DNA from: Deltaproteobacteria bacterium
Lineage (GTDB): Bacteria; Myxococcota_A; Polyangia; Polyangiales; Polyangiaceae
Length of the DNA stretch: 52,438 nucleotides
NCBI GenBank assembly: GCA_016875405.1
Contig: VGRJ01000022.1
Coordinates: 1-52,438, forward strand
Direction: 5' to 3'
The notes beneath the pieces were generated by a model that worked only from the letters and a program-made list of their open reading frames with translations, had not been told where the DNA came from and did no database searches. Positions 1 to 52,438 of this stretch are shown here, one piece after another; position 1 is the stretch's first letter, and every line of letters starts with the position of its first letter. A program made the position numbers and the translations under genes.

Positions 1-817
1 GCAAGGAGTCGGCGGCGGGAAGTCGCGCTGGCAGGTCGCGGTCGGAGCGCTGACCGCGATGATGACGACCTTCAATGGCAAGGTCCGCTTCGGCATCACC
101 CTCTTCCCGGACAAGGTGAAGCCCGACTGCGGGCAAGACGCGATCCCTTTCCCGCCGGCGCCCGGGAACGAGGCCGCGATTGCCGCGCTCCTCACGAACT
201 CGCTCAACTCGAAGGATCCGATGTACCCGAGCGGTCCCTGCGTCACGAACATCGACACCGGCGTGCAGCAGGCGCAGAGCGAGCCCGCGCTGAAGGATCC
301 TGACCGCAAGAGCTACGTGATGCTGATCACCGACGGCGCGCAGTCGTCGGGCTGCACGCTCGCCGGCGGTGATGCCGGGACGACCAAGATCATCGGCGAC
401 CTCTTCGCCGCTGGCGTGAAGACCTTCGTCGTCGGGTTCGGCGGTCAGGGCATCGACAAGGCGGCGATGAACGGCTTCGCGAACGCGGGCGGGACGCCGG
501 TCAACAACGGCGACGTCGACTACTACGACGCCGCCGACGCCGCCTCGCTCGACAAAGCCCTAAACGACATCGCGAACGCGACGCTCGGGTGCTCGTTCAA
601 GCTCGACAAGCCGGTCGACGACGCGACCAAGCTCTACGTCTTCTTCGACAACGATCCGAAGGGCGTCCCGCAAGACGCGACGAAGACCGAGGGCTGGGCC
701 TACGATCCCGCGACCGGCTCCGTGACGTTCTTCGGGAGCTTCTGCGAGTCGCTCAAGACCGCGACGGTCAAAGACGTCGACATCGTCTACGGCTGCAACT
801 CCCCGTCGCCGAACTGA
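1..817 (+). CDS. vWA-domain protein, 5' end missing
   Basis: The reading frame is open from base 2 to the TGA at 815-817, so the start and any signal peptide lie left of the window; about 271 residues are visible. The visible part has a von Willebrand factor A fold: a beta strand followed by ITDG (MLITDGAQ), then the VKTFVVGFGG strand, as in metal-dependent vWA adhesion modules; the DxSxS part of the metal site would be in the missing segment. It ends in a short domain beginning CSFKLDKP and ending in a Cys (IVYGC) that is also seen at the end of the vWA lipoprotein at 7872-9245. Probably a secreted or surface lipoprotein binding a protein or carbohydrate partner; the ligand is unknown. Its stop overlaps the likely start of the CapA-like gene, so the two are probably cotranscribed. 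Confidence 0.8.
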   Translation, partial: QGVGGGKSRWQVAVGALTAMMTTFNGKVRFGITLFPDKVKPDCGQDAIPFPPAPGNEAAIAALLTNSLNSKDPMYPSGPCVTNIDTGVQQAQSEPALKDPDRKSYVMLITDGAQSSGCTLAGGDAGTTKIIGDLFAAGVKTFVVGFGGQGIDKAAMNGFANAGGTPVNNGDVDYYDAADAASLDKALNDIANATLGCSFKLDKPVDDATKLYVFFDNDPKGVPQDATKTEGWAYDPATGSVTFFGSFCESLKTATVKDVDIVYGCNSPSPN

Positions 818-2025
818 GCGCGGCTCGTCGTCTTCTCTTCGCGCTGCCTCTGCTGGGGCCGCTCGCGTGTGACGGCTCGAGCGTCGAACACGCCGGGGCT
901 GGTGCCTCCTCGATGAAGGTGGAGACGTCCTCCGCGAGCCCGCTCGAAGCACGTCCACTCGACGAGGCGGGCGAACGCGACGACGCCGGCGGGCCGACGA
1001 GGCCTCTCGCAAGCGCGCCTCGCGCCGCCGTTCGTGTGCTCGTCGGCGGTGATGTCGACTTCGGGCGAAGCCGCGGAGAGCGCCTCCTCCGTGAGCCGCA
1101 GCATGACGACTTCGCGGGGCTGAGGTCGATCTTCGCGCACGCCGACCTTCGCTTCGTGAACCTCGAGTCGATGATGAGCGACCGATTCGCCGCGTCACGA
1201 CGCGCACCCCGCCCGCTGGTCTTCACCGCGCCGCTCGACGCCGCCGCCGTGCTCGCGCGCGCGCCAATCGACCTCGTGTCGCTCGCGAACAACCACGCGT
1301 GGGACTTTGGCGAACCCGCGCTCCTGCAGACCCTGGACGCGCTCGGACGGGTCGGCGTCGCGGCGGTCGGGGCGGGCCGGTCGCTCGGAGAGGCGCGAGC
1401 TCCAAAGGTGCTCGACGCGAGCGGATGGCGCGTCGGCTTCGTCGCCGTGACGAGCGCGTGGAACCAGGAGCTCGAGCCGCACCCAGGCAAGGAGCGCATC
1501 GCCGACGACGACCGCGAGGCGCTCGTCGCTGCGATCACGGACGCGCGGCGACGGGGAGCCGAACGCGTGATCGTGAGCCACCACGGCGGCGACGAGTACA
1601 TGAGCGAGCCCACCTCGGGTCAGCGAGCCCTGGCCCGCGCGGCGCTCGCAGCAGGGGCGGACGTCGTCGTCGGACACCACGCCCATGTCGTGCAGCGCGT
1701 GGTGCGAATCGCGGGCAAGCCCGTCCTCTACGGCCTCGGCAACCTCCTCATGCGCATGGTGACGGCGCATCCCGAGACCGAGCTAGGTGTCGTCGCGAGG
1801 CTCGTCTTCGACGCGGGCGAGACGCAGGTCGAGCTCTGCCCTGTCCGCGCGCATGGGCTCGACGTCGTCCCCGTTGCGGGCCGAGGTGCGAGCGCTGCCC
1901 TCGCCGAGAGCTTCGGGCGCTCGTTCGCGCGCCTCGAGGGCCGGGCGCGCGCCTTCGCCGACGAGCAGGCCCTGCGGCTCGGGGAATTCGACGCCGTCGG
2001 CTGCGCTCGCCTCCTCGAACGGTGA
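814..2025 (+). CDS. CapA/PgsA-family calcineurin-like lipoprotein
   Basis: About 403 residues. Motifs of the CapA family (PGA_cap, a metallophosphatase fold) appear in order: VGGDVDFGRS near the domain start, FVNLES, SLANNHAWDFG, VGAGRS, VSHHGGDEYM, VVVGHHAHVVQ and YGLGNLLM. In Bacillus, CapA/PgsA works in poly-gamma-glutamate synthesis, but most bacterial homologues are of unknown substrate, so I infer only an exported metal-dependent phosphoesterase fold. The N-terminus RRLLFALPLLGPLAC looks like a lipoprotein signal, although the residue at -3 is Pro. No ATG or GTG precedes it in a sensible place; the best start is CTG at 814, whose CTGA overlaps the upstream stop. The start is therefore uncertain. 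GTGA at 2022-2025 links it to the next gene. Confidence 0.78.
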   Translation: MSAARRLLFALPLLGPLACDGSSVEHAGAGASSMKVETSSASPLEARPLDEAGERDDAGGPTRPLASAPRAAVRVLVGGDVDFGRSRGERLLREPQHDDFAGLRSIFAHADLRFVNLESMMSDRFAASRRAPRPLVFTAPLDAAAVLARAPIDLVSLANNHAWDFGEPALLQTLDALGRVGVAAVGAGRSLGEARAPKVLDASGWRVGFVAVTSAWNQELEPHPGKERIADDDREALVAAITDARRRGAERVIVSHHGGDEYMSEPTSGQRALARAALAAGADVVVGHHAHVVQRVVRIAGKPVLYGLGNLLMRMVTAHPETELGVVARLVFDAGETQVELCPVRAHGLDVVPVAGRGASAALAESFGRSFARLEGRARAFADEQALRLGEFDAVGCARLLER

Positions 2026-2039
2026 TAGAAGGCGTCGCG

Positions 2040-2984
2040 ATGCGGACCAGGGTGGTCCAGACGATGGTCGTGCTCGCAGCGACGTGGGGCTGCGAGGAGG
2101 GTGGCTCACGCCACGCGGGCGTAGCCGCGACGTCCACGCTCGCCGACTCGCCGTCGCCGACCGCGAGCGTCGACCCGGCAACGAACGTGCCCCCCGAGAG
2201 TCGGCACGAAGCCTCGACGTCTTCCGGTTCGGCCCGCTGTCCAGCGGGCGAGGTGTTCATCCCCGCGACGGGTCCAGAGGGCTTCGTCATGGGGGCCGAG
2301 TCCCTCGGCAACGCACCGGAGCGTCGCGTGAGCCTCACGCGGCCCTTCTGCATGGACGCGACCGAGGTCACGGTCGCCGCGTACAAAGCGTGCGTCGACG
2401 CGGGCAGCTGCAAGCCGCCGCGGACGTGGGGCGTGTGGCTCAACTACCCGACGAAGCTCGAGCACCCAGTCAACAAGGTGAGCTGGCGGAGCGCGCGCGC
2501 CTACTGCCGGCAGCGCGGCCAAGAGCTGCCGACCGAAGCGCAGTGGGAGTGGGCGGCGACGGGCGGCGACGGACGTCCCTGGCCATGGGGACACGAGGCG
2601 CCCACGTGCGAGCACGCCGACTTCACGCCCGGCGTCCTCGAAGGTCCCGCATCGAACGACGGCTGTCGCGCCGGCGGGACGTCTCCGGTGGGCTCGACCC
2701 CGAAGGGCGCGCGGCGCTGGCCGGGCGGAGAGCTCCACGACCTCGCGGGCAACGTCTGGGAGTGGACGCTCGACAGCTTCGCTCCCAACGGGCACATCCC
2801 GAAGGGAACGCCGGAGACGGACCCGGTCGTCACGCTCTACGAGGGCGGACTTCACGTCACGCGAGGCGGCGGGTGGAACCGCTCCGGCAAGGGAATTCGC
2901 TCACAATTTCGGGCCGGATCACCTGTCGAGTACCAGGTACCGGGGCTCGGATTTCGCTGCGTTCGGCCGCTCGAGCGCAGCTGA
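2040..2984 (+). CDS. SUMF1/FGE-sulfatase-domain lipoprotein lacking the FGE cysteines
   Basis: 314 residues from ATG 2040; a GTG at 2022 overlapping the upstream stop is an alternative. A short signal ends at TWGC, so it is probably a lipoprotein, followed by a 50-residue Ser/Pro/Thr linker and a formylglycine-generating-enzyme-like (SUMF1) domain: FVMGAES, FCMDATEVTVAAY, PVNKVSWRSARAYC, LPTEAQWEWAA, DLAGNVWEWTLD, RGGGWNRSGKG and GFRCVRPL. True FGEs carry two active-site cysteines just after the RGGSW motif; here that stretch is NRSGKGIRSQFR with none. It is therefore unlikely to convert sulfatase Cys to formylglycine, and no sulfatase is nearby. As in many myxobacterial SUMF1 proteins, the fold may be used as a binding module or another oxidoreductase. 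Third gene of the vWA-CapA-SUMF1 unit. Confidence 0.85.
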   Translation: MRTRVVQTMVVLAATWGCEEGGSRHAGVAATSTLADSPSPTASVDPATNVPPESRHEASTSSGSARCPAGEVFIPATGPEGFVMGAESLGNAPERRVSLTRPFCMDATEVTVAAYKACVDAGSCKPPRTWGVWLNYPTKLEHPVNKVSWRSARAYCRQRGQELPTEAQWEWAATGGDGRPWPWGHEAPTCEHADFTPGVLEGPASNDGCRAGGTSPVGSTPKGARRWPGGELHDLAGNVWEWTLDSFAPNGHIPKGTPETDPVVTLYEGGLHVTRGGGWNRSGKGIRSQFRAGSPVEYQVPGLGFRCVRPLERS

Positions 2985-3105
2985 TGGCCGCGCGCCGTGG
3001 CGACCACCCGGCGCGCAGGAGCGCCTCACGCACCGTTCTGCTGCTGCATCAATCGTCACCCGACCGCCGGATTGGATTCAATTGTGAGGCAGTCGTCGCG
3101 ACGCC

Positions 3106-3970
3106 ATGAACCTCGACGAGATGCTGGTCTTCGCCCGCGTCGTAGAGACCGGGAGGTTCACTGCCGCCGCAAGGTAGCTCGCCATGCCGAAGTCGACCGT
3201 GAGCGGGCGCATCTCGGAGCTCGAGCGTCGGCGCGGCGCAAGGCTCCTGCAGCGCACGACGCGTCGGCTGCGGCTGACGGACGTCGGTCGCACCTTCTAC
3301 GAGCACTGCGAGCGGATCGTCACCGAGATCGAGGACGCGGAGCGCGCAGTGACCACCCTCGACAGCGAGCCGCGCGGCCTCTTTCGCGTGAGGGCGACGA
3401 CCAACGTAGCCCCCCCCGGTCCTGTTCGAGCTGGTGTGCGTCGATCGTGTGATCGACCTCGTGCATGAAGGCTTCGACGTCGCGATCCGGACGGGCAAGC
3501 TCGACGACTCGTCGCTCGTCGCGCGCACGCTCGGGACCTTGCGCGCGCTGCTCGTCGCGTCGCCGGCCTACCTCGAGCGCCACGGGCGCCGGCGCACGCC
3601 GGAAGCCCTCCCTCGTCACGCGTGCGTGTCGTTCGGCGCGGGGCGGCGCCGAGGGGCCTGGGTCCTCGAGCGAGGGCGTGAGTCCGTGCGGGTAAGCGGG
3701 AGACCGCGGCTCGTCGTCAACGACTTCGGCGCGAGGATGGAGGCCGTGCTAGGCGGGCTCGGGATCGCACTCGTCCCGGAGTCGCTCGCCGCCGAGCCGC
3801 TCGAGGAGGGACGGCTCGAGCGCGTGCTGCCACGCTGGTCGTCACCCGCGACGCCGCGCCATGCCGTCTACCCGAGCACGCGCCACATGTCGCCAAAGGT
3901 GGCCTCGTTCCTCGAGCACCTCCAGGGGCGAACCTCGCTCTTCCGACCGAAGCGCGCGACGGAGCCATGA
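3106..3970 (+). pseudogene. LysR-family transcriptional regulator, disrupted
   Basis: From ATG 3106 the frame reads a standard LysR N-terminus (MNLDEMLVFARVVETGRFTA) but meets an in-frame TAG at 3175-3177 in the middle of the helix-turn-helix. The frame then continues with the recognition helix and linker (MPKSTVSGRISELERRRG, then RLTDVGRTFYEHCERIV) to about 3410. A run of eight C at 3410-3417 follows, and the effector domain resumes in the next frame (LVCVDRVIDLVHEGFDVAIR) to the stop at 3970. Against the family pattern, about 25 residues between the first effector strand and this point are also missing. Two or three independent lesions make this a decayed gene rather than a sequencing slip. 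It probably once controlled a neighbouring gene; the target cannot be told. Confidence 0.85.
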
Positions 3971-3982
3971 CCAGAGCGCGGC

Positions 3983-4600
3983 TCATCGCTCCGGAACGAT
4001 GACGAGCTCTCGCCGCGCGAGCTCGTTGCCTTGATCGTCGCGGATCACCGCCTCGAGCTCACCGCGGTCGTCATCGCGCAGCGTGTTGTACACCCAGGTC
4101 CTCCATGACCATGAGCGACCGACCTTCTGTACGAGCGTCGTTCGACGCGCGTTGCCGACCGACAGCTCGATCGTAACGCAGCGCTCACGGCCACTTCGAT
4201 TTCGAAGCGTGAGGTGGCTGTAGATGCGCTGCCCAGGGCGCGCGATACTCAATCGGTCGCGCGGGTCCTTGCGCTCGACCGCGCTCGCGAAGGCGAAGCG
4301 CAGCAGCTGGACTGGCTTCGCGCCTGGGTCGGCGGGCTCGCAAGCACCACGACCGTCGCCCTCCGACTCGACGATCTCCGACTCGACGATCTCCGGCTCG
4401 TCGTCGACGGTCTCGAGCTCGTCCGCCGTCGCCGCGCTCGAGGCCGGTGGCGATGGCGCGCCCACCGACGCCGACGACGCCGGAGCGCCTGCGCTCGCCC
4501 GCGCGCCGCTGTCGGAGGTCCGCTCGCACGCGGCGAGCATCCCGCCGGAGGTGAGCGCAACGAGAAGCCACGCGCCGAGCCGCGTCGGTGCAGGCCTCAC
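3983..4600 (-). CDS. DUF2914-like lipoprotein
   Basis: 205 residues starting at GTG 4600, which overlaps the stop of the glycosyltransferase gene (GTGA). The N-terminus MRPAPTRLGAWLLVALTSG ends in a good lipobox, MLAAC. A 50-residue Ala/Ser and then acidic linker follows, with the DNA-level duplication that encodes IVESEIVESE. The last 110 residues resemble DUF2914: a strand with VERKDPRDRL, then a jelly-roll-like region with RIYSHLTLRNRSG, WSWRTWVYN and VIRDDQGNELARREL. DUF2914 domains are thought to be extracytoplasmic beta-sandwiches of unknown role. Expected to be anchored to a membrane facing the periplasm. Translation is likely coupled to the upstream glycosyltransferase, so a role in envelope or glycan work is possible but unproven. 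Confidence 0.72.
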   Translation of the reverse strand: MRPAPTRLGAWLLVALTSGGMLAACERTSDSGARASAGAPASSASVGAPSPPASSAATADELETVDDEPEIVESEIVESEGDGRGACEPADPGAKPVQLLRFAFASAVERKDPRDRLSIARPGQRIYSHLTLRNRSGRERCVTIELSVGNARRTTLVQKVGRSWSWRTWVYNTLRDDDRGELEAVIRDDQGNELARRELVIVPER

Positions 4601-6258
4601 TGTGCGCCTCCTCTCGCGCCCTCTCGCTCCAGCGCGCCGATCGCTTCCTCGACGAGCCTGCCGAGCCCAGGCAAGCGCCGCTCCGCGCTCGGAGAGACGA
4701 GCCGCTCCGCCTCGTCGACACGCCCCGAGCGCAAGAGCTGCGTCACCGCCCGACGGGCCAGCGCCGTGACCAGCGGATCGCCGAGCCCGCGCGCCACCGG
4801 GCGCCCGGCGTCCTCACCACGCCCCATCGCAAGCGCGGCAAGCTCACCGAGCGGCCCCGGGACCTCGACCTCGCGTCCGAGCATGAGCGCAAGCACACCC
4901 AGCGCGTCGTGGTAGCGCTCGCGCCGATGTGGCGAGAGGAACCCGGCCGCGAGCGTCGCCTGCGCCCGTCCAACCCACGTCGCCATTGCCTCGACGCCTC
5001 CTGCGAGTCCGGCCGCGCAGGCCGCGAGGACCCACCCGTCGGGGCGATCCCCGAGCGCCGGTTGAACCTCGCGCAGCGCGGCGCGAGCGTCGCCCGAGAG
5101 GAGCAGGGCCTCGACCCGACCACATCGCGCCTCGAGCGCCTCAGTGTTCTCGGCGAGCGCAGCGTCGAACGAGGAGAGCGCGGCAGCGGCGTCGCCTTCG
5201 AGGAGCTCGACGACTCCGAGTCGGGTCTCGGCGGCCCAGCCGGTCGAGCCATGGATGAACCGCTGGAGGTGCACGGCGTCGCGACAGGCTCGCGCCGCGG
5301 CCACGTGGCGTCGCGCATCGGCGAGCCGCGCCGCGCGAACGCCAAGAGTGTCGGCGCGGAGAGCCTCGAGCTCGGAGATGCAGCCTCGGATGAAGTGGAT
5401 GTCGGGCTGCGCCGCGATGAGGTCTCCGGCTTGGTCGAGGGTCTCGGTCGCACCCACGAGCTCGTCCGATTGAACCTGGAGCCACGCGCGCGCCGTGGCG
5501 AGACGCAACATCGTGAGCTCAGTCATCGAGGTCCCCGCGAGCACGACCTTCCAGCCCGCGTCCGCCGCGCGTCGCGCGGCACCACGCTCACCTGCCTCCT
5601 GATGCTCGTAGGCGAGATAGCCCCACAGCGAGGGATCGTCGGGGTTTCGGGCGCAGGCCGCCTCGAGGAGCCGAACGTTGCGCCGGTACTTGTCACGCTT
5701 CGCGCGGACATCGGGAACACCTCCGAGATGGACGATGTCGACGCCTCGAAGTATCGCGTGACGTCGGCCCTTCGAGGCCCACTCACCGACGTTCTCGTGG
5801 ATGATGCCGGTGTAGCGAAGGTCGCTCGTCCGCCGCAGGAGCCGCGGAAGGTAGGCGACCTCCGCGATGCGCTCGCTCCCGTTCACGACCGCATCGAAGG
5901 CGGAGTCGACGCGCGCCGCGTTGTGGAGCGGCAGGAGGCCACAGTCGAACGCGGCGCTCTCCAACGCGAGGAGCAACGCCGCGCCCCCGGAGCGCGTGAG
6001 GCGCTCGTCGGCGTCGAGGACGAGCACCCAATCCGAGGTGCAGGCCGCGAGCCCCGTGTTGCGCGGCGCGGCGAAGTCTTCGCACCAGGGGTGCTCGAGG
6101 ACCTTGGCCCCCAGCGCCCTCGCGAGCTCGCGCGTATCGTCGGTGCTCCCCGTATCGACCACGACGAGCTCGTCGACCACGCCACGCACCGACTCGAGGC
6201 AGGCCGGAAGCATCGCCGACTCATCGCGCACGATCATGCAGAGCGAGAGCATCGTCAT
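4597..6258 (-). CDS. Family-2 glycosyltransferase with C-terminal TPR region
   Basis: 553 residues from ATG 6258. The N-terminal 230 residues are a GT-A fold: LSLCMIVRDESAMLPACLES, VVVDTGSTDDTRELA, then the DxD-type site LVLDADERL and IIHENVGEW. The remainder is helical with TPR spacing (for example PDDPSLWGYLAYEHQEAGERG, cut here in two: PDDPSLWGYL and AYEHQEAGERG), as in bacterial GT2-TPR proteins that modify peptides or build surface glycans. No membrane segment is visible, so it should act in the cytoplasm with a nucleotide-sugar donor. A TATCAT box lies 9 nt before the start, fitting a promoter with a very short leader. The gene is followed with a 4-nt overlap by the DUF2914-like lipoprotein. 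Confidence 0.88.
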   Translation of the reverse strand: MTMLSLCMIVRDESAMLPACLESVRGVVDELVVVDTGSTDDTRELARALGAKVLEHPWCEDFAAPRNTGLAACTSDWVLVLDADERLTRSGGAALLLALESAAFDCGLLPLHNAARVDSAFDAVVNGSERIAEVAYLPRLLRRTSDLRYTGIIHENVGEWASKGRRHAILRGVDIVHLGGVPDVRAKRDKYRRNVRLLEAACARNPDDPSLWGYLAYEHQEAGERGAARRAADAGWKVVLAGTSMTELTMLRLATARAWLQVQSDELVGATETLDQAGDLIAAQPDIHFIRGCISELEALRADTLGVRAARLADARRHVAAARACRDAVHLQRFIHGSTGWAAETRLGVVELLEGDAAAALSSFDAALAENTEALEARCGRVEALLLSGDARAALREVQPALGDRPDGWVLAACAAGLAGGVEAMATWVGRAQATLAAGFLSPHRRERYHDALGVLALMLGREVEVPGPLGELAALAMGRGEDAGRPVARGLGDPLVTALARRAVTQLLRSGRVDEAERLVSPSAERRLPGLGRLVEEAIGALEREGARGGAQ

Positions 6259-6329
6259 CGCTTCGCAATGATAGCCGAAGGGCTGTGAATTTTCCTGGTC
6301 CTGCGCTACTCGAGGGAGGCGTGACACGA

Positions 6330-6527
6330 GTGACGTACCTCCTCTTCGTGGCGCCGTTGCTCGCCGCCTGCGCCGAGCTCGAGCCCGTTCGGACCGTCCC
6401 CGCGATCGTCGACCCCGCCTCGAGCGCGACGCCCGAGCCCGAGTACCGAGGCGGCCGAGACCCGCTCGCGCGCGGTCCACGTGCCGCGCGCCCAACGTCC
6501 ACCGCGACCGAGGGTGCGTCGCGATGA
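6330..6527 (+). CDS. Small lipoprotein preceding the TolC-like gene
   Basis: 65 residues with a clean lipoprotein signal: MTYLLFVAPLLAAC, then a 45-residue Pro/Arg-rich tail without recognisable domain. Two GTG starts are possible, 6321 and 6330. The strong ribosome-binding site AGGGAGG at 6313-6319 sits one base from the first but ten from the second, so 6330 is preferred. The stop overlaps the ATG of the outer-membrane channel gene by four bases (ATGA), which implies translational coupling. It may be an accessory lipoprotein of the efflux channel. Coding status rests on the signal peptide, the RBS and the overlap. Confidence 0.6.
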   Translation: MTYLLFVAPLLAACAELEPVRTVPAIVDPASSATPEPEYRGGRDPLARGPRAARPTSTATEGASR

Positions 6528-7852
6528 AGCGAGGGCTCCTCGCGTGCGGGCTGCTCGTCGCATGCGCGCCCCCCGTCGAGCCGAACTTCGAGGCGGTGCG
6601 AGAGCGCGTCGCGGCGCGAGCAGGCGCCCCCCCGCTCTGGAATCGAGGCGGCCCCGAGGAGCGGCTCATCGAGGAGACCGTCCGTGAGCTCCTCGCAGCA
6701 CCGCTCGATCTCGATCGCGCTGTCAAAATCGCGCTTATTCACTCGCCTGAGCTCCAGGCGAAGTTCGCCGCGCTGGGCGTCGCAGAGGCCGATCTCGCGG
6801 CGGCAAGCGCGCTCGCGAACCCCAAGATCGGGGTCGGCCTCGGCCTCCGCGCCGATGCGAGCGGAGGTCCGATCGTGCAGGGCGGGTTCGCCCTCGGCCT
6901 CGCCTCGATGCTGACGCTCTCCGCCCGGCGAGCCATCACCGCAGAGCGAAGGAGCGAGCTTGAGCTGTCGCTCACGCACGCCGTGCTCGAGCGCGTGGCG
7001 GAGGTGAAGGAGGCCTACCTCGCGGTCCAGCGCACGACGGCGCTCGTCGACCTCGCCGACGAAGAGTCCCACGCGATCGACGCCGTCGTCGACGCCACTG
7101 CGGTGCGTGAGCAAGATGGGACGCTCGACCCCGCGGAGGCACGTCGAGTGCTGGCGCGGCTCGAGCTCGAGCGACATGCCCGGCTCGACGCAGACCTCGC
7201 GCTCGTCGCGGCGCGCGAGCGGCTGAATCGCCTCCTCGGCCTCTGGGGCGGGGCGATCGCATGGAAGCTCGCGGAGCCACTCCGCGGCGTCCCGAGCGAC
7301 GAGGTCCCCCTCGACCGACTCGAGAGCCACGCCATCAGCGCGAGGCTCGACCTCGAGGCCGCGAAGCACCGCACGGCGACCGTGGCGCGGACGCTCGCGG
7401 CCGAAGGGGACCTCGGCTGGCTGCGGAGCCTCGACGCTGGGGCGCTCGTGCGTCTCGAGGAGGGAGGCTCACCCTACGTCGGGCCGTCGTTCGAGATCGA
7501 GCTGCCCGTGTTTGACCAGGGTCAATCGCGCATCGCGCGGCTCCGCAACGAGCTCCTGCAGCGACGCTTCGAGGTGACCGAGCTCGCCGTGTCGATCCGC
7601 TCGCGCGTCCGCGAGGAGCGCGAGGCCCTCGTCGCGGCGAGGAGGCGCGTCGTGCACCTTCGCGAGGCCGTCCTACCCATGCTCGAAGACCTGACGCGCG
7701 TCGCGGTCGGAGCGAGCCCCGAGGCACGCGCCCACGGAGCGGAGGGTCGGCGCGCGGCGCTCGGCGCGCGGCGAGAGCTCGTGCGAGCCCTCGAGGAGTA
7801 CTGGCGTGCGCGCTTTCGGCTGGAACGAACGGTCGGCGGACGCCTGCCGTGA
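6524..7852 (+). CDS. TolC/OMF-family outer membrane efflux lipoprotein
   Basis: 442 residues. The signal MKRGLLACGLLVAC gives a lipidated outer-membrane factor like CusC or OprM. The body shows the two-fold OMF pattern: LDLDRAVKIALIHSPELQAK as the first helix entry, ADLAAASALANPKIGVGLGL leading into a beta hairpin, then long coiled helices, with the second repeat starting near SARLDLEAAKHRTATVARTL and its hairpin PYVGPSFEIELPVFDQGQSR. This forms one third of a trimeric channel-tunnel. No inner-membrane pump or membrane-fusion gene is adjacent; only a small lipoprotein precedes it. It therefore probably pairs with pump parts encoded elsewhere, for metals or small molecules. Confidence 0.9.
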   Translation: MKRGLLACGLLVACAPPVEPNFEAVRERVAARAGAPPLWNRGGPEERLIEETVRELLAAPLDLDRAVKIALIHSPELQAKFAALGVAEADLAAASALANPKIGVGLGLRADASGGPIVQGGFALGLASMLTLSARRAITAERRSELELSLTHAVLERVAEVKEAYLAVQRTTALVDLADEESHAIDAVVDATAVREQDGTLDPAEARRVLARLELERHARLDADLALVAARERLNRLLGLWGGAIAWKLAEPLRGVPSDEVPLDRLESHAISARLDLEAAKHRTATVARTLAAEGDLGWLRSLDAGALVRLEEGGSPYVGPSFEIELPVFDQGQSRIARLRNELLQRRFEVTELAVSIRSRVREEREALVAARRRVVHLREAVLPMLEDLTRVAVGASPEARAHGAEGRRAALGARRELVRALEEYWRARFRLERTVGGRLP

Positions 7853-7871
7853 CGCGCGCTCGGTCGACGCG

Positions 7872-9245
7872 TCAGTTCGCCATTCCGCCGCACTCGAGCT
7901 TGACCTCGACCTTGGCGGTCGGGTCCGCCTCGAGCCGCTTGCAGGTCTCCGGGCAGAGGAGGATCAGCTTCTCCGCCTCGTCGATGTAGAACTTGTCATC
8001 TCCGCCCGCGCAGGCGCCCTCGGACTCGACGCGCGTGAACTCGTCGGGCACGCTCATGTCCCCGGGCGAATAGACGAGCGTGATCGTGTTGAGGTCGAGA
8101 GCCTGCCCATCCTCGGGCTCGGGCAAGGCGATCTTGCACGGGACCTTGCTGCCCGAGACGACGCCCTCGGCGACCTTCTTGAAGATCGCGTCAAAGCCGC
8201 CGAGCTCGCACACCGGGAAGCGGAGGCCGCCGGTACCCTTCGCGAGGTACTGATACCCCATCGCCGCGGACACCGCGGTCTTGCACTTGTCGGCGGTCAC
8301 GCCGTCGAACGGCTGGAAGGGATCGAGCGCCATCGAGTTCGGACCGATCGGAGCGCTGGTCTGGACGTCCTTCGCGAGGTTCTTCGACTGAAGGCCGACG
8401 AGCCCGTAGAACTGATAGTTGCGCGCGGCGCTGGTGCCGAACTGCTGCGGCGAGAGCGCGAGCAGCGCCTTGTCGAAGGCGAGCGCCATCTGCTTTGCGG
8501 ACGCGTCATTGTTCTGGTCGTCGAACTTGATTGGGGCGTCGCCGCCCGACCAAGTGCAGTTGGGGCGATCGTCCGAGATGAAGAGGAAGATCTTGGCGGC
8601 CTCGGGGCGGAGCCACTCGTTCCATCCGTTCGGAGCGAGGTTGAAATCGTCTTTCTTCGTGCCGTAGAGCGAGTCAAGGACGAGGCAGAGCGAGTCGTTG
8701 CTCTGGGGCAAGCTCTTCATGCTGTACTGGTAGAACTTGCCGGGGTTGTTCCCGGGCGGGCTCGCGCCGATCGCGCCGCAACCCCCCTTCGGGATCGTGC
8801 TGAGCGGCGCCTCGACGCAGAGTTCGTACGTTCCGGGGCCGTGGTCGACGAGCATGATGATGCGGTAGTCGACGCCGCTCTGCCCGATGATCTGGGCAAA
8901 GTTGAGGTTGATGTTCTGCTCGATCGCGGCGATCTCCTCGCTCATGGAGCCCGAGACATCGACGACGAAGATGATGTCGACCGGCTTCTTCGTGACGTTG
9001 GCTTCGACCACGGTATCGGCGCAGGAGCCACCGACGCCCGCACCCCCTTGCCCGCCGGCGAAGGTCCCTGACCCGGTCCCGCCTTGGCCCCCCTCGCCTC
9101 CCGCACCGCTGGACGAGGCGACCGCCGTCGACGACGAGGTGAGCTTCGTGTCGTTGGTCGAGTCGCCGCACGAGGCGCCGGTCGAGGAGACGGCCGCGAG
9201 GCCGACGAGCGAGAGGAGGAGAGCGAAGCACTTGGAAGAAGTCAT
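7872..9245 (-). CDS. vWA-domain lipoprotein with Gly-rich linker
   Basis: 457 residues from ATG 9245. The signal peptide (MTSSKCFALLLSLVGLAA) ends at GASC. A Ser/Thr and Gly/Gln linker of about 50 residues leads to a vWA domain with an intact DxSxS metal site in FVVDVSGSMSEE. The later threonine loop is altered (FISDDRP instead of ITDG). The last 90 residues start at CKIALPEP and contain LLCPETCKRL and VKLECGG, matching in layout the C-terminus of the vWA protein at the left edge. It is probably displayed on the outer surface to bind a partner in adhesion or prey contact, by analogy with the many vWA lipoproteins of myxobacteria; its ligand is unknown. A perfect TATAAT box lies 75 nt before the start. 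Confidence 0.88.
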   Translation of the reverse strand: MTSSKCFALLLSLVGLAAVSSTGASCGDSTNDTKLTSSSTAVASSSGAGGEGGQGGTGSGTFAGGQGGAGVGGSCADTVVEANVTKKPVDIIFVVDVSGSMSEEIAAIEQNINLNFAQIIGQSGVDYRIIMLVDHGPGTYELCVEAPLSTIPKGGCGAIGASPPGNNPGKFYQYSMKSLPQSNDSLCLVLDSLYGTKKDDFNLAPNGWNEWLRPEAAKIFLFISDDRPNCTWSGGDAPIKFDDQNNDASAKQMALAFDKALLALSPQQFGTSAARNYQFYGLVGLQSKNLAKDVQTSAPIGPNSMALDPFQPFDGVTADKCKTAVSAAMGYQYLAKGTGGLRFPVCELGGFDAIFKKVAEGVVSGSKVPCKIALPEPEDGQALDLNTITLVYSPGDMSVPDEFTRVESEGACAGGDDKFYIDEAEKLILLCPETCKRLEADPTAKVEVKLECGGMAN

Positions 9246-9319
9246 GTCGGGTAGGCCGCCTTCGGGAAGGAACCGCGAGCATGCCGCGCGCGGCGCCGCG
9301 TGGGCGTTGCAGGACAATG

Positions 9320-9325
9320 ATTATA
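9320..9325 (-). promoter_or_regulatory. Perfect TATAAT -10 box for the vWA lipoprotein
   Basis: On the minus strand the sequence GGAATATAATCATTG contains a perfect TATAAT hexamer in otherwise GC-rich DNA, about 75 nt before the ATG at 9245. A -35 element is not clear: AGACAG is at an 18-nt spacing. Assignment is by motif only. Confidence 0.5.
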
Positions 9326-9334
9326 TTCCGTCAC

Positions 9335-9401
9335 GAGCGAGGCTGTCTCGCTCGCCGCCATTCCACCAACAAAGAGTTGGGTAGTAGGGCCGCTGCTACT
9401 A
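9335..9401. promoter_or_regulatory. Two inverted repeats in the divergent intergenic region
   Basis: Between the vWA lipoprotein (start 9245, minus) and the large membrane protein (start 9413, plus) there are two perfect palindromes: GAGCGAG-5 nt-CTCGCTC at 9335-9353 and TAGTAG-8 nt-CTACTA at 9382-9401. The first lies directly upstream of the TATAAT box at 9320-9325 and the second directly upstream of the GCTAGT box before the GTG at 9413. Their placement suits operators for divergent control, but short palindromes also arise by chance. Confidence 0.35.
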
Positions 9402-9412
9402 GGCTAGTCGCG

Positions 9413-12400
9413 GTGGAGGACGGGCGCCCCGAGCCGGACAAACCGGACGCGCCCCTCGACGGCGCGGTCGGGGGGGACTCGGCCGCACGTGAGCCCGGTG
9501 AGGAGCGACGCTCGCGTCGGGGGCGCACCGGAAAATCCAAGGCGCGAGCGTCGACCGACGAGCCCGCGAAGCCAAAAGGCAAAGGCCGCAAGCGAAGCCA
9601 AGAGCGCGCTCGACCGAAGCCGGAGGAGGCCTCTGCCCCTCCCGACGCGGAGCCCGAGGTGCAGGCCGACCAAGACGCGACGGCCGCGAACCCCGAGGTC
9701 CCCGCGAGGGACGCCGAGCCATCGAGCGAGGAGCCATCGTCGGAGCCTCGAGCGCCCGAGCTCGGCGAGGGGCTCGTCGCGGACGTAGCGGCCGACACCG
9801 CACCGAAGAGCGAGACTCCCACGACCGCCCCGGAGAGCCCGGTCGCGACGCCGGTCGCCCCCTACCCCGTTCCTCCACCACGTCCGCTTGGCGCGACGCT
9901 GCCGCCGCCCAGGGTACGTCGGCGCATGGCCTCGCGGATCCCGATGATCGAGGACCGCCTCGATCCGCGCGTCCTCGAGCGAGACTCGCTCGGGCCGAGC
10001 TCCGTGCGGCCCTCGGCGAGGCCCCGAGACTCGATCGTGCCGACCTCGGTGCGGCCCTCCGCGCTCGCCCCGAGCATTGCCCCTGCGCCGCGCCTCCCTA
10101 ACCTCCGAGCTCTCGACGAAGAGGCGGAAGAGGCGACCGTCCGTTCTCGGCCATCCGCCCCACCGTTGGTGGGCCTTGGCGCTCGGCGCACGCCAACGGT
10201 CGCGCCGCCGCCCGCGAAGGACTCCATCGCACCCCCTCCGCGCGAACGAGCCGAGGCCGACGGAAACCCGTTCGCGGCGCTCTTCGGGCAGGACACGATC
10301 GACCCTGGCGGCGCCCGCGACGACGACGAGCCGGCGCGCGGACGCAGCGACTTTGAGCCCCTCGACGTCGTCCACGCGAACAACCTGAAGGAGTCCGACT
10401 TCAATCCATTCGCGAGCGACTCGCGCGTACCGGACGACGAGCCAGCGGCTTCCAGCATGAACAGCTTCCTCGCGGACTCGGTGCCGGTCCCGAGCGGCCT
10501 GCAGGCGATGTTCGGGGGAGCGCTCGAGAGCCTCGATCGGACGACGCCCGTGTCACGCGTCGACACGCCTCCGCCACCGCGCAGGACCTCCCGCCCCGCG
10601 GTAGCGGAGGACGACGGCGATGCCCCCGACTCCCTCCTCGGCGGAGACTCAAACACCGGCGGAGCAGCGAGCGATGGCGCGTCGAACCGCGACGACGAGC
10701 CTGCGCGCGCGCGCGGCGAGGCTGCGCTCCTGGACGACGAGGACGAGCCGCCAGCGCAGCGTGACGCGCCGCGACTCCTCGAGGGCGATGGCGAGGGGCC
10801 GCTCGAAGCCCATCGCATGTCGTTCTCGCCGACGAGCGCCGGTTCGACCTCGATCGCGCCAAACCCGTTCGACGACGACTTCGTCCCGCCTTCGATCCTC
10901 ATCGACACGAACGATCCTTCGCTCACGTCACTCGACACCGCGCTCGAAAATATCCTCGGCGCCAAGTTCAGCAGCGTGCCGGCCGCTGGCGCAGATCGAA
11001 TGCCGGGTCAGCTCGACGAGATCTTGCGCGACGCCGAGCGCGCCGCGGTACCAGGACCCGAGGTCGATTTCGGTGGGCTCGTCGACGACTTCGCCGAGGA
11101 CGACGTGCCCTCCTCGGCGGGCAAGGTGCCGCCGGCGGCCGAGACGCTCCGCGGGGCGGCCCACGGCGACGACCCCTTTGAAGACCCAAAGACGCGCGCC
11201 GCGCTCCGCAGCGCAGGACGCGGCTGGGACGGAATCCCGGGGCAGGTCGATCTCGCTAGGATCCGCGGCAACGCGGGCGATGAGGTGCTCGACGTCGATG
11301 GTGCCGACGTGCACTCGGTCCCACCGCCTGCGCCGCAGCGCTGGCCGGAGGCCGACTCGGAGGATTTTGCCGAGCCGGTGCGCCGACGAGGCAGCTCCTC
11401 CGCCGCCCAGTCGTCTGCGCCGCCGCCGTCTCCGAGCGATCCGCTCGACGACGAGCCCACCGCCGACTCCGTCGAGGGATCCGCACCGATGGCCTCCGAG
11501 TGGGGCAGCATGCCGCCACCCGCGCTCAGCGAGCGAAAGGCCATCCCGAACTACGAGGACTCGATCGAGAACCTCGTGCGCTCGGCGTCGATTCGACCGG
11601 AGCCTCGCAAGGCCGAGCCTCGGCCACCGTCGCTCCCCTCGACCTCGCTTCCACCGCTCGCCGGGAGGCCGAAGCCGCTCGTCCCAAACCTCGGCATGTG
11701 GCTCGCCGGGCTCGCCGTGCTTGGCGCCGTCACGGTGACCCTGCTCCCGTGGTACCTGCTGCAACGAGCAGAGAAGCACTCGACCAATTGCTTCCGAGAT
11801 GTCCTGCGCACCGCCGAGGGCGACCCGCACGGCTGTGTCCCCGGGACGAGCGAGCTCGCCCTCGCGCGGAGCCTCCCGTGGCTCGAGGAGGACGCACGAC
11901 GCATCAAGGACTCAAGCGAGTTTCGCGCGGCGCGCCTCGCGTACGACAAGGCGACCGCGATCGTGCCCCATGCCGGTCGACGCGACGAAGCCGCGCGCAA
12001 GCTCCTCGAGCTCACGTACCGAGGCTCTTCGAGCGAACGCACGGCAGCCCTCGGCGTCGTCGCAGGCGCGCACGCGGCGGTGACGCAGTTCGCCCTCGCG
12101 AATCGTGAGCCCGAGGCCGTGTCATTCGCGCTCCGAAGCGCGCGCGCCGTCGGTCAGCTCGAGGACATGCGCGCGCTCGCCACAGGCAGCAGCGAGGAAG
12201 ACCCCTTCGGGATGAGCCTGCGCCGCGGCGCCCTCCTGTGCCTACTCGGAGACCCGAACGAGGGGGCGCGAGCGTTCGTCGCCGCCGACGTCTCGCATCA
12301 GCGCCTCAACACGTCCCTCGACGGGCACGGACTCGCGCGGCTCGGGCTCGTCGCGTGCGGCAAGCCCAAGGGTGTGAGTGGCGAGATCGATGCCCAAGCC

Positions 12401-13657
12401 ATCGGCGATCGCATCCGCCCTTCGATGGCTGCGCTCGAGGCGAGCCTCGAGACGCAAGAGGGCTTCGCAGCGGCGCGCGCGTTCCTCGAGGATCCGAAGT
12501 TCAAGGTCGGTGGGATCCAGCGCCTTCGGATCGCACCTTGGGTGATCCGCGAGACGCAGCCGAGCGCACTCGAGGCGCTACGCTTGCTCGCCCCGCAGCA
12601 CGCCGCCGCCGCGCGACTCGACCTCAACGCCACGCGTACACCGTGGACGTTGCTCGACGTCGAGGTGCCCGTGCAAGCCGTCTACGTTGAGCCGTCCGTC
12701 GCCGAAGCCGCCGCGAACTACCTGACCAAGCTCGCAGACAAAGTCGACGGCAAGCCGCTCGACTGCAGCGGCGAGGAGTGCCCGGATCCGGCGGCGTTGA
12801 AGCTCCCCGAGGCGATCTTGAACGAAGCCGCGCGAATGCTCTGGTTCGAGTCCGCGGCCGAGCACGCGCGCCTCGGTCATCGCGAGGCGACGATCGAGGC
12901 CGTGCAGCGCGCGACCGAGCTCGCCGTCAAATCGCGACGACACCTGAGTGCCACCTTGCTGCTCGCGGTCGGTGACGCGGAGGGCGCGTTGAGCCTGCTC
13001 GCGGAGGCGCTCGCCGGGCTCGACGCCTACACGCCGCAAGCGCAGACGCGCATCCGAATGAACCAAGCGCTCGCGCTCGCGCACCTCGGCCGCTTCGACA
13101 AAGCGCAGGCCGCAGCAGAGAAGGCGTTCCTTGCAGCCGGCGAGGCCGAGGAGGCGGCTCGCTCCGCGAGCGAGGGACTCGACGCCGACGTCGCGCTCCA
13201 GGACGATCGGATCTCGAGCGCGTGGCTCTGGGGCGCGATGAGCCTGCTCGCCGGCAAGCCCGACGCCGTGTCCGAGGCGCTCCGCGACGCGCGCACGAAG
13301 GAGCTCGCGGAGGTCGCCACGTGGCTGGGCCTCGCGACACGCCCCGAGGAGGAGCGCCGCGTCGAACGCTGGGAGCTCGCGCTTCCGACCCCGAGCCAGT
13401 CGGCCTTGCCGGCCGTCATGTACGTGGTGAGCCGTGCCGTCCCGTCGATGACCGACGTCGAGGTCTGGCTCGACCGCATCTTTCAGCAGGAGCACCGCAC
13501 CCAGCCGACGCGCGCGATGCTTGCTCGCTCGGAGGCTGCGCGCTGGCGAAACGACCCAGAGGGCGAGCGCACTTGGCAGACGCGAGCATCGAAGGTGCTC
13601 GGCCTCGTGAAGGACTACCGAACGGCCCTCCTCGCGCACGTCCTCGAGCTACGCTGA
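9413..13657 (+). CDS. Giant membrane protein: disordered N-terminus, one TM, TPR-like C-terminus
   Basis: 1414 residues from GTG 9413; the frame is open further left, but only this start matches the change to coding-like sequence. Residues 1-755 are Pro/Ala/Asp-rich and have no signal peptide. They contain repeated short motifs: NPF (GNPFAALFG, FNPFASD, PNPFDDD), PGQ-V/L-D (twice), SVRPSA (twice), and short helices such as LQAMFGGALESL, LDTALENILGAKF and LDEILRDAERA. One transmembrane helix follows at about residues 762-785 (MWLAGLAVLGAVTVTLLPWY). The last 600 residues are helical with TPR-like repeats (FRAARLAYDKATAIVP, ALALAHLGRFDKAQAAAEKA). The layout predicts a cytoplasmic scaffold tail and a periplasmic repeat domain. 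I do not recognise a named family; polar scaffold or gliding-machinery partner is a guess. Confidence 0.8.
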   Translation: MEDGRPEPDKPDAPLDGAVGGDSAAREPGEERRSRRGRTGKSKARASTDEPAKPKGKGRKRSQERARPKPEEASAPPDAEPEVQADQDATAANPEVPARDAEPSSEEPSSEPRAPELGEGLVADVAADTAPKSETPTTAPESPVATPVAPYPVPPPRPLGATLPPPRVRRRMASRIPMIEDRLDPRVLERDSLGPSSVRPSARPRDSIVPTSVRPSALAPSIAPAPRLPNLRALDEEAEEATVRSRPSAPPLVGLGARRTPTVAPPPAKDSIAPPPRERAEADGNPFAALFGQDTIDPGGARDDDEPARGRSDFEPLDVVHANNLKESDFNPFASDSRVPDDEPAASSMNSFLADSVPVPSGLQAMFGGALESLDRTTPVSRVDTPPPPRRTSRPAVAEDDGDAPDSLLGGDSNTGGAASDGASNRDDEPARARGEAALLDDEDEPPAQRDAPRLLEGDGEGPLEAHRMSFSPTSAGSTSIAPNPFDDDFVPPSILIDTNDPSLTSLDTALENILGAKFSSVPAAGADRMPGQLDEILRDAERAAVPGPEVDFGGLVDDFAEDDVPSSAGKVPPAAETLRGAAHGDDPFEDPKTRAALRSAGRGWDGIPGQVDLARIRGNAGDEVLDVDGADVHSVPPPAPQRWPEADSEDFAEPVRRRGSSSAAQSSAPPPSPSDPLDDEPTADSVEGSAPMASEWGSMPPPALSERKAIPNYEDSIENLVRSASIRPEPRKAEPRPPSLPSTSLPPLAGRPKPLVPNLGMWLAGLAVLGAVTVTLLPWYLLQRAEKHSTNCFRDVLRTAEGDPHGCVPGTSELALARSLPWLEEDARRIKDSSEFRAARLAYDKATAIVPHAGRRDEAARKLLELTYRGSSSERTAALGVVAGAHAAVTQFALANREPEAVSFALRSARAVGQLEDMRALATGSSEEDPFGMSLRRGALLCLLGDPNEGARAFVAADVSHQRLNTSLDGHGLARLGLVACGKPKGVSGEIDAQAIGDRIRPSMAALEASLETQEGFAAARAFLEDPKFKVGGIQRLRIAPWVIRETQPSALEALRLLAPQHAAAARLDLNATRTPWTLLDVEVPVQAVYVEPSVAEAAANYLTKLADKVDGKPLDCSGEECPDPAALKLPEAILNEAARMLWFESAAEHARLGHREATIEAVQRATELAVKSRRHLSATLLLAVGDAEGALSLLAEALAGLDAYTPQAQTRIRMNQALALAHLGRFDKAQAAAEKAFLAAGEAEEAARSASEGLDADVALQDDRISSAWLWGAMSLLAGKPDAVSEALRDARTKELAEVATWLGLATRPEEERRVERWELALPTPSQSALPAVMYVVSRAVPSMTDVEVWLDRIFQQEHRTQPTRAMLARSEAARWRNDPEGERTWQTRASKVLGLVKDYRTALLAHVLELR

Positions 13658-13732
13658 AGCCCTGACGCGGCGATTCGCGCGGCGCATCGGCCGGCATGGT
13701 GCGACTCCAAGGCCGTGTTCGGCGCGCGTCGC

Positions 13733-14389
13733 TCAGAGGCCGCAGCCCGGCGTGATGCCAGACTCGGGGTCGGTCGGGTCGATGCCGCCCGAGCAAAAAT
13801 CCTCGTAGTTTTTACCGTAGTAATCGCCCACGAACGCATCGACCGCGGCGCGATCGAAGCACTCGGCCTTGAGCGAGTGCCCCCAGGCCACCGCCGCGAA
13901 CGGCACATCGAGCAGCGGGTCTGGCGTGACGATCAGCCGGTGCCGCGTCGGCTCGACGCACTTGGGATCTTGAGGCGCCTCGGCGACGTAATCGGTCAGC
14001 GCCGCGACGAGTCCGCTGCAGTCCCCTCCTGGCGCAAGCCTCTCGCAGTTGTAGAGGAGGACGATGCCGCTGTGCTCGGCGTCGTGCAGGTAGAAGCCGC
14101 GCGCGAGCGGCTCGTCGTACGTTTTGAACAGGCCCCACACCGGATAGTGAGGCCCGGACGTCGGGGGATTCGTCGTAAAGGCGAGCGGCTCGCAGAGCGA
14201 GACGTGCATTCCCTCTTCGAGCGGCAGATCACAACGTAGCGTGCTGCACGAGCCCTCGGGCAACGAGCACACGCCCGGCTCGGGCAGGGGGGGCGGCTCG
14301 TCGAATACGAAATCAAACGTGCTCCGGCCGCCGCAGCCAGGGACGAGCACCGCGACCACGAGAGCGCTCAGGTGAAGATGGCGCTGCAC
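13733..14389 (-). CDS. DUF3105-domain lipoprotein
   Basis: 218 residues from GTG 14389. The N-terminus LHLSALVVAVLVPGC is a lipoprotein signal. The C-terminal 140 residues match DUF3105: HVSLCEPLAFTTNPPTSG, then PHYPVWGLFKTYDEPLARG, and the His-containing strand FYLHDAEHSGIVLLYNCE. The family is extracytoplasmic and of unknown function; the conserved His and Cys residues suggest a metal or redox site. The start lies 22 nt inside the DUF1552 gene, so this is the third and last gene of the DUF1592-DUF1552-DUF3105 operon and is probably translationally coupled. Confidence 0.82.
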   Translation of the reverse strand: MQRHLHLSALVVAVLVPGCGGRSTFDFVFDEPPPLPEPGVCSLPEGSCSTLRCDLPLEEGMHVSLCEPLAFTTNPPTSGPHYPVWGLFKTYDEPLARGFYLHDAEHSGIVLLYNCERLAPGGDCSGLVAALTDYVAEAPQDPKCVEPTRHRLIVTPDPLLDVPFAAVAWGHSLKAECFDRAAVDAFVGDYYGKNYEDFCSGGIDPTDPESGITPGCGL

Positions 14390-15816
14390 GGCGTCGTCGT
14401 CCTTCCGCTGTAGCCCGAGCCGTCGCCCCCGTACTCCGTGACGAGCTCGGGGTTCGGCACGACTGCCTTGAGGCACGCGAAGCCGATGTCGATGATGCTC
14501 TCCCCGCTCGACGAGCGGTGGTGTCCGACGTTCGCGCGCAGTCGTCCACCGGCCCGCCCGGCGACGAGGATCGGATAGTCATTCTCGGAGTGGCTCCAGC
14601 CCTCGCACACGTCGCTCCCCGCCAGCACGCACGAGTTGTCGAGCAGCGTGCCCGTCCCCTCCTGCACCGCGTCGAGCTCGTCGAGGAGCTTCGCGAGGTT
14701 CTGCATGCAAAACACGGTCGCACGGTGCATGTAGAGCTGCTCGTAGGGCAGGTTCATGTGGCTCACCATGTGCTGGTCGGCGTGGCTGTAGTCGGGCGCG
14801 CCAGGGAACTCGGGGAAGGCTGAGGGGGGCAGCATCGCGAACTGCTGCGCGCCGCTCGGTCCGGTAAACATGAAGCTCACGACGCGCGTGAGGTCGCACG
14901 CGAAGGCGACCGCGACGAGGCGCGCCATGACGGCGTTGATCGCCGCGAGCGGCTCTGTGCCGTCGGGCTCGTAGTCGAGCTTGCCGGGCGGAGGCGGGAG
15001 GTCGCACTCCGGCGGGATCGCGAGGATCTGCTTTTGCACGGTAAAGAGGCTGTCGAGGTGGCTCTCGAGCCGCTTGCGATCGTTGGCGCTCACCCTCGAG
15101 TGGAGGCGCTTCGCGTCGCGAGAGACGGCGTCGAGCGCAGCGATGCGCAACGCGGCGTCCGGGTCAGCCTCGGGCTTTGGCCCTCCTCCCCCTGGAGCGG
15201 TGAACGCACCGAACAGCTTGTCGAACATCTTCTGGGGGTCGCGCTCCATCCCGAGCGGCTGGTCGGGGCCGCGGTGGGACATCGTCTCGAGCGTTGGCCC
15301 CTGGTTCGTCACGTGGCGCTTCGTCACCCCGACCTGGAGCGAGCGAAACATCGTCTGCGGATCGATCCAGTCGACCGCCTGCTGATCGAGCGACCGGCCG
15401 CCGAACTTCGATGCGTAGGGAGCCCCCATGGGATCGAGGCCGATGAAGGGATAGCCGGAAAACAGCGCCGCCATGCCGTCGTGGTGTCCACGCCGTCCCG
15501 CGACCGGGTTGCGATAGCCGGACAGAACGGTGAACTTCTCGCGGTGCGCGGCGAGAGGCTCGAGCTCGGTTGACAGGGTGTAGTTGGGGCCGGTCGCCGC
15601 AGGCACCCACTGGTCGAGCCGACAACCGTTGCCCCACATCCAGGTGAGGAGGCGAAGCGGCAACGGCGACCCGTCGGCGTGCCGCGTCCCACCGTCGTCG
15701 AGCATGACGTCGAGCAGCGGGAGGCCGAGCGTGACCGCCGCGCCGCCGACGAGGCCGCGTAGCAGCGTGCGCCGAGGCAAGGCGAGCTCGCGCGGGAGCT
15801 TTCGTCGGTCGGTCAT
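14368..15816 (-). CDS. DUF1552 family exported protein (Tat-like signal)
   Basis: 482 residues from ATG 15816, which overlaps the preceding stop (ATGA). It begins with a twin-arginine-type signal: LPRRTLLRGLVGGAAVTLGL. The rest matches DUF1552: LLTWMWGNGCRLDQWVP, FTVLSGYRNPVAGRRGHHDG, AALFSGYP, RSLDQQAVDW, SYRN- and MSHRGP-type loops, VVSFMFTGPSG, SHADQHMVSHMN and DNSCVLAGSDVCEG. DUF1552 is related to the alkaline-phosphatase/sulfatase-like DUF1501 proteins and nearly always occurs beside DUF1592 proteins in Planctomycetes and Myxococcota; neither has an established biochemical role. Tat export implies folding, possibly with a metal, in the cytoplasm before export. Confidence 0.9.
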   Translation of the reverse strand: MTDRRKLPRELALPRRTLLRGLVGGAAVTLGLPLLDVMLDDGGTRHADGSPLPLRLLTWMWGNGCRLDQWVPAATGPNYTLSTELEPLAAHREKFTVLSGYRNPVAGRRGHHDGMAALFSGYPFIGLDPMGAPYASKFGGRSLDQQAVDWIDPQTMFRSLQVGVTKRHVTNQGPTLETMSHRGPDQPLGMERDPQKMFDKLFGAFTAPGGGGPKPEADPDAALRIAALDAVSRDAKRLHSRVSANDRKRLESHLDSLFTVQKQILAIPPECDLPPPPGKLDYEPDGTEPLAAINAVMARLVAVAFACDLTRVVSFMFTGPSGAQQFAMLPPSAFPEFPGAPDYSHADQHMVSHMNLPYEQLYMHRATVFCMQNLAKLLDELDAVQEGTGTLLDNSCVLAGSDVCEGWSHSENDYPILVAGRAGGRLRANVGHHRSSSGESIIDIGFACLKAVVPNPELVTEYGGDGSGYSGRTTTPCSAIFT

Positions 15817-17453
15817 GGCGTCATCGCCCCCACGCGACGGAAGAGCTCGCTCGACGCGAAGTCGACGAGGAGCGGACGGAAGCTGCCCCCTCGAGCCTCC
15901 CAGCGCTTCGTCAGCTCGTTCAGCGCAGGCCACTCGCCGTCGACCTCGACGTGGCCCGTGGCGTAGCGGTGCAGCTGGCGCAGGAGGCAGCTGTGTAGCC
16001 CCTCGGATGCCGCGAGCCGCTCGGCGAGCTCACGGGGACCGCTCCATGCCCCGAGCTGATCGACCTCACCGCTCGGATCGATCGGAGCGCCGTTCTCGGT
16101 CGCGCGGTAGCGACCGACGGCGTCGTAGCGCTCGAAGGTGAGGCCAAGGTTGTCTGACAGATAATGGCACGCTCCGCAGCTCGGGTCGGAGCGATGCACC
16201 TCGAGGCGCTCGCGCAGCGTGGGTGCGGCGCTCGACGGGGGGAGCGTGGTGATGACCCCGGGAGGAGGCGGCGGCATCGTCGTGCAGAGGAAGCGCTCCA
16301 TCACGAAGAGGCCTCGGTACGTGGCGGACGTGGAGGTCCCGTGGGCCTGCTTCGTCATCACCGCCGCCGAGGTGAGGAGCCCCGTGCGGCCCTGCTCGTC
16401 CGGGAGCTCGACCGCGCGCCAGCCATCGCCCTCGACCGAGAGCCCGTAGTGGTTGGCGAGCCGCGCGTCTACGAAGGTCCGCGTCGTCGTGAGCACCTCG
16501 GTGAAGGGGGCGTCGCGCGCGATGACATCATCGACGATGCGGAGCGCCTCTTCGCGCATCGACTCGGCAACCTCGGGCGAAAAGTCGGGGAAGAGCTCCG
16601 GATCGCGCGCGAGCGTCTCGATGCCGTCGAGGACGAACAGCTCGGCGAAGAAGCCGCGGAGCGCCTCGCGAGACTCGCTCGTCTCGAGGAGTTTTTCAGC
16701 CCACGTGCGCACCCCTGCAGCGACATCGAGCTCACCCGCCCCCGCCGCGTCGAGGAGCGCAGAGTCCGGCGTCCGTCCGAGCAAGAGGAACGAAAGGCGC
16801 GTCGCCATCTCGTACCCCGTGAGCACGCGGATGTCGTTGCGGGTCGAAGGCGCGACGCCGAGCTCGACCTGGTAGAGAAAGCTCGGCGCCTGCAAGAGCG
16901 CCGCGATGACGAGCTCGACCCCGCCGACGAACGTGCCGCGTGCGAGCACGCCCTGCTTGCCGAGCGCGACGAGATCGTCACGCTCCTCGGCCGAGAGTGG
17001 GCGGCGCCACGCGAGCCTGCCGAACCGCTCGACGAACGAGGAGAGGCATGCCTCGTCCGCGCTCGCGGTGGACTTGCATCCGGCGAGCGCGGCGATCCTC
17101 GCGCTGTCTGTGACGGCGGAGGCGGCGACCGCGCGTGCCGACGACTCGTACGCGTCAACGAGGCTGTCGTTCATGGACAGCTGGCTTGCCGCGATCGCGG
17201 AGAAGCCGTTCAGCTGCGTATCGGCGGGCGGCTTCGCGCTCGCGGCCGCGGCGTCTCCGAGCAGGTGCGCGACGCTGCGGACGTACTGGCGCGCGAGTAG
17301 GCGGCGCAATGCGGGCTCGGCCGGAACGGCGTCAGCTTCGAGGCCAGGTGGCTCGACCGGCGGCTCGGCGTCGCTCGAGCATGCCCCGACGACCCCGCAC
17401 GCAACGAGCGCAGCGGCGAGCGACGTTCCGGGGACCCAGCCGGCGAACCTCAT
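15813..17453 (-). CDS. DUF1587/1595/1592/1588/1585 lipoprotein with CxxCH motif
   Basis: 546 residues from ATG 17453, with a lipoprotein signal ending VVGAC. Modules follow the canonical order: RRLLARQYVRSVAHLLGD (DUF1587), RFGRLAWRRPLSAEERDDL (DUF1595), FLYQVELG with GYEMATRLSFLLLGRTPD (DUF1592), GLLTSAAVMTKQAHGTSTS and MERFLCTTMPPPP (DUF1588), then a CGACH at residues 426-430 and RYDAVGRYR (DUF1585). CxxCH is the covalent haem c attachment motif, so a cytochrome-like role is possible, although one haem site alone is not proof. First gene of the operon; a TAGTAT box nine bases before the ATG is the likely -10. Exported to the periplasm and lipid-anchored. Confidence 0.92.
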   Translation of the reverse strand: MRFAGWVPGTSLAAALVACGVVGACSSDAEPPVEPPGLEADAVPAEPALRRLLARQYVRSVAHLLGDAAAASAKPPADTQLNGFSAIAASQLSMNDSLVDAYESSARAVAASAVTDSARIAALAGCKSTASADEACLSSFVERFGRLAWRRPLSAEERDDLVALGKQGVLARGTFVGGVELVIAALLQAPSFLYQVELGVAPSTRNDIRVLTGYEMATRLSFLLLGRTPDSALLDAAGAGELDVAAGVRTWAEKLLETSESREALRGFFAELFVLDGIETLARDPELFPDFSPEVAESMREEALRIVDDVIARDAPFTEVLTTTRTFVDARLANHYGLSVEGDGWRAVELPDEQGRTGLLTSAAVMTKQAHGTSTSATYRGLFVMERFLCTTMPPPPPGVITTLPPSSAAPTLRERLEVHRSDPSCGACHYLSDNLGLTFERYDAVGRYRATENGAPIDPSGEVDQLGAWSGPRELAERLAASEGLHSCLLRQLHRYATGHVEVDGEWPALNELTKRWEARGGSFRPLLVDFASSELFRRVGAMTP

Positions 17454-17522
17454 GGCCGAGTCATACTAGCATGAAATCCCACACCGGGCTCACGCGAGGG
17501 CTCGTTCTGCTAGCCTCGCGGC
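17454..17522. promoter_or_regulatory. Divergent promoters with back-to-back TGCTAG boxes
   Basis: The 69-nt gap holds two extended -10-like boxes. On the minus strand TGCTAGTAT ends nine bases before the ATG of the DUF1592 gene at 17453. On the plus strand TGCTAGCCT at 17511-17518 ends four bases before the GTG of the methyltransferase gene at 17523. Both would start transcripts at or very near the start codon. Confidence 0.5.
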
Positions 17523-18359
17523 GTGTCCGGCTCACGCCCGCCCGCGCTCCCGAACCTCGTTCGACTCGACACGCTCGACGACCCGCGCCTCGAGCCCTAC
17601 CGCGACGTTCGCGATCGCGACCTGTCGGCCCGCGACGTGTTCCTCGCCGAGAGCGAGTCGGTGTTGCGCGTCCTGCTTTGGCGTGGCCACCATCCGGTCC
17701 GCTCGGTGCTGCTATCCGACTCGCGCGCCGAGAAGCTCGGTGACCTGCTCGCGCTCGTGCCCGCCGGCACCCCGATCTTCGTGGGGCCCCAAGACAGGCT
17801 CGACGCGCTGACGGGCTTTCACATTCACCGCGGGGTGCTCGCCTGCGCCGCACGCGTCGCGGTACCGACGCTCCCCTCGCTGCTCGCCAAGTTGCCGCGT
17901 GGCCCGTCGACGCTCGTCGTGCTCGAGTCGCTGACGAACCATGACAACCTCGGCGCGATCTTCCGCAACGCAGCCGCGCTCGGCGCCGACGCCGTCGTCC
18001 TCGACGAGCGCTGTTGCGATCCGCTCTACCGCAAGGCGATCCGCGTCTCCGTCGGCGCGTGCCTGGTCGTCCCATACGCGCGCGTCGACGGCGTCCGTCC
18101 CGCGCTCGCGGCGCTCCGCGAAGCGGGCTTCACCACCGTGGCGCTTACGCCGAACGAGCCGGCCACCGACCTCCGCGACTTCGGGACCGCGCGTCCCGAC
18201 CGCGTCGCGTTGCTCCTCGGGAGCGAGGGACCCGGCCTCGAGGTCGACACGCTCGGCGCGGCGGACGTGCGAGCCCGCATCCGTCAGCGCTCGGACTTCG
18301 ACTCGCTCAACGTGGCGACGGCCTGCGGCATCGCGCTCCACGAGCTCGCCCACCGCTGA
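17523..18359 (+). CDS. TrmH/SpoU-family RNA 2'-O-methyltransferase
   Basis: 278 residues from GTG 17523. The N-terminal 110 residues form the small RNA-binding domain (ARDVFLAESESVLRVLL, SVLLSDSRAEKL, GFHIHRGVLACA). The C-terminal 150 residues are the alpha/beta trefoil-knot SPOUT domain with the three family motifs: ESLTNHDNLGAIFRNAAALG (motif 1, Asn and Arg), LLLGSEGPGLE (motif 2) and DSLNVATACGIAL (motif 3). These enzymes methylate the 2'-OH of tRNA or rRNA nucleotides using SAM; the site modified cannot be told from sequence. It stands alone, divergent from the DUF1592 operon and convergent with the cysteine synthase gene. Confidence 0.92.
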   Translation: MSGSRPPALPNLVRLDTLDDPRLEPYRDVRDRDLSARDVFLAESESVLRVLLWRGHHPVRSVLLSDSRAEKLGDLLALVPAGTPIFVGPQDRLDALTGFHIHRGVLACAARVAVPTLPSLLAKLPRGPSTLVVLESLTNHDNLGAIFRNAAALGADAVVLDERCCDPLYRKAIRVSVGACLVVPYARVDGVRPALAALREAGFTTVALTPNEPATDLRDFGTARPDRVALLLGSEGPGLEVDTLGAADVRARIRQRSDFDSLNVATACGIALHELAHR

Positions 18360-18395
18360 GCCCTTCGAGCCGAGCTCCGCGGGCACCCACGACCA

Positions 18396-19733
18396 TCACT
18401 CGGGGACGTGCACGGGCAAGCCCGCGGACGACCAGGCGTTCATGCCGCCCCGTACGCTCTTCACGTTGCGGTAGCCGAGGGCCTTCAAGAGCACGAGTGC
18501 GTGGAGCGAGCGCTCTCCCACCTTGCACAAGGTCACGATCGGCGCGTCCTTGTCGTCGGGCAGGAGCGGCACCGCGACCCCGTCGGCGAGCGTGCCGAGC
18601 GGAATGTTCTCGGCGCCCGAGACCGTGCCGGCCGCATACTCCTCGGGGTTTCGCACGTCGTAGAGCGTGCTCCTCGGGAGAAGCTCGACCGCGTCCGCCG
18701 GCTCGACGATGTCGGCCGACCCGCGCGCGAACTCGAGCACCTTGGCGAGGCTCTTCGGCAACCCTCCGCTCTCGGCCGGCTTCGCGCCTTTGAAGAGCTC
18801 GGGGATGTGCTTCTGCACCGACGACATGTACTTGTAAACGTTGTCCGCGAATAACACGACCGCGACGACACCCGGCTCGTCTGGGATGTGCCTGAGCGCG
18901 CCCGCGAGGGTGAGGCCGCTGCTCGGTCCGGCGACGATGCTCTCCTCCTGGTTGAGGCGCCGCGTCCACTCGTAGGCGTCAGCATTGTTGACCTCGATCA
19001 GCCCGTCGTACTCGCTCGGCGCGAAGAGTGCCGTCTGCTGGAGCTGGCGAATGCTGCGCACGCCCGGCACGTCGTGTCCCTCCATCGGGTGCACGCCGAA
19101 CACCTTCACCGACGGCTTGTGCTGCTTGAGGAACCGCCCGGTCCCGGTGACGGTGCCGCAGGTGCCAAGGCTGGCGAAGAAGTGCGTGACCGAGCCGTCG
19201 GTCTGACGCCACACCTCGGGTCCGGTCGTGAGGTAGTGGGCCTCGGGGTTCGCAGGGTTCTTGTACTGGTTGAGGTGGAAGCTACCGGGCTCCTCTCCGA
19301 GCTTCGCCGCGAGGGCGATCGCCCCCTCCGGCGCACCGGGCGCCGGGCATAGGTCGTCCTCGAGCTCTCGCAGGTCGGTCCCAAAGAGCCGAAGCGCCGC
19401 GCGCTTTTCCTCCGGCACCTTGTTCGACATCGTCGCGGTAAAGGCGTAGCCCTTCGCGTTCGCGAGCATCGCGAGCCCAACGCCCGTGTTGCCCGAGGTC
19501 GGCTCCACGAGGCGCGTCCCTGGCGAGAGCTGGCCACGAGTCTCGGCGTCCTTCAGCAGGTGCGCCGCGACGCGATCCTTCACGGCGCCGAACGGGTTGT
19601 ACCACTCGAGCTTGGCGAAGACGCGGGCGTGCTCGAACGGGAGGATGCGGGAGAGGCGCACGAGCGGGGTCGGATTGTCGACGGTCGAGAGCATCTCGAC
19701 GATCGACTCGTAGACGCGGGTGGCGTGGTTCAT
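18396..19733 (-). CDS. Cysteine synthase-like PLP enzyme fused to rhodanese
   Basis: 445 residues from ATG 19733. Residues 1-310 are a fold-type II PLP enzyme of the cysteine synthase/cystathionine beta-synthase family: NPTPLVRL, the PLP lysine K52 in NPFGAVKDR, the substrate loop EPTSGNTG at 77-84, the phosphate-binding GTCGTVTGTGR and GPSSGLTLAG. Residues 345-443 are a rhodanese domain (LYDVRNPEEYAAGTVSGAENI) with the active Cys403 in TLCKVGERS. The fusion suggests that sulfur from thiosulfate or a persulfide is handed to an activated serine to make cysteine or a thiosulfonated product, or the reverse. The exact acceptor (O-acetyl- or O-phosphoserine) is not decided by the sequence. It has a 200-nt structured upstream region. 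Confidence 0.92.
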   Translation of the reverse strand: MNHATRVYESIVEMLSTVDNPTPLVRLSRILPFEHARVFAKLEWYNPFGAVKDRVAAHLLKDAETRGQLSPGTRLVEPTSGNTGVGLAMLANAKGYAFTATMSNKVPEEKRAALRLFGTDLRELEDDLCPAPGAPEGAIALAAKLGEEPGSFHLNQYKNPANPEAHYLTTGPEVWRQTDGSVTHFFASLGTCGTVTGTGRFLKQHKPSVKVFGVHPMEGHDVPGVRSIRQLQQTALFAPSEYDGLIEVNNADAYEWTRRLNQEESIVAGPSSGLTLAGALRHIPDEPGVVAVVLFADNVYKYMSSVQKHIPELFKGAKPAESGGLPKSLAKVLEFARGSADIVEPADAVELLPRSTLYDVRNPEEYAAGTVSGAENIPLGTLADGVAVPLLPDDKDAPIVTLCKVGERSLHALVLLKALGYRNVKSVRGGMNAWSSAGLPVHVPE

Positions 19734-20062
19734 CGTGGACTCGGCATATCAAGAGCGAGGGGGCGGCGCTCTGCCGCGCAAACGGACCGTCTGTTTTAGT
19801 GGACAATAGCACGAATCACGGAGTCGTCCCGAACATCGTCGCACGGCCCGACCGCGCGCAAGAGACCCGCATTACTTAGCAAATAGTCTCTCGCAGGGGG
19901 TCCCATGTGGCCCGGGAGAGGCTCACCGGGACATCGATAACGTGTCCACCAGACGAGAAAAACCCTGCGGCGGCGCGCGGCCATCGCGGGGTCTGGGGGC
20001 GACAGGATTGGGGGGCTACGGAGGCCGACGCTCCGAGGCCCGGCCGCGTCAGCCGTCGTGCC
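19734..20062. other. 329-nt intergenic region between gltA and the cysteine synthase fusion
   Basis: No gene is seen. Both flanking genes run leftward, so this is the 3' end of the citrate synthase transcript and the leader of the cysteine synthase gene. It holds a terminator at 19958-19991, a hairpin with GTCCC/GGGAC arms at 19900-19932, a second hairpin AGAGAC-19 nt-GTCTCT at 19861-19891, and an AT-richer stretch at 19790-19815 (minus strand TTGTCCACTAAAACAGACGG) that could be a promoter or an Rrf2-type operator. I could not fit it to a known riboswitch class. Confidence 0.5.
19958..19991 (-). terminator. Rho-independent terminator of citrate synthase
   Basis: Read on the minus strand: a 7-bp GC stem (CCCCGCG ... 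CGCAGGG, one wobble pair) with a 15-nt loop, followed directly by five T. It lies about 70 nt after the gltA stop. Confidence 0.6.
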
Positions 20063-21361
20063 TCACGCGCGCGACTCGATGGGGACGTAATCCTGTGAGG
20101 TGTGGCCCGTGTAGATCTGTCGGGGGCGGGCGATGCGGGTGCTCGGGTCCTCGTTCATCTCCTTCCACTGCGCGATCCAGCCGGGCAGGCGACCGAGCGC
20201 GAAGAGGACCGTGAACATGTTCGTCGGGAAGCCGAGCGCGCGGTAGATGATGCCGCTGTAGAAGTCGACGTTCGGGTAGAGCTTCCGGTCCTTGAAGTAG
20301 CTGTCGTTCAGCGCGGCCTCCTCGAGGCGCTTCGCCACGTCGAGCAGCGGATCGGGCTTGCCGAGCTTCGTCAGCGCGCGGTCGGCGGCCTTCTTGATGA
20401 GGAGCGCGCGCGGGTCGAAGTTCTTGTACACGCGGTGCCCGAAGCCCATCAGCTTCACGCCGCTCGCCTTGTCCTTCACGAGCGACAGGAACTTGTTCAC
20501 GTCGCCGCCGTTCGCCTGGATCTCCTCGAGCATCCCGATGACCTCTTGGTTCGCGCCGCCGTGGCGGGGCCCCCAGAGGGCGCAGATGCCGGCGGCAATC
20601 GACGCGAACAGGTTGGCCTGACCGCTGCCGACAACGCGCACCGTGCTCGTCGAACAGTTCTGCTCGTGATCGGCATGGAGGATGAGGAGCAGGTTGACGA
20701 TCTTCACGATCTCGTCGTCCGGCTCGTAGGGCGCACAGGGCGTCGCGAACATCATGTGGAGCAGGTTCGCGCAGTAGCTGAGGTCATTGCGCGGGTACAT
20801 CACCGGCTGGCCGATCGACTTCTTGTACGAGAAGGCGGCGATCGTGCGGACCTTCGAGAGGAGGCGCGTCGCGGTGATGTCGAAGAGCTCGGTGTTCGTC
20901 GCGTCGAGCGCCTCGGGGTAGAAGCTCGACAGCGAGCAGACCATCGCGCTCAGGATCGCCATCGGGTGGGCGGTCGACGGGTAGCCATCGAAGAAGTGCT
21001 TCATGTCCTCGTGGATGAGCGAGTGCATGGTGAGCTTCTTCGAGAACTCGGCGAGCTCGGTCTGGTTCGGGAGGCGGCCGTTGATGAGCAGGTAGCTCGT
21101 CTCGACGAAGGTCGACTTCTCACCGATCTGCTCGATCGGGATCCCGCGGTAGCGGAGGATGCCCGCGTCGCCATCGATGTAGGTGATCGCGCTGGTGCAG
21201 GAGCCCGTGTTGCCGAAGGAGGGGTCGATCGCGATGGCGCCCGTCTTCGCGCGTAGGTCGCGGATGTCGATGGCGACCTCGTTCTCGCTGCCGACGATGA
21301 CAGGCATCTCGAGGGTCTTTTCAACACCGCCTACGTTGAGCGTCAGCTTCGCAGAGTTCAC
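20063..21361 (-). CDS. gltA: Citrate synthase
   Basis: 432 residues, the usual length of hexameric type I/II bacterial citrate synthases, starting at GTG 21361 behind a strong ribosome-binding site AAGGAGG eight bases upstream (complement of 21370-21376). It condenses acetyl-CoA and oxaloacetate to citrate in the TCA cycle. The catalytic triad is present: His267 in GPRHGGAN, His309 in GFGHRVYK and Asp366 in NVDFYSG. The substrate-binding LHADHEQNCS segment is at 229-238. The N-terminal 40-residue beta domain typical of the Gram-negative NADH-sensitive form is present. It is monocistronic, with its own terminator. Confidence 0.97.
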   Translation of the reverse strand: MNSAKLTLNVGGVEKTLEMPVIVGSENEVAIDIRDLRAKTGAIAIDPSFGNTGSCTSAITYIDGDAGILRYRGIPIEQIGEKSTFVETSYLLINGRLPNQTELAEFSKKLTMHSLIHEDMKHFFDGYPSTAHPMAILSAMVCSLSSFYPEALDATNTELFDITATRLLSKVRTIAAFSYKKSIGQPVMYPRNDLSYCANLLHMMFATPCAPYEPDDEIVKIVNLLLILHADHEQNCSTSTVRVVGSGQANLFASIAAGICALWGPRHGGANQEVIGMLEEIQANGGDVNKFLSLVKDKASGVKLMGFGHRVYKNFDPRALLIKKAADRALTKLGKPDPLLDVAKRLEEAALNDSYFKDRKLYPNVDFYSGIIYRALGFPTNMFTVLFALGRLPGWIAQWKEMNEDPSTRIARPRQIYTGHTSQDYVPIESRA

Positions 21362-21411
21362 GCGATCTTCCTCCTTCGACTACCTACGGCCAGGGAGCTT
21401 GTTACCACGGA

Positions 21412-23103
21412 TCACGACCGGTCCGCACCGCCGATCGCGTCCGAGAAGAACGCGTTTAGCCGTGCATCGTTGTAGCGCGCCCAGTCGATGGCGAAAGGAA
21501 GAAGTTGCGTCTCCCTGTCGCGCTGCACGATCCGCAAAGCCATGGGTTTGACCTCGCGGTAATTGCTCTTCGTGGGAAGGTCGGCGTTCTTCTCGCCGCC
21601 GGCCGAGAACAGCGAGATGAGCTTTGCGTCCTCGAGGTCGTAGGTCAGTCGCATTCCCTCGACGACCCGCTCGTGTCCGCGCACCATCAAGCGGCAGCCG
21701 GTCGACTTCATGAAGCGCTGAAACTGGCGTCGTCCGAAGCCGAAGCGAGCTACCTCCTTTTGCAGGTCCCGCGGCACCGCGTCGACGTCGCCCGGATCGC
21801 TCCACAGCATCTCGAAGGCGAGGTCGGGATCGTTCAACGTGTCAAGGCCGCGCCACTTCGCCTCGAAGGTCGCGTCGCGCGGGATGCCGCCGTGGACGAA
21901 GAACGTGTCGCCGAACACGAAGCTCGTCGGCATGTCGTCGAACAACCGACGATACGATCGGAGGAGTTGGCTCCCGTCGACGCTCGAGAGCGAGTCCATC
22001 GCCTCGCAGGGACGCACCGGAGCGAGCACGCGCCCCGAGAGCTCGACGTAGTACTCATGGTTGCCGCGCAACACCACGACGTTGCGCGGGTACGCGGTGA
22101 GGAGCTCGAGCGCTGCCCGGAGCGTGCCCGTGTAGCCGAAGCGGCCGCGATCGATGTAGTCGCCAAGCAGCACCAGCGTCATCTCGGGGTGCCGAGCGGG
22201 GTCCTCGTCGTGACGGCGGACCTTCTCGAAGAAGTCCGACTGCAGGAGCGCCGCCTTGAGGCACGAGTAGCAGCCGTGCAGATCGCCGATGACGAGCAGC
22301 TCATGGGTGCGGAACGGGTCGGGGTTCTGCACGTAGACGCGTCCGTCGAGCCAGCGCGGACCGGGTGCGACGTCCTCCGCGGTCTTCGCGCTCGCGAGGA
22401 TGCCAGCGCCACGCGCGCGCAGCGAGCGGTAGAGTTCCTCGGTGTGGGCGATGAGCTCGAGGTCGGTCTCGCACTGGCCCGCGAACACCTCGGGGGTCTG
22501 CGAGAAGTCCCACTCTCCGTCGCGCAGGAGCGGGTGATCGACGCCGCTCCCGACGAGCTTCGATGGCGCCTCGATACGCAGCTCGCGCTCACGGATCTCG
22601 ACGAGGTCGGCGTCGTCGAGCTCAACCGGGGCGTCGAGGAGCGCCGAGACCTCCGCGAAGAATGCCGCCTCTGCAGGGTGGACCTTCCCGTCGGCGTGCA
22701 TCAGCTTCTCGACCGCGTCGACGACCGCGCGCTGTGCATCCTCGTCGAGGCGCTCGAGCAGCTCCAGGCAACCGAGCTTCAGCTTGCTCGTGACAAAGCG
22801 CTCGTGGGTCTCGCCGTCACCGACCGACTCGGTGAAGTAGTTCTGCACAAGGCCATCGAAGTGCTCGAAGCTCGCGAGGTGACGATCGCGCAGTGCGGTC
22901 GCAGGTTCGGTGGTGCCGTCGGAGGGCTCGAGCTCGGCGCGGCGCTGTGCGAGGGCGGTGAGCTCGCCGCGAATGAAGTCCCCCTCGGTCGGGTCGAGAG
23001 CGCCATCGATGTAACCGAAGGCCACGAGGCAGAAGGTGAAGGCCCGAACCTCGCGTTCATTGGCGGAGGGATCGACGGACAGTGCGAGCATGACGAGACG
23101 CAT
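21412..23103 (-). CDS. PPP-family protein phosphatase with N-terminal TerB-like domain
   Basis: 563 residues. The C-terminal part from about residue 265 is a PPP-family (PP1/PP2A-like) metallophosphatase with all signature motifs: GDLHGC at 273-278, GDYIDRG at 314-320, RGNHE at 346-350, HGG at 404-406 and RGHE at 475-478. The metal ligands Asp, His, Asn and His are all kept. Residues 1-160 are helical and acidic, with two TerB-like pieces: FGYIDGALDPTEGDFIRGEL and LMHADGKVHPAEAAFFAEVS. TerB-like domains are linked to metal sensing and stress modules. The pairing suggests a phosphoserine/threonine phosphatase regulated by metal or membrane stress. The cell has a matching Hanks-type kinase at 36789-38573, but a direct link is not shown. 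Confidence 0.88.
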   Translation of the reverse strand: MRLVMLALSVDPSANEREVRAFTFCLVAFGYIDGALDPTEGDFIRGELTALAQRRAELEPSDGTTEPATALRDRHLASFEHFDGLVQNYFTESVGDGETHERFVTSKLKLGCLELLERLDEDAQRAVVDAVEKLMHADGKVHPAEAAFFAEVSALLDAPVELDDADLVEIRERELRIEAPSKLVGSGVDHPLLRDGEWDFSQTPEVFAGQCETDLELIAHTEELYRSLRARGAGILASAKTAEDVAPGPRWLDGRVYVQNPDPFRTHELLVIGDLHGCYSCLKAALLQSDFFEKVRRHDEDPARHPEMTLVLLGDYIDRGRFGYTGTLRAALELLTAYPRNVVVLRGNHEYYVELSGRVLAPVRPCEAMDSLSSVDGSQLLRSYRRLFDDMPTSFVFGDTFFVHGGIPRDATFEAKWRGLDTLNDPDLAFEMLWSDPGDVDAVPRDLQKEVARFGFGRRQFQRFMKSTGCRLMVRGHERVVEGMRLTYDLEDAKLISLFSAGGEKNADLPTKSNYREVKPMALRIVQRDRETQLLPFAIDWARYNDARLNAFFSDAIGGADRS

Positions 23104-23231
23104 CGTAGGACGCCTCTCGCGCCCAGCGCCACGAGGAACGACGCCGCGCGAAACGAACGCCGCGCGGGCCCAACCTGCCGCATCTCGCCTCGAAGTGGCG
23201 TGTCTGGCCTCGCCTTGGTAAGCGAGTCCCC

Positions 23232-24311
23232 ATGAGCGACACGACGCACGCGGTGATCATGGCCGGCGGCGCGGGGACCCGGTTCTGGCCGGCCTCGAGA
23301 CGCCTCCGACCGAAGCAGCTCCTCCCCCTCGCCGGCGACGAAGCCCTGCTTCGGCAAGCGGTGTCGCGGGTGTTGCCCCTCTGCGGCTCGAAGCGCGTCT
23401 GGATCGCGACAGGGGCGCACCTCGCCGACGCAACGCTGGCGGCGCTCCCCGAGCTAGGCCGCGAGCAGCTGCTCGTCGAGCCCGCCGCGCGGAACACGGC
23501 GCCGTGCATCGCGTGGGCGGCCCACGTCGTCGCGCGCACCGAGCCCGACGCCGTCGTGATGGCGCTGCCGAGCGACCACCACATCGCCGACCTCTCCGGC
23601 TACCGCGCGACGCTCGAGGCCGCCGTCGCCTCGGCGCGACGCGGCGTCATCACGACGATCGGGATCAAGCCGAGCCACCCCGAGACGGGTTACGGGTACA
23701 TCGAGGCGGCGCCGACCGGCGAGCAGGTGTGGCGCGCGCGGCGCTTCGTCGAGAAGCCCGACCGCGCGAGGGCCGAGGAGTTCCTCGCGGCCGGAACGTT
23801 CTTCTGGAACGCAGGGATGTTCTTCTTTCGCGCGAAGGACATGGTGGCCGCGGTGGCCGAGCACCTGCCGGAGCTCGCGCGAGGGCTCTGCGAGTTGGAC
23901 GACGCCGCACGGCGCGGCGGCGAGGCCGAGGCGCTCGCGTCGATCTTCCCGAAGCTGCCCTCGGTCAGCATCGACGTCGGCGTGATGGAGCGCATGCCGG
24001 AGCTCGCGATGGTCCCCGGCGACTTCGGCTGGAACGACCTCGGCAGCTGGCTCACGGTGAGCGAGCTCGCGGCGAAGGACCCTGCGAGCAACAGCGCGCC
24101 CGCGAGCGCGGTGCTCGTAAAGTCGAGCGGCAACCACGTCACCGATCTGCGGTCCGGAGGAGGAAAGCGCGTGATCGCCCTGTGCGGCGTGCGAGACCTC
24201 GTGGTGGTCGAGACCGACGACGCGCTGCTCATCGTTCATCGCGACGAGGCCCAAGCGGTGCGCGAGGTGGTCGAGGCGCTCGTCGGCCGCGGCGACCGGG
24301 ACCTCACCTGA
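23232..24311 (+). CDS. manC: Mannose-1-phosphate guanylyltransferase
   Basis: 359 residues, the length of single-domain GDP-mannose pyrophosphorylases that lack the C-terminal isomerase domain. It makes GDP-mannose from mannose-1-phosphate and GTP for polysaccharide and O-antigen assembly. The nucleotidyltransferase signature VIMAGGAGTRFWPASRR is at 8-24 followed by PKQLL, with the metal-binding LPSDHHI, HPETGYGYIE, VEKPDRARAEEFL, FFWNAGMFFF and FGWNDLGSW further on. All are diagnostic of ManC. It is divergent from the phosphatase gene, with the TAAGCG box seven bases before the ATG. The LolA-like gene follows after a 102-nt gap. Confidence 0.93.
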   Translation: MSDTTHAVIMAGGAGTRFWPASRRLRPKQLLPLAGDEALLRQAVSRVLPLCGSKRVWIATGAHLADATLAALPELGREQLLVEPAARNTAPCIAWAAHVVARTEPDAVVMALPSDHHIADLSGYRATLEAAVASARRGVITTIGIKPSHPETGYGYIEAAPTGEQVWRARRFVEKPDRARAEEFLAAGTFFWNAGMFFFRAKDMVAAVAEHLPELARGLCELDDAARRGGEAEALASIFPKLPSVSIDVGVMERMPELAMVPGDFGWNDLGSWLTVSELAAKDPASNSAPASAVLVKSSGNHVTDLRSGGGKRVIALCGVRDLVVVETDDALLIVHRDEAQAVREVVEALVGRGDRDLT

Positions 24312-24413
24312 CCGAGCCAGGAGCCGACACGAGCCGTCGAGGCCGTGCTTCGTGAACACGGTTTCTGCGAAACGCTTCGCGCGAGCGCGCGCCTGCGCTA
24401 TCGAAGGATCGCC

Positions 24414-25163
24414 ATGCTGAAACTTGCCCGAATCGTCGCCGCTGCCGCGGCCCTGCTCTTCACCCTGGCCCCTGGCCGTCCCGCGCTCGCCGAGACCGGC
24501 GACGAGTACCTGGCGAAGATCGACCAGTCCCTCAACAACTGGAAAACGCTCGACTCGCAGTTCACGGTGACGACCAAGTCCGGCGGCTCGACGACGGTCC
24601 TGAAGCTGCGAAACCGCATGCAAAACAAGGGCGCGTTCAACAAGCAGTTCGTCGACATCAGCGAGCCGCCCGACATGGCCGGGACCAAGGTGCTCACGAA
24701 GACGCCGCAGAAGATGTACATCTACCTCCCGTCGTTCAAGAAGGTCCGCCGCATCGCGAGCCATATGAACGAGCAGGGCTTCCTCGGGACCGCGCTCGCC
24801 TCGAAGGACATGAACCTCACCCACTACTCGGGCGAGTTCGCGCCGACGGTCGTCTCCGACGCGGGCAACGTCCTGCAGTTGAAGCTCGTCGCAAAGAGCG
24901 AGAAGGCGCCGTACCCGCGCCTCGACTTGACGATTGACAAGGCGCACTGGGTGCCGACGCAGGTGAAGTTCTTCGGTGAGGGCGACAAGCACCTGAAGAC
25001 CGAGACGCGCACCGACTACGTCTGCGAGGCGGGCTACTGCATGCCGAAGACGCTCGAGATGGTCGACCACACGAAGAGCGTCACGTCATCGCTCAAGCTC
25101 GTGAACTACAAGATCAACCCGGAGCTCGAGAAGGGGCTCTTCTCGAAGCGCAACCTCAAGTGA
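24414..25163 (+). CDS. LolA-like outer membrane lipoprotein-sorting family protein
   Basis: 249 residues from ATG 24414, preceded by the ribosome-binding AAGGA. The signal peptide runs to about residue 27 (LLFTLAPGRPALA). The mature protein is a LolA/LppX-like half-barrel of the LolA_like family: NWKTLDSQFTVTTKS, DISEPPDMAGTKVLTKT, MYIYLPSFKKVRRIASHMN, then the family's FLGT-ASKDMN motif (EQGFLGTALASKDMN), and VPTQVKFFGEGDKH. Such proteins bind lipid in the periplasm and often accompany RND lipid transporters; none is present here. It lies 19 nt before the gamma-glutamyltransferase gene, so the two may be cotranscribed. Confidence 0.88.
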   Translation: MLKLARIVAAAAALLFTLAPGRPALAETGDEYLAKIDQSLNNWKTLDSQFTVTTKSGGSTTVLKLRNRMQNKGAFNKQFVDISEPPDMAGTKVLTKTPQKMYIYLPSFKKVRRIASHMNEQGFLGTALASKDMNLTHYSGEFAPTVVSDAGNVLQLKLVAKSEKAPYPRLDLTIDKAHWVPTQVKFFGEGDKHLKTETRTDYVCEAGYCMPKTLEMVDHTKSVTSSLKLVNYKINPELEKGLFSKRNLK

Positions 25164-25182
25164 GCCCGCGCGGCCTCGCCCC

Positions 25183-27006
25183 GTGAACCGGCGACGGCCT
25201 GCCCTCTCACGCGTCGCCGCGGCCGTCGTGGTCCTGCTCGGACTCGGCGGCTGCGAGCCTCCGCCTCCGCGCGCGCTCCGAACCCCGACCCCTGACGCCC
25301 GGCCCGCGACGTCGACCCCGGCAGAGCCCCCGCCCGTCGCCTCGAGCGCGACCCCACGCCGCGAGCCGCTCCGCCTCCCGCGAGCCGGCGAGCGTGCGGC
25401 GCGCGGACGCCTCGGCATGGTGTCGAGCGAGGACGAGCTCGCCTCGCAAGTAGGTCGTGACGTCCTCGCAGCAGGCGGCAACGCCGTGGATGCCGCGGTG
25501 GCGATGGCGTTCGTGCTGTCGGTAACGCACCCCGTCGCAGGTGCGCTCGGAGGCGGCGGCTTCCTCCTCGTCCGAGCCCCGAGTGGCGACGTGAGCGCGC
25601 TCGACTTTCGCGAGGAGGCCCCCTCCGCCATCACGCCCGAGCGGCTCGCGCAAAAGACGAAGCGCTCCGCCTACGGCTACGCGTCGGCACCGGTGCCGGG
25701 CCTCGTCGCCGGCCTCGCGCTCGCCCGAGAGCGCTTCGGCTCGCGCCCGCTCGCCGAGCTGGTCGCGTCGGCGCGCCGCCTCGCCGAGGACGGCCACGAG
25801 CTGAGCGCGCGGCAAGCCAAAGTCCTCGGCTGGTTCTGGAATAGCGTCCGCGACAAGCCGCTTCGAAGGCTGCTCGGCGAGCGGAACCGACCGCTGAAGA
25901 AGGGGGCGCTCCTCAAGCAATCTGCACTCGCGCGAACCCTCGGCGCGATCGCCGAGAGAGGCGCCGACGGGTTCTATCGAGGGCCCGTCGCGGCCGCGAT
26001 CGCGCGCGCCATGGCGCGAGGCGGCGGGCTCGTCACCGAAGAGGATCTAAGCCGCTATCGGCCGCGCGAGCGGACACCGATCCGCGTCGTGTACCGGGGA
26101 CTCGACGTCTACACGATGCCCCCACCGTCGATGGGCGGCGTGGCGCTCGCGGGGATCTTGAGCGAGCTCTCGACACGCCCGCCGTTGCCTCCCGATGCCC
26201 CCGACGACGCGCACGCGCACGCCCTCGTCGAGGCCGCGCGACGCGCCTACGCGGACCGCAGGAGCGTCGGCGCCGACCCCGAGGCGAACGACCGCGCACG
26301 CCTCGACCCGCTGCTCGCAAAGCTGCTCGATCCCGAGTACCACGCTCACCGACAGCCCGCGTTCGATCCCGCGCACGCGACGCCCTCCTCCGAGGTGAGG
26401 CCGCTCACCGACGAGCCTTCCGGCGACGAGTCGCCCGAGACGACGCACCTGTCGGTCGTCGATCGCGAAGGGCGAGCCGTGTCGCTCACGCTGACGCTGT
26501 CGGCAGCCTTCGGCGCGAGGGTGCTCGTGCCCGAGGTCGGGGTCATCCTCTCCAACGCGCTCGGCGCGTTCTCTCCACGGGGCATCAACGTCGTCGCGCC
26601 CGGCAAGCGCATGGCGAGCTCGATGAGTCCGACGCTGGTCGTCGCAAACGGTGCGACCGTCGCGGTCCTCGGCTCGCCGGGAGGCGACACGATCCCGAAC
26701 ACCGTCGCGCAGTTGCTCGTGAGCATGGTCGATCGGGGTATGACGCTCGAGGGCGCCATCGACGCCCCGCGCCTTCATCACCAGCACCGCCCCGATCGCG
26801 TCCGCTTCGAGCGCAAGCGACCGCCGCAGCAAGCGCTGCTCGAGGCACTGCGGCGGCGCGGCCACGAGGTGCGGCCCGGGCCCGATCAGGGCGCCGCCAA
26901 CTGCATCGTGCTCGATCCCTCGACCGGGACGGCGTTCGGCTATGCGGACACAAGGAAGGGTGGCCTCGCGACAGGCCCCGAGGACATCTTCCCCACCGCT
27001 CCGTAA
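25183..27006 (+). CDS. ggt: Gamma-glutamyltransferase, predicted lipoprotein
   Basis: 607 residues from GTG 25183. The signal VAAAVVVLLGLGGC gives a lipid-anchored form (Cys24), unlike the soluble periplasmic E. coli enzyme, followed by a 40-residue Pro/Ala linker. GGT motifs: AGGNAVDAAVAMAFVLSVTH, GGGGFLLV, DFREEAP, PPPSMGGVAL, the autoprocessing site SPETTHLSVVD with nucleophile Thr420, and PGKRMASSMSPT with GSPGGDTIPN. The proenzyme is cleaved before Thr420 into two subunits that transfer or hydrolyse gamma-glutamyl groups, chiefly from glutathione, in the periplasm. The usual NxxxxFG lid is altered to LSAAFGARV. Probably used for glutathione or peptide salvage. Confidence 0.92.
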   Translation: MNRRRPALSRVAAAVVVLLGLGGCEPPPPRALRTPTPDARPATSTPAEPPPVASSATPRREPLRLPRAGERAARGRLGMVSSEDELASQVGRDVLAAGGNAVDAAVAMAFVLSVTHPVAGALGGGGFLLVRAPSGDVSALDFREEAPSAITPERLAQKTKRSAYGYASAPVPGLVAGLALARERFGSRPLAELVASARRLAEDGHELSARQAKVLGWFWNSVRDKPLRRLLGERNRPLKKGALLKQSALARTLGAIAERGADGFYRGPVAAAIARAMARGGGLVTEEDLSRYRPRERTPIRVVYRGLDVYTMPPPSMGGVALAGILSELSTRPPLPPDAPDDAHAHALVEAARRAYADRRSVGADPEANDRARLDPLLAKLLDPEYHAHRQPAFDPAHATPSSEVRPLTDEPSGDESPETTHLSVVDREGRAVSLTLTLSAAFGARVLVPEVGVILSNALGAFSPRGINVVAPGKRMASSMSPTLVVANGATVAVLGSPGGDTIPNTVAQLLVSMVDRGMTLEGAIDAPRLHHQHRPDRVRFERKRPPQQALLEALRRRGHEVRPGPDQGAANCIVLDPSTGTAFGYADTRKGGLATGPEDIFPTAP

Positions 27007-27016
27007 TTGACGGCCA

Positions 27017-27958
27017 TCAAGGCTTCGGGTGCGAGAGCAAGAACTCGATCGCGCGCGGCGCGAACTCGGGGCTCAGGCTCGGGAGGTGTCCACCCTTCGC
27101 GATCGTCCACAGCTCGGCCGCGCCGCCGGGCTTGCAGTCGCCGAAGCGCTCGACCGTCGTCTCGGCCCCCGCGAGCTTCATCTCGAGATCGATGGACGGG
27201 AGCGACGTGTCGGGCGTCGCAGCGCAGGCGTTGAGCTTGCTCCACTGGAGCACGCTCTCGCGCGCACTCGGGTAACTCGCGCTGCTGAACTTGCCGCCCT
27301 CGTAGACCACGGTGGCGTCGGCGTCGCCGTGGATGTGGAGCACGCTCACCGGCTCGGTCGCCTTGCATGTCCTCGGGTCGCTCGGCATCGCTCCCGCGAG
27401 GCTCACGATCGACGCGACGACGTCGGCGTGATCGCACGCCATGCGAAACGACATGAAGCCGCCGTTCGAGTGGCCGATGAAATGCACGCGCTTCGCGTCG
27501 ACGTTGTACGCCTTCTTGATCTCGTCGATGACGCTCGTGAGGTAGGCGGAGTCATCGACGTCGATCTTGCCGAAGTTGCAGCAAGCGTCGCTCGCGTTCC
27601 AGAACTTGAGCCCACCGGCGTCCTCCGTCCCCTCGGGGATCGCGTAGAGGAAGCCATGCTTCTCTGCCTGCGCCGTCAGCTTAAAGTAAGCCTCCTGCAC
27701 GAAGCCGCTCGCGCTGTAGCCATGGAGCAAGATGACGAGTGGGACCGCCTTCGTCCCGTCGTAGCTGTCGGGCACGACGAGCTTGATGGGTCGCGAACCG
27801 CCGATGACGACCTCGCCGCTCCCCGAGGTCGCGCCGCTGCTCGACGAGCCGCCGCCACCCGACGATGCGCTCGACGAGGTCGTCGCCGACGACCCAGAGG
27901 AACACGCCGAGGTGAAGAGCAGGAGGCCGAGGGCGAGCATTCGCATGACCGCACGCAT
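27017..27958 (-). CDS. LpqC-like (PHB depolymerase family) esterase lipoprotein
   Basis: 313 residues, lipoprotein signal MRMLALGLLLFTSAC, then a Ser/Gly linker (about 30 residues). The alpha/beta-hydrolase domain belongs to the LpqC/PHB depolymerase/feruloyl esterase group: VPLVILLHGYSASG, the nucleophile elbow VHFIGHSNGGF with Ser164, HIHGDADATVVYEGG with the catalytic Asp, and the His in AKGGHLPSL. It should hydrolyse esters outside the cytoplasm, such as hydroxycinnamate-polysaccharide or polyester bonds; the substrate is not known. The gene at 40231-41253 is a distant relative that has lost the nucleophile. It is divergent from purB, and its TATGCG box ends seven bases before the ATG. 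Confidence 0.88.
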   Translation of the reverse strand: MRAVMRMLALGLLLFTSACSSGSSATTSSSASSGGGGSSSSGATSGSGEVVIGGSRPIKLVVPDSYDGTKAVPLVILLHGYSASGFVQEAYFKLTAQAEKHGFLYAIPEGTEDAGGLKFWNASDACCNFGKIDVDDSAYLTSVIDEIKKAYNVDAKRVHFIGHSNGGFMSFRMACDHADVVASIVSLAGAMPSDPRTCKATEPVSVLHIHGDADATVVYEGGKFSSASYPSARESVLQWSKLNACAATPDTSLPSIDLEMKLAGAETTVERFGDCKPGGAAELWTIAKGGHLPSLSPEFAPRAIEFLLSHPKP

Positions 27959-28041
27959 ACACCAGGACGAGGTCGCGCGTCGCGACCGAGCGCATCCCCG
28001 TCGCCTTGACGCGAGAGGAGGCCTCGCCCACGGTCCGCGCG

Positions 28042-29339
<1,298 letters not shown>

Positions 29340-29343
<4 letters not shown>

Positions 29344-31043
29344 GCCGTCGCCTCGCACGCGCGCTCTCGCTCGGCGCGCTCGTCGCCCTGTCCGCCTGCA
29401 CACAGCCGGCAGTGAAGACGCCCGAGGCCTCGTGCCCGCCTGCTCCCTTCACCGCCAAGACCGACGCCATCGTCGACGCCTGGCTCGAGCTCACGCCTTC
29501 GTGGGGCCGCGCGGTCGGACTGCACCGCTACGACGGGCGCGTCCCCGCCATGTCGCGTGATGCCCTCGCCCGGCGCGTCCGCTGGGTCGACGACACCGTC
29601 CGCTCGCTGAAGTGCGTCACCGAGTGGTCCCTCGGCCCGGAAGAGCGGCTCGACCGCGCCCTCTTGCTCGGCCGGCTGCGCCTCGAGCGCGAGAACCTCG
29701 TCGGACGAAGGCTCCCAGAGACCGACCCACGCTTCTACGAGGAGCTCTTCGACGTCTCGGGCTACGTCAACTTCGAGTACGCGCCGCTCGCGGTCCGCGC
29801 CGCCCGCCTTGTTGAGCACGAGGAGGGCGCCCTCGCCGAGGCCCCACGCATCACCGAGAACCTCGCGCCTGTCCTGAGTCGCCCGGTGGTCTCCACCGCG
29901 ATCCGCGTCTACCGAGGCTACGCCGAGTACCTCCGCGGAGACGTCGCGAGCCTGGTCCGAAAGGTCGGAGACCCGCCGCTGCTCGAGCGCTTCGAGCGCG
30001 CGAACGAGGGCCTCGCGCGGGCGGCCGACGAGCTCGCGCGGCGCCTCGAGAGCGAATGGCTCCCGCGCGCCAACGACACCGCGCACGTCCTCGGGCGGGA
30101 GCGGTACCTCGCGTTCGTCGCGGCCCAGGAGGGGCGCGCCGTCGAGCTCGACGCGTTCTCGCAGATGGCCGAGGCAGACCTCGCCGCGAACAAGGCGGCC
30201 TACGAGGCCCTGGCGCCGACCGTCACGATCACGCGCCCGAAGGCGACCGAGCTCGTCGCGGAGGCGACGCGACTCATGAACGCATCGCGCGACTTCCTCG
30301 TCGAGAAGCGCCTCGTCACCCTGCCTTCCGACGAGCGCGCGGTCGTCGAGATCTCGCCGCCCTACATGCGGTGGAACGCCGCGTTCCTCAACATGCCCGG
30401 TCCCTTCGACAGCGTAGGGCGCGGCTTTTATTACGTGACGCTCCCCGACCCGAGCTGGCCCGCGAAGGAGCAAGAGGAGTATGTCTTCCCCCTCGGAACG
30501 CTGCTCGCCACGACCGTCCACGAGGTGTACCCCGGGCATTTCTTGCAGGGCCTCTGGGTCCGCCGCGCACCGACGCGCGTGCAGCGAATGACCGACAGCT
30601 ACTCGTTCGTCGAGGGGTGGGCTCACTACGTGGAGGAGCTCATGGTGGCCGAGGGCTTTGGCGCGAGCGATCCGCAGAATCGCCTGGGTCAGCTGTCGGA
30701 CGCGCTGCTGCGCAACTGCCGCTTCGTGGTGTCGATCGGCATGCACGCGCGCGGCATGTCGCTGGCCGAGGCCGAGCGCCGGTTCGTCGAGGACTGCCAT
30801 CAGGATCGCGCCGGCGCTCGCGAGCAGGCGATCCGCGCGACCTTCGACCCCGGCTACTTCGCCTACACGCTTGGAAAACTCCAGATCCGCGAGCTCCGCC
30901 GTGAGGCCGAGGCGCGGCTCGGCGCGCGCTTCGACGTTCGAGCCTTCCACGACGCGCTGCTATCGCACGGGTCGCCCCCGGTAGCGCTCGTGCGCGAGCG
31001 GGTGCTCGCCGACCTCGAGGCCACGTCCTCCGCAGCACGCTGA
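29340..31043 (+). CDS. DUF885 family metallopeptidase-like lipoprotein
   Basis: 567 residues from GTG 29340 (GTGA overlap with purB). The signal RALSLGALVALSAC gives a lipid-anchored periplasmic protein. It is alpha-helical, as in the DUF885 family related to M2/M3-like gluzincins. The zinc-site motif HExxxGH is present as TVHEVYPGHFLQ, with the downstream glutamate in FVEGWAHYVEELM and the ISPPYMRWNAAF and GFYYVTLPDP segments conserved in the family. Some members are reported carboxypeptidase-like, but this one is unassigned. It probably trims peptides in the periplasm. Confidence 0.87.
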
Positions 31044-31080
31044 ACGCGACGCCGCAGCGCCAACCGTCTTTCTCGTCGCC

Positions 31081-31956
31081 TCAGGGCCTCGAGGCAACGA
31101 GGTTCATCGACTCCGGCGCGCGCAACATCATCGTCTGCGTCGTACGCGCGACGAGGCGCCCGCGATCGTCCCAAAGGTTTGCCGACGCTGTCGCATAGCC
31201 ACCGTGCGCGCGCTCGCAAGACTTGTCGACGAGCAACCACTCGGAGCGCGTGGCTTCGAGAAAATGCACGGTGAGGTCGAGGCTCGGCGCGTAGAAGCGA
31301 GCGTCGGGCCCGAGCGCGTTCGCGAGCGCATCGGGCATCGTGTCGGCGATCGGCGGGAGCGCCAGCGGATCGAGCGACCCATCCTCGGTGAGCTGGGAGG
31401 TACGGTAGCGGTACCAGAACGCCGAGCGCGCCTCGCCGCGAGGCCACCCCGCGCGCTCCCATAGCGGAGCCCCGCTCGCGAGCCGCATGTCGTAGTTGTC
31501 GAAGAAGGGCCGCGCCGGATGCCCCGCTGCGATCCGAGGCGCATTGCCGGCGTCGGGGCAGTCCTCGGGCAGCGAGGTCGACGGCACGGAGAGCCCAAGG
31601 ACGTCGGCGCCGTCGCGCGAGCGAACGTAGGTCGCGGTGACCTCGAGGCCTGGTCCAGGGGTGCTCGTCGACGCGAGGGCCGCTCGGAGCTGCACGGCGG
31701 CCCGCCCAAGGCGTAGGACCTCGACGCGCACCTCGAGCGGACCGGCGGGGACGGGGCTGCAGAAGAGCGCGGTCGCCGACAAGGGTCGGAGGTTCGCGTC
31801 GCCGAGCTCGTGAGTGATGGCGCGCATCGCCACCGTCATCAGGACGCCGCCCGACGGCATGACGTAGCTCCACGCCTCGTCGAGCTCCGCGACGTACCGG
31901 CCGCGCGCCCCTTCGAGGCGCGTCACCGCCGTAGACCTCGCGAGATCCTGGGACAT
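31081..31956 (-). CDS. TesB-like acyl-CoA thioesterase
   Basis: 291 residues from ATG 31956. Two hot-dog folds in tandem, as in the TesB/4HBT_3 group: first GRYVAELDEAWSYVMPSGGV with LMTVAMRA and SATALFCSPVPAGPLEV, then LTVHFLEATRSEWLLVDK and CERAHGGYATASANLWD with the closing strand RGRLVARTTQTMM. It should hydrolyse acyl-CoA esters in the cytoplasm. A TAAATC box ends seven bases before the ATG, in a 107-nt divergent gap shared with aroB. It is not linked to a fatty-acid operon here, so chain-length preference is unknown. Confidence 0.85.
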   Translation of the reverse strand: MSQDLARSTAVTRLEGARGRYVAELDEAWSYVMPSGGVLMTVAMRAITHELGDANLRPLSATALFCSPVPAGPLEVRVEVLRLGRAAVQLRAALASTSTPGPGLEVTATYVRSRDGADVLGLSVPSTSLPEDCPDAGNAPRIAAGHPARPFFDNYDMRLASGAPLWERAGWPRGEARSAFWYRYRTSQLTEDGSLDPLALPPIADTMPDALANALGPDARFYAPSLDLTVHFLEATRSEWLLVDKSCERAHGGYATASANLWDDRGRLVARTTQTMMLRAPESMNLVASRP

Positions 31957-32063
31957 GCGACCAGATTTAGCCGTTCGACGTCGCCCCCGGAAGCCTCCTC
32001 GAGGGCCGCGCGAGCTTCGGATCGACGAGCGAGCAATCCGTTGTAGAGTCCGCGAGGAGCGCC

Positions 32064-33140
32064 ATGCGTCACCTCGTCGATGTCTCGCCGGAAGGCGGCT
32101 CACCGTACCCGGTGTACGTCGGCGGAGCGCCGGACGGCATGCTCGCGGCGCTGTGGCGAGACCGCTGGCGCCAAGCGGTCTTGATCGGCGACGAGACGAC
32201 TGCGAGCCTCTTCGCCGCTCCGCTCGTGCGGGCCCTCGAAGCTCGCGATGTGGAAGTTCACGTCCTTCGATTTCCGGCGGGCGAGCGCTCGAAGACGCGT
32301 GAAACGAAGGCGCGCCTCGAGGACGCGATGCTTGAGGCGCACGTCGAGCGCGACGCGTGCATCGTCGGCGTCGGCGGCGGGGTCGCCCTCGATCTCGCGG
32401 GCTTCGTCGCCGCCACGTACCAGCGCGGCATCGACCACGTGTTCGTCGCGACGACGCTCCTCGCGCAAGTCGACGCCGCGATCGGGGGCAAGACGGGCGT
32501 CGACACCCCGCGAGGCAAGAACCTCATCGGCGCGTTTCATCAGCCGAAGGCCGTCCTCTGCGACTACGGCGCGCTCGCGTCCCTCGACGTGAGTGAGCGG
32601 CGGAACGGGCTCGCGGAGATGGTGAAGCACGCGGCCGTGTGGGACGCCGCGCTGTTCCGCGAGCTCGAGGGCTGGAGCGGTGAGGAGGCGCTACCAAGCG
32701 AGGCGCTGGTGGGGCGCTCGATCGCGGCCAAGGCCGAGGTCGTCTCGCGCGACACGCGCGACCGCGGGATCCGGCAGGTGTTGAACTTCGGGCACACGGT
32801 CGGCCACGCGCTCGAGGCCGCGACGGATCATTCGCTGCCTCACGGACAGGCCGTGGCGGTCGGGATGACGATCGAGGCCCGCGTGGCCGCGCGCGCGGGC
32901 TGGCTCGCCGACGACGACGCGCGTCGGCTGGCGGCCCTCTTGGCTCGCCTCGGGTTACCGACGGCTCCGCCGGTGGCGTTCTCTGACGCGTCGTCGTTCC
33001 TCGCTTCCGACAAGAAGACCGCGAGGGGCGCCGTGCGGTGCGCGCTCCCATCGACCCTCGGCGGCGTGACGCCGAGCGGCGGCAGCTACACGCGCGAGGT
33101 CTCTTACCAGGCGCTCGCCGCGGCCTGGAGCGAGCCCTAA
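32064..33140 (+). CDS. aroB: 3-dehydroquinate synthase
   Basis: 358 residues. It converts DAHP to 3-dehydroquinate, the second step of the shikimate pathway, using NAD and a metal. Motifs: FPAGERSKTRETKARLED, the NAD-binding GVGGGVALDLAGFVAATYQR, TTLLAQVDAAIGGKTGVD, GKNLIGAFHQPKAV, RNGLAEMVKHA and the metal ligand segment NFGHTVGHALEA with SLPHGQAVAVGM. The start is supported by the ribosome-binding GAGGAG and a TAGAGT box 14 bases upstream. It heads a tight three-gene operon (2-nt gap, then a 4-nt overlap). Confidence 0.96.
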   Translation: MRHLVDVSPEGGSPYPVYVGGAPDGMLAALWRDRWRQAVLIGDETTASLFAAPLVRALEARDVEVHVLRFPAGERSKTRETKARLEDAMLEAHVERDACIVGVGGGVALDLAGFVAATYQRGIDHVFVATTLLAQVDAAIGGKTGVDTPRGKNLIGAFHQPKAVLCDYGALASLDVSERRNGLAEMVKHAAVWDAALFRELEGWSGEEALPSEALVGRSIAAKAEVVSRDTRDRGIRQVLNFGHTVGHALEAATDHSLPHGQAVAVGMTIEARVAARAGWLADDDARRLAALLARLGLPTAPPVAFSDASSFLASDKKTARGAVRCALPSTLGGVTPSGGSYTREVSYQALAAAWSEP

Positions 33141-33142
33141 GC

Positions 33143-34618
33143 ATGCTCTGCGTGACCGGCACCGAGGGCACGCTCGAGGCGCTCCGAAGGCGCTTGAAGC
33201 GTGACGCCGAGCTTGCGAAGCATCAAGCCGTAGACGTGCCGCTCGAGGAGATCCGACTCGATCACCTCGTCGCCATCGACGATGACACGTTCGCCTGGCT
33301 CGCGAGCGTCGCGTCCGAGCGCACGCTCGTGGCGACGTGCCGCCCCGTGCGGCAAGGCGGCGCCTTTCGTGGCAGTGAGCCCGAACGGCTCGCGCTCCTT
33401 CGGCGTGCCTCGGCGAGCGAGCTTGCGATGGTGGACGTCGAAGCCGATGTCGACGATGCGTTCCTCGGCGAGCTCGGACGCACCGCGGCGGTTCGTCGAG
33501 GCAAGGTCAAGCGGATGCTCTCGTGGCACGAGCACTCCGGGTTTCCGAAGGGCTGCGGTGAGCGTCTCCGTGACATGGCGCGACGCGACGTCGACCTCGT
33601 GAAGCTCGCCGTGACGGTCAGCGACGCCTCCGAGCTCGATGCGCTCGACGCGTGCCGCGCGAGAACCTCGAAGCCTTGCGTGCTCGTCGCGATGGGCACG
33701 GCCGGCGTGCTGACGCGCACGCATTACCCAGCTTTCGGCTCGCCCTTCTCGTACGTCGCATCGCAGGCGGACCTCGCGTCCGCGCCCGGGCAGCTCACCT
33801 TGGAGCAAGCCCTCGCCCTTGGGCTTCCGCGCTCGTCGACCGCTCCGCTCTTCGGGCTCGTCGGAGGCGCGCAGGTGCAACACTCTCCCGGGCCGCGCCT
33901 CATCAACCGGCTGTTTCGAAGGCGCGGCATGGCATCGAGCTACATCCCGATCGTGACGAGCTCGCTGCGCGCGACCCTGCCGCTCCTCGAGCGACTCGAC
34001 GCGCGCGGGCTCGCGGTCACCATGCCCCTCAAGCGCGAGGCTCTCGAGGTCGCGCGTCCCGACCCTCTCGCGCGCGAGGTCGGCGCGGCGAACTCGCTCC
34101 GGCGTCGCGAGGGGTGGGAGGCGACGAACACCGACGTGACGGGCGTCCGCGCCCCGCTCGAGAAGGCCCTCGCGAGGCTCGACGCTCGATGCGCTCGCAT
34201 CCTCGGGGCAGGCGGCGCCGCGCGAGCCGCCGCCGCCGCGTGCCGGTCCCTCGGGCTCACCGTCGAAGTCGCCGCGCGGAGACTCGATGAAGCAGAGGCC
34301 GTCGCCAGCGGGCGTGGTCGCGCGCTCGCCTGGTCGGAGCGTACGCGGGGCCCCGAGCTCGCCCGGTCGGTGCTTATCAACGCGACGCCGCTCACCGGCC
34401 ACGCCTCGCCCTGGCCAGACGAGGCTCCGCTCGACGTGGCAGCCGTCTTCGACACGGCGCTCGGATCGATGCGCTCGTCGCTGTTGGTGCGCGCCGAGGC
34501 CTCGGGCGCGCAGGTCCTCGGGCCGATGGACATGTGGCTCGCGCAAGCCGCCGAGCAACTCTCCTACTTTCTCGACGCTCGCGTCACCGTCGACGAGCTG
34601 GAGGACCTTGCGCGATGA
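33143..34618 (+). CDS. aroDE: Fused type I 3-dehydroquinate dehydratase / shikimate dehydrogenase
   Basis: 491 residues joining pathway steps 3 and 4. Residues 1-225 are a type I (Schiff-base) dehydroquinase: His129 in LSWHEHSG and the imine-forming Lys154 in VDLVKLAVT. Residues 233-491 are shikimate dehydrogenase: FGLVGGAQVQHSPGPRLIN, catalytic Lys297 in AVTMPLK, the substrate loop ATNTDVTGV, the NADP-binding ILGAGGAARAA, and INATPLTG. AroD-AroE fusions are known from plants, Chlamydia and some bacteria. The start is ATG 33143, two bases after the aroB stop. The stop overlaps aroA by four bases (ATGA). Confidence 0.95.
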   Translation: MLCVTGTEGTLEALRRRLKRDAELAKHQAVDVPLEEIRLDHLVAIDDDTFAWLASVASERTLVATCRPVRQGGAFRGSEPERLALLRRASASELAMVDVEADVDDAFLGELGRTAAVRRGKVKRMLSWHEHSGFPKGCGERLRDMARRDVDLVKLAVTVSDASELDALDACRARTSKPCVLVAMGTAGVLTRTHYPAFGSPFSYVASQADLASAPGQLTLEQALALGLPRSSTAPLFGLVGGAQVQHSPGPRLINRLFRRRGMASSYIPIVTSSLRATLPLLERLDARGLAVTMPLKREALEVARPDPLAREVGAANSLRRREGWEATNTDVTGVRAPLEKALARLDARCARILGAGGAARAAAAACRSLGLTVEVAARRLDEAEAVASGRGRALAWSERTRGPELARSVLINATPLTGHASPWPDEAPLDVAAVFDTALGSMRSSLLVRAEASGAQVLGPMDMWLAQAAEQLSYFLDARVTVDELEDLAR

Positions 34619-35829
34619 GCCACGCGATCGCGGTCCCCCCCAGCAAGAGCATGACCCAGCGCGCGCTCGTCCTCGCCGCGCTCGCCGAGTCGCCGACCAC
34701 CGTGGTCGGACCGCTCGACTGCGACGACTCGAGGCGACTCCGAGAGGTCCTCGCTGCGCTCGGAGCGACCATCGAGGCGTCCGCGTCCGGCGACGCGCTT
34801 CGGATCCTCCCTGCCCCGTTGCCCCTCCGCGGCTCGGAGCGGGCGCTCTTCTGCGGAAATGCAGGCACCGTGGTGCGGTTTGCGGCGCCGCTCTCGCTCC
34901 TCTGCGAGGGCGCGCTCCACCTCGACGGAGACGAGCACATGCGACGACGCCCGCTCGGCCCGCTCACCACGGCGCTCGCAGCGCTCGGCGTCGAGGCGCG
35001 GCACCTCGCGGCACCAGGCTGCCCTCCCGTCATGCTCCGTCGCGCGAGCGAGGTCGGAGCCTCCGTCACGGTCGACGCGTCGCTCTCGAGTCAATTCGTG
35101 AGCGGCCTGCTCCTCGTGGCCCCGCTCTTGCCCCAGGGCCTTCGGATCTCGCAGCTCGGCGAGGCCGTCAGTCGGTCGTATGTTGCGATGACGGTCGCGA
35201 TGATGCGCGACCGAGGCTGTGCGCTCATCGAGCCCGACGCGCGAACCTTCGTCGTCTCGTGCGGTAGGCCGCAAGGCGGGACCATCACCATCGAGCCCGA
35301 TTGGTCGGCGGCAGCCTTCATCCTCGCGGCCGCGCGCATCACCGGACTCGACCTCACCCCCGCGAGCGCCCTCCCCGCGGCGGCCTCGCTGCAAGGAGAC
35401 GCGGCAGTCACGGGCCTCCTCGAGCGCCTCGACGCCGGCTCGGACGAGGTGTTCGACCTGACGGACGTGCCCGACCTCATCGCTCCGCTCACGGTCGCGG
35501 CGCTCTTCGCGAGCGGCTCGACCCGAATTCGCGGCGCAGCTCACACTCGCGTGAAGGAGTCGGACCGCGTCGCCGTCCTCGCGCGAGAGCTTCGCAAGAT
35601 CGGCGCCACGATCGAGGCGCATGACGATGGGCTCGACGTCGAGCCGCTGCGGGACGCGCCGTCCGCTCCGGTGGAGCTCGACCCCGACGGCGACCATCGG
35701 ATGGCGATGGCCTTCGGACTCGTGTCGCTCGCCTACCCTCGCGTCACCGTCTCCGACCCGGACTGCGTGACGAAATCGTTCCCGACGTTCTGGGCGGTGC
35801 TCGAAGAAATCCGCCGCATGCGACGCTGA
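34615..35829 (+). CDS. aroA: 3-phosphoshikimate 1-carboxyvinyltransferase (EPSP synthase)
   Basis: 404 residues. It transfers enolpyruvate from PEP to shikimate-3-phosphate. Motifs: PPSKSMTQRALVLAALAE with Lys11, DDSRRLREVLAALG, the PEP loop FCGNAGTVVRF, LDGDEHMRRRPLGPL, SSQFVSGLLL, RVKESDRVAVLARELRKIGA, and DPDGDHRMAMAFGL. In the PEP loop the residue corresponding to E. coli Pro101 is Phe, and Ala98/Met99 are Val/Val, changes at a position known to affect glyphosate sensitivity in class I enzymes. The start at 34615 overlaps the aroDE stop. It completes an operon covering pathway steps 2, 3, 4 and 6; the kinase (aroK) is absent. Confidence 0.95.
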   Translation: MSHAIAVPPSKSMTQRALVLAALAESPTTVVGPLDCDDSRRLREVLAALGATIEASASGDALRILPAPLPLRGSERALFCGNAGTVVRFAAPLSLLCEGALHLDGDEHMRRRPLGPLTTALAALGVEARHLAAPGCPPVMLRRASEVGASVTVDASLSSQFVSGLLLVAPLLPQGLRISQLGEAVSRSYVAMTVAMMRDRGCALIEPDARTFVVSCGRPQGGTITIEPDWSAAAFILAAARITGLDLTPASALPAAASLQGDAAVTGLLERLDAGSDEVFDLTDVPDLIAPLTVAALFASGSTRIRGAAHTRVKESDRVAVLARELRKIGATIEAHDDGLDVEPLRDAPSAPVELDPDGDHRMAMAFGLVSLAYPRVTVSDPDCVTKSFPTFWAVLEEIRRMRR

Positions 35830-36025
35830 GGCGCCACGCTTCGACCGCCCGCGCTCCTAGACCGTTCGCCTCCAACGCTCCCCTCGCGAAGCGCATCCGA
35901 TGGTCCATCGGGCCGCGCACGAGCCACGCAAGTCACGACGAGGCGCGCGCAAGGCCAACGCGCGACGAGGCGTCAGCCGAAGAGCCAATCAAATCCGCGC
36001 CGAAGCGCCAATCAAGTGAGCTCCG

Positions 36026-36100
36026 TGGAGGTGAGGACGGGATTCGAACCCGCGTGTGATGGTTTTGCAAACCATTGCCTAACCGCTTGGCTACCTCACC
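36026..36100 (-). tRNA. tRNA-Cys (GCA), CCA encoded
   Basis: On the minus strand the cloverleaf is complete. Acceptor GGTGAGG pairs with CCTCACC; the D arm is GCC-AAGCGGTTA-GGC; the anticodon stem ATGGT/ACCAT holds the loop TTGCAAA with anticodon GCA; the variable loop is CACAC; the T arm is GCGGG-TTCGAAT-CCCGT with one G-U pair. The discriminator is T (U73), an identity element of bacterial tRNA-Cys, and CCA is genomic. It decodes UGC and UGU. Confidence 0.97.
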
Positions 36101-36103
36101 ACC

Positions 36104-36136
36104 GCTCGGTTTACCCGAGCGCCGAGGGTAATAGCA
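36104..36136 (-). promoter_or_regulatory. tRNA-Cys promoter -10 and leader hairpin
   Basis: An extended -10 box TGCTATTAC is at 36136-36128 on the minus strand. Between it and the tRNA is a perfect 6-bp hairpin, GCTCGG-GTAAA-CCGAGC (36104-36120), ending three bases before the acceptor stem; it may guide 5' processing of the pre-tRNA. Confidence 0.5.
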
Positions 36137-36139
36137 CGG

Positions 36140-36168
36140 TTGGAGTCGCCGAGAAAACCCACTATAGC
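36140..36168 (+). promoter_or_regulatory. Sigma-70-type promoter of the DUF1232 gene, leaderless
   Basis: TTGGAG at 36140-36145, a 17-nt spacer, and TATAGC at 36163-36168. Transcription would begin about seven bases later, at 36175-36177, which is the ATG itself at 36177. This is the clearest case of a predicted leaderless transcript in the window. Confidence 0.6.
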
Positions 36169-36176
36169 GACCCACC

Positions 36177-36719
36177 ATGAACGACGTTGATCGCCAGTGT
36201 CTCGACACCTTCCCCCAATGGCTCAAGTCGCTCGGTGAGGACGCCAAGAGCGCGTCCGCTCTGCTCGAGGACACGTCGATCCCCGAGGGTGCTCGGCGTT
36301 ACCTGACGGGGGCGCTCAACTACCTCTTCAAGTCCCTCGACCTCATCTCCGACGGGATCGAGGATCTCGGCTTCCTCGATGACGCCTTTGTGCTTCGCGT
36401 CGCAGCAGCACTCGCGCTCGAGGAGGCCCCATCGCTTCGCGAGGCGGCGCCCGCGGTCGCTCGACTCGCGGACGATTCGGCGCTCGTGCGCTCGCTCCTT
36501 GACGCGCTCTACCCGCGCCTCGAGGCCTACGTGAAGCGCCTGCGCACGGGCACGGCGCGCGGTCGCGCGGTCGACGACATCCTCTCGGACGAGGCCGTAC
36601 GTCGCGACTTCCTGAACGAGGTGTCCGGCTGGTCCGTAAGCTACGAAGCGCCGACCTTCACGCGCGACGAGAAGAACCTCGTCAAGCTGAAGTCGTTCCT
36701 GTCGACGCAGCTCCCCTGA
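36177..36719 (+). CDS. DUF1232 (YkvA-like) helical protein
   Basis: 180 residues, no signal peptide. It carries the DUF1232 core YLTGALNYLFKSLDLISDGI with EDLGFLDDAFVLRVAA, which in the family reads DLIPD-IP-LG-lDD. The family is a small helical, often membrane-associated domain of unknown function. The C-terminal half is helical and charged, with conserved-looking LYPRLEAYVKRLRTG. No operon partner: the tRNA-Cys gene is divergent and the kinase gene converges. Expected in the cytoplasm, or at the inner membrane by a hydrophobic hairpin. Confidence 0.75.
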   Translation: MNDVDRQCLDTFPQWLKSLGEDAKSASALLEDTSIPEGARRYLTGALNYLFKSLDLISDGIEDLGFLDDAFVLRVAAALALEEAPSLREAAPAVARLADDSALVRSLLDALYPRLEAYVKRLRTGTARGRAVDDILSDEAVRRDFLNEVSGWSVSYEAPTFTRDEKNLVKLKSFLSTQLP

Positions 36720-36788
36720 GCGCGACTCCGAACGTCACGACCGAAGGAGCCACGCTCGCGCGATGGCGTACGCCGCGGGAGGCGCCGC

Positions 36789-38573
36789 TCACTCGGTCGC
36801 GTCGAGGCGGCGCTTGCTCGGCGGAGGCTCGCCTGCATGGCTCGAGGGGCCGCTGTCGGGACCATCGGGCCCAGGGGCGCGAGGCGCCTCCATCCCCAGC
36901 TCGGGCATGAGGTCACGACACTCCGGCTTGTCGCGCAGGTGCGCCAGCAACCGCAGACACGCCGCAGTGAAGTCCTTCTCGAACTTTAGGCCCTCACGCG
37001 ACCGCTCCGCGACCTGAGTGCGGCCGCGCCCGAGGTCCTCTTCGAGCGCCTCGGCGTAACGCGAGAGCTGCCCTCGAAGCTGCTCAATCTGGCGCTGCAG
37101 GCCGCGAGCGACCTTCTCCTTGTCCTGGCGGCGGAGGCTGTAGCGCTCGTGTTGTTCGCGCTTCGCCTGCACGGTCGCGGCGGCAGCCCCCGCGCGCTCG
37201 TAGATCGTCGGGTCGAAGCGGGCCGCGCTCAAGGCTGCGTCGGCCTCGGCTCGAGCCGTCGCGGCCTCGCGCTCGAGCACGACCTGCTCCTCCTCGATGC
37301 GCCGCTCGTCCTCAGCGTGAGCGGCCGCCTCGCGTGCCGCGCGCGACGCCTCCTGCGCCAGGTCCTCGACCTTTCGGCCGATCTCTGCGCGAAGCGCGCG
37401 ACCACGCCGCTCGAGCGCGTCGAGCTTTCGCGTCAGGCTCGAGACTTCACCCTCCAAGCGGCTCGCCTTCGCCGACAGGTCCCACGTCTCACGCAGCGCG
37501 AGGAGCACCTCTTGCGGCGTCTCGCGGCCGTAGAAGGCGCGCGACACCATGCGCGTGAAGAGCCCAGCGCGACTCGCCCACTCGCCGACCGGCATCGACT
37601 GCGGCGGAGGCGGGGGTGGGGGCGCAGGCGCAGGCGGCGGGGTATCGCCACCCTTCACCTCCCACGCCGTCGACGACGGCAAGCTTCGCTGCAGCTTCTT
37701 CAGGTCTTCCTGGAGGTGATGCGCGTCGCGGTAGCGGTCCTTCGGAGCCTTGGCGAGCAGTCGGAGCGCGATGGCCTCGGCCACCGGGTTCACGTCGGAG
37801 CGAATGTCGCGAGGGCGCTGCGGCGTCGCGGTCTGCTGCATTTTGAGCAACGTCTCGCGGTCCGAAGAGCGGAACGGCAGTTGGCCGGTCAGCATCTCAA
37901 AGAAGAGCACGCCGAGCGCGTAGAGATCCGAGGAGGGCGTCGCGTCTTCCCCGCGCGATTGCTCCGGCGACATGTACTCCGGCGTGCCGAAGACCGCGCC
38001 CTTCGGCGCGAGCCGGGCGTCTCGCTTCAGCGCCGCGAGCCCGAAATCGAGGATCTTGACGAAGTCCTTACGGCCGCCGCGCTCGGTGAGGAGGATGTTG
38101 TCGCTCTTCAGATCTCGGTGCACGACGCCGAGGTCGTGAGCGCGCCCGAGCGCAGCGCACATCTGCTCGATCACGTCGACGCTTCGCGCGATCGCCATCG
38201 GCCCGTTCGCCAGCTCGGCCGAGAGCGGGGTCCCGACGAGGTACTCCATCACGAGGTAGAGTTCGCCCTCCTCGGTCTCGCCGATGTCGTGGATGTCGAT
38301 GATGTGCGCGTGGTCGACGCGGTTCGCGGCCTTCGCTTCGCGGAGCATCCAGGCGCGGAGGTGCGTTTCGGCGCGCAAATCCGGGCGGATCAGCTTGATC
38401 GCCACGACACGATCGATGAGCACGTGGCGCGCTCGATAGACGAGCCCCATCCCGCCCTCGCCGAGCCTCGACTCGAGCCGATAGCGCCCAGCGACGACCT
38501 TGCCGATCAGCGGGTCCTTCGAGACCTTCTTCTTGAGCGCAGAGCTGCTGGGCCGGTCGGCGAGGATGCTCAT
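36789..38573 (-). CDS. Hanks-type Ser/Thr protein kinase with Pro-rich linker and coiled-coil tail
   Basis: 594 residues from ATG 38573. The kinase domain at about 25-295 has a complete catalytic set: GEGGMG loop, Lys in VVAIKLIRP, HRDLKSDN, DFGLAAL and GTPEYMSPEQSRGEDA. A poly-Pro/Ala linker (GGDTPPPAPAPPPPPPPQ) follows, and then about 200 residues of coiled coil (SAKASRLEGEVSSLTRKL and later VQAKREQHERYSLRRQDKE). No transmembrane segment is visible, so it is probably a cytoplasmic kinase that oligomerises or is recruited through the coiled coil, unlike the PASTA-type kinases. The TAGCAT box ends ten bases before the ATG. A PPP phosphatase at 21412-23103 could oppose it, an inference only. 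Confidence 0.93.
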   Translation of the reverse strand: MSILADRPSSSALKKKVSKDPLIGKVVAGRYRLESRLGEGGMGLVYRARHVLIDRVVAIKLIRPDLRAETHLRAWMLREAKAANRVDHAHIIDIHDIGETEEGELYLVMEYLVGTPLSAELANGPMAIARSVDVIEQMCAALGRAHDLGVVHRDLKSDNILLTERGGRKDFVKILDFGLAALKRDARLAPKGAVFGTPEYMSPEQSRGEDATPSSDLYALGVLFFEMLTGQLPFRSSDRETLLKMQQTATPQRPRDIRSDVNPVAEAIALRLLAKAPKDRYRDAHHLQEDLKKLQRSLPSSTAWEVKGGDTPPPAPAPPPPPPPQSMPVGEWASRAGLFTRMVSRAFYGRETPQEVLLALRETWDLSAKASRLEGEVSSLTRKLDALERRGRALRAEIGRKVEDLAQEASRAAREAAAHAEDERRIEEEQVVLEREAATARAEADAALSAARFDPTIYERAGAAAATVQAKREQHERYSLRRQDKEKVARGLQRQIEQLRGQLSRYAEALEEDLGRGRTQVAERSREGLKFEKDFTAACLRLLAHLRDKPECRDLMPELGMEAPRAPGPDGPDSGPSSHAGEPPPSKRRLDATE

Positions 38574-38677
38574 GGGAGTGGGGATGCTAGCAGGGTCGCG
38601 TCACGGTCTGGAAGCGCGCATTCGCGCCGCAGCGCGACGCGGTCGTGGCGCTCGCAAGCCTCTGGTAGGACACTCCG

Positions 38678-40216
38678 GTGCGCGCGACTCACCTCGCCGT
38701 CTTGCTCGGCCTTCTCGGCTGCGGAGAGCCACGCCCCATCGCGGCCGAGGCCGACGCCCGCGTGCGCCCGCGGGCCAAGGAGGGCGAGGCGCCCCCGCGT
38801 CCGCGGGCCGGGCCTGCGCGACTCTACAGCGTCGCCTCCCGCACCTGGATCTGGCCGACGCCGCGAGTGCCGAAGGGCAAACCAGGGGACGGGGCCTCGC
38901 GGAGGTTCCTCGGCTACGTGCGCGTCGGCGGCAGCGTGCCCCTCGTGTCGAGCGAGCTGGTCCAGGGGACGAACTGCCGAGGGGGCTTCGTCGCGGTCGC
39001 GCCGCGCGGCTACGTGTGCCTCGACGCGACCGTGACGCTCGACGCGTCAACGCCGTTTCTCGCGAACGATGCTGCGACGCGCCCTGCCGAAGGAGCGTTC
39101 CCCTACCGCTACGCGCTCTCGAACGGCGCCCCGATGTACACGCGCTTGCCGACCGCACGCGAGGCTCGCCGTAAGGAAGGTCCGCTCGGCCCCGCGGGGA
39201 GGTTCCTGCCGCTTCCGCTCTTCCAACGCGGCCACGAGGCGCTCGCGACCCTCGACCCGATCGCGGCGGTCGATCCGATCCCCGACCACGTGGCTCGACG
39301 CGTCACCGCCCGCGAGAGGCGCCCGCTCGAGGTGCTCGCGCGAACCATCCCGCACGGCTCGATGCTCTCGTTCACGCGCGCGTTCGCGGCCGACGGGCGT
39401 ACGTGGCTGCTCTCGACCGACCTCACCCTCGTGCCAGCCGATCGGGTGCGTGAGTTCCGACGCAGCCGGTTCGTGGGGACGAGGCTCGGGAGCGGCGTCG
39501 AGTTGCCGATCGCCTGGGCCCGGACCCGCGCGCGCCCCCGCTACCGAAGGCTCGACGACGGGCGATTTCTGCGCTCGGAGCAGGACTGGCAACCTCGCAG
39601 CTTCGAGGCGCTGACAGGCCGCGAAGAAGCGCGCGACGGGAGGCGCTACCTCGAGACGCGCGCGCTCGACGGGGCTTGGCTCGACGCCGCAGACGCCACC
39701 GTCGTCACCCGCCGCGAGGAGCGCCCGCGCGGGGTGCGGCCGGGCGAGAAGTGGCTGGTCGTCAGCATCACGCAAGGCACGCTCGTCGCGTACGACGACG
39801 CGACGCCCGTCTACGCGACCTTGATCTCGCCCGGGCAGGGGGGAGTGCCGAGGAGAGGCGGCGATCACGTCCGCGACTCGACGACGCCGCTCGGCAGCTA
39901 CCGCATCACCTTCAAGGACCGAGCGAGCACGATGTCGCCGAATACGGACGGCACGCCCGACGACGAGGCGCGCCGCTTTTGGATCGCCGATGTCCCGTTT
40001 ACCCAGTATTTTTCCGCACCATTTGCGATCCACGCGAGCTACTGGCACGAGAGCTTCGGCGAGCCGATGAGCGCCGGTTGCATCAACGCGTCCCCCTCCG
40101 ACGCCGAGTGGCTGTTCGACTGGACAGGGCCCAGCGTGCCCGAGGGTTGGCAGGGTGCCACCGGCGCCGCTGCGCCCGAGAACGGCGGAGCGACGTGGGT
40201 GATCGTCACGCGCTGA
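38678..40216 (+). CDS. L,D-transpeptidase (YkuD domain) lipoprotein
   Basis: 512 residues from GTG 38678, with a lipoprotein signal MRATHLAVLLGLLGC. The C-terminal YkuD catalytic domain at about 370-512 ends with the active site HASYWHESFGEPMSAGC, with catalytic Cys468 and two His at 452 and 457. The preceding VVSITQGTLVAYDD and STTPLGSYRITFKD are also typical. It should crosslink peptidoglycan 3-3 or attach proteins to it, in the periplasm. The first 350 residues are an SH3-like and helical region of unknown fold, larger than in most YkuD enzymes; it may bind peptidoglycan. A TAGGAC box ends six bases before the start. The esterase-like gene follows 14 nt downstream. Confidence 0.9.
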   Translation: MRATHLAVLLGLLGCGEPRPIAAEADARVRPRAKEGEAPPRPRAGPARLYSVASRTWIWPTPRVPKGKPGDGASRRFLGYVRVGGSVPLVSSELVQGTNCRGGFVAVAPRGYVCLDATVTLDASTPFLANDAATRPAEGAFPYRYALSNGAPMYTRLPTAREARRKEGPLGPAGRFLPLPLFQRGHEALATLDPIAAVDPIPDHVARRVTARERRPLEVLARTIPHGSMLSFTRAFAADGRTWLLSTDLTLVPADRVREFRRSRFVGTRLGSGVELPIAWARTRARPRYRRLDDGRFLRSEQDWQPRSFEALTGREEARDGRRYLETRALDGAWLDAADATVVTRREERPRGVRPGEKWLVVSITQGTLVAYDDATPVYATLISPGQGGVPRRGGDHVRDSTTPLGSYRITFKDRASTMSPNTDGTPDDEARRFWIADVPFTQYFSAPFAIHASYWHESFGEPMSAGCINASPSDAEWLFDWTGPSVPEGWQGATGAAAPENGGATWVIVTR

Positions 40217-40230
40217 AGTAGAGTGTGGCC

Positions 40231-41253
40231 ATGCGCGCTCACCTCCTCGTCCGAGCCTCGCTCTCGCTGTTACCCTTCGCGTGGATCGCCTGCAGCGGCC
40301 GCGGTGAGCCGAAGGGGCCAGCGCCAGGAGGGACCAGCGGCTCGGGCGTCGTGCAACAGACGAGCGCGGGCGCTACCGGGACATCGAGCGCCTCGACGAG
40401 CGGAGCAGGTGGCGCAGGCGGAGGACCGGTCGGCCCGGTCCCGGACGAGGCGGATTTGCCCGTCGCGCTTGGCACCTGCCCGAAGCTCATCAGCGGGAAG
40501 GTAACCTTCAAGATCCCGGGCCTCCCGGATCGCACCGTCGAGCTCCGCCTCTCGACCAAGTCCTCGACGCTCGACGGTCCGCTCGTCGTGGTGTGGCACG
40601 GCGACGCGCAGACGCCGAAGGCCGCGCTCGACGAGGTGCTCGGCTCCAATTACGTGGCGAAGATCATGGCCGCCGGCGGCATCGTCGCCGCGCCGTACAA
40701 CGACACGCAGGCAGGGCCGCGCGTCTGGCACTCGAGCGAGGGAGACTTCAAGGTCGACGACGACTTCGTGTTGTTCGACCAGCTCGTCGCGTGCGCGAGG
40801 AGCGAGGTCGGCATCGATCTTCGTCACATCCACGTCGCGGGCTACCAGCGAGGAGGATTTCAGGCCGCACACTCGGCGATCCTGCGCTCGGGATACGTGG
40901 CGAGCGCGGTCATCTACTCGGGTGGCATCGCGGGTGAACCGCTCGAGCCGAAGACTGGCCTCGCCTATCCTCTTATCGTCGTTCACGGCGGCGAGACGCT
41001 CGACGTGACGGACCTCGCGCTCGGTGAGGCGAGCGACGCCCTCGCGAAGAAGGCGTCACAGGGCGCCGCGCCGTTCACCGTCGAACACTTCACCGTGATC
41101 TGCGACCACGGGAACGGCCCGACGCTGCCGACCGAGATGCACGCTCCGGCGTACGAGTTTCAGACCGATCACCCGTTCGGGACGATCGAGTCCCCGTACG
41201 GCAAATCCCTCGATCCGCCCTTCCCGGTCTACTGCTCGATCGCCGGGCCGTAA
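40231..41253 (+). CDS. LpqC-like alpha/beta-hydrolase lipoprotein, nucleophile lost
   Basis: 340 residues from ATG 40231 (a GTG at 40225 adds two residues). It starts with a lipoprotein signal (LSLLPFAWIAC), then a Gly/Ser/Thr linker of about 50 residues. The core resembles LpqC/PHB-depolymerase esterases: GPLVVVWHGDAQTP, IVAAPYNDTQ, and the nucleophile-elbow strand IHVAGYQRGGFQ. Here the elbow reads G-Y-Q-R-G, with Gln206 where the catalytic Ser should be. The oxyanion-loop region is kept. It is therefore probably a non-catalytic binding relative of the esterase at 27017-27958. It lies 14 nt after the L,D-transpeptidase, with a TAGAGT box six bases before the ATG. Confidence 0.78.
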   Translation: MRAHLLVRASLSLLPFAWIACSGRGEPKGPAPGGTSGSGVVQQTSAGATGTSSASTSGAGGAGGGPVGPVPDEADLPVALGTCPKLISGKVTFKIPGLPDRTVELRLSTKSSTLDGPLVVVWHGDAQTPKAALDEVLGSNYVAKIMAAGGIVAAPYNDTQAGPRVWHSSEGDFKVDDDFVLFDQLVACARSEVGIDLRHIHVAGYQRGGFQAAHSAILRSGYVASAVIYSGGIAGEPLEPKTGLAYPLIVVHGGETLDVTDLALGEASDALAKKASQGAAPFTVEHFTVICDHGNGPTLPTEMHAPAYEFQTDHPFGTIESPYGKSLDPPFPVYCSIAGP

Positions 41254-41277
41254 GGGCCCTCCCTCCGACCGGTCGAC

Positions 41278-41583
41278 TCAGCGTCGGCCGAGCGCGAGCG
41301 CATCACGAGCCATGTCGTCGGCGCTCTGCAACACGGCGACGCTGGTCGAGACGGTGAGGCTCGCGCGCCCGAGCTCGAGCATCGCGTCGAGGATGTCGAC
41401 CTCCGAGGGTACGCGACCGCCGAGCCGCCTCGCGTCATCGGAGATCGACACGGTCGCGGCGGCATCCGCGACGCCCGCGGACGAGAGCGATTCGGCCGCG
41501 CGCGCCAGACGGGCGAAGCCCTCTCGCACGCCAGCCGCGCCGGCCTCGGCCGCGCCGACGTATCCGCGCTCGGGGATCCTCAT
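41278..41583 (-). CDS. Small protein resembling the C-terminus of flagellar rod/hook proteins
   Basis: 101 residues from ATG 41583; GTG 41586 adds one residue. Both codons overlap the stop of the hydrolase gene. It is Ala-rich and helical. The last 40 residues (SEVDILDAMLELGRASLTVS, then SVAVLQSADDMARDALALG) resemble the conserved C-terminal helix of flagellar basal-body rod and hook proteins (Flg_bbr_C: NVxxxxEM--LI-AQRAYEAN--V---ADEML). The N-terminal rod motif is missing, so it would be half of a rod subunit. It lies 2.7 kb from two flagellin genes, which makes a flagellar role less far-fetched, but the match is weak. Confidence 0.45.
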   Translation of the reverse strand: MRIPERGYVGAAEAGAAGVREGFARLARAAESLSSAGVADAAATVSISDDARRLGGRVPSEVDILDAMLELGRASLTVSTSVAVLQSADDMARDALALGRR

Positions 41584-42449
41584 CACGTTGAGCCTATCCG
41601 AGCCGCGCGCGAGCGGGAACCCTCGTCCTTCGCAGCGTGCGACCGAACGACGGGCGCCAGCAGAAACTCCTCGACCCGACCCGCAAACGGCTCGAGGTGC
41701 GTGGCTCCGAGCTCATGCGAATCGCCGTCGAAGTAGGTCAGCTCCGAGCCGCGGATCCCACGCGCGAGCAGGCGGCTGTTCTCGGCGGGGACCAACTTGT
41801 CGTCACGACACGAGAGCACCAGGGTCGGAGCGGTGATTGCGTCGAGCTCGCGCGAGGCGTCGTGCAGCCTTGCCGCCAACGCCTGAAAGACGAGCGCGCG
41901 CCGCGAGACCGGATAGCGCTCGGCGATGTCCTGCCACTCGTCGAGCACCGCGGGGTGCGTGCCCGCAAACGACTCTCCGAGGACGAAGCGCGCATCGGTC
42001 CGCATCGCGTCGCGCAACGAGCCAAGCCTCGCGATGGCCATCCGTGCGAAGGCTCGCGCCTTCGGCGGGGCGGCGGCGCGACCTCCGGGCGTCGTCGAGA
42101 CGAGCACGAGGCGGTCGAGTCGCGGGCCGTGCTCGATCGCGAAGCGCATCGCGACCATGCCCCCGAGCGACGTCCCGAGCACGTGCGCCCGCGCAACTTT
42201 GGCCGCATCCATCACCTCGGCGACGTCGTCGGCGAGGTCGGTGACCGAGAACGGACGGGCCACGCGATCGGAGCGCCCTACGCCGCGGTTATCGAAGAGC
42301 AACAGGTAGAAGCTCCGCTCGAGCCGCGAGACGAGCTCGCCCCAATGGAGCGCGTTGCGTCCCAGGCCGCGAATCAGGACGAGCGTCGGCTTCGCCTCGT
42401 CACCCCGAAGCTCGAAGTAGAGTCGTCGACCAGCGGCGCGCGCGAACAT
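41583..42449 (-). CDS. Alpha/beta-hydrolase
   Basis: 288 residues from ATG 42449. Standard single-domain alpha/beta-hydrolase: GLGRNALHWGEL oxyanion region, LLFDNRGVGRSDRV, the nucleophile elbow HVLGTSLGGMVAMRFA with Ser, Asp in VLSCRDDKLVPAEN and the C-terminal His in FDGDSHELGATH. No signal peptide, so cytoplasmic. Substrate unknown; this fold includes esterases, lactonases and C-C hydrolases. A TAGTCT box and a GGAAGGG ribosome-binding site precede the ATG. It is 12 nt downstream of pcm and overlaps the following small gene. Confidence 0.88.
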   Translation of the reverse strand: MFARAAGRRLYFELRGDEAKPTLVLIRGLGRNALHWGELVSRLERSFYLLLFDNRGVGRSDRVARPFSVTDLADDVAEVMDAAKVARAHVLGTSLGGMVAMRFAIEHGPRLDRLVLVSTTPGGRAAAPPKARAFARMAIARLGSLRDAMRTDARFVLGESFAGTHPAVLDEWQDIAERYPVSRRALVFQALAARLHDASRELDAITAPTLVLSCRDDKLVPAENSRLLARGIRGSELTYFDGDSHELGATHLEPFAGRVEEFLLAPVVRSHAAKDEGSRSRAARIGST

Positions 42450-42461
42450 GGCCCTTCCAGA

Positions 42462-43124
42462 CTAGCGCTCCCGTCCGCCCCCGTCAGCCGCGACCGTCGG
42501 GACGAAGCGAACGACGCCAAGCCGCTCCTCGTGGAAGCGCAGCCCGGCACGGCGAACTCGGACGAGCTCCTCGAGCGCGCCGCCGACGGGCGCAACGAGG
42601 AGGCCCCCTCCGGCGAGCGGGTCGAGCAGCGACGACGGCAGGCTCGGCGGTGCGGCAGTGAGCAACATCCGGTCCAAGGGCGCGCGCTCCGGCACTCCGC
42701 GGGAACCGTCGCCGAGGTGCGTTCGGACGTTGGGTCGAGCCGCGAGCCGGCTCGACCCGTCGCGCCACAGCTCCGCGACGACCTCGATGGTGTCGACCTC
42801 GGCCGCGAGCTCCGCGAGCACCGCGGCTTGATAGCCGCAGCCCGTCCCGAGCTCGAGGACCCGCGCCTCGGCGCTGACCCCAAGGGCGTTCGTCATCAAG
42901 GCGACCACGGTCGGCTGCGAGATCGTTTGACCGTCGCCAATCGGCTGCGGCTCGTCCTCGTACGCCGCCTCGAGGTCGAGCTCCAGGACGAAGGCGTGGC
43001 GCGGAACGGCTCGTAGCGCCGCGAGCACGCGAGGGTCCCAAGCCGCTCCGCCGCACGCTGGCTCCGTGGCGAGCCGGTCGACGAGCGCGTCCCTCAGGAT
43101 GCGCGCCTGCTCGTCGCGTTCCAT
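42462..43124 (-). CDS. pcm: Protein-L-isoaspartate O-methyltransferase
   Basis: 220 residues from ATG 43124. It repairs isoaspartyl residues in aged proteins by methylation with SAM. Motifs: PRHAFVLELDLEAAYEDEPQ, the Pcm-specific GDGQTISQPTVVALMTNALG, SAM motif I VLELGTGCGYQAAVLAEL, and LTAAPPSLPSSLLDPL with GGLLVAPVG. Length and motif order fit the bacterial Pcm family. Unusually, the third SAM motif and the C-terminus are Ala/Val-poor in conserved aromatics, so other repair-type Pcm relatives cannot be excluded. It leads the cluster running down to the rod-like gene. Confidence 0.9.
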   Translation of the reverse strand: MERDEQARILRDALVDRLATEPACGGAAWDPRVLAALRAVPRHAFVLELDLEAAYEDEPQPIGDGQTISQPTVVALMTNALGVSAEARVLELGTGCGYQAAVLAELAAEVDTIEVVAELWRDGSSRLAARPNVRTHLGDGSRGVPERAPLDRMLLTAAPPSLPSSLLDPLAGGGLLVAPVGGALEELVRVRRAGLRFHEERLGVVRFVPTVAADGGGRER

Positions 43125-43158
43125 GCGACGGAAGTATGCGCCGCCGAGCGTCCCGCCA

Positions 43159-44004
43159 TCACTTCACGCCGACGATGTAGACGAGCCAGCCCGGCTGGTT
43201 CTCTTCGCTCTCGGAGAGGCGGTACTCGTCCTCGTCGGTCGGGTCCCACCAGACCTGGGTGTCGCGGAAGCCTGCTTCGAGGAGGCACTCGCGGATCTCG
43301 GGGATCGTCCAGAGGCGCCAATCGTACGTAAAAGCCTCGCGAATTTCCGAGCCGTCACGGAAGCGAAAGTGGATGTGGCAAAGGATCTCGTTCGCGATCG
43401 GGTTGTAGCGAGCGTGCTCCCACACGTAGGTAAAGCCGCCCTTGCAGCGCCGGCTCTCGACGCTCGGGACGATGGCCTCGGTGCCCCCGAACAGGTCGCA
43501 GAAAAAGAGACCGTCGCGATCGAGGGCCTCGTACGCCTTGCGGAAATACGCGACGAGCTCCTGTCGCTTCTTGAAGATTAGGTAGCTGAAGTTGAAGGCC
43601 CCGACGACGTCGACCTTCGGGCCCGCGTACTCGAGCACGTTGGCTCGTGCGAGGGTCACGCGCGCCTGCACCTGCTCCGGCTCGGGCGCGAGCACGTTCG
43701 CGCGTCCCCACGCGAGCGGCTCGGGATCGATGTCGACACCGATGGCCGTCCGCGCGCGATGGCCCTTCGCCCAGGCGGTCGCGAGATGCGCGGTCGCGCA
43801 GAAATCCTCGCGGAAGCTCTGCGCGGCGCGTCCTCGGGTGCGCTTGAACACGCGCTGAATGAACGCGATCTCGGGCTCTGGATCCTGCACCGCGCGCTGG
43901 TAGAGGACGTAGCGGTCCGCGCGGCTCGCGAGGGTCGGTCGGCCCTTCGCGGTTCGGGCAGTGGAGCGGGTTCGCGCGCGCTTCGAGGGTCGCTTCGGGC
44001 TCAT
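43159..44004 (-). CDS. Class I SAM-dependent methyltransferase
   Basis: 281 residues. The first 25 are very basic (RPSKRARTRSTARTAKGR), perhaps binding RNA or DNA. Then come a Rossmann methyltransferase domain with EDFCATAHLATAWAKG, AIGVDIDPEPLAWGRAN (acidic loop), VLEYAGPKVDVVGAFNFSYL and DGLFFCDLFGG. The C-terminal 90 residues (FTYVWEHARYNPIANEILCH, FTYDWRLWTIPEIRECLLEA) resemble the small-molecule methyltransferase substrate lid. I do not recognise the substrate. A TAGGGT box ends nine bases before the ATG. It is 34 nt upstream of pcm on the same strand. Confidence 0.85.
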   Translation of the reverse strand: MSPKRPSKRARTRSTARTAKGRPTLASRADRYVLYQRAVQDPEPEIAFIQRVFKRTRGRAAQSFREDFCATAHLATAWAKGHRARTAIGVDIDPEPLAWGRANVLAPEPEQVQARVTLARANVLEYAGPKVDVVGAFNFSYLIFKKRQELVAYFRKAYEALDRDGLFFCDLFGGTEAIVPSVESRRCKGGFTYVWEHARYNPIANEILCHIHFRFRDGSEIREAFTYDWRLWTIPEIRECLLEAGFRDTQVWWDPTDEDEYRLSESEENQPGWLVYIVGVK

Positions 44005-44070
44005 CGGCTGCGCACCCTAACCGGAAGGTCGCGTCGGAGGAACCGCTCGCTTCGGTCCTTTGCCACAACG

Positions 44071-44115
44071 AAAAAAGGCGCCCCGAATCCCATCGCTCTT
44101 GGGACCCGAGGCGCC
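44071..44115 (-). terminator. Rho-independent terminator of the flagellin operon
   Basis: On the minus strand: GGCGCC arms pairing with each other, an inner TCCCA/TGGGA stem, and six T directly after the second GGCGCC. It is the best terminator in the window and lies about 205 nt past the flagellin 1 stop. Confidence 0.8.
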
Positions 44116-44225
44116 TCCCTCATCGTGCCGAGCATGCGTCGCAGGCCCATCCCTGTCGGGACGCTTCACCCGGCTCGATGCACCGCGCGCGGTGACGCGC
44201 AAGCCAATCAATCAAGAGAACGGAG

Positions 44226-44263
44226 TACGAAACAATCAAACGAGGGAATACGAAACCAAACGA
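44226..44263. repeat. Imperfect direct repeat in the flagellin 1 3' region
   Basis: Two copies of TACGAAAC-(aat)-CAAACGA, at 44226-44243 and 44249-44263, in an A/C-rich stretch of low GC. Role unknown; it lies in the predicted 3' untranslated region of flagellin 1. Confidence 0.5.
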
Positions 44264-44319
44264 TCACACAGAGGGGTTCGACACGGATGCCACTCCGTGA
44301 CGTCTTGGGTGGTCGCGCG

Positions 44320-45150
44320 TCAACGCAGGAGCGTGAGCGCGAGCTGCGGGGCCTGGTTGGCCTGCGAGAGGACCGAGGACCCCGCCTGAAGGAGCACCTG
44401 CGAGCGGGCGAGCTGCGACGTCTCCTCGGCGATGTCCACATCGCGAATCGCGCTGTTGGCCGCCTCTATGCTCGTGCGAATCGTCTGCACGCTCGAGATC
44501 GCGACCTGCAGCCGGTTCACGACGGCGCCAAACGTTGCGCGGTTGGTCAGCACCGACGTGAGCGCGGCGTCGACCGAGTCGATCGCGGCGAACGCCGTCG
44601 AGCCGTCGGAGCCGCCGATCGACACGCTGCTGAGACCGAGCGCGGAGGCCGACACCCCACCGAAGCCGAGCGCGATCACGTCGTTCGAGGTCGTGCCGAT
44701 GCCGACCTGGAAGTCGATCGACTGCGCCGTGCCGCCAAGGAGGACCGTGCCGTTGAACTGGGTGGTGTTGGCGAGGCGGTCGACCTCGTCCTTCAGCAGC
44801 TGAAACTCGGTGTCGAGGTAGCCGCGGTCGGTCGAGGAGAGGTCACCGCTCGCCGCCTGGACCGCGAGCTCGCGCATCCGGACGACGATCCCGCCGATCT
44901 GGCCGAGCCCGCTCTCCGCGGTGTTCGCCATGCCGACGGCGTTGCGGGTGTTGCGCTCGACCACGGTGTAGCTGCGGATTTGAGCCCGCAGGTTCTCGCT
45001 CACGGCGAGGCCCGCGGCGTCGTCCGACGCGGTGTTGATGCGGAAGCCGCTCGAGAGGCGCGTGTAAGTGCGCTGGAGCTGCTCTTGTGACTGCCCGAGC
45101 GCGTACTGCGCTCGTAGCGACGCGATGTTGCTTGTAATGACTACTGGCAT
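44320..45150 (-). CDS. fliC: Flagellin (second in tandem)
   Basis: 276 residues from ATG 45150, with the ribosome-binding site GGAGGGG seven bases before it. The N-terminal D0/D1 helices are canonical: MPVVITSNIASLRAQ, RLSSGFRINTASDDAAGLAV, and the C-terminal D0 helix IRDVDIAEETSQLARSQVLL with QANQAPQLALTLL. Between them is only a short linker, so the variable surface domains D2/D3 are absent, as in compact flagellins. Secreted by the flagellar type III apparatus without a signal peptide. About 70% similar to the upstream flagellin by eye, which suggests gene duplication. The longer frame upstream of the ATG is a GC-rich leader without family similarity. Confidence 0.95.
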   Translation of the reverse strand: MPVVITSNIASLRAQYALGQSQEQLQRTYTRLSSGFRINTASDDAAGLAVSENLRAQIRSYTVVERNTRNAVGMANTAESGLGQIGGIVVRMRELAVQAASGDLSSTDRGYLDTEFQLLKDEVDRLANTTQFNGTVLLGGTAQSIDFQVGIGTTSNDVIALGFGGVSASALGLSSVSIGGSDGSTAFAAIDSVDAALTSVLTNRATFGAVVNRLQVAISSVQTIRTSIEAANSAIRDVDIAEETSQLARSQVLLQAGSSVLSQANQAPQLALTLLR

Positions 45151-45672
45151 GACTCGACCCCTCCGATCGTCGTGCGTTTCGTAAATGGCTGGTTCATTGA
45201 CTCGTTCCCGTTCGCGCCGCGGAGCGTCGCGGCGAAGTCTGCGCCTCGAGGAGCGGCGCGCCCTAGCCGACGCGTCGCTGCCTCGAGGTCGGAGGCCGAA
45301 AGCGACTGGCGGTACGCTGCCTCCTCGGATCCGGTATTTCCGGGTCCGCCACGACGGACGCCGGTCTCCCGTCGTCCGCCGCTCACCGCCCCTTACACGC
45401 CTCGCTCGGCCATCCCTGTCCGGCGGGCCGCGCGGAGCGGCTCCCGTGGGCGAGGTCGTGACGCCATCCCTGATCGTCACGCCGCGCGCCGCGGGCTTGG
45501 TCTCTCCCCCGGGGTCTCGGTTCGTCTTCGAGCGAGAGCTCGAGCGACCTGCCTCGGCGGTTCTTGTTCCACCTCGTCGCCCGTCGCCCTTCGAAAGGGC
45601 GGGGGAGCTACGCGCCGTCACCCTGGAGCGGCGCGTAGCGTCCCGCGGGGAGTGGTGGGAACGTGTATGGGG
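45151..45672. other. 522-nt spacer between the two flagellins
   Basis: No gene is supported here; open frames are GC-rich artefacts. Two hairpins lie just after flagellin 2 when read on the minus strand: a perfect 10-bp stem GCTACGCGCC...GGCGCGTAGC at 45607-45639, then a 7-bp stem at 45585-45601 (CGCCCTT-CGA-AAGGGCG). Neither has a T run, so they may be processing or stability elements, or weak terminators. The ribosome-binding site of flagellin 1 is at 45158-45164. No clear promoter for flagellin 1 is seen. Confidence 0.6.
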
Positions 45673-46506
45673 TCAGCGGCCGAGCAGCTGCAAGGCGAGC
45701 TGAGGGGCCTGGTTCGCCTGGGACAGAACCGAGGCGCCGGCCTGGAGGAGCACCTGGGAGCGCGCGAGCTGCGCGGTCTCCTCGGCGATGTCCACGTCGC
45801 GGATCGCGCTGTTCGCGGCCGCGATGTTCGTGCGGATGGCCGCCGTGTTGGCGACCGAGATCTGGAGGCGGTTCGTCGCGGCACCGAAAGCAGCGCGAAG
45901 GGTCGACACGCTCTGGATCGCGGAGTCGACGAAGTCGATCGCGGCGACGGCCGCGGTGGAGTCCGAGCCGGCGACGTTGACGTTGCTGAGGCCGATGTTC
46001 GACGCGGTGACGCCGCCGAAACCGAGCGTGATCACGTCGTTTGACGTCGTTCCGACGCCGACCTGGAAATCGATCGACACGGCCGTTCCACCGAGGAGGA
46101 TGGTGCCATTGAACTCGGTCGAGTTCGCGAGGCGGTCGATCTCGTCCTTCAGGAGCTGAAACTCGGTGTCGAGGTAGCCGCGGTCCGTCGACGTCAGGTC
46201 GCCGTTCGCGCTCTGCACCGCGAGCTCACGCATGCGCAGCACGATGCCGCTAACCTGGCCAAGGCCGCCTTCGGCCACGACCGTCATGCTGATCGCGTTG
46301 TTCGTATTCCGCTCAGCGACGGCGTAGCTCCGGACCTTGCCGCGCAAGCTCTCGCTGATGGCGAGGCCCGCGGCGTCGTCGGCGGCCGTGTTGATGCGGA
46401 AACCGCTGGAGAGGCGATAAAACGTCCCCTGGAGACGGCTTTGAGTGTTGTTCAGGGCATCCTGCGCACGCAGCGATGCCACGTTCGTATTGATGACGAG
46501 CGGCAT
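45673..46506 (-). CDS. fliC: Flagellin (first in tandem) with structured leader
   Basis: 277 residues from ATG 46506. MPLVINTNVASLRAQ, RLSSGFRINTAADDAAGLAI and the D0 C-terminus IRDVDIAEETAQLARSQVLL with QANQAPQLALQLLGR are canonical; the middle is a compact D1 with no D2/D3. It is exported to build the filament. The ribosome-binding site AGGGAG is eight bases from the ATG and lies in one arm of a perfect 12-bp inverted repeat (see 46508-46593), which suggests that translation is off unless the hairpin is opened. The divergent two-component genes begin 200 nt away. Confidence 0.95.
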   Translation of the reverse strand: MPLVINTNVASLRAQDALNNTQSRLQGTFYRLSSGFRINTAADDAAGLAISESLRGKVRSYAVAERNTNNAISMTVVAEGGLGQVSGIVLRMRELAVQSANGDLTSTDRGYLDTEFQLLKDEIDRLANSTEFNGTILLGGTAVSIDFQVGVGTTSNDVITLGFGGVTASNIGLSNVNVAGSDSTAAVAAIDFVDSAIQSVSTLRAAFGAATNRLQISVANTAAIRTNIAAANSAIRDVDIAEETAQLARSQVLLQAGASVLSQANQAPQLALQLLGR

Positions 46507-46507
46507 G

Positions 46508-46593
46508 TTTCGAACTCCCTCTTAGAGTTTCGAACGGTTCGGCCGTCATCATGACGGCGGTGGCGGGGTCGAACCGTTCTCAGGGAGTTCGAA
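46508..46593 (-). promoter_or_regulatory. Nested inverted repeat that sequesters the flagellin RBS
   Basis: Three nested perfect stems in the leader of flagellin 2's neighbour at 46506: the outer TTCGAACTCCCT/AGGGAGTTCGAA (46509-46520 and 46582-46593, 12 bp), the inner GAACGGTTCG/CGAACCGTTC (46532-46541 and 46570-46579, 10 bp), and the innermost GCCGTCAT/ATGACGGC around one base at 46550 (8 bp). In the mRNA (minus strand) the outer stem's 3' arm contains the AGGGAG ribosome-binding site eight bases before the ATG, paired with CUCCCU. Confidence 0.75.
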
Positions 46594-46705
46594 CGACCGC
46601 TTTCCGAGGTCCTTGAGAACTTTTTTTAAAACAACACTTCTAATTATTCCGCACTCTTACGTGACAACGCCTCGCCGAGCCGCCCGCTTTGCTATGGTCG
46701 CTCCC

Positions 46706-47659
46706 ATGCTTCCGGGCTTGGTCGCCGGGTCCGAGGACCACAACCGCAGCTTCCGCCGCATGCTCTATCTGCTCGTCTGGCTCGTCATCGTGCCGACGGC
46801 GATGCTGCTCGCGCTGTCGATCGTGACGCTGATCTTTTGGGGCGCGAACATGCGGATGCTGTTCGGCATCCTGGTCATGACCTTTGCGTCGTGCGTCGTC
46901 ACCGGCGGCATCCTCCTCATCGTGTTCGTGCGCCGCGAGGCGAGCCTGTCGAAGCTGCAGCTCGACTTCGTCTCGAAGGTGAGCCACGAACTGCGCACTC
47001 CACTCACCTCGATCCGCATGTTCGCCGAGATGCTCGAGGACTGCCGCGACCCCGAGCAGACGGCGACCTGCCTCGCCGTCCTTCAGAAGGAGACGACGCG
47101 CCTCAGCGAGCGCATCGAGCGGCTGCTCGACTGGGGCCGCATGGAGGCGGGGCGGCGGGTGTACGAGCTCCGACGTGAGGCTCCGCGCGCCGTCGTCGAC
47201 TCCGCGGTCGCGGCGTTCGAGACGACGCAGGTCGGGCGCCCGCGGCGGCTCGACGTCGACGTCGCCGCCGATCTCCCCGAGCTGCTCGCCGACCGCGAGG
47301 CGCTCACCGACGCGCTCGTGAACCTGCTGACGAACGCCGTGAAGTACTCGCACGAGGAACCGCGCATTCGGCTCTGGTGTCGCCGCGAAGGAGGTTGGCT
47401 GCGCTTCGGCGTCTCCGACCAGGGGATCGGCATCGCGAAGCGAGAGCACGGGCGCGTGTTCCAGAAATTTTACCGCGTCGATGACCGGCTCTCGCGAGAG
47501 GTCGAAGGCTCGGGCCTCGGACTCGCGATCGTGCGCCACGTCGCGATCGGCCATCGCGGCAAGGTCGACCTCGAGAGCGAGCCGGGCAAGGGCTCGACCT
47601 TCTCGCTGCTCCTCCCCGTCCCGACCGACGCCGAGCTCGCGGAAGGAGCCTCGACGTGA
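46706..47659 (+). CDS. Sensor histidine kinase
   Basis: 317 residues from ATG 46706. An in-frame ATG at 46694 falls inside the TATGGT -10 box, so 46706 is preferred and would be leaderless. Two transmembrane helices (LYLLVWLVIVPTAMLLALSI at about 23-42 and MLFGILVMTFASCVVTGGIL) bracket a very short loop, so no real periplasmic sensor domain is present. The kinase core follows: H-box FVSKVSHELRTPLTSIRMFA, N-box ALVNLLTNAVKYS, G1 SDQGIGIA, F-box FQKFYRVD and G2 EGSGLGLAIV. It autophosphorylates on the H-box His and passes the phosphate to the response regulator, whose GTG overlaps this stop by four bases. Confidence 0.93.
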   Translation: MLPGLVAGSEDHNRSFRRMLYLLVWLVIVPTAMLLALSIVTLIFWGANMRMLFGILVMTFASCVVTGGILLIVFVRREASLSKLQLDFVSKVSHELRTPLTSIRMFAEMLEDCRDPEQTATCLAVLQKETTRLSERIERLLDWGRMEAGRRVYELRREAPRAVVDSAVAAFETTQVGRPRRLDVDVAADLPELLADREALTDALVNLLTNAVKYSHEEPRIRLWCRREGGWLRFGVSDQGIGIAKREHGRVFQKFYRVDDRLSREVEGSGLGLAIVRHVAIGHRGKVDLESEPGKGSTFSLLLPVPTDAELAEGAST

Positions 47660-48339
47660 CCGAGGGTCGAGAGTCGGCTCGGATCCTGGTCGTCGAAGAC
47701 GACGCGTCGATCCAGCTCGGGCTGCGGATGGCCCTCGGCAAGGAGGGCTACGACGTCACCACCGCGGAAGACGGCGTTTCGGCGCTCGAGCTGCTCGCGA
47801 GCGCGGGTTTCGACCTCGTGCTGCTCGACGTCATGCTGCCGCGCCTCAACGGGTACGAGGTACTGCGCACGCTCCGCCGGGAGGGCCTGACCGTACCGGT
47901 CGTGGTGCTGTCGGCCCGCAGCGCCGAGTGGGACAAGGTCACCGGCCTCGACCTCGGCGCCGAGGACTACATCACGAAACCCTTTAGCGTGCCCGAGCTC
48001 CTCGCGCGCGTTCGCGCGGCCCTGCGCAGGCGAATGAGCCCGCTCGCCCTCACCTACGGCGACGTGTCGATCGATCCCGAGCGGCGCGAGGTGCGACGCG
48101 AGGGCGAGCTCGTCGAGCTCACTGCCACGGAGTTCAACGTGCTGTGGTCGTTGGTGCAAGCTCGAGGCCGGCCGCTGTCGCGCGCCCAGATCTTCGAGGC
48201 CGTGTGGGGCCCGCAGCACCACGGGACGCAACGGACGATCGACAACTTCGTCGCGCAGCTACGCAGCAAGCTCGAGGCGGATGCGACGGCGCCCCGGCAC
48301 CTGCTCACGGTGCGTGGCATCGGTTATCGACTCGAGTGA
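47656..48339 (+). CDS. OmpR/PhoB-family response regulator
   Basis: 227 residues from GTG 47656 (GTGA overlap with the kinase). Receiver domain at about 9-120: ILVVEDDASIQLGLRMALGK, phosphoacceptor Asp in VLLDVMLPRLNG, VVLSARS and the switch Lys in DYITKPFSV. The DNA-binding winged helix fills 130-227 (TYGDVSIDPERREVRREG, LTATEFNVLWSLVQARGR, RTIDNFVAQLRSKLE, LLTVRGIGYRLE). It probably controls envelope or motility genes; control of the adjacent flagellins is suggested only by position. Confidence 0.95.
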   Translation: MTEGRESARILVVEDDASIQLGLRMALGKEGYDVTTAEDGVSALELLASAGFDLVLLDVMLPRLNGYEVLRTLRREGLTVPVVVLSARSAEWDKVTGLDLGAEDYITKPFSVPELLARVRAALRRRMSPLALTYGDVSIDPERREVRREGELVELTATEFNVLWSLVQARGRPLSRAQIFEAVWGPQHHGTQRTIDNFVAQLRSKLEADATAPRHLLTVRGIGYRLE

Positions 48340-48350
48340 GGCGGGCCCTC

Positions 48351-49004
48351 TCAGCGCGGAGCTGGACGATGGCTCCTCAGGAGATCGAGCAGCACGGCCT
48401 TGGCGCTCGGCGGAACCTCGGGCTGCTTTGCCGCCAACATCGCCACGACGAGGTCTTCGCCGCCGCAGAAGATGAGGGTCGCGAGCGCCGCGACCTCGCC
48501 CGGCTGCCCGGTTCCGTGCGACGAGGCGCCGTACGCGCCCTTCTTGCCCTCGAGCTCGAGCCGCTCGGCGTCTTTCATTCGGCGATACTTGAGGCGCTCG
48601 GGATCGGTGTCGTCCTTCGCGGCCTGCATCTTGTCCCACTCGCGGTCGAGCGCGGAGGCGCAGGCCTCGGTGCCGTGGTCGAGCTCGTTCACCATGAGAC
48701 GGGCGTCCCCGGGGAGCTTGAAGACCCGCGCGGATTTGACCTCCTTCGGCAGCTCGCCGGGGGAGTCGACCGGGGTGAGGCCGGGCGGCAGCATCAGGGT
48801 CGCTCCGCTCGTCAGGAGGAGTTTCGCGGGGACCGACGTGGGACCCGCGGTCGCGCCCGACGTGGGACTCAGCGCAGGCTCCGCCGTCGACGCAAGCGGC
48901 CGACGCTGGGCTTCGACCGAGGCCGCGGCGTCGGGGACGCGGCGCTGCTCTACGGGCGTGTCGCAAGCGGCGAGGGCGAGGAGGAGGGCGAGGGCGGCGC
49001 GCAT
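48351..49004 (-). CDS. Uncharacterised lipoprotein
   Basis: 217 residues from ATG 49004, preceded by AAGGA. The signal MRAALALLLALAAC ends in a good lipobox. A 50-residue Ser/Pro/Ala linker follows, then a 110-residue domain of mixed alpha/beta content (LTSGATLMLPPGLTPVDSPG, KVFKLPGDARLMVNELDHGT, CASALDREWDKMQAAKDD). It has two cysteines outside the lipobox, possibly a disulphide. I do not recognise a family. It faces the LOG-family gene on the same strand, 51 nt apart, and converges on the response regulator. Confidence 0.65.
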   Translation of the reverse strand: MRAALALLLALAACDTPVEQRRVPDAAASVEAQRRPLASTAEPALSPTSGATAGPTSVPAKLLLTSGATLMLPPGLTPVDSPGELPKEVKSARVFKLPGDARLMVNELDHGTEACASALDREWDKMQAAKDDTDPERLKYRRMKDAERLELEGKKGAYGASSHGTGQPGEVAALATLIFCGGEDLVVAMLAAKQPEVPPSAKAVLLDLLRSHRPAPR

Positions 49005-49055
49005 GGTCGCATCCTTCCTCACGGGTAGAGCCGTGTCCAATCGACGACGGTGGCG

Positions 49056-49652
49056 TCAGCGTCGGACGCGCCGCGCGAGGTCGTCGAAGGTCGGAACGCG
49101 GCACGTCGCGAGCCTCTCGATGAGGGCGCCCGGCTCGGTCGCCGCCTGCAGCATCTCGCGGTGTGGCGGCCGCACGAAGCCCTGCTCGGCCGCGTGCTCG
49201 AGGAACGCGAGGAGCCCGTCGTAGAACCCGTGCGCATTCAAGAGCCCGACCGGCTTGTCATGGTAGCCGAGCTGCGTCCACGTCGTCGCCTCGAAGATCT
49301 CCTCGAGAGTCCCGAAGCCGCCTGGAAGCGCCACGAACCCATCGGAGCGCTCGGCCATCCGGAGCTTCCTCTCGTGCATGGTGCGGACCACCTCGAGGGT
49401 CGTCACGCCCTCGTGCGCGAGCTCGAGCTCGAACAGCTTCTCGGGGATCACCCCGTGCACCCGCCCGCCCGCCGCGAGCGCCGCGTCGGCGACGGCACCC
49501 ATCAAGCCGACGTGGCCACCCCCGAAGACGACGTCGATGCCGCGGGCCGCGAGGGCCGTGCCCATCGCGCGCGCGACGTCGAGCCAGCGCGGGTCCACCT
49601 CGTTGCTCGAGCCGCAGTACACGCAGAGGCTACGAAAGCGCCGCTCGGCCAC
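49056..49652 (-). CDS. LOG-family (TIGR00730) cytokinin-type phosphoribohydrolase
   Basis: 198 residues. Rossmann-like fold with the family signature PGGFGTLEEIFE and the RxxxxMHERK motif (VVRTMHERKLRMAE); also SLCVYCGSSNEVD at the N-terminus, VVFGGGHVGLMGAVADAAL and GVIPEKLFELE. LOG enzymes hydrolyse nucleoside 5'-monophosphates to base and ribose-5-phosphate. In plants the products are cytokinins; in bacteria the physiological substrate is mostly unknown. Cytoplasmic; the gene is not operonic with a clear partner. Confidence 0.93.
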   Translation of the reverse strand: MAERRFRSLCVYCGSSNEVDPRWLDVARAMGTALAARGIDVVFGGGHVGLMGAVADAALAAGGRVHGVIPEKLFELELAHEGVTTLEVVRTMHERKLRMAERSDGFVALPGGFGTLEEIFEATTWTQLGYHDKPVGLLNAHGFYDGLLAFLEHAAEQGFVRPPHREMLQAATEPGALIERLATCRVPTFDDLARRVRR

Positions 49653-49670
49653 GTCGCACCTCGCGGGTCA

Positions 49671-51179
49671 TCAAAAAAAGTAGCGCATGTCGAACTGCGC
49701 GGCGAAGACGAACGCTCGGGGATCGGTCTCGGCGTTCTGCATCGAGCGCGCGGAGTCCCGGTTGAAGTTCGCCCCAGCGATCCAACCGAGCATGAGGTCG
49801 CGCCGCCCGGTGTAATACAGGCCAGCGTTCATGCGATGACTGCCCGCGCTCACCACGGTGCCATCGACGACGCCGAACTCGGTGTTGGCCGAGTACGTGC
49901 TCTTGTCGAGCTGGTAGCGGTACTCGAACGTCAACCCAAGCGGGACCTTCGGGTAGAAATTGAGCGATGGAGCGACGCCGATGTGAAAGGCGAGATCGCT
50001 CGCGTCGAGGCTCGTCGACTCCCCCCCGCCGCTCGGCAGGGTCACCGCCGTGGACGCGCCCTCGAGGCCGAGCGACACCTGGAAGCCTGCGTAGCGACCG
50101 AGCGCCTGTCCGTACGCCACCGACGCGCCGCCGCCGTTGCGCTGCCGCTTGGCCGTGATGTCCTCGTCGGTCACGACGCAGACGATCTGGGCGGCCGCGA
50201 GGCAGTTCGCGAGGTCCTGCGCGGCAGTCGGGTCCGAGACCACATCCTCGAGGCGCTCGCTCACGTTGACGAGCAGGCCGAGCGGCAAGGCGCGAATGCC
50301 CTGCTGAAAGCTCGCGTGAGCGCGGAGGGCGAGCTGGCTGCCCGTTCGCTCGCTCCGAAGGACGCGGATCTTCGCGTTGGGGCGAAAATCGAAGCTGCCG
50401 CCTCCACCCCAGGTGAAGAGCGAGAGGCCGTTCGAGCCGACCTCGGCTAGGTAATCCGCGTCGAGCCCGAAGCTGAAGTACTCCGACGGACGAAAATCGA
50501 CGCCGTAGTTGAGCTTCACGAACGAGATGTTGCGGTCGAACGTCTCGGTCGAGGTCCCACCAGGGGTGGTCGGCGACGGGATGCGGACCGACACGCCCGG
50601 CTGGTGGAAGAACTCGACGCTCGAGCCGACGTACATATTGCCGACGACGAACGGGCTGTCGACGAGACGCGTCAGCGGGAACGTGTGACCGAGGAGGGTA
50701 CGACCGCCCGCTTGCTCGGTCTCGCCCTCGACCATCCCGGGGAGCGGCTTCGCAGCGGCCACGCGATTGACATCCGTCAACCCATTCGCGGGAAGCGGCG
50801 CGAAGGCTGGCGGAGCGGCAGGGTCGTAGGGATCCGTCCCAGGTGCCGTAGGGGCCGGCGCGACCGTGGCCGGCGCGCCCCATGGCGCCGGGTTGAATGG
50901 CGGCGCGGGTGGCACGGCGACCGACGGCGGGGCCGGCGGCGAGGCCCACTGCACACACCTTCCGGCCGCGTCGGAGAGCACGCAAGGGTTCGGGGCTTGC
51001 AGCGGTGCCCCGCCGAGGGGCGCCCAGCCCGGGAGAGGCGCGGCGGGGGCGGGCACGGGCGGCGGCGCGACGACCGGGTCGACACCGGGCGCTTGGGCGA
51101 ATGCCGGGGAGGATACGACGAGGCCCACGACGGCAGAGGCGGCGAGGAGTCGGGACGACGTACGTTGGTGTCGGCGCAT
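49671..51179 (-). CDS. Outer membrane beta-barrel protein
   Basis: 502 residues from ATG 51179. A cleavable signal peptide is evident (LLAASAVVGLVVSSPAFAQA). A 150-residue Pro/Ala linker with two cysteines follows, then about 300 residues of alternating hydrophobic and polar strands with aromatic belt residues, for example NISFVKLNYGVDFRPSEYFS, LGLTFEYRYQLDKSTY and RMNAGLYYTGRRDLMLG. It ends in AQFDMRYFF, a terminal-Phe signal recognised by the BAM complex. No named family. The Pro-rich N-terminus would project into the periplasm or cross the cell wall. It is monocistronic. Confidence 0.85.
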   Translation of the reverse strand: MRRHQRTSSRLLAASAVVGLVVSSPAFAQAPGVDPVVAPPPVPAPAAPLPGWAPLGGAPLQAPNPCVLSDAAGRCVQWASPPAPPSVAVPPAPPFNPAPWGAPATVAPAPTAPGTDPYDPAAPPAFAPLPANGLTDVNRVAAAKPLPGMVEGETEQAGGRTLLGHTFPLTRLVDSPFVVGNMYVGSSVEFFHQPGVSVRIPSPTTPGGTSTETFDRNISFVKLNYGVDFRPSEYFSFGLDADYLAEVGSNGLSLFTWGGGGSFDFRPNAKIRVLRSERTGSQLALRAHASFQQGIRALPLGLLVNVSERLEDVVSDPTAAQDLANCLAAAQIVCVVTDEDITAKRQRNGGGASVAYGQALGRYAGFQVSLGLEGASTAVTLPSGGGESTSLDASDLAFHIGVAPSLNFYPKVPLGLTFEYRYQLDKSTYSANTEFGVVDGTVVSAGSHRMNAGLYYTGRRDLMLGWIAGANFNRDSARSMQNAETDPRAFVFAAQFDMRYFF

Positions 51180-51253
51180 GCGAAGCTCCGAGAGGTGGGC
51201 GTTCGAGAGGAGGGGCTGCTGGGACCGTGGGATGTGTCGATTCCGACGAGCGT

Positions 51254-52438
51254 TCAGGGAGTGCCCGCGATGGTGAACTCGTTCAGCTTCTGGCAGGTGA
51301 CGGGATAGGGGCGTCCCGCGCTGAGCCAGAGCGGTGGATCGGAGGGCTTTGCCTGCGTGCCGACGCGCAAGAACAGCGGCTTGTTGCATGGGATGGTGAT
51401 GGGCTGCTCGACCTTGCCTAGGATCCGCGCGAAAAAGTACACGTCCGCCGCCGGGTTTGCGGCGAAGTGGACGAGCAAGATGGCCTCGTTCGGCGCGAGC
51501 GAGGAGGTGTCGATGGCTGGCGCGGATGGGGGCGCGCTCGGGGCTGCGCTGGCCTCGGCGCTGGGAGCCGCGCTGGCCTCGGCGCTCGCGGTTGCCTCGG
51601 CGCTGGGAGCCGCGCTGGCCTCGGCGCTCGCGGTTGCCTCGGCGCTGCTCGACGCCGACGCCTCCGGGGCAGCTGAGCTGGACGCGCTCGCGCTCGCGGT
51701 GGCCGCGGCGGTCGGAGCCTCGAGATCGCTGGGGGTCGGAGGCGGCAGCTGCTTCGCGCGGGTGAGCCAGAAGGCGCCGCCCGCGAACACCAGAAGCGCG
51801 GCCCCAAGCCCGAGCCCGAGGGCCCTCGCGAGCGACAGCGGCCTGGATGCTGGGGCCGCAGACGCGACCGCCGAGACCGCCGACGAGGGCGGCGCCTCAG
51901 CCAACGCGGCGGACCTCGCCGAGGGCGGCGAGGGAGGAGGAGGCGGTGGCACGGGCGCGGAGGTCGACGTCGGGGGTCGGTCGATGAGCCCCCCCTCGAG
52001 GCCGAAGCCGGCTCGCGACGACGGGGGTGGACCGAGCTCCAGTGACGCGAGCGAATCGACGCTCGGCGGGGGCGCCTCGCTTGGCGACGAGGGCTTCGTC
52101 GACCCGGGCTCGCTCCGTCCGACCGCGGGCGGCATGCCGACGAGATCGTCTAGGAGCGCCGCGTCGACGGCGGCGGCCATGTCGGCCGTCTCGCCGCCAC
52201 CCCACGAAATTTCGTCCTCGACCGCGAAAGGGGCCTTCGCGGGGCGCGCGGTGACGGACGCGATCGACGGGAGCCTCGGCCGGATGGAAGGCGGCGGCGG
52301 CGGAATGTCGATGTCTCCCGGCGGCGGCGGCGAGGGGTCGGAGGGCGGCGACGGCGGTGGTGCGGCCAGCTCGAGATCGTCTGCCGGAGGTGGGGGCGGG
52401 AGCGAGTCGGAGCTCGAGAGCGCAGGCGACGCGGCGGG
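51254..52438 (-). CDS. Disordered single-span membrane protein, 5' end missing
   Basis: The frame runs open from the right edge of the window to the stop at 51254, so about 395 residues at the C-terminal side are visible. The N-terminal part is Pro/Asp/Glu-rich and disordered (DIDIPPPPPSIRPRLPSIAS), with short helical motifs such as VDAALLDDLVG. One transmembrane helix follows (LGLGLGAALLVFAGGAFWL). Then comes a 60-residue Ala/Ser repeat (AEASAAPSAEATAS units) and a C-terminal 80-residue domain with FAANPAADVYFFARILGK and PITIPCNKPLFLRVG. The arrangement matches the protein at 9413-13657: cytoplasmic disordered tail, one membrane span, periplasmic domain. No family recognised. Confidence 0.75.
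   Translation of the reverse strand, partial: PAASPALSSSDSLPPPPPADDLELAAPPPSPPSDPSPPPPGDIDIPPPPPSIRPRLPSIASVTARPAKAPFAVEDEISWGGGETADMAAAVDAALLDDLVGMPPAVGRSEPGSTKPSSPSEAPPPSVDSLASLELGPPPSSRAGFGLEGGLIDRPPTSTSAPVPPPPPPSPPSARSAALAEAPPSSAVSAVASAAPASRPLSLARALGLGLGAALLVFAGGAFWLTRAKQLPPPTPSDLEAPTAAATASASASSSAAPEASASSSAEATASAEASAAPSAEATASAEASAAPSAEASAAPSAPPSAPAIDTSSLAPNEAILLVHFAANPAADVYFFARILGKVEQPITIPCNKPLFLRVGTQAKPSDPPLWLSAGRPYPVTCQKLNEFTIAGTP
51561..51644. repeat. Two perfect tandem copies of a 42-bp unit
   Basis: The unit begins CTGGGAGCCGCGCTGGCC and is 42 bp long; copies at 51561-51602 and 51603-51644 are identical, with a partial copy on the left (51547-51560). It encodes the 14-residue repeat AEATASAEASAAPS in the linker of the membrane protein. 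Recent duplication or contraction by slippage is likely. Confidence 0.9.

Follow-up and report, generated by a model that had tools for sequence, protein, structure and literature searches.

What do the inverted repeats in front of a flagellin gene do, when one of them takes in the Shine-Dalgarno (SD) sequence? This question is raised by a stretch of 52,438 nucleotides (the window), part of a genome of 5.0 Mb. Its closest relatives with a name are metagenome-assembled Polyangiaceae (Myxococcota), with records titled Polyangiaceae, Polyangia or Myxococcales bacterium, one of them from Lake Baikal. A sequence-only reading of the window had described three nested perfect repeats of 12, 10 and 8 bp, the outermost of which would lock the ribosome-binding site (RBS) in the folded mRNA. 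The two longer repeats were borne out on the minus strand: a 12-bp match joins TTCGAACTCCCT (46593-46582) to AGGGAGTTCGAA (46520-46509) as outer arms, and a 10-bp match joins GAACGGTTCG (46579-46570) to CGAACCGTTC (46541-46532) as middle arms. The inner repeat (GCCGTCAT/ATGACGGC) counts 8 bp as written, with only 1 nt left for the loop; in RNA it should therefore form 6-7 bp around a loop of 5 or 3 nt. The in silico fold proposed as a check gave a strong structure with the RBS paired, 171 nt folding at -63.5 kcal/mol versus -47.1 +/- 4.2 for shuffled sequences (z -3.9; 0 of 200 shuffles equal it). The features of the locus, all on the minus strand, are as follows.

46612-46616, minus strand: -35-like element TCAAG of a sigma28 (FliA)-type promoter, a pattern enriched upstream of flagellins
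46591-46596, minus strand: -10-like element TCGTTC of the same promoter, overlapping the 5' outer arm
46582-46593, minus strand: 5' arm of the outer stem, at -11 to +1, probably not transcribed; absent in orthologs
46580-46584, minus strand: predicted transcription start, about 46582, from sigma28 geometry and the phasing of H1 to the promoter in 64 leaders
46532-46579, minus strand: 5'-terminal stem H1 (46579-46570 with 46541-46532), enclosing the inner hairpin; from ortholog pairing and covariance search
46559-46566, minus strand: conserved bulge CCGCCACC in H1
46542-46558, minus strand: inner hairpin H2, loop A-U-G-A-U at 46552-46548, closed by C-G then U-A; CsrA-like site 1
46513-46529, minus strand: RBS hairpin H3, AACUCU[AAGAG]GGAGUU, loop at 46523-46519, pairing GGAG of the SD; CsrA-like site 2
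46515-46520, minus strand: SD sequence AGGGAG
46509-46520, minus strand: 3' arm of the outer stem, including AGGGAG
45673-46506, minus strand: flagellin 1, the putatively controlled gene, 277 aa, ATG at 46506-46504
44323-45150, minus strand: flagellin 2, 73% identical to flagellin 1, with an open GGAGGGG and neither the sigma28 pattern nor an RBS hairpin

Promoters of the sigma28 (FliA) type carry a TAAA-like -35 element and a CCGATAA-like -10 element at fixed spacing, with the consensus TAAAGTTT-N11-GCCGATAA. The promoter of the window reads TCAAGGACCTCGGAAAGCGGTCGTTC (46616-46591), its core being TCAAG-N16-CGTT at 46616-46592 of the minus strand. TCAAG and TCGTTC stand at the exact sigma28 spacing, but the -10 element differs from the consensus (CGTTC for CGATAA). 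The pattern T[AC]AAG-N16-CG[TA][TA] was found upstream of 70 of the 149 flagellins of the same genus, family and order, versus 0.44 expected. The 16-nt spacing stands alone, with 70 matches, each other spacing from 12 to 20 giving 0-9. A FliA-type sigma factor is encoded in the genome (207 bits, over the curated cut-off), and a simple scan for sigma70 promoters returned no match. If the G of the -10 element is taken as -12, transcription would start at 46582, give or take 2-3 nt. With starts predicted in this way, many relatives' leaders open within a few nucleotides of their first hairpin, and in 64 leaders the first stem and its loop are in phase with the promoter: pairing is 0.73-0.85 at +4 to +8 and 0.32-0.37 at +10 to +14. 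Other flagellin genes of the genus (L052, L050, L051, L048) are without the sigma28 leader. They show sigma54-like TTGGCACG elements, and in three cases a GTCAA-N4-TTGAC-like palindrome lies upstream.

The predicted fold is identical for every start from 46584 to 46580: a 10-bp stem encloses the inner hairpin, and a second hairpin stands apart at 46529-46513. Across six orthologs, 58 of 60 cells of this middle stem are paired, with 2-3 pair types at nine of the ten positions, and when the 3' arms are permuted only 2 of 720 arrangements, the true one included, pair as well. A covariance model built from three sequences matched eleven leaders at E <= 0.001. In the alignment of these eleven, 96.4% of cells are paired versus 31-53% when the arms are slid, and double changes occur at 10 pairs (6 in helix 1, 4 in helix 2, 0 in helix 3); this strict set was used instead of a larger alignment (27 matches), which held weak matches up to E = 1. 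The compensatory changes that were to be looked for in relatives are thus present, and they argue for a conserved RNA structure in which pairing is kept while letters change. Rfam gave no match at E <= 1 in 45000-47000 and none at the gathering score in 14 related loci, and a known RNA family was therefore discarded as a candidate. The 5' bulge CCGCCAC (46559-46566 in the window) is conserved in the window's leader group; its reverse complement, (T)GGCGGG, occurs in the first hairpin of many paralogous leaders (for instance L042, L043, L045 and L047).

With +1 near 46582, the 5' outer arm (46593-46582) would be promoter DNA and lie outside the mRNA. The sequence-only reading had tied its lock to a transcript that includes this arm, and the predicted transcript begins beyond it. 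Among 72 sigma28-type leaders, no other has a 12-bp match between the promoter and the RBS region (the runner-up reaches 7 nt, the median is 4), so that the match is not ordinary background; were the arm transcribed, the RBS would be fully paired. However, the arm falls on -10 to +1 of the sigma28-type promoter, and comparison of ortholog leaders found the outer stem in no relative. Between the -10 element and the stem, the window and its two closest orthologs each have 9 nt of unrelated sequence (GAACTCCCT, CCATCCACT, CCCTTAACT), and equal length with unrelated letters is what is expected of a promoter spacer. Promoter overlap and lack of conservation thus led us to discard the outer stem as a functional lock, and a lineage-specific switch in which it sits in the mRNA and locks the RBS appears improbable. 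The repeat may go back to a templated quasi-palindrome mutation, or may point to a second start further upstream. The palindromic repeats had also been considered as a DNA operator for the OmpR-type two-component system encoded divergently from flagellin 1 (46706-48339). In five relatives the histidine kinase gene divergently adjoins the orthologous flagellin, and so does the response regulator wherever the contig is long enough to include it, in four of them (L040, L041, L044 and L081; L039 is cut); this conserved position makes a transcriptional link between the system and the flagellin plausible. Yet an operator would keep its letters, whereas the leader keeps only its pairing, the mark of RNA, and the orthologs share no repeat sequence outside the promoter. 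The earlier preference for RNA therefore holds, and an operator function of the repeats seems very improbable.

If the outer stem is set aside, what closes the RBS? The idea that the RBS is sequestered is supported in silico, and the pairing is predicted to come from the local hairpin H3 (46529-46513), which the earlier reading had not listed, rather than from the outer stem: GGAG of the SD is paired with a probability of at least 0.96 on folding from +1 = 46582, and likewise for starts from 46584 to 46580. Throughout the family, sigma28-type flagellin genes are preceded by RBS hairpins of this kind. A CTC[CT]-loop-GGAG arrangement just before the start codon is seen in 74 of the 149 flagellins of the order, and 0.26% of shuffled 40-mers contain an RBS-type hairpin. 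A hairpin count over all GGAG-ATG sites of the flagellin loci was dropped, these loci being duplicated and chosen for their flagellins. As the SD sequence fixes its letters, H3 hardly covaries among close orthologs; the only double changes are in relatives with CCC/GGG stems (G101, G121). The base pairs just outside H3 (flank pairs 1-4) do not covary beyond chance in 74 leaders, so that the conserved stem measures only 4-6 bp. In the window, the unblocked site described for the downstream flagellin was recovered, its GGAGGGG being mostly unpaired in silico. The idea of a switch on just one flagellin survives in part: flagellin 2 does lack the device, but three flagellins of the genome have the hairpin. 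Nor is the pair near-identical, at 73%, and a genome-wide protein comparison gave six matches to flagellin 1. The whole genome contains six copies of CTCYANGARGGAG, half of them in front of flagellins; two of the other three sites lie in coding frames on inspection, one of them resembling translation initiation factor IF-2, and the third was viewed as sequence only.

The loops suggest what may read these hairpins. RsmE binds A(N)GGAX in loops of 5 to 8 nt closed by C-G and usually U-A, and known CsrA proteins need the full GGA; a GGA located in a stem would bind poorly (PMC4005645). In the window, both loops (AUGAU in H2, AAGAG in H3) have the form A-N-G-A-X, with C-G or U-G as closing pair; the full GGA (ANGGA) is missing from both, and the leader's only GGA lies in the H3 stem. 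Most RBS loops of Polyangiaceae share this form. Among the 70 five-nt loops seen in flagellin leaders of the order, position 1 is A in 69, positions 3 and 4 are G and A in all 70, and position 2 may be any base. Upstream hairpins with ANGAX or AANGAX loops occur in 44 of 72 leaders of the window's type versus 0.45 expected, while GGA loops in those hairpins are not clearly enriched (11 versus 6.7 expected). Conversely, where the RBS loop is ANGGAX, the upstream loop contains GGA in 12 of 24 leaders versus 2.0 expected. One loop rule thus tends to hold for both hairpins of a leader, as expected if a single dimeric protein reads them.

A candidate for such a protein is available. In the window's genome, csrA adjoins fliW on contig 115 (PF02599, 64.1 bits; PF02623, 75.8 bits). 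When a genome is counted as hairpin-positive if at least one flagellin has CTCY[ANGAX]GGAG or CUC[ANGGAX]GAG over its RBS, the hairpin is present in 43 of 44 CsrA-positive and 0 of 9 CsrA-negative genomes among 53 flagellated ones, some of them incomplete. On the flagellin tree, CsrA status changed four times independently, with the hairpin concordant in 3.8 of 4 pairings and opposite in 0; with four events only, the tree-corrected sign test has a minimum p of 0.125 and cannot reach significance. The sole FliW-negative genome with a consensus hairpin (G025) has CsrA, encoded just upstream of the flagellin. Several relatives (L063, L073, L203, L215 and L230) have csrA just upstream of the flagellin gene, and not beside fliW.

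Altogether, 46596-46507 of the minus strand can with fair confidence be described as a sigma28-type promoter followed by a structured leader of about 76 nt, which would place a late flagellin gene under the control of CsrA and FliW through two hairpins. The computation supports the promoter pattern, the covarying stems, the pairing of the RBS, the loop grammar, the presence of csrA and fliW and the joint loss of hairpin and CsrA. The exact start site, CsrA binding, repression and relief by FliW are inferred. In such a scheme, the leader would fold into the 5'-terminal stem enclosing H2, then into H3, which pairs GGAG of the SD. A CsrA dimer would grip the H2 and H3 loops and keep the RBS shut, repressing translation of the flagellin. 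At low free flagellin, FliW would bind CsrA; accumulating flagellin would capture FliW, which would result in homeostatic control.

Of the modes of opening listed by the sequence-only reading, protein binding is the likely one. A thermosensor finds hardly any credit: the RBS is indeed paired within a short hairpin, but no opening of H3 is predicted between 5 and 55 C, and no Rfam thermometer was matched. It is less far-fetched, although still unlikely, that a different RNA-binding protein takes the place of CsrA, or that the leader works by intrinsic structure alone, the 5' stem being an mRNA stabiliser and the RBS hairpin a fixed brake. The 5' stem does start within a few nucleotides of the predicted start in most leaders, and the loops are non-canonical as CsrA sites. 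Against this, bare structure would not need the nearly invariant A1, G3 and A4 of the loop (69-70 of 70), and hairpin loss follows CsrA loss. FlbT, an alphaproteobacterial flagellin-leader protein, was discarded as a candidate, no gene for it being found in the genome.

The CsrA/FliW reading has a proven precedent in the Campylobacter jejuni flaA leader, with its two hairpins, one of them over the RBS (PMC4894983). Both leaders are sigma28-driven and precede a flagellin, in both compensatory changes support the stems, and both genomes encode CsrA and FliW. However, the flaA loops are ANGGA and were shown to bind CsrA, whereas those of the window are ANGAX and only predicted as CsrA sites; the flaA leader has 45 nt, that of the window about 76 nt with a 5'-terminal stem (PMC4894983). 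With the Bacillus subtilis hag homeostasis system, the window shares the components CsrA and FliW and a flagellin leader as target (PMC6529632); the loop motif described for CsrA proteins is GGA, which the window loops lack. With the RsmE/RsmA targets hcnA and RsmZ, the window shares a penta- or hexaloop with A first and A near the 3' end, and the C-G closing pair, followed by U-A in H2; here, in contrast, the first G of GGA is not conserved, the loop being A-N-G-A-X or A-A-N-G-A-X (PMC4005645, PMC3791407). Closer at hand, the CUC[ANGGAX]GAG leaders of other Polyangiales and of Bdellovibrionota belong to the same gene and have the hairpin at the same place over the RBS, but their hexaloop contains ANGGA in full, and CsrA in those Polyangiales relatives is mostly Leu4/Thr5. 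Three features of the CsrA/FliW class are present (both genes, a hairpin over the SD, an upstream second site in H2), but the loop GGA that defines its canonical members is missing. The leader is therefore best regarded as a variant that would work like a CsrA/FliW flagellin leader, with a derived loop and an added 5'-terminal stem.

Did CsrA itself change along with the loop? In the outgroups (Bdellovibrionota and Oligoflexales), the ANGGAX form occurs in 12 of 28 leaders and the ANGAX form never, so that ANGAX looks derived. The RsmN complex shows Leu6 packed against the first G and Leu4 against the second, and its Ser7 is the equivalent of Thr5 in RsmE (PMC3791407), which makes Leu6 and Leu4 residues 4 and 2 in CsrA numbering. 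Among 44 CsrA sequences, residue 2 is Leu in 42 and Phe in 2, while residue 4 is Ile in 21, Val in 11, Leu in 8 and Phe in 4. Considering genomes with an RBS hairpin, GGA is kept in every loop in 6 of 7 with Leu4, whereas at least one loop lacks GGA in 28 of 36 without Leu4 (Fisher p 0.003, not corrected for kinship and confounded by shared ancestry). This association fits a relaxed recognition of the first G. Thr5 was rejected as the sole correlate of loop type, in view of exceptions (G015, G029, G060, G075, G082 and G109). It can be proposed, though as a tentative idea held with somewhat less than even confidence, that the CsrA of Polyangiaceae changed its RNA alphabet: it would read C-G-closed A-(A)-N-G-A-X, the first G of the widely conserved GGA having become dispensable and residue 4, once Leu, having become Ile, Val or Phe. 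In many leaders both hairpins would obey the new rule, so that protein and RNA would have co-evolved naturally.

As a global regulator CsrA is widespread, and its GGA signal is treated as near-universal. If the proposal is true, a clade that keeps the A, G and A of the loop minus the first G, with the contacting residue changed, shows a global RNA-binding protein shifting its specificity, and the prediction of CsrA targets would change. The locus would also extend RNA-level flagellin control to Myxococcota; the literature searched, with incomplete coverage, contained no published account of CsrA/FliW control of flagellin in myxobacteria. The architecture of the leader is absent from the Rfam copy searched.

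Two further observations concern sequences around the flagellin genes. About 35 nt past the stop codon of flagellin 1, a strong hairpin without a T run (CTACGCGCCG/CGGCGCGTAG, 45608-45638) is possibly a 3'-end or processing structure. In relatives, the same leader precedes short non-flagellin open reading frames of 75, 76 and about 30 aa (L082:2443-2517, L084:2427-2500 and L185:1509-1588); those of L082 and L084 are alike (MSL[FY]RHESEG...) and lie between the kinase and the flagellin.
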